Origin: Treponema sp.
GTDB taxonomy: Bacteria; Spirochaetota; Spirochaetia; Treponematales; Breznakiellaceae
Assembly: GCA_031288495.1 (NCBI GenBank)
Contig: JAITRH010000026.1
Span: forward strand, 1 to 32,772
Reading direction: 5' to 3'
Length of the DNA: 32,772 nt
Shown here: positions 1 through 32,772 of the stretch, one piece after another
How positions within the stretch are numbered: the stretch's first letter is position 1
Layout of the letters: the number at the start of each line of letters is the position of its first letter
Notes under the pieces: model-generated
Told to the model about the DNA's origin: nothing
Databases searched by the model: none
What the model saw: only the letters and a program-made list of their open reading frames with translations
Program-made: the position numbers and the translations under genes

Positions 1-140
1 GCCGCGTCGAAAGCGCTCAGGTCTCCCTGATCGATGAGGTAGTTCACGGTGTGTTCGAAGGAGCCGGGGATGAGCTGCCGGTCGAGGCAGAGGGTAAGGA
101 ATAATCCTTGGGACTTGTCAAAGTATTTATACCGGGCCAT
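1..140 (-). CDS. IS1182-like transposase, N-terminal part (runs off window start)
   Basis: Minus strand from ATG at 140 reads MARYKYFDKSQGLFLTLCLDRQLIPGSFEHTVNYLIDQGDLSAFDA, resembling the N-terminus of IS1182-type transposases (QGLFLPVxLxxQLxPGSFEHTxNYLxD). Confidence 0.7.
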   Translation of the reverse strand, partial: MARYKYFDKSQGLFLTLCLDRQLIPGSFEHTVNYLIDQGDLSAFDA

Positions 141-167
141 AACAGGTGGAGTGTAGCATAATTTTTG

Positions 168-726
168 TTATTTGACTACTTTTCCGACAGCCTCAACAGG
201 CCTGTATACGCATCGGGGCCTGACGGCCCCTCGGGCTCCCTTCTTCCCCTCGTTCTCGACTGAATCGCAAAATACGCTGTCCCCGAAGCCAAACTCCATC
301 ACGCCCTTCTTCCGCTTCGTGTAAAACGATCTGATAAGCTCTTCCGGGCCGGAAGGCACGCTTCCCCTGCACACATTACCTTGTACCAGATGGGAAAGCC
401 CTTGTGTGCGGGGTCCTGCGGATCGCCGTCACCATAGAAAAGCCTTATCCCCAGCTCATACCGTCCGGTGAGGCAGGTCTCCACCGCCCCATAAGCCATG
501 AGCGGGCAATTCTGCCAAGCGAAATTGTCTCGCAGTTTTGCGAAGCCAAACTGCGGGCGAGGACGGAATCGTTTGTGGCCGTCGGCGTCAAAACCATGGG
601 AAGCGTATCGCTGCTGTGCATAATGTGTGCAAGAGGCTGGCTGTCCACTACCTTCAAAGAATGCATTGCGGGAGGCGATCTGCCCGGTATGAAGAAAAAC
701 AGCGCCGCCGGTGAAGGGAGTCTGTT
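168..726 (-). pseudogene. degraded coding remnant of unknown family
   Basis: Minus strand reads a coherent peptide (PFTGGAVFLHTGQIASRNAFFEGSGQP...FRPRPQFGFAKLRDNFAWQNCPLMAYGAVETCLTGRYELGIRLFYGDGDPQDPAHKGFPIWYKV). It starts just after an in-frame stop and seems to continue in another frame (FYTKRKKGVMEFGFGDSVFCDSV). No start codon or RBS fits. Confidence 0.3.
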
Positions 727-813
727 ACGCCAAGTCCACGAAAACCCTTACGCCTTATACCCTTTGTGTAAAATACCGGTACCCCACAACAGTACAGGAC
801 CTGCCTTGTATGC

Positions 814-1581
814 CTATGAACGCACGAATACATCACCGGAATGAAATTTTTTGATTGTTTTATCCGCACAGCTTAGGATGATATATCCTTTTTCATCGAT
901 ACCGTCATAGCGTCCGGTAACATACTCCCCTTTATCCGCGCTGATTCCGAGGCTTATGTCCTTATGCAATCTGAAGGCCTTGGCTAAATAGGCCTTCCGC
1001 AGGGCGCTAAACCCATGCTCCAGCCACAGGGCTATGTACTCACCGAGCCGGGTGTGCAATGCCGCTACGAGCTCCTCTCGGCTTACGTCACACCCGCATT
1101 CTTTTAGTGAGGTAGGAGGATAGAGCATAGCGGGATGCCCACCGGGACTCCTTAAGACATTGATTCCATTCCCTATTACAATCCATCCCGGTTTTCCCGC
1201 CGAATCAAAGGCGCCGCATTCCAGCAAAGAACCGGCTATTTTCTTTTCAGCTACCACAATATCGTTGGGCCACTTAATAGCCGCCTGGGATGCTTCAGGC
1301 ATATACTGGGTAATGGCATGATACACCGCGAGGGCGTTCACATACACCAATTCGGTAAAGGAGGCTTCCCCTATATCTTTGGATTGTATGATACCGGACC
1401 AATAGACATTGCCCTCCGGCGATTCCCATGTCCGGTTTCGGGTTCCCTTCCCCGTAGTCTGCCGGTGAGCCCATACCACGGTTCCGCTGGGGGCTCCTTT
1501 TTTTGCCAGGGCTTTTGCGTATTCATTAGTGCTGTCCACGGCAGCTAAGGCATAGGTTTTTTCGTTTCCCCCAAATTGCAT
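814..1581 (-). CDS. birA: biotin--[acetyl-CoA-carboxylase] ligase
   Basis: Protein from MQFGGNEKTYALAAVDSTNEYAKALAKKG...HRQTTGKGTRNRTWESPEGNVYWSGI...IKWPNDIVVAEKKIAGSLLE has biotin ligase motifs. The longer ORF start at 1713 has a non-homologous-looking N-terminal extension. Confidence 0.9.
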   Translation of the reverse strand: MQFGGNEKTYALAAVDSTNEYAKALAKKGAPSGTVVWAHRQTTGKGTRNRTWESPEGNVYWSGIIQSKDIGEASFTELVYVNALAVYHAITQYMPEASQAAIKWPNDIVVAEKKIAGSLLECGAFDSAGKPGWIVIGNGINVLRSPGGHPAMLYPPTSLKECGCDVSREELVAALHTRLGEYIALWLEHGFSALRKAYLAKAFRLHKDISLGISADKGEYVTGRYDGIDEKGYIILSCADKTIKKFHSGDVFVRS

Positions 1582-1865
1582 GGATAAGACCTCCGTATGT
1601 TGGCAAGGCCTGTACGCCTGCCTTGTTGGAAGCGTACCCTGAAGAAGCCTCCGCTTACAAGCTGCCGGCAGGGGTACCCTGGGGGTAAACCTAAGATCCA
1701 GGGGGTCTTGCAAGGCTCTCCCTTAGGGAGCTTCCGCCGAAAGAGGGCGCGCCCCGAATGCCCCGCAAGGCCGTCCCCATACTTCCCCGGGGATTGCTCC
1801 TTTATACCATACCCTTTTACCCCCGTCATCGGGATCGGTTTCCCCAAAGAGAGGGAGTTTTTTTA

Positions 1866-2260
1866 AAGAGCTACAGAGGTCTTTTGGAAAAGATACAGAG
1901 GTCTTTTAGAAGAGCTGAAGAAGTTTTTTGAAGAGCTGAAGAGGTCTTTTAGAAGAGCTACGGAAGTCTTTTAGAAGAGCTACAGAGGTCTTTTAGAAGA
2001 GATGCAGAAATCTTTTACAAAAGATACGGAGGTCTTTTAGAAGAGATGCAGAAGTCTTTTACAAAAGATGCGGAGGTCTTTTAGAAGAGATGCGGAGGTC
2101 TTTTTGAAAAGATGCGGAGGTCTTTTGGAAAAGATACAGAGATCTTTTAGAAGAGATGCGGAAGTCTTTTAGAAAAGATACGGAAGTCTTTTAGAAGAGA
2201 TGCGGAAGTCTTTTGGAAGAGATGCGGAGGTCTTTTACAAAAGATGCGGAGGTCTTTTGG
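1866..2260. repeat. tandem repeat array, 22-bp unit, 18 copies, with internal AAAAGA/TCTTTT inverted repeat
   Basis: Manual parsing: units start at 1866, 1888, 1910 (21 bp), 1931, 1953, 1975, 1997, 2019, 2041, 2063, 2085, 2107, 2129, 2151, 2173, 2195, 2217, 2239. Consensus AARAGATRCGGAGGTCTTTTAG. Confidence 0.95.
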
Positions 2261-2493
2261 AAAACTCAGGGGCTTTTTCCAGAGGCGCTTGTTCCGGTCA
2301 GTAGGTTTCTCCCGGGACTATCCCAAAACCCCCTTATGCGGACCCGGGGGCCTGCGGGAAGGCCGCATCACAGAAAAAAAATAAAAACCCCCTAGAGCCT
2401 TGACAAAAGTACCGGCATACGGCACTCTACCAAACTAATTAGTATATTTTCATAATTACATATAGAAACTACCAGGCAGGTTCCTGTATTAGG

Positions 2494-2521
2494 TATAATC
2501 TTTAGGAAGTAAATAGGGAGG
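2494..2521 (+). promoter_or_regulatory. candidate -10 (TATAAT 2494-2499) and RBS (GGGAGG 2516-2521) for the dksA-like gene
   Basis: TATAAT 29 nt before the start; GGGAGG 6 nt before ATG 2528. No clear -35. Confidence 0.5.
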
Positions 2522-2527
2522 TCCCCC

Positions 2528-2884
2528 ATGGAGCAGAACTTCGTAGAACGAATCAAGAAATCCCTCATGGATCTGAAAATGGAGATCATTTCAAAGCTCA
2601 TCGTGAGCAATAAGGATTTTAAGGAAATTGTAGAGGGTATGGATCCCAAGGATTTGGTAGATAGCGCTTCTGATGACATAGACCGCAAGAGGATTGAAGC
2701 AATCGGCTCTCAAGAATTAAAACGCCTTAAGTTGATAGATTCGGCGCTTACCAGGATTCAGCAGGGAAAATACGGTCTGTGCATGAAATGCGGCAAGCGT
2801 ATCCCCCAGGATAGGCTTGAAGCGATTCCCTATGCGCTGATGTGTATAGAATGTAAGACCGCGGAAGAACGGCGGAATCGATAA
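2528..2884 (+). CDS. TraR/DksA family C4 zinc-finger transcriptional regulator
   Basis: C-terminal CMKCGKRIPQDRLEAIPYALMCIEC matches the DksA/TraR Cys4 finger (CxxC-x17-CxxC), preceded by ALTRIQQGKYGLC. Confidence 0.9.
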   Translation: MEQNFVERIKKSLMDLKMEIISKLIVSNKDFKEIVEGMDPKDLVDSASDDIDRKRIEAIGSQELKRLKLIDSALTRIQQGKYGLCMKCGKRIPQDRLEAIPYALMCIECKTAEERRNR

Positions 2885-3039
2885 TGATGCCTGGGGATGG
2901 GGTTCGGACCGAGAAACTCCTGGGTAGAGAGGCCCTATCCAGGGGTAAGGGGGCGCTTCCAGGGCGGGAAGGCGGGGGCTTCTTGGGGCACGTCTGTTGT
3001 ATAGGCCCTGGGGCAGGTTCCATAGAGGCTGTTTCGTGG

Positions 3040-3780
3040 TTATTCCGACAGGTCCTCAGGCCGGGGAGCGGGGGAATAGGTATGCAGCAGGGTCAGGAGC
3101 TGCCTTGCCCGTTCCCGAATAGCGCCGTGATAGCGTCCTTCGGAAATGCGCCGGATGACCTGTACCGTGGAGGCATCCAAGGTGCCGCCGTCTGTGGAGG
3201 CAAAGGTTTCATAGGCTTCCAAGGCGGCAAGGGCAAGCAGATTATCCGGGACCAGGACATCAAAGGCCTTAAGCCGTTTGGTAATCATGCGTATCGTTTC
3301 ATCAGTATGATTAATCCCGATTTTGGTTAACGATTTAATCACTTCGGTTAATATCATAGGCTCATATTCCGCTTGGATCATCTTTAATAAGATCGTATAC
3401 GCCTCAGGGCTGCCGAGATCCCCGAGATAGGCCGCGGCTTTACCCCGGATATCCGGGTAATTATTGCGTATCCGGTTGTTGTATATGGTCTTGTTCACCG
3501 TTCCCTCAAGGGCCATATATTCCAGGGCGTGGAGGACCTCCCCGCCGGTACTACCCTGGTCAATGGCGGTTCTGATATTCTTCAAGGCATGGAACTTCAT
3601 TTCCCGGCTTTCAGCCCGGCTCTGCTGCCGGATAATCATGAGATCTATCGATTCTTGCAGGTAAGAGCCTTCCACCGTGAGGGTGATTCCCGGATTGACC
3701 TCCCGATTACCATCTTGGCCCATTGCGAGGACTGCAAGGGTACCGACTAATCCCAGGGCAATGGAAGACTTACGGGTCAT
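3040..3780 (-). CDS. HEAT-repeat-containing exported protein
   Basis: N-terminal hydrophobic segment, then helical HEAT-like units (DIRGKAAAYLGDLGSPEAYTILLKMIQAEYEPMILTEVIKSLTKIG). Confidence 0.7.
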   Translation of the reverse strand: MTRKSSIALGLVGTLAVLAMGQDGNREVNPGITLTVEGSYLQESIDLMIIRQQSRAESREMKFHALKNIRTAIDQGSTGGEVLHALEYMALEGTVNKTIYNNRIRNNYPDIRGKAAAYLGDLGSPEAYTILLKMIQAEYEPMILTEVIKSLTKIGINHTDETIRMITKRLKAFDVLVPDNLLALAALEAYETFASTDGGTLDASTVQVIRRISEGRYHGAIRERARQLLTLLHTYSPAPRPEDLSE

Positions 3781-3804
3781 GGTACTCCTTCCATAGGAGG
3801 CCCT

Positions 3805-4749
3805 TCATTTCACCACCACCGAGTTCCCCGAAAGATCAAAGCCCACGGAGAATCGGGGGAGGTATTCAATGGTGGTGAGGACCGCCGCTTCGCCGGTGAA
3901 GCGGTAATAGACCTGCTTTGCCGCGAGGATATCCTCAAGCAGTTTCCGGTTCATGTCAATAAAGTTCATCACCATGAGAACCTGGGCCTGGGCGGAACTC
4001 TGTGCGGGAATAGACCGTATCACCGGGTCGGTTCCATCTGCCCAGAACTGGTCATCTCCATAGAACTCATAAGCCAGGGAGGAAAGCTCTAAGGGGAACC
4101 TATTGGGATTATCGATCCGAAGCCCCACCTTTAGCCGGGTATTGATGAGCTCCCCTTGATGCACCACAATCGTGGTAACGGTAAATTTCGGCTCCCGTAT
4201 CCGGGGAAAGGCCACTTCCGCGCTTACAAGGGAGGCGGTATGCTCTTCTCCCGTAAAGGTACATACCGTATCGGTCTCAAGCTTCGCATAGCAGATATCA
4301 AGCTCGGCTTCCTCCAAACCGGAACATCGGCTCAAATCCACGGCAAGGCCCAAGGGGAATTGGGCGGAAGTACGCGCGTCTACCCTAGGCTCCTCCTCCG
4401 TAAAGAAGAGCTTGGTCCCCTCATGCTGGGGCAGCCCGTTTACCATAAACTGCCATCCCCTGATTGCTATGGACGCCGGCATGGACCGCGGATTATCAAC
4501 CTGTAAGACAAAATAGAGGGTGATATGCTCCGTGGTTTTCGCTTCCAGATGATCAAAAACCACCTGTATCTGGGGAGCCGCTTCCTGAACCGGTGCAGCC
4601 TTTTCTATCTGAGGAGCGGTAAGCACCCTCGATGGGGGGATTCTTTCGGGAAGGGGCAGTTCCTGGGGGGGGTCTTGGGTCGTACACGATAGGCTTATCG
4701 TTATCAACACGAACCCGACCAAAGATACAAACCATCTGGGACCGATCAT
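3805..4749 (-). CDS. LEA type 2 (WHy-like) domain lipoprotein
   Basis: Signal peptide with lipobox-like ITISLSC; two LEA14-like repeats (FDHLEAKTTEHITLYFVLQVDNPRSMPASIAIRGWQFMVNG; VGLRIDNPNRFPLELSSLAYEFYGDDQ). Confidence 0.7.
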   Translation of the reverse strand: MIGPRWFVSLVGFVLITISLSCTTQDPPQELPLPERIPPSRVLTAPQIEKAAPVQEAAPQIQVVFDHLEAKTTEHITLYFVLQVDNPRSMPASIAIRGWQFMVNGLPQHEGTKLFFTEEEPRVDARTSAQFPLGLAVDLSRCSGLEEAELDICYAKLETDTVCTFTGEEHTASLVSAEVAFPRIREPKFTVTTIVVHQGELINTRLKVGLRIDNPNRFPLELSSLAYEFYGDDQFWADGTDPVIRSIPAQSSAQAQVLMVMNFIDMNRKLLEDILAAKQVYYRFTGEAAVLTTIEYLPRFSVGFDLSGNSVVVK

Positions 4750-5070
4750 GTTCTTTTTATCGTCAATTGCTCCCTAAAAGATAAGCAGTCTGCACGCAGA
4801 ATCGGGAGGAACGCAGGGCTTGACCGCGAGATCGAGGGATTATGCGGAGATTTGGGATATTTTATGATTCCTTGGAAGATAGGTGCAGCCCCCTAGCCAG
4901 AACAGCGGGGTTAAAAACCGGAGGGTTTATTCCCGCCGCCAACAGTTTAGGTAATTTTATCCACCGGACTTTGGTCCGAGAGTACCCGGCTGTTCACCGA
5001 TAACGCGGGTTTTAGGGCGAAAAATCTGCGTCATCCCTTGGGTACCTCTGAAAAGTATCCTGACGGGGGA

Positions 5071-5100
5071 TTGACAGGATTTTTGCAGCGGAGGTATAGT
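5071..5100 (+). promoter_or_regulatory. sigma70-type promoter upstream of aroF leader
   Basis: TTGACA (5071-5076), 18-bp spacer, TATAGT (5095-5100). Confidence 0.75.
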
Positions 5101-5109
5101 GCTACCAAT

Positions 5110-5235
5110 ATGAAAGGTAATGCCGTGCAATACTCCGTGGGTGATAAGACAGATAGGAGTTTCTCCCGTGCTGTTTATGATTACTATCTGGTCCTCATTC
5201 CAAGGGAGCCGCCGCCTATCAGCTTAAAGGGATAG
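5110..5235 (+). CDS. candidate leader peptide (41 aa) upstream of aroF
   Basis: MKGNAVQYSVGDKTDRSFSRAVYDYYLVLIPREPPPISLKG*; ATG 9 nt after the -10; contains Tyr-Asp-Tyr-Tyr; stop lies inside hairpin 5213-5238. Confidence 0.35.
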   Translation: MKGNAVQYSVGDKTDRSFSRAVYDYYLVLIPREPPPISLKG

Positions 5236-5254
5236 GCGATTACCTGGTTAATCA

Positions 5255-5287
5255 GGGAGGTTCCGAAAGGGGCCTCCCTTTTATTTT
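5255..5287 (+). terminator. intrinsic terminator/attenuator before aroF
   Basis: 10-bp stem GGGAGGTTCC-GAAA-GGGGCCTCCC (two G-U pairs) followed by TTTTATTTTT. Confidence 0.85.
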
Positions 5288-5355
5288 TATGGACCGGCGG
5301 TTTCATAAGCGGTAGCGAGGGAAACCGGCTGTCTATACCGTATCAGGGGGATAGT

Positions 5356-6405
5356 ATGATTATCGTAATAAAACGAGGGGCCGCCGCGGAATCGGTGCGG
5401 GGCTTCACCGCCTTGCTTGAGAAACAGGGGTTCAAGGTCCACCGTTCCGAAGGGGATTCCCAAATGGTTCTTGGCCTTGTGGGGGATACCACGGGGATTC
5501 AAGAGAAAAGTTTATTGGCCCATCAGCTGGTGGAGAAGGTCATCCGGGTACAAGAGCCGTATAAAAGGGCAAACCGGCTTTTTCACCCCGATGATACCCG
5601 GATTACGGTCTGCGGCCTTGACGGTAAGACCCGGCATATCGGAGCAGGGTATTTGGGGATCATTGCCGGTCCCTGCTCAGTAGAGACCCGGGAACAGATC
5701 AGCTCAGTGGCGCAATCGGTGAAACAGGCAGGGGCGGGCTTTCTCCGGGGCGGGGCTTTCAAACCTCGGACCAGCCCCTATAGCTTTCAAGGCCTCGGCT
5801 GTGAGGGGCTCTCCCTCCTCATAGAAGCTAAAAGGGTTACCGGCCTTCCGATTGTAACCGAGCTTATGGCCATTCATCAGCTTGAACTGTTCGATACCGT
5901 GGACATCATCCAGGTGGGGGCAAGGAACATGCAGAATTTCACCCTCCTCAAAGAGCTCGGCAACTGCCGTAAACCCATACTCCTTAAACGGGGGTATGCG
6001 GCCACCATAACCGAACTACTCATGGCCGCAGAATATATCATGGCTGGAGGCAACGACCGGATCATCCTCTGCGAACGGGGAATCCGGACCTTTGCGTCCT
6101 ATACCCGTAATACCCTGGATCTGTCTGCGGTTCCAATCTTAAAAAAACAGAGCCATCTCCCGGTGATCGTGGATCCCAGCCATGCCACGGGCCTCAGTTG
6201 GATGGTTCCTGCCATGGCTAAGGCCGCCATAGCAGCCGGAGCAGACGGCCTCATCCTGGAGGTGCACGCAAACCCCGAGGAAGCCCTCTGTGACGGCGAA
6301 CAGTCCATCACGCCCGATATGTTTGCAAAGCTCATGAAAACCCTACGGCGCTATGCCGCGATCGAAGGCCGGATCTTACCCGAGGAAGACCATGAAACCC
6401 CTTGA
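5356..6405 (+). CDS. aroF: 3-deoxy-7-phosphoheptulonate (DAHP) synthase
   Basis: Motifs GIIAGPCSVET, GAGFLRGGAFKPRTSPYSFQGLG, VGARNMQNFTLL, LLKRGYAATITELLMAAEYI, PVIVDPSHATG. Confidence 0.95.
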   Translation: MIIVIKRGAAAESVRGFTALLEKQGFKVHRSEGDSQMVLGLVGDTTGIQEKSLLAHQLVEKVIRVQEPYKRANRLFHPDDTRITVCGLDGKTRHIGAGYLGIIAGPCSVETREQISSVAQSVKQAGAGFLRGGAFKPRTSPYSFQGLGCEGLSLLIEAKRVTGLPIVTELMAIHQLELFDTVDIIQVGARNMQNFTLLKELGNCRKPILLKRGYAATITELLMAAEYIMAGGNDRIILCERGIRTFASYTRNTLDLSAVPILKKQSHLPVIVDPSHATGLSWMVPAMAKAAIAAGADGLILEVHANPEEALCDGEQSITPDMFAKLMKTLRRYAAIEGRILPEEDHETP

Positions 6406-7255
6406 AACCTACACCGTGGGTATGGTGGGACTCGGGCTTATGGGTGGGGCCATTGCCTTGGCCTTGCGCTCAGAAGGGATCATCCGTACCCCAGGCCGTA
6501 TTCTAGCCTATGACCGTAACCCGGATACCCTGGCCGCAGCCCAGGCCGAAGGCGTCATTGATGCAGGGATGATCTCCCCTGAGGCAATGCTGGGGCATTG
6601 CGACCTGGTCTTCCTCTGCCTCACCCCGAGGGGGATACTGCGTTTTATGGAAAGCCAGATGGCGGCTTTCCCGGCGGGAACCCTGATCACCGATATAGCG
6701 GGAACCAAGGGAAGCATTGTTGCCGCCATGGAACACACCCTCAGGGAGGATCTGGACTTCATACCAGGGCACCCTATGGCAGGCGGTGAGCTGGGAGGTT
6801 TTGTACATGCAAGAACCTGTAGGTTTCACGGGAAGAATTATATCCTCACCCCCCTTAAACGGAACAAACCGGAAAATCTGGCGGTGCTTAAAACCCTGAT
6901 CTATCGCATGGGGTTTCGCCGTATTACCGAGACCAGCGCCCAGGAGCATGACCGGAAGATCGCCTTTACCTCCCAGCTCTGCCATGTCATCGCCGCAGCC
7001 CTCATTGATTGTGAAGCGGATACGGAAATTACCCGCTTCGGCGGAGGGAGCTTTGAGGATCTCACCCGGATTGCCATGCTCAACGCCCCTATGTGGACGG
7101 AGCTTTTTATTGAAAACCGGAAGGAACTGTTACGGCGGATCGAACAGTTTGAGGGAAGCCTCGATAGGCTGAAAAGCGCTATCGCCCAGGGAGCAGGTCA
7201 AGAACTGGAACAGCGCTTGCAGCGGGTCCGGGAACGGCGGGCAGCCATGGCATAG
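6392..7255 (+). CDS. tyrA: prephenate dehydrogenase
   Basis: MKPLETYTVGMVGLGLMGGAIALALR (Rossmann GxGxxG), HPMAGGELGGF, SAQEHDRKIAFTSQLCHVIA; overlaps aroF by 14 nt. The ORF-track start at 6353 is probably too far upstream. Confidence 0.9.
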   Translation: MKPLETYTVGMVGLGLMGGAIALALRSEGIIRTPGRILAYDRNPDTLAAAQAEGVIDAGMISPEAMLGHCDLVFLCLTPRGILRFMESQMAAFPAGTLITDIAGTKGSIVAAMEHTLREDLDFIPGHPMAGGELGGFVHARTCRFHGKNYILTPLKRNKPENLAVLKTLIYRMGFRRITETSAQEHDRKIAFTSQLCHVIAAALIDCEADTEITRFGGGSFEDLTRIAMLNAPMWTELFIENRKELLRRIEQFEGSLDRLKSAIAQGAGQELEQRLQRVRERRAAMA

Positions 7256-7626
7256 GGCTCGCGGGTTTTCTCCCCATAGCGAGAGCCGGCTAATCCTGCG
7301 GGACATGCGGAATGAAGCGGCAGCGTTCCGGAGTTCATAGTCCGGCCTCGGGCAAAAACCTCCGGTATTGATGCGGGCGAAGCCAGGTTTCAAAATCATG
7401 GGGCGGTTTCTCAGGATTATGGGTCGTTGATGGAAAAGAAAAAGTCCGCCTCTTACCCGAAATAACGCGCTTTTGGGGGGTTCCTTCGGGAAAATCCGCG
7501 TTCATTTGCGGACCCTCAGGATCGAGGGAAGATCGACGCAGGTCTCCGGTTAGGGCGGACTACAGGTCTGTGGAAACTCCAGGTCCGATGAAAGGGTACC
7601 CATAAAAAAGTGGTTTCATCTAACAC

Positions 7627-7655
7627 TTGACAAGGTGAGGTGTCTCCTTTATAAG
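7627..7655 (+). promoter_or_regulatory. sigma70-type promoter with long downstream leader
   Basis: TTGACA (7627-7632), 17-bp spacer, TATAAG (7650-7655). Confidence 0.7.
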
Positions 7656-7943
7656 AATCAGAGGAATGGTTATGGGCTAGGGGGTAGGATAGCCCGGACC
7701 AGGGATCAAAGACCAGTTCTACGGTTAAAAAGTGTATTATACATCAGTGTCATGTCTCAAGACCCGGCAGGAAAAGGCGAGGCTCCCGTTTCTCGGGCCG
7801 TTTATTCAAACCCGAGGGTATACCCTTTAGTACGAGCTGATAGGATCATGCCGGGTGCAGGGCAGGGGGTTGTGAAAGTATCCAAGAGAAAAAGGGGTTT
7901 CTTCTCAGACTAGTTTCAGAGATAAGGAGGTCGCTAGTTTTCT

Positions 7944-8459
7944 ATGCGCATCAGAAAAAGAATCCAATGGATAAGCCTGGGGCTGGTCTTGTGGCTGTTT
8001 TGTGTTGCGGCTCTTGTGGAGAGCGAGGCGCAGACTGCGCCGGGACCTCAGAAACAGGCGCATTTGGGCCTTGGGGTGGAGGGCAATATCAATATCAGGA
8101 ATAGGATGATCTTTGGCCATTCGATAGGTTACGATAAACAACTGTTCACCTCCTTTGGACTGGGCTTCATATTCACCATGAGCACGGATTTCGGTACCTT
8201 CACCAGCATGGAACCGGAAGTTTTTGGCCGCTGGTATTTTCTTGCTATGGGGATTCCGGGAGGTGGGCTTTTTCTTCAGGAAGATATGGGGATACGCCTT
8301 ACCTCGGATAACTTTGAGTTTACTCCAGCCTTTCTGGGGGGAGTATCCCTGGGTTTCCGCTATGCTTTCAAGTACCAGGATTACTATGTGGAACCCTATG
8401 TACGGGGAGGGTATCCCTTTGTGTTTGGCGTTGGCCTTCGGGGAGGGGTCCGTCTTTAA
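7944..8459 (+). CDS. outer-membrane beta-barrel-like secreted protein
   Basis: Signal peptide (SLGLVLWLFCVAALVESEAQ), alternating amphipathic/Gly-rich strands, terminal GGVRL; AAGGAGG RBS at 7924-7930. Confidence 0.65.
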   Translation: MRIRKRIQWISLGLVLWLFCVAALVESEAQTAPGPQKQAHLGLGVEGNINIRNRMIFGHSIGYDKQLFTSFGLGFIFTMSTDFGTFTSMEPEVFGRWYFLAMGIPGGGLFLQEDMGIRLTSDNFEFTPAFLGGVSLGFRYAFKYQDYYVEPYVRGGYPFVFGVGLRGGVRL

Positions 8460-8684
8460 AACAGGGGCGGCAACTCTGGGCGGGCATGTTACCCTTTCCC
8501 TCATATCGACGGCTGATGGAATGAGCGGGCATTGTGGCAGATTGCCTCTTGGAACCGGGGAGGGCTTGCATTTTAAGGAAGGTTTGATAAAAAATAAAGA
8601 ACATAGCAAATCGGCGCGCAATGACCGGCGGCGGTATGGGCTGCTCCTCGGTTCGGCGTTGCACTTGTGGTGAAGAGATGAAAG

Positions 8685-9911
8685 ATGAATACCAATAAGC
8701 TGTTTTTTTTCGGCCTATGGTTTCTGGGAAGCGCCTTGGGATGGGTGCTTCCTGGTCGGGCCGAGGGGCCTGAGCAAGAGCGGGCCCCCTTGAATAGTTC
8801 CCGGGGGATCTTCTTAGCCGGGCATCAAGTCCAGGAGGATCAGGAAGAGTCCCTGCTTCTGGAACGGGACTATTCGACCTATGCCCTAAGCGCCCTGGAA
8901 CAAGCCTTTGCCCAGTTTGCTATAAAAAACCATAAGACCATTGATGTTTCAAGCGGGCTTACCTTTGAAAGGATTGCCGCCTTGTGCCGGATGGAAGGAG
9001 CTCGGTGGGGAATCATTGCCATCACCTCCTTGAAGGATGATCAGTTTTTCTGGCATTTCGCCGTCTACGATGGGGAACAGCATTTTTTTCGAGGTTATGA
9101 TTTCTTTTCTGTCCAAGTACGGGCAGGGGTTTTTTCCATCCCCGTCATAGACCGTTCCGCCCAAAAGCTCGCTAAAAATTGGCATGATTCCCTGTCCAGC
9201 CGGGGTTTTGACGGAAGGTTAGCGGTTACCCAGGGGCAGCGGTTTATCGGGAAACAGGACGGGGTACGGGTCCTGTTTGGTTCTCAAGACCATTTTCTTG
9301 AGGGAGGCATCCTGATGGACGGGGTCCTTACTTCGACTTTTTATCCCTTTACTGAAGGGCTTCCCCTGTATGGGAAGGCGGTAAAGGATCGGTACTGGCC
9401 CGGGTCCTTTGTTTTACCCGAGGGTATTACCGATAGGATCGTGGCCCTTCCCCCGTTGCAGCGAAAGGTTCGGCATAGTATCGGGGTGGGCTATGAATTC
9501 CGGGGAGACCTCTTTGCCTGTCTTGATGTGGAATACCGGTTTCATATCCTCCCGGACCGGCTGTTTCTCAAGGCCGAGTGGGGTATCTGGAACGATACCA
9601 CCCGGTTATCCAAAGCAGTGCGGGCCCAGCACCAAGAGTACCGGGTGGGCACCGGGGTGTATATGCAGCCCGGCAGGGATGCGGTTTTCCGGCTCTATGC
9701 CGGGACCGGCCTATCCCTGGTTACCGCTTCCGGGGCAGTGCTCACCTTGGCGGATCCCTTATGGCTGGGAGGGGAATACCATTTCCCCCATTGGGCATTG
9801 AAACTGGAATTCCGTCTCTCGGAAATTCTGGGGTATCGGCGGGATATATATGAACCGGATACAAGCGGCTTTAACTCTTATGGCTTACTGGGGATACAGC
9901 TCAAATGGTAA
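8685..9911 (+). CDS. secreted protein with C-terminal beta-barrel-like region
   Basis: Signal peptide (FFFGLWFLGSALGWVLPGRAEG), C-terminal barrel-like strands (GVGYEFRGDLFACLDVEYRF...YGLLGIQLKW). Confidence 0.65.
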   Translation: MNTNKLFFFGLWFLGSALGWVLPGRAEGPEQERAPLNSSRGIFLAGHQVQEDQEESLLLERDYSTYALSALEQAFAQFAIKNHKTIDVSSGLTFERIAALCRMEGARWGIIAITSLKDDQFFWHFAVYDGEQHFFRGYDFFSVQVRAGVFSIPVIDRSAQKLAKNWHDSLSSRGFDGRLAVTQGQRFIGKQDGVRVLFGSQDHFLEGGILMDGVLTSTFYPFTEGLPLYGKAVKDRYWPGSFVLPEGITDRIVALPPLQRKVRHSIGVGYEFRGDLFACLDVEYRFHILPDRLFLKAEWGIWNDTTRLSKAVRAQHQEYRVGTGVYMQPGRDAVFRLYAGTGLSLVTASGAVLTLADPLWLGGEYHFPHWALKLEFRLSEILGYRRDIYEPDTSGFNSYGLLGIQLKW

Positions 9912-11212
9912 GAGGATACGTGAAGGCGGTGTTCCCTCGGGGGTCCTGGGTGCTGCTGCTGGCCTTGCTTTCGCTGGCTTCCCTTGCTGCCGAGGAGGGA
10001 ATCCAGCCAGAGACCGTACCCAATGAGGTCAATGTGTTGTACCGTATCATCTTTGATGAAGATTTTTATTTTATTGCTCAAACCGCAGGCCCCTATCTCT
10101 GGGGAGACTCGGTGGGTCCTATCGGGGCTGAGGAAGCGTGGTATCTTTCCCTCGAGGCCGCCTTGAGCAACATGCCCCGGATTGCCCAAGCCCTTCGGCT
10201 CGATCCTCAGGTGGATCCTATTCGTTTAGGGGTGGAGCTAGGGGTCCCCCTGATCCTGGAAATCCAGGTCGGCGGTTCCATTGAAAATGCTGAGGTTTCC
10301 ATAGCCTACCGGATCAGGGAAACCTTTACCGAAGTGGGGGCAATCCGCGGCCAGTTTAGCCATACCATTCCCCAGCAGGAGGATCTCTTTGCCTATTTCT
10401 GGCTACCCATTGCCGGGGAACTGGATACCTTTGCCCTGAGGGTCTTAAAGCCCATGGTGGAAATTCGGGGCCGAAAGGGTACCGTGGTGTCCGGTTTTAC
10501 CCCATCCCCCCAGGAGATCCCTGAGTCCGGTTCTCTCTTCCTTGCAGTCCCCATGCCCGGTACCTTTAGCTGGAAAGCCCTCCATAAGCAGTATGTACCT
10601 TTAGAGGGGGTCCTGCTTGCGAGGCCGGAACAGCCGGTCTTGGAACTAAAGCAGCGGCGGTTTTATCCGTTCTCCCTGGACCTCGGATTGGTGCAGGGTC
10701 GTTCTCCAGAGCTCTGGTTTTCTTGGCAGCCGAACTACCATGGGTGGCGGCTGAGGCTTGGTTTACAGCAGCAGGTTCTCGGGTTCGGGTATTTTAGTTT
10801 TGCGGATTCCCCGGAAATCGATAGGCGTTCCCTGTGGCTCCCGGGGGTCGAGGGGGCATACCGGCTGCCTATACACGAGTCCGGACCCCAGTTGTTTGTT
10901 GCGGCAGCCTTGCTGGGGAGATGGTATGATACTTCAGGCGTCTTGGGTGTGCGCTTGGGAAGCGCCCTGTTGAGCCTGGGCTATGACTGGGAAATCCCCG
11001 GGGGATTCAGGTTATTCGCCGAGGTGGGCCTTGGGTTCTTCCTGGAGAAGGGCTTTGTCTCCGCGGATAGGGGCAATCTCTTGCAGCTTACCCTGGGGGA
11101 TGCGGGGTATCTTGAACTACCCCGGTTCAGGCTGGGCATACGGGTCCCCCTCGGGAAGTGGGAAATCAGGGATGACCGCGGTTCCTCACTAAGGTCCACA
11201 GGGAATGTTTAA
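9905..11212 (+). CDS. secreted/outer-membrane protein, overlapping the preceding gene
   Basis: Signal peptide (VLLLALLSLASLAAEEG), C-terminal beta-strand-rich region (LDLGLVQGRSPELWFSWQPNYHGWRLRLGLQQQVLGFGYF...); 7-nt overlap with the upstream CDS. Confidence 0.65.
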   Translation: MVRGYVKAVFPRGSWVLLLALLSLASLAAEEGIQPETVPNEVNVLYRIIFDEDFYFIAQTAGPYLWGDSVGPIGAEEAWYLSLEAALSNMPRIAQALRLDPQVDPIRLGVELGVPLILEIQVGGSIENAEVSIAYRIRETFTEVGAIRGQFSHTIPQQEDLFAYFWLPIAGELDTFALRVLKPMVEIRGRKGTVVSGFTPSPQEIPESGSLFLAVPMPGTFSWKALHKQYVPLEGVLLARPEQPVLELKQRRFYPFSLDLGLVQGRSPELWFSWQPNYHGWRLRLGLQQQVLGFGYFSFADSPEIDRRSLWLPGVEGAYRLPIHESGPQLFVAAALLGRWYDTSGVLGVRLGSALLSLGYDWEIPGGFRLFAEVGLGFFLEKGFVSADRGNLLQLTLGDAGYLELPRFRLGIRVPLGKWEIRDDRGSSLRSTGNV

Positions 11213-11230
11213 TAAAGGATTGTGTACGGC

Positions 11231-13237
11231 ATGATGGGGAACCCGCATCGTTTACCCAAAAATCCCGATGCCTTTGCCGCCATCCCCCAGGTAGGGGTAC
11301 CGATAAGCCTCACCTTAATCGGCATCATCACCGGGATGACGGTCCTTTCCCTGGGGCTGCTCACTGCCGTAATGTCCTGGCTGGTTACCCAAGATATCCG
11401 CAGTACTGCGGAAAACAACAACCGTAGCATTAATCAAAGAAACACCGCCGGTGTAGAGGCCCTGTTGGGAACCCTGCGGGGAGATGTGCAGATGTTCCTC
11501 TATACCACTGAAAATCTTTTAGCCGAAGGAGTCTCCGATGCCGCCCCTTTGCGGCAGGCCGAATTACCCGGCGGCATAAGCCATGAAACCATACGCCGGA
11601 ACCTCGAAACCTCCTTCTTTCAGCAACGCCCGGATATTGCGGCTATCTTCCTTATCCCGAGAGAAGCGGAAAAGGATGCAGCCCATACCGGGTATACCGC
11701 CTTCATCAATCACAGGTTTTTGGCCCACCATGAACTGGAGCCTCCATCGATCCACCGCTTTATGGCAGCCCAGGACGGATCGGTGATCCGGGCCCGGTCA
11801 GGACAAGGGGTTCTGCAGGAGGGAGGGCCCCTTTTTTCGGTTCCCCTCTTGGGGATGTTCTTTCCCCTCACCGAGGAAGCCGGAACCAGGGTGGGGGCGG
11901 TCTTGTTCTCCGCGGAACATCTCACCGAGACCTTTGGTTCCGGTGCAAATACTACGTTTATGATAAACCATGAGGGGGCTATCCTGCTCCATACCGACCA
12001 CGCCCTCATGAAAGGGAGTGCAACCCTGCAAAACCATGCATTTATCCGGTATATCCTCCGCACGAGCCCTTACCGGACCCGGAATACCTATCCTCCCTAT
12101 GTGGATGAACAGGACGGGCCATGCTTTGCGGCGTTTCAGCCGGTGAGGATGGGAAGTAATTTCAGCAATGCCACGGTGATCACCGTCATCCCAGAAGAGG
12201 TGGTGTTTGAGGGTATCCGGCGGACCACCTGGCGGAATATCTACCTGTCTTTAGCGGTCCTGTTTCTCGCCATACTTTTCATTTATTGCTTTTCTAAGAC
12301 CATAAGCAGCCCCCTGCAGCAACTCTCCCACGCGGCCTTTAAGATAGAAGCAGGACAGTACGACCTCAAACTCAGGGTAAGAACCAGAGATGAAACCGGC
12401 GTCCTTACCGGCAGCTTTATCAGCATGGGACAGGCCTTAGAAAACTTTGAGCGCTTCACCAATAAGGCCATTGTCGCCATGGCCCGTAAAGGAAAGCTCA
12501 CCCTTGGAGGGACGACTAAAACAGGTACCGTCTGTTTTGCCTTTATTCGGGATTTTTCTAAAATGGCCGAACAGTTCGATGCCCATGAAACCGTGGCCTT
12601 CGTGAATGCGTATCTGAAACGCATGGTTCCCTGTATCAGCAAAACCCGGGGGGAAGTGGATAAGTTTTTAACCCAAGGAGGGGTGATAATCATGGCCCTG
12701 TGGGGTACCTTAGAGTCCGCAGGACCGGAACAGGATGCCCTCAACAGTATCAAGGCGGCTTTATTGATGCGGGCTTCCCTACGGGTGTTAAACCATAAAC
12801 GGCAGCACCAGGGAAAGCCCAGTATCAAGATGGGCTGCGGTATTAATACGGGAGAACTGGTTGCAGGCCAAATAGGCAGCAATGACCGCATGGAATACAC
12901 GGTGATAGGGGATACGGTTAACTTTGCCGCCCGGGTTGAAGGCCCGAATGATGCCTTTGATACGGATATTCTGATTACCGAAGATACCTGGAACCGGGTG
13001 GGAACCTACCTCATCACCGAAGAGATGCCTGGGTTTGCGGTAAAGGGCAAGGAAAAGCCCGTTCGGGTGTTTGCGGTGGTCAATATGAAACAGGGAGCAG
13101 AAGCGGCTCAGGAAAACCAGGCCCTGCTCTCCCTCATGGAAGACCTCCTGCCAGCGGATATGCTCCTTGCAAGACCTTGTGTCGGACCTGAAGGGCCGGC
13201 CACCTTAGGGGAAGTGAGGGAACGATGGATACCCTAA
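11231..13237 (+). CDS. membrane cache-HAMP class III nucleotidyl cyclase homologue lacking both metal-binding Asp residues (C2-like)
   Basis: TM segments, extracellular sensor region (MINHEGAILLHTD...NHAFIRYIL), HAMP-like region, cyclase domain with VCFAFIRDFSKMAE, VDKFLTQGGVIIMALWG, GCGINTGELVAGQIGSNDRMEYTVIGDTVNFAARVE. ATG 11231 fits the RBS (aaagga) better than the GTG at 11222. Confidence 0.9.
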   Translation: MMGNPHRLPKNPDAFAAIPQVGVPISLTLIGIITGMTVLSLGLLTAVMSWLVTQDIRSTAENNNRSINQRNTAGVEALLGTLRGDVQMFLYTTENLLAEGVSDAAPLRQAELPGGISHETIRRNLETSFFQQRPDIAAIFLIPREAEKDAAHTGYTAFINHRFLAHHELEPPSIHRFMAAQDGSVIRARSGQGVLQEGGPLFSVPLLGMFFPLTEEAGTRVGAVLFSAEHLTETFGSGANTTFMINHEGAILLHTDHALMKGSATLQNHAFIRYILRTSPYRTRNTYPPYVDEQDGPCFAAFQPVRMGSNFSNATVITVIPEEVVFEGIRRTTWRNIYLSLAVLFLAILFIYCFSKTISSPLQQLSHAAFKIEAGQYDLKLRVRTRDETGVLTGSFISMGQALENFERFTNKAIVAMARKGKLTLGGTTKTGTVCFAFIRDFSKMAEQFDAHETVAFVNAYLKRMVPCISKTRGEVDKFLTQGGVIIMALWGTLESAGPEQDALNSIKAALLMRASLRVLNHKRQHQGKPSIKMGCGINTGELVAGQIGSNDRMEYTVIGDTVNFAARVEGPNDAFDTDILITEDTWNRVGTYLITEEMPGFAVKGKEKPVRVFAVVNMKQGAEAAQENQALLSLMEDLLPADMLLARPCVGPEGPATLGEVRERWIP

Positions 13238-15186
13238 ACCGGCCTGTCATGAAGGTGCGCTTTTCTCTGGGGGCAAAATTGGTCAGCATCATTTCGGTGC
13301 TTATGATTGTCTCTTTGGGGAGTATGACCGTCATTGCCACGATGATGATCAATAAAGATGTACAGATTACCGCAGAAGAGGCCAACTTCAGTATCAACAG
13401 GCGGACCGCCCTCTCTGCGGGCCGCCGGATTACGGGGGTGTATGATGATGCGCTGCTGCTCTTGAACACCTTGACTGCGTTGAACAGCATCCACATGCTG
13501 GAACAAAAAGGGCCGCTCGCAGTGGATTACTTCTACCAGCAGAACCAGGCTATTGGGGCAATTGGGGTCAGTAATACGATAAACCAAGGGGTCCACGGAA
13601 GCGAATTGTTCGTCAATAGATACTTTATGGTGGCAAACCGGCTTACCGCTTCCCGTATTGAAGCCTTTCTGCACACCCAAACCGAAGCCATTAGTTTAGC
13701 CCGGGAGGGTATGGTGTTCCTGCTCAACGTAAGCCCTTTTTTTGAGATGGAGCTTCTGGAACTGCTCTTTCCCTGGAAGAATGGAGATATAGACACCGCG
13801 GTCATGGTTTTTTTCTCCATAGACAGCCTCAAAACGCTCTTTTCCGATACGGTGAATCGCTCGTTCATCATAAACGGAGCCGGGGATCTGTTAATTGATC
13901 CGGAACCTGCATTGATCCGGGCCGGGGTAAACGTAAGAAACCACGCCTTTATCAAACAGATCCTTGAAGGGACCGCCCGGAATCTACAAACCGCCTACCG
14001 GGATGCAGAGGGAAAGAGAAACTTTGTGGCCTATGAACGGCTCTCCTTAGGCAGCGCCGTTGTGGTGACGGTGATTCCGGCAAAAACTGTGTTTCAGGGG
14101 ATCCTGGCTACCACCGGGCGCAACATATGCGTGTCTCTGGGCGTGCTCCTCGGGTCAATCTTCTGCATCCTGCTGTTTGCCCGGAGACATCTGAGGAAAC
14201 CCCTTAAAGCCTTGACTCGGGCCGCAGGGATGATTGAGGAGGGAACCTACCGGATAGAACAGACCATCACCTTTGCCGCAAGAAAGGACGAGATTGGAAT
14301 TTTAGGCGCCAGTTTTATCAGTATGAGCCGCGGCCTTATCAGCTTTGAACAATTCACCAACAAAAAACTGACGAACTTGGCCCGAAGCGGTAAACTGGTG
14401 ATTGGCGGAACCGACCGAAAAGCCACCCTGTTTTTTTCAGATATCCGGGGTTTCACCGCCCTGTCGGAAAAGCTCCAAGCCCACGAAATCGTCGAATTCC
14501 TGAACGATTATATGGAACGGATGGTAGCCTGTGTGCGGGCAAGCGGCGGGATGGTGGATAAATTTATCGGAGATGCGGTGATGGCCCATTGGGGGGCCTT
14601 GGAATCTTCGGGAAGCCCCCAACAGGATGCCTTGCATTGCGTCAAATCAGCCTTGATGATGCGAGCCTCCCTTATGGCCTTTAATCAGGGGCGGGGCGGG
14701 GACAAGAAACCCCTCATCAAGATAGGGTGCGGTATCAACTCCGGTAACCTTGTGGCAGGACAAATCGGCTCCGATGAACGGCTTGAATACACGGTCATCG
14801 GGGACGCGGTGAGTTTTGCCGATAGAACCGAAACCTTTAATAAACCTTTTGGTACGGAGATATTGATAAGTGAAAACACCTGGAAACTCTGCGGGGAACA
14901 CCTGATTACCGAAGAGATGCCCCAGGTTACCGAAAAGGGTAAAAAGGTGCGGATGTTTGCGGTGGTCAACCTGGCGGACCTTGATGAAACGGAGGATCTG
15001 TTACGCTGTTTGGATGCCATGCCGAGAAACATCCCGAAAATAAGCCGGCGATGTGTAGGACCCGAAGGGCCGCAGACCTTAGCAGAAGTCCGCAGCCTCC
15101 TGGGGATAGCCCCTCCTGATTTAAGCAAGGTGAATACGGATGAAGAAGAAAAGAAGTATACCCTTAATGCAGAAGCCACGACATGA
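13225..15186 (+). CDS. membrane cache-HAMP class III adenylate/guanylate cyclase (C1-like)
   Basis: Same architecture; LFFSDIRGFTALSEK, VDKFIGDAVMAHWG, GCGINSGNLVAGQIGSDERLEYTVIGDAVSFADRTE. Overlaps the upstream cyclase by 13 nt. Confidence 0.92.
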   Translation: MDTLNRPVMKVRFSLGAKLVSIISVLMIVSLGSMTVIATMMINKDVQITAEEANFSINRRTALSAGRRITGVYDDALLLLNTLTALNSIHMLEQKGPLAVDYFYQQNQAIGAIGVSNTINQGVHGSELFVNRYFMVANRLTASRIEAFLHTQTEAISLAREGMVFLLNVSPFFEMELLELLFPWKNGDIDTAVMVFFSIDSLKTLFSDTVNRSFIINGAGDLLIDPEPALIRAGVNVRNHAFIKQILEGTARNLQTAYRDAEGKRNFVAYERLSLGSAVVVTVIPAKTVFQGILATTGRNICVSLGVLLGSIFCILLFARRHLRKPLKALTRAAGMIEEGTYRIEQTITFAARKDEIGILGASFISMSRGLISFEQFTNKKLTNLARSGKLVIGGTDRKATLFFSDIRGFTALSEKLQAHEIVEFLNDYMERMVACVRASGGMVDKFIGDAVMAHWGALESSGSPQQDALHCVKSALMMRASLMAFNQGRGGDKKPLIKIGCGINSGNLVAGQIGSDERLEYTVIGDAVSFADRTETFNKPFGTEILISENTWKLCGEHLITEEMPQVTEKGKKVRMFAVVNLADLDETEDLLRCLDAMPRNIPKISRRCVGPEGPQTLAEVRSLLGIAPPDLSKVNTDEEEKKYTLNAEATT

Positions 15187-17218
15187 GCTGTTTGAGTATG
15201 GGATGGTTTGTACGGTTTGCCTTCTCGGCGCGGGGATTTCGGTGTTTTTATTTTGGCAAAACCTTACCCTCACCATGACCAAACAAAATGAAGCGCCCGT
15301 GGGTTCTATCCTGTTCAAAGAGCGTATTGCCCAGCGCCGGTTTGGAGACCGGACCGCCTGGGATACCCTGAAACATAATTCCCCGATTTACAACCACGAC
15401 ATTATCCACACCGGCGACCTTTCGGAAGCAGGGGTCCTCTTTTCCGCGGGGGACCGGTTTGAACTACGGGAAAACAGTATTGTCCAGATTACCGTGAATG
15501 CCCAGGGCACCTGTTTGAACTTAAACGGCGGGAACATCAACATTCAAACCTCCGAATCCGGCCAAGCCCCTTTGACCCTTATTGCCGCAGGCCATGCACT
15601 TGTCCTTGATTCAGGGAGCTTAATCAGCGCGGGAATTGAAGGGGATGAGAGTTTATATGTCCGGGTGCTTGAGGGAACCGCGAATATTACCACCCGTAAT
15701 GGGACTCGGCAAAACGCCGAAGCAGGAACCGCGGTAACCATAAGTGATGCGGGGGTCTTACGGAGCCTTCAGATAGCGGTCCTGCAGCCTAAACCCTCGG
15801 TCCGTATTGTAAACCCCCACGGAGGGCTTGTGCCGGTGTCTTTTGTATGGAAAGCCGTTGATTTGCTGCAGGATGAACGAATCCGGCTCGACATAGCTCA
15901 GGACCGTACCTTTACCCAGATACATACGTCCTTTGATAGTACCGATAGTTCGGCTCTCAGCGTTGATCTGCCGTCGGGTACCTGGTATTGGCGGATATAC
16001 CCCCTAAGCCGGAGCGGGGATACCCCTGAATTCACGATCAACGATACGATCCTGATCCTGGATCCCCCGGAGCTTACGCCCATAAGCCCTGCGGCGCAGC
16101 AAATCTTTACCTATCGGGTAAGGGAGCCTCTTATTACCTTTAGCTGGGACAGCCCTTCCCAGGAGAATCTGGCTTACCAGGTGCTCGTGGCGGATAATCC
16201 CCGCATGGAAGGGCCGGTGTATACCGGTACCGTAGCGGAGACCTCCCTGCTGCATGGGGGACTTGCGGCGGGAACCTGGTATTGGCAGGTAAAACCGGTT
16301 TTTACGGGGATCCTTACGGGAGCGCCGGAATTTGCCACGGAGCCCCTTCCTTTCAGCATTGTCAAGAGCGACGCGGTAAACGCCCCGGAACTCTTAGTAC
16401 CCCTTGAGGGAAGTGTTTTTGAGCTTGACCGGTCAGGCACGGGATGGTTCTTCTCCTGGAAAGCCCTAGCTGAAGCCGATACCTACACCGTGCAGATTGG
16501 AACATCCCCGGATTTACAGGATCCCCTTATCCTGGGATCCGTTACCGGCAACTATTTTATATACCAGCCCCAGGAAAACCTCCTCGGGGAGGGGGAGTAT
16601 TTTTGGGGTATGGTCTATACCGATAAGGAGGGGATCGATTCTCCGGTTTCTCCCGTCCGTTCTTTTCGGGTGCGTCTTCCCTCGGAAACACCGGATGATG
16701 CGGTTCATGTGGCAGCGGCCCTCACGGAACTAGAGCGGGCCAAAACCTGGGCCCTGCAGCATGAGTGGACCGAAGCCCTGGAAGCCTATAAAAGGGCCGG
16801 AACCGCTATGGGGTTCTCTCAGGCTCAAACCCAAGTCTGGCTTTCCGGCATCATGGCCTTGCAGGACCAGTACGAACAAGAGGCCGGTATGGCGGAAGAG
16901 CTCCAGGATCAGTTGGCGGAGAAGGATGGGGCAATCGCCCGGCTTCTCGAGGACCAGCAAAGGATGCAGGAAAGCGTCCAAAACCAGATAGCCGCTCTGG
17001 AAAAACGGATAAGCCGGCTGGAAACAGAAAACCGGGGCGTAACCCAGGCCAATCAAGCCCGGTCCCCTGAGGACAGGCAGGCGCCGTCGAAGGCCGATAC
17101 CTCCCCGGTCCAGCAGGCATATACGGAATACCAGAAAAGCCCTCCCCGGTTTTCGTACCGGAAGACCTTTTTGCCCGGCACAGCGGCCGATGCCCCCCGC
17201 AAGGACGCGGCAGAGTAA
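15140..17218 (+). CDS. FecR domain protein with Fn3-like repeats and C-terminal coiled coil
   Basis: Single TM, FecR-like GSILFKERIAQRRFGDRTAWDTLKHNSPIYNHDIIHTGDLSEAGVLFSAGDRFELRENSIVQI; repeats with FSWKALAEADTYTVQIGTSPD and GTWYWRI/GTWYWQV; Gln/Glu-rich coiled coil. Confidence 0.8.
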   Translation: MKKKRSIPLMQKPRHELFEYGMVCTVCLLGAGISVFLFWQNLTLTMTKQNEAPVGSILFKERIAQRRFGDRTAWDTLKHNSPIYNHDIIHTGDLSEAGVLFSAGDRFELRENSIVQITVNAQGTCLNLNGGNINIQTSESGQAPLTLIAAGHALVLDSGSLISAGIEGDESLYVRVLEGTANITTRNGTRQNAEAGTAVTISDAGVLRSLQIAVLQPKPSVRIVNPHGGLVPVSFVWKAVDLLQDERIRLDIAQDRTFTQIHTSFDSTDSSALSVDLPSGTWYWRIYPLSRSGDTPEFTINDTILILDPPELTPISPAAQQIFTYRVREPLITFSWDSPSQENLAYQVLVADNPRMEGPVYTGTVAETSLLHGGLAAGTWYWQVKPVFTGILTGAPEFATEPLPFSIVKSDAVNAPELLVPLEGSVFELDRSGTGWFFSWKALAEADTYTVQIGTSPDLQDPLILGSVTGNYFIYQPQENLLGEGEYFWGMVYTDKEGIDSPVSPVRSFRVRLPSETPDDAVHVAAALTELERAKTWALQHEWTEALEAYKRAGTAMGFSQAQTQVWLSGIMALQDQYEQEAGMAEELQDQLAEKDGAIARLLEDQQRMQESVQNQIAALEKRISRLETENRGVTQANQARSPEDRQAPSKADTSPVQQAYTEYQKSPPRFSYRKTFLPGTAADAPRKDAAE

Positions 17219-17494
17219 ACCCCAGGGGTACGGGTGAAACCCGTGGGTATAGAAAACAAGTACATCTAGCGATATGCCGAGAAGCCGTTTTTAGCGGTCC
17301 TGCGGTTGAAACGCTTCCTGTTGTCCTGCGGCGCCCCTAGCCGGGACCGATCTTTCAAGCCTTGAGAAGCGCGAAGTCCCAGGATCATCCCCCGGAAATG
17401 GAGGTTTAAAAGCCGACATTTTGAAACAGCCCCTATAACCCAAGCGTAGATGGTCTCGCCTGCGGCTTTATGGTAAGGGGAAAGACTTCCCTGC

Positions 17495-18337
17495 TTAATC
17501 TTTGATACCGGTGGTTGCAATGCCTTCTACAAAATAATTCTGGGCGAGGAAAAACAGCAATACCGGCGGCAGAATGGACAGGGTGGACATGGCAAGGATT
17601 TGGTTCCAGCTTATGTTGGCGGAGATGTCGATGCCCATGCGGAGTCCGAGGGCCACCGGATATTTGTTCACGCTGCTGATGTAGATCAGGGCGTTAAAAA
17701 AATCGTTCCAGGTCCAGACGAATTGAAAAACAATAACCGAAAAGACCGCCGGTTTGCAGAGCGGGACCAGGATGCGCGTCAGGGTGGTGAAGCTGTTACA
17801 GCCGTCCATTTTGGCGGACTCGTCAAGCTCCATCGGAATACCCCGAAAAAACTGTACCATCATAAAGTTAAAAAAGGGAAACGCCCCGAGGATGGCGGGA
17901 ATGATAAAAGGCCAGTAGGAATTAAGGACGCCCATATTTTTGAAGAAGATATACCGCGGGATGACAATGACCGTAGCCGGCAGCATGAGGGTAGAGAGCA
18001 TGATCTGAAAAAGCATTTTTTTAAAGGGAAAACGGAACCGCGCAAAACCATACCCCACAAGCAGGCTTGAAAGGACCGTAAAAAAAACGGTCGGCACCAC
18101 AAGATAAAAGGTGTTCAAGAGAAAGGTACCGAAGGTATACTGACCTGAACCTTTCCAGCCATTCGCAAAAGCGTCAAAAACCGGGGTTTTCGGGATGATG
18201 TTTACGCTGCCGAATATTTCGGCGTTGCTCTTGAATGATGCGCCGAACATCCAGAACAGGGGATATACCATAGCATATCCCAGAAGCAGCAATACCGCAT
18301 ACGCGGTTATGATGCGGAGCCTTTTATGTTTTTTCAT
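17495..18337 (-). CDS. carbohydrate ABC transporter permease (MalG/CUT1 type)
   Basis: MKKHKRLRIITAYAVLLLLGYAMVYPLFWMFGASFKSNAEIF...ELDESAKMDGCNSFTTLTRILVPLCKPA (EAA motif). Starts with a short overlap with the upstream permease. Confidence 0.92.
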   Translation of the reverse strand: MKKHKRLRIITAYAVLLLLGYAMVYPLFWMFGASFKSNAEIFGSVNIIPKTPVFDAFANGWKGSGQYTFGTFLLNTFYLVVPTVFFTVLSSLLVGYGFARFRFPFKKMLFQIMLSTLMLPATVIVIPRYIFFKNMGVLNSYWPFIIPAILGAFPFFNFMMVQFFRGIPMELDESAKMDGCNSFTTLTRILVPLCKPAVFSVIVFQFVWTWNDFFNALIYISSVNKYPVALGLRMGIDISANISWNQILAMSTLSILPPVLLFFLAQNYFVEGIATTGIKD

Positions 18338-19218
18338 ACGGTATCTCCGTAGTGTACCCAGGATTCCGAAGACTTGAAGGTAAGGCTCGTAAAGAAAAAG
18401 ATAATCCCAAAGAGAATCCACGATAGGGCGGAGGCATAGCCCATTTTAAAAAACTTAAACCCCTGCTCGTAAAGCATGAGACCGTAGAGGTAGGTGGATT
18501 TAAGCGGGCCTCCCTGGGTTATGACAAAGGCCGTCGTAAATTCCTGAAAGGCGTTAATCATCTGCATAATTAAATTAAAAAACACAATGGGCGTGAGCAT
18601 GGGAAGGGTGATGCGGAAAAAAATTCTCATAGGGCCCGCGCCGTCGATGCGCGCCGCCTCGTAGAGGGATTCTGGGATCTGCTTTAACCCCGCGAGAAAG
18701 AGCACCATGGACGAACCGAACTGCCATACGGTAACCAGGCTCACGGTAAAAAGCGCGATTTTCGGGTTGCCGAGCCAGTCAAGCGCCGGCATGCCGATAA
18801 CAGCAATCATCTGATTTACCACGCCCTGCTTCATAAACAGGAAACGCCACAAAACCGAGATGGCGATACTGCCGCCGAGAATGGAGGGCATATAATACAC
18901 GGTACGGAAAAAATTAATCCCCCCCCATTTTTGATTGAGCATAACCGCAATAATCAGGGCGAAGAGGATCTTCAGCGGCACGGCGATAAGGACAAAGAGA
19001 AACGTTACTTTTAAGGAATTCCAAAACTGCGCGTCTGTGGTAAAAATATCTATAAAATTTTTAAATCCCACAAATTTCGTGGAACCTATCAGTTGAAAAT
19101 TGGTAACCGAATACCACAGCGAATTAACCAGCGGCACGAATTGCAGGATCAAGAAACCCCCAAGCCAGGGGAGAATATAGAGTAAACCGGTATAAGATAT
19201 GTTTTGTTTTGCCCTCAT
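18334..19218 (-). CDS. carbohydrate ABC transporter permease (MalF/UgpA type)
   Basis: YILPWLGGFLILQFVPLVNSLWYSVTNF; EAA motif LYEAARIDGAGPMRIFFRITLPMLTP. Confidence 0.93.
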   Translation of the reverse strand: MRAKQNISYTGLLYILPWLGGFLILQFVPLVNSLWYSVTNFQLIGSTKFVGFKNFIDIFTTDAQFWNSLKVTFLFVLIAVPLKILFALIIAVMLNQKWGGINFFRTVYYMPSILGGSIAISVLWRFLFMKQGVVNQMIAVIGMPALDWLGNPKIALFTVSLVTVWQFGSSMVLFLAGLKQIPESLYEAARIDGAGPMRIFFRITLPMLTPIVFFNLIMQMINAFQEFTTAFVITQGGPLKSTYLYGLMLYEQGFKFFKMGYASALSWILFGIIFFFTSLTFKSSESWVHYGDTV

Positions 19219-19274
19219 TTTTTCCCTTTAATGTACGGGGGAATGCGAGGCGGCTTTCAGTAGCCGGCCCCGCG

Positions 19275-19362
19275 GCTGAACCTGTTGGGTTCAGCCTATC
19301 CCCCTTTCCGCGCTGCCTTACCCCAACTCAGCGGAGCGCCTTAAGCCCCGGCAGTGGGGCTT
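19275..19362 (-). promoter_or_regulatory. two stem-loops between binding-protein and permease genes
   Basis: Perfect IRs GCTGAACC-TGTTG-GGTTCAGC (19275-19295) and AAGCCCC-GGCAGT-GGGGCTT (19343-19362); no T-run. Confidence 0.7.
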
Positions 19363-19363
19363 C

Positions 19364-20626
19364 TTACAACGACGCCAGCTTTGCGCTGATGCGGTCCCGC
19401 AGCTCTTTTGCCGCCTGAGCCGGAGAAATCTGGCCGAAGGCCATTTTCCCGATGCAGTCTTCCATAATATCCACGATCTCGCTGTTCATCTCCCACACGG
19501 TCTGGGGTTTACCCATGTGGGCAAGCGCGATAGTGGTGCCTTCTTCAACCATGGGGTGGATCAATTTTTTTGAGGCAAGCCCTTCCCGGGCCGTCGTTGT
19601 CGGCGGGATACCACGCTGGATGCCCAGAATCTCCGCGGCCTCGGGATCGTTAAAGAAGAAGTCCACGAATTGTACCGCCGCCGCGGTGTTTTTTGAGGCT
19701 TTGTTGATGACAAGAATCTGAGAAGGCCGGACGAGAATCCCTGAATCTTTCGCGTCCGGCATCAAGGGCAGGGATTTAACCGTAAGCCCCGATAAACCGC
19801 CGCCGGAACGATCCTGATTGCTCACCCAGGAGTGCATGAGACCGAGATTGCCCTGTACCCATTCGGGGTTTTCCTCGGGTTTCTGATAGTAGAGCGAACT
19901 TTCGCTGTAGGGGATAAGCACCTTTTCGTCAAGCAGCCGTTTAAAAAGCGTCAAGCCTCTTTCGGCCTCTTGTTCGGTAAACAGCACCTTCTTGTTCTCG
20001 TCAATCATGCCGCCGGCAATTTGATTCATATACTTCTGAAAGAGAAAGCGGGTCAGCGCGGGATCCAGCGCCAAGAGATATTGATTCGGGCCCAGGGCGG
20101 AGACTTTTTTACCCTCAGAAAAGAGATTATCCCAGTTCCACTCGGTATTTGGATCAATACCGGCTTGCTTGAGCAGCGCGGTATTCACGAGGAAGGTCTC
20201 ACCGTTAAGACCGGTGGGAAGCCCCTTCAACTGTTTTTCAAACAGGCAGTAGCTGTTCAGAAAGGTCTGATCAAACCTGGACGTATCAATGGCTACGCTC
20301 TTATCAATCGTCAGAAAAACTTCCCCCATGGAGCTCAGTTCAAAAAGCCAGGGCTGATCGATCTGCATGATGTCGGGGGCGGTGCCGCCGGCGATCTGGG
20401 TAACGAGTTTCTCCCGGTACCCATCCCATCCGCCGTATTCCGCCTCGATTTTGACCCCCGGATTCTTCCGCTGATACAGTTCAATAACCTTGAGCGTCGC
20501 CTGATGCCGGGAGTCGCCGCCCCACCAGGAAAAACGCAGGGTCGTACCCGTATCGGTCTTCCCTCCGGCATACACCGCGGCCGCCCCGAGCAACAGGGCC
20601 ACACAAAATACCCCTACTGTTTTCAT
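19364..20626 (-). CDS. carbohydrate ABC transporter extracellular solute-binding protein
   Basis: Signal peptide; TTLRFSWWGGDSRHQATLKVIELYQRKNPGVKIEAEYGGWDGYREKLVTQIAGGTAPDIMQID is typical of family 1 solute-binding proteins. Confidence 0.94.
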   Translation of the reverse strand: MKTVGVFCVALLLGAAAVYAGGKTDTGTTLRFSWWGGDSRHQATLKVIELYQRKNPGVKIEAEYGGWDGYREKLVTQIAGGTAPDIMQIDQPWLFELSSMGEVFLTIDKSVAIDTSRFDQTFLNSYCLFEKQLKGLPTGLNGETFLVNTALLKQAGIDPNTEWNWDNLFSEGKKVSALGPNQYLLALDPALTRFLFQKYMNQIAGGMIDENKKVLFTEQEAERGLTLFKRLLDEKVLIPYSESSLYYQKPEENPEWVQGNLGLMHSWVSNQDRSGGGLSGLTVKSLPLMPDAKDSGILVRPSQILVINKASKNTAAAVQFVDFFFNDPEAAEILGIQRGIPPTTTAREGLASKKLIHPMVEEGTTIALAHMGKPQTVWEMNSEIVDIMEDCIGKMAFGQISPAQAAKELRDRISAKLASL

Positions 20627-20658
20627 AGTTCCTCCAGAAAATGAACAATATAGACATT

Positions 20659-20687
20659 ATCATACCCCGGGTATACCGGTTTGTCAA
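20659..20687 (-). promoter_or_regulatory. sigma70-type promoter of the sugar ABC operon
   Basis: Minus strand TTGACA - 17 bp (AACCGGTATACCCGGGG) - TATGAT, just upstream of the binding-protein gene. The spacer contains the palindrome GGTATACC. Confidence 0.8.
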
Positions 20688-20888
20688 AGACTATCCTTAT
20701 GGCTGCAGGGCAACAGCATGGACTTCCCTTGCACCATACGGAAACAGGCTCCTCCCGATGCCCTGCAGGTCAATCCCCAGGATAGGCCCTATCCTTTCGC
20801 ATTATCCCCGGACCCCCAATGGTGAAACCCTTGGGGCTCATCTGCTATAAGGCACAGGACCTATGCAGCCTGGTATCAGGAGCGGACC

Positions 20889-21060
20889 ATGAGCTTTTTC
20901 GAGTTCCAGGCCCGATTCTCCAGGGAGGCAATCGACGGCTGTTTCCGGGTCCCCTGCCACGGCGAGCCTGCCTGCCCCTGCCGGGAGGGGGACAAGGCCT
21001 TTTCACCCTTCTCAGGGGCCATCTTCAAAAAAAACCGCCGCCCCCTTAAGGAAATGGTTC
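20889..21060 (+). pseudogene. eroded IS1595-like transposase N-terminal fragment
   Basis: MSFFEFQARFSREAIDGCFRV...ACPC...DKAFSPFSGAIFKKNRRPL resembles the IS1595 N-terminus (FFEFQxxFSTEE...CPxCG...TAGTIFxxTRTPL) but has lost Cys positions and continues into unrelated sequence. Confidence 0.4.
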
Positions 21061-21348
21061 TCCCCCAGCCCCCCGGTTCTGAACGGGAAGGAGGAGCATT
21101 TCAGGCTGCCGGCGGCGGAGGGAACCGGGGCTTCCTTACAAGACCCCGTGGCGGATGCCCCGGGTGACAGCCCTTATGGGGGAAGCCATGCCAATACGCC
21201 GGCGCGGGTACCCGCCCCTGCTCATAGACGGGGGACCATGATAGGGTGTACAAAAGATCCTGGGGGAAGGTATTACCATGAACCACCCTATTGATGTATA
21301 CTCTTGTTTTAAAACGGCATATATAGGCAAAAGGAGGGTTACTAAAGC

Positions 21349-21873
21349 ATGAACATACCCTATTACGGGGCCCATACCGCCCCAGGGTCTTGGCCGCGTC
21401 CGGCTAGGGGTGGCGGTATCGCCGGTACCGGCGCCATAGCCCCCCGCATACAAGGCAAGGGCCCTCCGGTATCGCCGGTATGTGCGGGCGAACCCGCGTC
21501 CGGGGCCGCCCCTTTGCAATCCGCGGACTTTAGTTTGACCTCCCTAGAGGCCGTTTTGGAATCCATGGATGCCGACTTGCAATCCGCGGACTTTAGTTTG
21601 ACCTCCCTAGAGGCCATTTTAAAATCCGTGGATTTTGACTCAGAATCCGTGGATTTTGACTTAGAATCCATGGATTTTGACCTGGAATCCATGGATTTTG
21701 ACCTGGAATCCGTGGATTCTGACTTAGAATCCGTGGATTCTGACTTGAAATCCGTGGATTCTGACCTGGAATCCATGGATTCTGATTTGGAATCCGTGGA
21801 TTCTGATTTGGAATCCGCGCTGTATATGGTTAGCACAACACACAGGAGGTTGGGAAAAAATGGCAAAGAGTAA
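21349..21873 (+). CDS. repeat-containing ORF of unknown function (heptad DLESVDS repeats)
   Basis: Strong RBS AAGGAGGG at 21331-21338; 174-aa ORF with in-frame 21-bp repeats; overlaps the next gene by 14 nt. Translation unproven. Confidence 0.5.
   Translation: MNIPYYGAHTAPGSWPRPARGGGIAGTGAIAPRIQGKGPPVSPVCAGEPASGAAPLQSADFSLTSLEAVLESMDADLQSADFSLTSLEAILKSVDFDSESVDFDLESMDFDLESMDFDLESVDSDLESVDSDLKSVDSDLESMDSDLESVDSDLESALYMVSTTHRRLGKNGKE
21514..21822. repeat. 21-bp tandem repeat array with ATCC(A/G)TGGAT palindromic core; nested 63-bp duplication at the 5' end
   Basis: About 15 units, e.g. TTAGAATCCGTGGATTCTGAC; the first two 63-bp blocks each hold TTGCAATCCGCGGACTTTAGTTTGACCTCCCTAGAGGCC. Confidence 0.95.
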
Positions 21874-22582
21874 CGATTGGCTGCCCTCGACCCGGGCGCT
21901 CATTCTGGGGATGTGCCGGAACTGGATCGCCTACATGACCGAGAGCGTGCGCGCCGCCTGGGGAGTCCCCCCGGATGAGTTCGCGGCGCTGCAAACCCTC
22001 TTTGGGAACGCTCAGGGGCTCCTTCAGAAGGCTATGGACGAGGCGGAGCGGACCCATGTGATTACCGTGGAGTGTCAGGCCGCGTTCGCGGCCCTGAAGG
22101 AGAAGATGCGCTTCTTCCGGGACCGGTATTTCAAGATTCCCCCCCTCACCGAGGGGGACTGGGCGGCCCTGGGCTTCCGTCAGAAGAGCGGGCATCCAAC
22201 GCCGATACCCCCGCCTGCAGGGGTTCCCGCGGCGTCTTTGAGCTACCCCGGGGGTCCTCACGCGCTGACGGCCCATCTTGGGCCCCTCGCGGGTACGCGG
22301 GAACTGGACGCGGACAGCGACTACGGCTACGCGATCTACCTGGGGATCATGCCCGCAGGCGGGGCGACCCTGGAGCAGGCGGCGTCGGAAAAACACTACC
22401 TCATGAAGGCCCCGGAGGACGGGAACAGCCTGGGGCACTACCGGTTCACCCGGCGGCGGAAGGAGAAGCTCCTCTTCGACGCGGAGGACCGGGGAATGAC
22501 GGCCTATGTCTGCTGCCGCTACGAGAACCAGAAGGGGGACGTCGGCCAGTGGGGGCCTGTGGCCTCGACGGTCATTCCCTGA
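21860..22582 (+). CDS. conserved-looking hypothetical protein
   Basis: AGGAGG RBS at 21843-21848; 240-aa ORF MAKSNDWLPSTRALILGMCRNWIAYM... with C-terminal YVCCRYENQKGDVGQWGPVASTVIP. Confidence 0.75.
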   Translation: MAKSNDWLPSTRALILGMCRNWIAYMTESVRAAWGVPPDEFAALQTLFGNAQGLLQKAMDEAERTHVITVECQAAFAALKEKMRFFRDRYFKIPPLTEGDWAALGFRQKSGHPTPIPPPAGVPAASLSYPGGPHALTAHLGPLAGTRELDADSDYGYAIYLGIMPAGGATLEQAASEKHYLMKAPEDGNSLGHYRFTRRRKEKLLFDAEDRGMTAYVCCRYENQKGDVGQWGPVASTVIP

Positions 22583-22604
22583 GCGCCCACGAAGGGGTGA
22601 AGAG

Positions 22605-22815
22605 GGACAGGGGCAACCGGTAAGGGGCTAAAAAACAAAAGCGGTCCCTTCGGACCAAAGGTCCGTCGGACCAGAGCTCCGTCGGACCAGAGATCCGCCG
22701 GACCTTTGGTCCGAGATTACCCCGCTTGTTCGTCCAAGAATCCCCGTAATCGGTGTGGGGCTTTAGCCCGCAATCCGGGTAATCGGTGGACACCATTCCG
22801 CACCCTGTGGACAGG
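22605..22815 (+). repeat. dispersed palindromic repeat element, copy A
   Basis: Shares long blocks with the reverse complement of 32393-32563 (GGTAAGGGGC, ACAAAAG.GGTCCC.TCGGAC, TTCGTCCAA, TGGGGCTTTAG, GGACAC.ATTCCG). Contains CGGACCAAAGGTCCG / CGGACCTTTGGTCCG inverted repeat. Confidence 0.75.
22651..22713 (+). terminator. long imperfect hairpin downstream of the hypothetical gene
   Basis: CGGACCAAAGGTCCG (22651-22665) is the exact reverse complement of CGGACCTTTGGTCCG (22699-22713); flanks extend the stem. No T-run, so the terminator role is uncertain. Confidence 0.4.
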
Positions 22816-23005
22816 GCGAGGCGAGCAGGGGGCGTGTTTACCCCGCAAAAGGGTATACCCAAGGGGTTCCGCCGGAATAGGGGCCGCCCTCATGGGCGCC
22901 GCGCGGGGGAAAGGCCCTCCGCCAAAGCCCCCCTGAGGCTGTTCCAAAGCTGCGGCTTTTGGAACAGGTCCCGTGCATTGAGGGGAAAACCGGGAACAGA
23001 TAATA

Positions 23006-23176
23006 ATGCTGCCGGATTGCATAGACGATTACATAACGGACAACAATTCAGTACGGGTCATAGAAGCGTATAGCAACAGCCTCAATATGGCGGCGTTGGG
23101 TTGCGGCCGGCGACAGCGGAATACCATGGTACGACCGATGTATGCTCCCCAAGAGGTATTGAACGGGTGTCTGTAG
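23006..23176 (+). pseudogene. truncated IS1182-like transposase N-terminal fragment
   Basis: MLPDCIDDYITDNNSVRVIEAYSNSLNMAALGCGRRQRNTMVRPMYAPQEVLNGCL* resembles IS1182-type YIxxDNxVRVIxAxxxSLDLAALGF...GRPxYxPxxLL, then stops. Confidence 0.6.
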
Positions 23177-23515
23177 GGCTATATGAACCGGATACCCTCC
23201 TCCCGGCGGCGGAAAGGGGAAACCTTGGTACTGCCGGGGCAAGCCCCTCGCCTATACCGGTAAAGCGCGGAGGCCCGGGATCATCCCCCAAAAACCAAGC
23301 AGCCCCTGCGGCGTCTGACCCGGCTTAGGTCAGGGCTCGGACGGAGCCCCAGCCAGGAAGCGGGCATACGCTATTGCAGCCCTTCGCCTTATCCTGAATG
23401 GAGGCTCCACGGATTACCCGGATTTTTCGCGCTAACCCCCCGCCGTAATCGATGCATAGCGGGGTAAGCTGTAGATACCGGCCCTTGCCTTATGGAACGC
23501 TCTCTTTTGGGCTTG

Positions 23516-23590
23516 TTGCACAGCCTTAGGCAATCAAGTATTATCTGTAATATAAAAATCCCGCATCATCAGGGGAACATACCTGATGAT
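23516..23590 (+). promoter_or_regulatory. valS promoter and leader stem-loop
   Basis: TTGCAC (23516-23521) - 17 bp - TATTAT (23539-23544); perfect 9-bp IR ATCATCAGG-GGAACATA-CCTGATGAT (23565-23590). Confidence 0.55.
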
Positions 23591-23626
23591 AGGCAGTTAC
23601 CATGAGGTTACCATGAGGGCAATGAC

Positions 23627-26353
23627 ATGAAAGGGCTTAAACTGCATAAGGTTGAACTGGAAAAGTCCTTTAATCCCCGGTCTTTTGAAGGCCGGATCTA
23701 TACGCAGTGGCAAGAACAGGGGGCCTTTAAGCCTAAAGCAGGAAGCGGAACCCCCTATGTGATGGTTATTCCTCCTCCTAATGTTACGGGGATGCTGCAT
23801 CTGGGGCATGGGCTCAATATAAGCCTCCAGGACATCCTCATCCGGTTTCATCGTATGCGGGGGGTGCCTGTATTGTGGGTGCCCGGTACGGATCATGCGG
23901 GGATTGCCACCCAGAACGTCGTAGAGAAGCAGCTCAAGGCTCAGGGAAAGAGCCGGCATGATCTGGACCGGGACGCATTTGTACAGAAAACCTGGGAAGT
24001 CAAAGCCGCATACCACGAGATTATTTCCCGGCAGATCACCCGGATGGGGGCCAGCGTGGACTGGTCCCGGGAACGGTTTACCCTGGATGCGGGGCTTTCT
24101 CAGGCGGTGCGGGAGGTCTTTGTGTCCCTGTATGAACGAGACCTCTTGTATAAGGGAAATTACCTGGTTAATTGGTGTACCTCCTGCGGTACCGCCCTCT
24201 CGGATGATGAGGTGGAGCATGAGGACCTGGAAGGGAAGCTGTACCATATCCGATACCCCTCTGGAGAGGCTGAAAGGGGGTTTATAGAAGTGGCCACCAC
24301 CCGGCCCGAAACCATGCTGGGAGATACCGCAGTGGCGGTCCACCCGGAAGATCCCCGGTACCAGGGGCTCATCGGAACATCCCTGCTCCTCCCCCTCACG
24401 GATCGCCGGATCCCCGTGGTGGCCGATACCTATGTGGACCGGGCCTTTGGTACCGGCGCGCTGAAGATTACCCCGGCGCATGATCCCCATGACTGGGAAG
24501 TGGCGAAACGCCACAAGCTTCCGGCCATCTCCATTCTCAATCCCGACGGCAGGCTTAACGATCAGGTTCCTGAGCCATACCGGGGGCTTCCGGTAAAAGC
24601 CGCCCGGGAAGCGGTCTTGCGTGACCTCAAGGCAGGGGGATTTCTGGTAACGGAGCGGGTCATCACCCATAGGGTGGGCCATTGTTACCGCTGCCATACG
24701 GTGATTGAACCTTTTCTTTCAGAGCAGTGGTTTGTACGGATGCAGCCTTTGGCGGAAAAGGCCCTGGCTGCGTGGCGGCGGGGGGAACTCGTCTTTTACC
24801 CGCGCAAATGGGAAAACACCTATCGGCACTGGCTGGAAAACATCCGGGACTGGTGTATCAGCCGCCAGCTCTGGTGGGGCCATCGGATTCCTGCGTGGTA
24901 CTGCCCTTCCTGCGGTACCTCTATCGTGGCCCGGGAGGATCCCTCCGCCTGTCCCTCCTGTGGGGATGAAAACCTCAAGCAGGATCCAGACGTGCTGGAT
25001 ACCTGGTTCTCAAGCTGGCTGTGGCCGTTCAGTACCCTGGGCTGGCCTTTGGCGGCGCTGGATGAAGCGGATAAAACCAATGATTTTCATCGGTTTTATC
25101 CAACCTCCTCCCTGGTAACCGCCTATGACATCATTTTCTTCTGGGTTTCCCGGATGATCATGGCAGGCCTTGAGTTTACCGGAACGGTTCCCTTCAGGGA
25201 CATCTATATCCACGGCTTATTGCGGGATAAACAGGGCCGGAAGATGAGCAAGACCCTGGGAAACGGCCTTGACCCCTTGGAACTGGTAGACCAGTTCGGC
25301 GCAGATGCCTTGAAGTTCACCTTGGCCTTTTTATGCGCCCAGGGGCAGGACCTTCTGGTGGATAAAGAATCCTTTAAATTAGGCTCAAAATTTGCCAATA
25401 AAATATGGAATGCCAGCCGGTACATCCTTATGAACCTGGAGAACCGGATCCTGGTTGAGGAGCCCCGGCTCAAGCCTATGGACCGGTGGATTTATGCCCG
25501 GCTCAACCGGGCGGCCAAGACCATGACCGAAGCCTTCCTCTCATACCGTTTTAATGACGCGGCTACTGCGGCGTATGACTATTTCTGGAACGACTTCTGC
25601 GACTGGTATGTAGAGGCAACGAAACTATCCCTCCACACCGGAGAGGACGCCGAGAAGGATCGGGCCGCCACCGTGCTTTTGGAGGTGCTCGCCGAATCCT
25701 TAAGGCTCCTCCACCCGCTGCTTCCTTTTATCACCGAAGCCATTTACGAGTACATCCCTCATACCCAGGGGATGCTCATAACGAGCCCCTATCCGGTATA
25801 TGCGGAAGACCGGAATGCTCCTGATACGGAACAGAACATTGCCCTGCTGCAAGAGCTGGTGCGTATGGTCCGTACCTTGCGAAGCGAATGTACGATTCCC
25901 CGGGAAAAGAAAATCCCGGTTGTGGTTCGCCTCAGTTCGAGCGGCGCTTCCGGGTGTTTTCTTAAAGAAAATATGGAATTGATGCAGCTGTTAGCCGGTA
26001 TAGGGGACCTCACCATGGAAGAACCCGGACCTGCCCTTACAAGGCCCTCCGGTGCTATTGGCCTTGTGGGTTCCGGGTTTGAAGCCTTTGTGTATGTTGC
26101 CGAGGCAGTGGATAGGGAGGTTTTGAAGCGTACCTTTACCAAAGACCTGGCAAAAGACCGTGCCTTTATCGCCGGTCTTCAGGCAAAACTTGCCAATGAC
26201 CATTTCTTGAAGAATGCCCCCCCGGATCTGGTGAAGGGGGAACAGGGGAAACTCGCGGATGCCTTGCAGCGGACTGAAAAACTGGTATCCTATATGCGGG
26301 ATCTTTTTGAGGATATACCCCAGCCTACACCGGCTGAGGAGCCCCTGCCATGA
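23627..26353 (+). CDS. valS: valyl-tRNA synthetase
   Basis: PPPNVTGMLHLGHGLN (HIGH), WVPGTDHAGIATQNVVEK, EVATTRPETMLGDTAVAVHPED, KMSKTLGNGLDPLE (KMSKS), DTWFSSWLWPFSTLGWP. Confidence 0.98.
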   Translation: MKGLKLHKVELEKSFNPRSFEGRIYTQWQEQGAFKPKAGSGTPYVMVIPPPNVTGMLHLGHGLNISLQDILIRFHRMRGVPVLWVPGTDHAGIATQNVVEKQLKAQGKSRHDLDRDAFVQKTWEVKAAYHEIISRQITRMGASVDWSRERFTLDAGLSQAVREVFVSLYERDLLYKGNYLVNWCTSCGTALSDDEVEHEDLEGKLYHIRYPSGEAERGFIEVATTRPETMLGDTAVAVHPEDPRYQGLIGTSLLLPLTDRRIPVVADTYVDRAFGTGALKITPAHDPHDWEVAKRHKLPAISILNPDGRLNDQVPEPYRGLPVKAAREAVLRDLKAGGFLVTERVITHRVGHCYRCHTVIEPFLSEQWFVRMQPLAEKALAAWRRGELVFYPRKWENTYRHWLENIRDWCISRQLWWGHRIPAWYCPSCGTSIVAREDPSACPSCGDENLKQDPDVLDTWFSSWLWPFSTLGWPLAALDEADKTNDFHRFYPTSSLVTAYDIIFFWVSRMIMAGLEFTGTVPFRDIYIHGLLRDKQGRKMSKTLGNGLDPLELVDQFGADALKFTLAFLCAQGQDLLVDKESFKLGSKFANKIWNASRYILMNLENRILVEEPRLKPMDRWIYARLNRAAKTMTEAFLSYRFNDAATAAYDYFWNDFCDWYVEATKLSLHTGEDAEKDRAATVLLEVLAESLRLLHPLLPFITEAIYEYIPHTQGMLITSPYPVYAEDRNAPDTEQNIALLQELVRMVRTLRSECTIPREKKIPVVVRLSSSGASGCFLKENMELMQLLAGIGDLTMEEPGPALTRPSGAIGLVGSGFEAFVYVAEAVDREVLKRTFTKDLAKDRAFIAGLQAKLANDHFLKNAPPDLVKGEQGKLADALQRTEKLVSYMRDLFEDIPQPTPAEEPLP

Positions 26354-26907
26354 CCACCGAGGAGATGCTGCGGCTTAATGGAACCCACCTTGCCCCTTAT
26401 ATGCAGCTTGCCACCGCCCTGATCGGTAAAGTACGGGAAGGCGGGGGAAATATGTTCAGGCACCAACTGGATACCATGGCCACCCTCATCGACTATGGGT
26501 ATGTGGATTCAGTGCTCCTCAAGGCGTCGATTGTCCATGATCTTCTTGAGGATGTACCGGATTTCAACCATAACCTCCTCTTATCCGTGGATTATGAAAG
26601 TCCTACGGTGTATGACCTCGTCCTGGAAGTAACCCGTTTCCAGGGTGAAACAAAGGCTGAGTTTCTCACCCGGATCCTGGAAAGCGGCTCCCGGTACGCC
26701 AAGACCCTCAAGGTAGCGGATCGGATCTCCAATATGATAGCCCTGGGGTTTGTGGTGAACACCGCATTTATCGACCGATACACCGAAGAAACGGTCAAGT
26801 ACATTTTTCCCATCGCTGAAGAAGTGGACAAGTCCATGTTAGCGGAACTCCAATCCCTGGTCGTATCCCGGAGGAAGTACGTATTGGCCCTCTCAAAAGC
26901 GCCCTGA
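26350..26907 (+). CDS. SpoT/MESH1-like HD domain hydrolase (small alarmone hydrolase-like)
   Basis: RHQLDTMATLIDYG...KASIVHDLLEDVPD...LKVADRISNM...RYTEETVKYIFPIAEEVD matches the HD/ADR pattern of RelA/SpoT hydrolases; 4-nt overlap with valS. Confidence 0.75.
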   Translation: MTTEEMLRLNGTHLAPYMQLATALIGKVREGGGNMFRHQLDTMATLIDYGYVDSVLLKASIVHDLLEDVPDFNHNLLLSVDYESPTVYDLVLEVTRFQGETKAEFLTRILESGSRYAKTLKVADRISNMIALGFVVNTAFIDRYTEETVKYIFPIAEEVDKSMLAELQSLVVSRRKYVLALSKAP

Positions 26908-26945
26908 ATCCCTTAAGGACCTTTCCAAAAAATGCCGCACCCCCA

Positions 26946-28079
26946 TCACCCTTGAACATACGTCCGGGCCACCGGATCGTGGGGGTCTAGTTCCAGGACC
27001 GTGCGGAAAAATCCTGCAGCCTCCTGGGGGTTTCCGGTTTTAAGGGCGAGGATCCCCAGATTGGAAATGATCTTGATGTTTTCAGGCTCTTCCCAAAGGG
27101 CGGTTTCCAGCTCTTTCCGGGCTCCTACCCACTCTCCGCTTTCCATCAAGCAGAGGGCCAGTTCGTTCCTGGTATCGCTCGTATCGCCCCCCAGCTCAAT
27201 GGCTTTTCTAAAGGCCCCGATCCCATCATGCCAACGGCCCAGCTTTCTCAGGCCCCAGCCCAGGAGAAACCAGCCGTTCCAGACCTGAGGATGGCGTTCA
27301 AGAAAATTGCCAATCTTAGCAATCCCCTGAGCCGCCTTATCTTCCCGAATACAATCATAGGCCTCCCGGAACATGGCATCATCCAGGTTATAGGTTTGAA
27401 TTGCCTCCACCATAAGCCTCGCCTGTTCCTGTTTTTCAGGCTCATCTCCCAGCCGCAGATAGGCCTGAAAACATTCCCGGGCCTCTTCAAAGTACCGGTG
27501 CTTCATAAAGAAAAAACCTGCCTTAAAGATCCCCTGGGGAAAGGGAGGGTGGAGATCCAGGAGGGCTTGGTAGGCTTTATAGGCTAAATCCTGCGCTCCG
27601 GCAAGGCCTGTCCGGGTATGGGCCTGTTCTTCCAGAATCAGCGCCCGGTTGAGAAGCAGCGCCGGTAAGCCGGGAAAAAGCCCTTCCAATAGGCCTATAA
27701 TTTCAAGGGCCAGCGCATAATCGCCATTATGCGCCTTGAGCAGGGCCGCCGTGGTAAATTCGGCCAAAATATCCGGCTTAACCGCCAGGACAAAACCTCG
27801 GTAGTACCGGGCATTCCTTCCTTCAGGATCCTCCGCCACTACCCGTATCATGCCGGCGAGGATCATCTCCCAGGATAGTTCCTCCAGATTCAAGACCTCT
27901 ACCCCCGGCGCCAGTTCTACGGGAATCGGTATGGCCGGATCGATGGAGAACCCCTCCCCGGCAGGTCCTGAGGATAGGGTTTCAATCGATCCCCTTAAAG
28001 ACTCAGGGACCGATAAAAACACGATCTTTTCTTTACGGTTTAAAACGGATCGGGTCTCAAGCGGTTTTTCTCTGTTCAT
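26946..28079 (-). CDS. tetratricopeptide repeat protein
   Basis: TPR-like units: WNGWFLLGWGLRKLGRWHDGIGAFRKAIELGGDTSDTRNELALCLMESGEWVGARKELETALWEEPENIKIISNLGILALKTGNPQEAAGFFRTVLELDP. Confidence 0.85.
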   Translation of the reverse strand: MNREKPLETRSVLNRKEKIVFLSVPESLRGSIETLSSGPAGEGFSIDPAIPIPVELAPGVEVLNLEELSWEMILAGMIRVVAEDPEGRNARYYRGFVLAVKPDILAEFTTAALLKAHNGDYALALEIIGLLEGLFPGLPALLLNRALILEEQAHTRTGLAGAQDLAYKAYQALLDLHPPFPQGIFKAGFFFMKHRYFEEARECFQAYLRLGDEPEKQEQARLMVEAIQTYNLDDAMFREAYDCIREDKAAQGIAKIGNFLERHPQVWNGWFLLGWGLRKLGRWHDGIGAFRKAIELGGDTSDTRNELALCLMESGEWVGARKELETALWEEPENIKIISNLGILALKTGNPQEAAGFFRTVLELDPHDPVARTYVQG

Positions 28080-28359
28080 ATAAAATCAGGCATCCTCATG
28101 GTCTTCCTCCTTAATAGGGCCTTAGCCTTAAGCCTATCCATAGAGGAAATAACTTCGTTGATAAGTGTAGTGTATATAAACCGCCGATTCAATGCTCAGG
28201 TTTCCCATGCTTTACCGGATCTAAGATTCCCCACATTGCTGCGGTGGTTTTGCAAGAAACGATTGTATGGCATTTCCTTACCCTGAAGCTTGCAGGAGAT
28301 GCTTGATCCTTTACGGAACACTCGGTTTATCAGACGTGAGTCTTCCTATCCTGAACAAT

Positions 28360-29238
28360 TTAAGGATCACCGGGAGAGGCTTCTTGCGAATCCCCCTGGA
28401 CCAGCACCGTGCTTGAGTCGGTCCGATTAACCGCCCGTACCTGGGTAATATACGTATTGATTCGTATTTTATATTTCATGGGGATAAGATCATCATAAAA
28501 AGACATGCCCATGGCCACCAGGTCCTTTCGGCCTTCGACGGTTTCCGAATGGAGAAATTTCCCTTTTAAGAAATAACTTTCCCGGGGTTCCTCAAAGTCT
28601 ATACGGAGCACCGCCTCTCGATCATTCAAGAAATTGGCAAGCCCCATGATGATGATTTTAGCGCCATAGAACGAAATATCCCGTAATATACACTGCCGCG
28701 GCACCCCCTGAACCGAAACAGCCGTCTCCCTTGAGAGGATACCGAGCATACGCTGGGTTTCATTGGTAATAATGATCCGCTCACCGCGGCGCTTAGAAGT
28801 ACTCTGGGTGTTTGCGGTGGTATCCAGAATCCGTCCCAGCACGCCGATTAAATAATCCGGGGCTTGCTGGACAAATTGCAGCGTCACCATAGCGGTGTCT
28901 TTCGAATTGCCATACGGAATATACCCTACGGATCGGACCGCCACAAAGAAGATTACCGGATCCGCTCCTTCGTTGCCTTTAAAGCAAAACTGAATATTCG
29001 CCCCATTGTTAGCCTCTTGCAGGCTTTGCAGGAACCCTGATTTGGTATTCACCAAGACCTTCACCCGCTGCAGAGAAGCGGCATAAATAATACAGGGCCA
29101 TAACTTCCCCATACATTTCAGGCACACTTTCTTGGTTAAGAGCCCTGTAACCTCAAGTATTTCTTTATTAAAGATTACTTCATTGGTTTTATAACGTTCA
29201 TAATAGGTTATGATCTGTTGCCTACTCAACGCATTCAT
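28360..29238 (-). CDS. PilZ domain protein (predicted c-di-GMP binding)
   Basis: KRRGERIIITNETQRMLGI (RxxxR) ... CILRDISFYGAKIIIMG (DxSxxG) fit the PilZ consensus. Confidence 0.75.
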   Translation of the reverse strand: MNALSRQQIITYYERYKTNEVIFNKEILEVTGLLTKKVCLKCMGKLWPCIIYAASLQRVKVLVNTKSGFLQSLQEANNGANIQFCFKGNEGADPVIFFVAVRSVGYIPYGNSKDTAMVTLQFVQQAPDYLIGVLGRILDTTANTQSTSKRRGERIIITNETQRMLGILSRETAVSVQGVPRQCILRDISFYGAKIIIMGLANFLNDREAVLRIDFEEPRESYFLKGKFLHSETVEGRKDLVAMGMSFYDDLIPMKYKIRINTYITQVRAVNRTDSSTVLVQGDSQEASPGDP

Positions 29239-29246
29239 TATACAGT

Positions 29247-29275
29247 ACTATAAAACGCTTCAAATATACTGTCAA
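29247..29275 (-). promoter_or_regulatory. sigma70-type promoter of the PilZ gene
   Basis: Minus strand TTGACA (29275-29270) - 17 bp - TATAGT (29252-29247), only 8 nt before ATG 29238. Confidence 0.75.
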
Positions 29276-29380
29276 TTATAATAAAGTACAAATTATATAA
29301 ATGAGCGTCTTTTTTAAGAGTTATCGGAGAAAAATGGTAGCTGATCCTCTCTGCCAAGGTACCCTATACTACCGAGACCC

Positions 29381-29770
29381 CTATGCTACAAGCTCAACAA
29401 TCATACCCCCGGGAACTACCGGAACCTGCCGGTAGGGGAGGGGAACCATGCCTGCCCTCCGGCTCTGATAAAGCTGCCGTTCGTATTGCTCGATCAAAGC
29501 ATCTATATGCTCATCGCTACGGAGATCCGGTAAGGGTTCTTTCCTGTGCTTCCTTTCACTTAACTGCTCTATAAGGCAATCGAGAATTTTCAGTTTAGTG
29601 ATGGGGATCCCCTTAACCCCTTCCGGAGCCTGTACCCCGGAAACATGCTTAAATTGAGCATAGATATACTGTACGGGAGCTACGGGTAGGAACATTTTTT
29701 CATCTCTGGACTTACCGATTACATAGCCGGTACTGGCAATAGCGTTTGTATGTACAACAGTATGGATCAT
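29381..29770 (-). CDS. hypothetical protein
   Basis: MIHTVVHTNAIASTGYVIGKSRDEKMFLPVAPVQYIYAQFKHVSGVQAPEGVKGIPITKLKILDCLIEQL...; AGGGGG-like RBS upstream of 29770. Confidence 0.7.
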   Translation of the reverse strand: MIHTVVHTNAIASTGYVIGKSRDEKMFLPVAPVQYIYAQFKHVSGVQAPEGVKGIPITKLKILDCLIEQLSERKHRKEPLPDLRSDEHIDALIEQYERQLYQSRRAGMVPLPYRQVPVVPGGMIVELVA

Positions 29771-29875
29771 CTTATTTCCCCCTGGTTTCACCATAATCCA
29801 CCCGAGGCAGTTTTACCAGAAAAATAATAAGAAAATAAGTAGTTTTATATGATTGGCCTGGGCCTAAACCGCCCC

Positions 29876-31216
29876 CTACCGGGTAGGGGAAAAATTATTG
29901 ATCCGATACCAATCGTTGACCCGTCTTTCCAGGGAGCGCGGGAGGGCTTCCCCGGTTTGCCGGATCCGGTCCCGGAGATAGGGAAGGATGACCTGTTCCT
30001 TGAGGCTGTTCCAATGCTGGGGAAGGATCTGAGGGGGAGCCATGAAATCATCGGGAGGGGTATGTCCCAAGAGACTGGGATAAAACTGGGGAAAAATCTG
30101 TTCCGTAACGGTTCGCAGGGCAGAAAAACCGCTGCCGATACCAAAAAGGGTCTCATGGATCCCTTGATTCCTGCTGATTTCCAGGAGCAGGCGCTGGGTC
30201 TCAGCCTGAAAAAACCATTGGGTAAAGGCGGCAGCGGCCTTCTTTGCCTTTCCCTGCTTATAAATTCCGTAATATACGGTCTCTTCAAAGAGGGGTATGG
30301 TATCTTGTTCTGCGATCCAGCGAAAGTCAAGAATGGCCCGGCTCTCCTGGGTCAGGGTAAAAAAGTCCGTGCTGTTCATGTAGGTGAATAGGATCCGCCC
30401 TGAGGCGGCGAGTTTGGCCGGGGGATCATAGCAGTATTTGAAGACAAACTCATCCTCCGCCTGGATACCGGTATTGGCCTCCCGGGTCCAGTTCCGCAGG
30501 TAGGTGATGGCCTGCTCCAAGGCTTCCGGATCCCAGGCAAGGGGATCCGCCTCCCTAAAAGAGGCATTAAAAAGGGTAGCCGCCACAAAAAGGAATTCAT
30601 CGTTCCACGCAGGGGAAAAGCCCATCCGGGAATAGCTGCCGCTTTGCTCCATATTGTACCCGATCCCCAAGGCTTTGAGTTCCTCAAAGGTAACCGTAAA
30701 GGGGTTTGAGAGTAATGACCCGTTAACCCGGGCAAATACAATGGCAGGGATATTGAAGGCTACCGGAAGGAGGTACTGGTTATTTTCAATATTGCCGAGG
30801 GCCAGGAGCCGGGGATAAAAAGCGGTTTTTGACACCTGCTGCCGGGTAAAAAAACGATTGAGGGGGGTGAACAAGCGGCGGGTCGAGAGGCTTTTCAGCC
30901 AGTTTCCCACCACAATATCTGGGGAGTCGGCGGATTCGGTCAATTTCTGCGCGGGGAATGCATGGTACCGGGTTTCAATCTTATACGGTTCTTGGCTGGA
31001 ATTAAAATATTCCGCATAGAGGGCGAATTCGGGCCTATCGGTCCACAGGATTGCGGTCGTCGGTTCAAAGAAGCGGCAAGACAGGATGCTGACCGCCACC
31101 CAGGGCAGTACCAGCCTGCCGGGGGTAAAGGCTCTCAAGAACCGACCCCCTTTTGAGACCGGCCTAAGCAGGGAGCATCTGCCTAGGTCCTGAGGTCTTG
31201 GAGGGCGAGAGCTCAT
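29876..31216 (-). CDS. extracellular solute-binding (lipo)protein
   Basis: Lipobox-like VSILSC; periplasmic binding-protein style sequence (DSPDIVVGNWLKSLSTRRLFTPLNRFF...KKAAAAFTQWFFQAETQRLLLEISRNQGI). True start may be internal. Confidence 0.75.
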   Translation of the reverse strand: MSSRPPRPQDLGRCSLLRPVSKGGRFLRAFTPGRLVLPWVAVSILSCRFFEPTTAILWTDRPEFALYAEYFNSSQEPYKIETRYHAFPAQKLTESADSPDIVVGNWLKSLSTRRLFTPLNRFFTRQQVSKTAFYPRLLALGNIENNQYLLPVAFNIPAIVFARVNGSLLSNPFTVTFEELKALGIGYNMEQSGSYSRMGFSPAWNDEFLFVAATLFNASFREADPLAWDPEALEQAITYLRNWTREANTGIQAEDEFVFKYCYDPPAKLAASGRILFTYMNSTDFFTLTQESRAILDFRWIAEQDTIPLFEETVYYGIYKQGKAKKAAAAFTQWFFQAETQRLLLEISRNQGIHETLFGIGSGFSALRTVTEQIFPQFYPSLLGHTPPDDFMAPPQILPQHWNSLKEQVILPYLRDRIRQTGEALPRSLERRVNDWYRINNFSPTR

Positions 31217-32127
31217 GAAGCGGTCCAGAGGGAGGCAGGGTATACGCCCCGGGCGGTCAATTCGAGGATACGGTTCACCGCTACGCTCCGGTCTTCCTGG
31301 TAGGTAACCCCAAACCAGTCCGAATCTGCAGGGAGGACCCGGATCTTAAGCAGCTTGTTTTTGATGAACCAATCCGCGGCCATGGGAAGGTAACACTCCT
31401 GCTTCGGCTGCCCTGCGGCGGTCTTGAGAAACTCATGGAAATAACGGCGCAGATCCGGGAAGATCCCCGTGGGAAAGCCCCAGAAGTTCATGGATACCGG
31501 CGTATCCGGGGTAAGTTCCTGCTTTACCCCCTCCGCTGAGGTATTGACAATCCGGCTGCCTTCCCGGGCAATCGCCGTCAGCTCTTGTACCGATGCGAGA
31601 TACCCCTCCTGTATCCTACAGACCCCCCGGGTAACCGTACCCTGGGGGCTCAGGGTTTTTTCCAACCGATAGGGGACGATAGCCCCTTCGCTAACCTGGG
31701 GGGAAGTCAGGTAGGATCCCATTATCTTAAAAGCCCTAAGGCCATAGAAATCATCCGCATTGATCACCGCAAAAGGGGCGTCAATCATAGGGGCGGCGCA
31801 GAGCAGGGCATGACTTGTACCCCAGGGCTTGGTTCTCCCTGCCTGTTTTGCCCGGCTTAAGACCTCCTCGGGAATGAGGCTGTCCAGTTCCTGAAAACAC
31901 AGCTCATAGGGAACAGCGGCCATGCGGCAGAGTATCAGGTTCCTGAAATCCCTTTCAATAGCACGGCGGATGACGAATAGGACCTTTGCAAACCCCGATC
32001 TGAGGGCGTCAAAGACCGAATAGTCCAGAAGCGCCTCTCCTTCCCGGCCGATGCGGTCCACCTGTTTAAGGCCGCCGTAGCGGCTCCCCATACCTGCAGC
32101 TAAAACAACTAATACGGGTCCTGTCAT
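31213..32127 (-). CDS. sugar-phosphate nucleotidylyltransferase-like protein
   Basis: N-terminal VLVVLAAGMGSRYGGLKQVDRIG (NTP transferase LAAGxGSR) and FAVINADDFYG; overlaps the downstream gene by 4 nt. Confidence 0.85.
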   Translation of the reverse strand: MTGPVLVVLAAGMGSRYGGLKQVDRIGREGEALLDYSVFDALRSGFAKVLFVIRRAIERDFRNLILCRMAAVPYELCFQELDSLIPEEVLSRAKQAGRTKPWGTSHALLCAAPMIDAPFAVINADDFYGLRAFKIMGSYLTSPQVSEGAIVPYRLEKTLSPQGTVTRGVCRIQEGYLASVQELTAIAREGSRIVNTSAEGVKQELTPDTPVSMNFWGFPTGIFPDLRRYFHEFLKTAAGQPKQECYLPMAADWFIKNKLLKIRVLPADSDWFGVTYQEDRSVAVNRILELTARGVYPASLWTAS

Positions 32128-32296
32128 TGGTTTACCTCTTTAATACGGGAGGCCGGTTCAACAGGTTCCCTTTGAACCGGCCTCAAAGGTATTTTAATGC
32201 AGTATACCCTCAATGCTCAAGCCCGGTAAAGACCTCCTCAGACAGGGGCGGGCTTTCTCCGGGGCGGGGCCCCTTCTTTATGGGGGGGAGCCGAAA

Positions 32297-32563
32297 CACG
32301 GTCAACAGGGTAAGCACCGTTGTCCCCGGACTAAAGCCCTGAGATTAGGCTGATTGCTACAGATTAAGAGGATAGGGGCGGGGGAAGCAGCGGCACCGTC
32401 AACAGGTTACGGAATTGTGTCCCCTGCGTGCGAACTAACCTTCGACACCCTAAAGCCCCATACCGGTGAAGCGGATGTTTTGGACGAACCAGCAGTGTAA
32501 TCTGGGTAATCGCAGTCCGAGGGGACCTCTTTTGTTTTCTCGCCCCTTACCCTGTTGACCGTG
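32297..32563. repeat. dispersed repeat cluster: partial copy (32297-~32360, +) and MITE-like copy B (32393-32563, -)
   Basis: CACGGTCAACAGGGTAAG (32297-32314) is the exact reverse complement of CTTACCCTGTTGACCGTG (32546-32563). Copy B ends CACCGTCAACAGGTTACGG / CCTTACCCTGTTGACCGTG form about 19-bp TIRs with 16/19 matches. Confidence 0.75.
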
Positions 32564-32587
32564 GGAACCACGCTTCGGGGTTTCGGT

Positions 32588-32772
32588 TTAGTCCCTATAT
32601 GCAATAGGAAATACCAAGCGATCCCGGGAGAGCAGGGTATCCGGGAAAATGGCCTGGGCTTCTTGCAGAAGCTGTTTCAGATTGTACTCGGTATACCGGG
32701 GGCTGTAGTGAATCAGGGCGAGCTTTTTCACCTGAGCTGCCGCGGCAATCCGGGCGGCCTGTTGGGCGGTCA
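32588..32772 (-). CDS. rnz: ribonuclease Z, C-terminal part (runs off window end)
   Basis: Minus strand reads TAQQAARIAAAAQVKKLALIHYSPRYTEYNLKQLLQEAQAIFPDTLLSRDRLVFPIAYRD*; matches the RNase Z C-terminus (HxSxRY, EAxxIFPNT). Confidence 0.85.
   Translation of the reverse strand, partial: TAQQAARIAAAAQVKKLALIHYSPRYTEYNLKQLLQEAQAIFPDTLLSRDRLVFPIAYRD

Follow-up and report, generated by a model that had tools for sequence, protein, structure and literature searches.

Leader-peptide attenuators are a textbook case of regulation in which the ribosome serves as the sensor. Elements of this kind are on record from Proteobacteria, Actinobacteria and a small number of Firmicutes, and RNA-level sensing of Tyr has been ascribed to T-boxes (PMC2965389, PMC1262725). 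In a 2005 survey, RNA-level regulation is attributed to T-boxes for Tyr and to attenuators for Phe, His and Thr (PMC1262725), and a survey of 2010 added Firmicutes to the Proteobacteria and Actinobacteria, previously the only groups known to have leader peptides (PMC2965389). Nearest in gene context is aroR of C. glutamicum, located 5′ of aroF, which carries Phe-Tyr-Phe and responds to Phe and not to Tyr limitation (Neshat et al. 2014, PMC11802643). The accessible part of Table 7 of PMC1173090 additionally gives, as Merino predictions, putative attenuators before tyrA operons, for example Vibrio aroA-tyrA. Here, we describe an element upstream of aroF-tyrA in a termite-gut spirochaete. Judging from its sequence and those of its relatives, it is very probably a trp-type ribosome-mediated transcription attenuator that gauges charged tRNA-Tyr.

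The aroF-tyrA locus

The window, by which we mean the whole 32,772-nt stretch of DNA analysed, is one contig of a draft genome of 2.72 Mb in 252 contigs (G000), whose closest named relatives are "Treponema sp." MAGs. All features of the leader and of aroF-tyrA given below lie on the + strand. The gene aroF (5356–6405) encodes a DAHP synthase (Pfam PF18152 and PF00793), and tyrA (6353–7255 in the ORF list) a prephenate dehydrogenase (PF02153 and PF20463). As listed, tyrA overlaps the end of aroF; its true start is probably at ~6392. By Pfam content, aroF-tyrA is a Tyr-pathway operon. A second DAHP synthase of ~650 aa, with a prephenate dehydratase domain fused on, is encoded elsewhere in the genome (contig C99, 371–2017) and is apparently the Phe-branch enzyme. 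In the genomes of the relatives examined, no convincing parallel Phe, His or Trp leader was seen upstream of the AroF-PheA fusion, hisD or trpE, a negative of limited weight because these genes do not always head their operons. Farther downstream in the window (11222–15186), two adjoining large proteins resemble, by eye, membrane-bound class III adenylate/guanylate cyclases; they are similar to each other and are likely the product of a tandem duplication.

Promoter, leader ORF and terminator

A sigma-70-type promoter, TTGACA-18-TATAGT, lies at 5071–5100, where the original prediction had placed it. It agrees with the consensus at 11 of 12 positions and is the sole promoter-like match of the scan in 4700–7600; TTGACA...TATA boxes of a similar kind are found 5′ of the leader in four relatives (L032, L033, L034 and L037). 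The 41-codon ORF with four Tyr and one Phe that had been proposed to follow the promoter is likewise present, from ATG 5110 to TAG 5233–5235. ATG 5110 as the leader start did not hold up, as it is not kept in close relatives, which have a GTG equivalent to 5125. We consider GTG 5125 the likelier start, because both this codon and an AAAGG Shine-Dalgarno sequence (5113–5117) are kept in those relatives and the ATG is not. The leader peptide is thus probably 36 aa long with a GTG start (VQYSVGDKTDRSFSRAVYDYYLVLIPREPPPISLKG, 5125–5235), as read from the alignment of seven close relatives. In L035 and L036, the Shine-Dalgarno sequence and start read GGAGGAAA(A)-ATG, and leader ORFs are found in 38 other loci in all.

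The leader stop codon sits within a hairpin formed by CGCCTATC (5213–5220) and GATAGGCG (5231–5238). This enclosing hairpin at 5213–5238, anticipated earlier, is evident in both the sequence and the fold; its sequence varies among relatives, yet in many of them it occupies the same position. An intrinsic terminator (5254–5289) follows, again as anticipated, with an 11-bp stem spanning 5254–5279, a GAAA loop and a T-rich tail reaching ~5289. Across 39 loci, 95.6% of the cells of the terminator stem are paired, compared with at most ~70% in slid registers, and both sides have changed in 21 cells versus 6.5 in shuffles.

Single-sequence pattern scans are within chance (promoters, 1 versus 1.7 expected; terminators, 3 versus 3.3 expected), and the fold of the window leader beats its shuffles with a z of −2.2. 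What stands above chance is conservation, that is, the comparison between loci, and the case rests on that. Such comparison establishes the parts of the element, their conservation, their compensatory pairings and the distances between them. The architecture set comprises 39 leaders, namely the window and 38 relatives, all with the same order: Tyr run, region 2, stop codon (often inside the hairpin), terminator, T-run and aroF. The consensus is CGCGGAGCC for region 2 and GGGAGGCTCCG for the 5′ arm of the terminator. For one locus (L051), the automatic pick was a later hairpin; its attenuator terminator is present and was used in the subsequent analyses. In the 39 loci, the GGAG core of region 2 lies 11–21 nt past the last Tyr codon (mean 16.7, sd 1.8), and the spacing between that codon and the stop varies more (27–63 nt). 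In L051 and L053, the leader stop lies ~270–320 nt from aroF instead of ~100, with an extra insert between the two.

Tyr codons of the leader

The predicted regulatory codons of the window, TAT GAT TAC TAT (5176–5187), encode the Tyr-Asp-Tyr-Tyr to which the original prediction had drawn attention. This cluster, with Tyr at 3 of 4 codons, is among the weakest. Relatives do keep the Tyr codons and the ORF, a check proposed at the time, and most of them are richer in Tyr than the window. For the 80 nearest aroF loci and the window, 79 of which have 250 nt of upstream DNA, we compared Tyr clusters with those in dinucleotide shuffles. Of the 79 upstream regions, 33 contain 10 consecutive stop-free codons that include at least four Tyr, versus 1.15 expected, and 20 contain such a stretch with at least five, versus 0.1; other amino acids show far smaller ratios over shuffles in the same regions. 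Leaders contain three to seven clustered Tyr codons (for example, VYAFYYYYLF, AYFYYYYYYLS and PYYYYYYRS). In the Tyr runs of the 39 leaders, TAT is used 129 times and TAC 56 times. Such variation of the third base is the pattern to be expected where it is the amino acid that is conserved.

A broader aromatic sensing, of Phe together with Tyr, would be a variant of the attenuator mechanism and not exclusive of it. Several Tyr runs contain scattered Phe codons (YFYYYYY, AYFYYFY), the reaction catalysed by the aroF product supplies all three aromatic pathways, and C. glutamicum aroR, with its Phe-Tyr-Phe, responds to Phe (PMC11802643). However, many leaders have pure Tyr runs such as YYYYYY immediately 5′ of aroF, and the upstream excess of Phe is small (at least four in 14 loci versus 9.3 expected, compared with the 33 versus 1.15 for Tyr). 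Moreover, Phe synthesis has the AroF-PheA fusion of its own, which lacks such a leader in the relatives examined. We regard broader sensing as unlikely; the codon content suggests that sensing is probably Tyr-specific.

Alternative pairing of regions 1, 2 and 3

Three segments of the window leader can engage in mutually alternative helices. Region 1, ACTCCGTGG (5132–5140), can pair with GGGAG (5204–5208) of region 2, as indicated by the window fold and the 1:2 duplex energies. Region 2, GGGAGCC (5204–5210), was placed by pairing counts and by its distance from the Tyr codons, its core lying 17 nt past the last of them. Region 3, GGTTCC (5259–5264), is part of the terminator 5′ arm and the antiterminator partner, forming a 6-bp helix with GGAGCC (5205–5210). 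The original prediction had suggested switching by way of a CTCCC motif at 5165–5169. The motif exists, at 5163–5167, and switching itself is supported by compensatory changes in the antiterminator pairing; the main switching strand is region 1, ACTCCGTGG, and not CTCCC.

The 2:3 duplex is stronger between cognate partners than between non-cognate ones (−18.3 versus −16.3 kcal/mol), and 0 of 10,000 permutations were as good; here and in the pairing tests below, such figures are counts and not probabilities because related sequences are not independent. The 2:3 covariation score of 0.224 exceeds that of any slid register (at most 0.129) and was attained by 4 of 500 shuffles. Pair counts for 2:3 also exceed those of slid registers; outside the GGAG core they are modest, and pairs changed on both sides are not above shuffles there. 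An extended test used 52 loci, made up of the 39 and a further 13 found with the covariance model, 10 of them from a second family with differing sequences. In these loci, the longest helix that region 2 can form with the terminator arm scored 17.2 versus 15.2 for permuted partners (0 of 5000 as good), and 16.7 versus 13.5 in the second family only (10 loci; 0 of 5000). Compensating helices include GTGCGGA/TCCGCAC (L223), CAGAGTTCT/GGAACTCTG (L224), GAAGAGT/ACTCTTC (L225) and TTGGAG/CTCCAA (L233). For 1:2 pairing, 0 of 10,000 permutations matched the duplex energies; this pairing is strong in part of the loci and weak in some. In the untranslated window leader, 2:3 is favoured over 1:2.

Proposed mechanism and simulated ribosome states

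The transcription and translation of the element, the stalling of ribosomes on it and its response to Tyr are what we infer from these parts. The leader transcript would begin at ~5107 and be translated while being made. When Tyr-tRNA is scarce, the ribosome would stall at the Tyr codons (5176–5187), with its footprint ending just 5′ of region 2, and GGAGCC (5205–5210) could then pair with GGTTCC (5259–5264). This 2:3 antiterminator would block the terminator and let RNA polymerase continue into aroF-tyrA. When Tyr is ample, the ribosome would reach the stop codon within the hairpin. There it would cover region 2 in loci with a short ORF tail; in the window and its genus, region 1 would instead re-pair with region 2 behind the ribosome. 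Either way, region 3 would be freed, the terminator would form, and transcription would end at ~5287.

A ribosome whose A site holds a Tyr codon covers ~12 nt past that codon's first base. Set against the Tyr-to-core distance of 11–21 nt, this footprint would leave region 2 free under a stalled ribosome. We simulated the stall by placing a ribosome at the last Tyr codon and folding only the RNA ahead of it, as far as the terminator loop. A mean of 3.79 of the four core bases of region 2 paired with region 3, versus 1.89 without a ribosome; pairing was higher than without the ribosome in 38 of 39 loci, and all 39 formed at least two core pairs. In a control with region 2 and the spacer shuffled, the 9-nt region 2 formed 1.8 pairs, compared with 6.4 unshuffled. 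When region 4 is included, the terminator prevails at equilibrium even if the ribosome is stalled (~0.13 2:3 pairs), so the switch must be kinetic, decided during transcription as in trp. When the simulated ribosome was placed at the stop, region 2 was covered in short-tail loci. In the window's group, region 2 was free behind the ribosome, and 1:2 formed in most, not all, of the loci.

Distribution among spirochaetes

The same layout is found in 38 of the 80 nearest aroF loci. About half of these 80 loci are without the element, which indicates that the operon can do without it. Among 200 genomes of the same family, 46 were matched by a covariance model of the leader, nearly always once per genome. 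An aroF homologue was confirmed by BLASTP in 42 of the 46 inspected matched loci; the exceptions include contig-end cuts and one unrelated weak match (L234). In an even sample of the class, 18 of 395 genomes match, 12 of them in one other family of Treponematales (f3). Within the window's genus, the element is present in all seven genomes in which one contig carries aroF together with its upstream region; in the four genomes that gave no match, the locus is either missing or cut by a contig end. It is also found in Breznakiella homolactica RmG30 (L074; Breznakiellaceae, Treponematales).

When 42 loci classed as negative were searched with the covariance model, two positives emerged, L047 (contig-end cut) and L109, along with one remnant, L039. 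At 450–490 of L039, the leader ORF is gone, and the attenuator terminator comes almost immediately after a promoter-like TTGACA...TATATT. By its sequence, this remnant should terminate without sensing Tyr, or be decaying. Seven other loci (L048, L050, L058, L067, L068, L070 and L081) have aroF genes that are 72–74% identical, no leader, and, a short way 5′ of aroF, similar sequence that is apparently coding. Given this upstream sequence and the missing leader, a different promoter seems to drive the operon in these loci.

The original prediction had offered an autonomous sRNA as an alternative. According to this reading, either the ~180-nt RNA functions autonomously or the leader peptide works in trans, and the position before aroF is incidental. 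An RNA of this size would indeed be released, given the element's own promoter and strong terminator, and trans roles of leader RNAs and peptides are known, such as peTrpL of Sinorhizobium (PMC7298713). However, an sRNA does not predict that Tyr codons are kept through synonymous change, that a single copy per genome lies directly 5′ of aroF, or that the antiterminator covaries. It is not needed to explain the element, leaves both the Tyr-codon conservation and the aroF position unaccounted for, and is in our view quite improbable. The released ~180-nt RNA may have an additional role beside attenuation.

Comparison with known RNA families

Rfam includes Trp_leader, Phe_leader and others. Neither the window nor 20 leader loci gave a covariance-model match to the amino-acid leader families of Rfam, and the Rfam check proposed with the original prediction did not go against it, as no family of any kind, T-box included, matches these sequences at the attenuator. 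For the T-box, no match was obtained in the window at the gathering score, nor in a permissive search of 4850–5400. An Rfam search of a further 20 aroF loci, almost all of them leaderless, also gave no T-box or other match. A sub-threshold match to sbrA in the window (18.4 bits versus 45) was rejected as chance. In one genome of the second family (L225), a TD-1 RNA (RF03155, 70.7 bits) lies at 1323–1443 (−), between the Tyr attenuator and aroF. TD-1 is also cis-regulatory; its coordinates are separate from those of the attenuator, and it was not found in the window. Control of the terminator by a ligand or protein (a riboswitch, a T-box or an RNA-binding protein), or a constitutive terminator, with the Tyr-rich ORF a passive bystander, is highly improbable: a terminator with alternative pairings would serve such control too, and Tyr-specific T-boxes are known in other bacteria (PMC1262725), but beyond the lack of Rfam matches, what is kept between families is the Tyr codons, the spacing, the complementarity and little else, with no ligand-binding core.

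Discussion

We return to ribosome-mediated attenuation by Tyr codons. As far as checked, and by sequence comparison, this is a real conserved element of a known mechanism class, with an amino acid and a phylum that appear new. A literature search for Tyr-codon attenuators or spirochaete leader peptides found none among the accessible papers. We lean towards regarding these leaders, which are shared by at least two families of Treponematales, as the first family of leader-peptide attenuators specific for Tyr codons and as the first leader-peptide attenuators of any kind described from Spirochaetota. A Tyr-codon attenuator across a spirochaete order would extend both the amino-acid and the phylum range of such systems. 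Its predicted effect is that aroF-tyrA is expressed only under Tyr scarcity. Since Breznakiella homolactica is a cultured carrier, the system is testable. In addition, the ~50 leaders provide a ready covariance model for annotation, and the losses, the remnant and the range of three to seven Tyr codons form a natural series for the evolution of such switches.

Every structural feature of the trp, phe and his attenuators that we tested for is present here, save that 1:2 pairing is not uniform. Like those attenuators (for example, trpL and pheL), the spirochaete element has a leader ORF containing end-product codons, a biosynthetic operon downstream, regions 1–4 with alternative 2:3 and 3:4 pairing and, strongly in part of the loci, potential 1:2 pairing, and an intrinsic terminator. 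Unlike the proteobacterial trp, pheA and his leaders, it uses Tyr codons, occurs in Spirochaetota and lacks a sequence match in Rfam; many loci have a stop-codon hairpin between regions 2 and 3, and the window leader, at 36 codons, is longer. The predictions of Table 7 in PMC1173090 also comprise a terminator and antiterminator before an aroF(aroA)-tyrA operon; in the accessible part of that source, the operons are named without a sensing codon or a Tyr-codon mechanism, and the text of that paper makes no mention of a spirochaete or Treponema. C. glutamicum aroR is similarly a leader-peptide attenuator with aromatic codons before a DAHP synthase gene, but it has no Tyr run and belongs to a different phylum. 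Finally, the Tyr T-box of Firmicutes responds to the signal proposed for the spirochaete element, uncharged versus charged tRNA-Tyr, and acts on the same class of target gene. The T-box RNA binds the tRNA directly, without a leader peptide, whereas the spirochaete element has a leader ORF.
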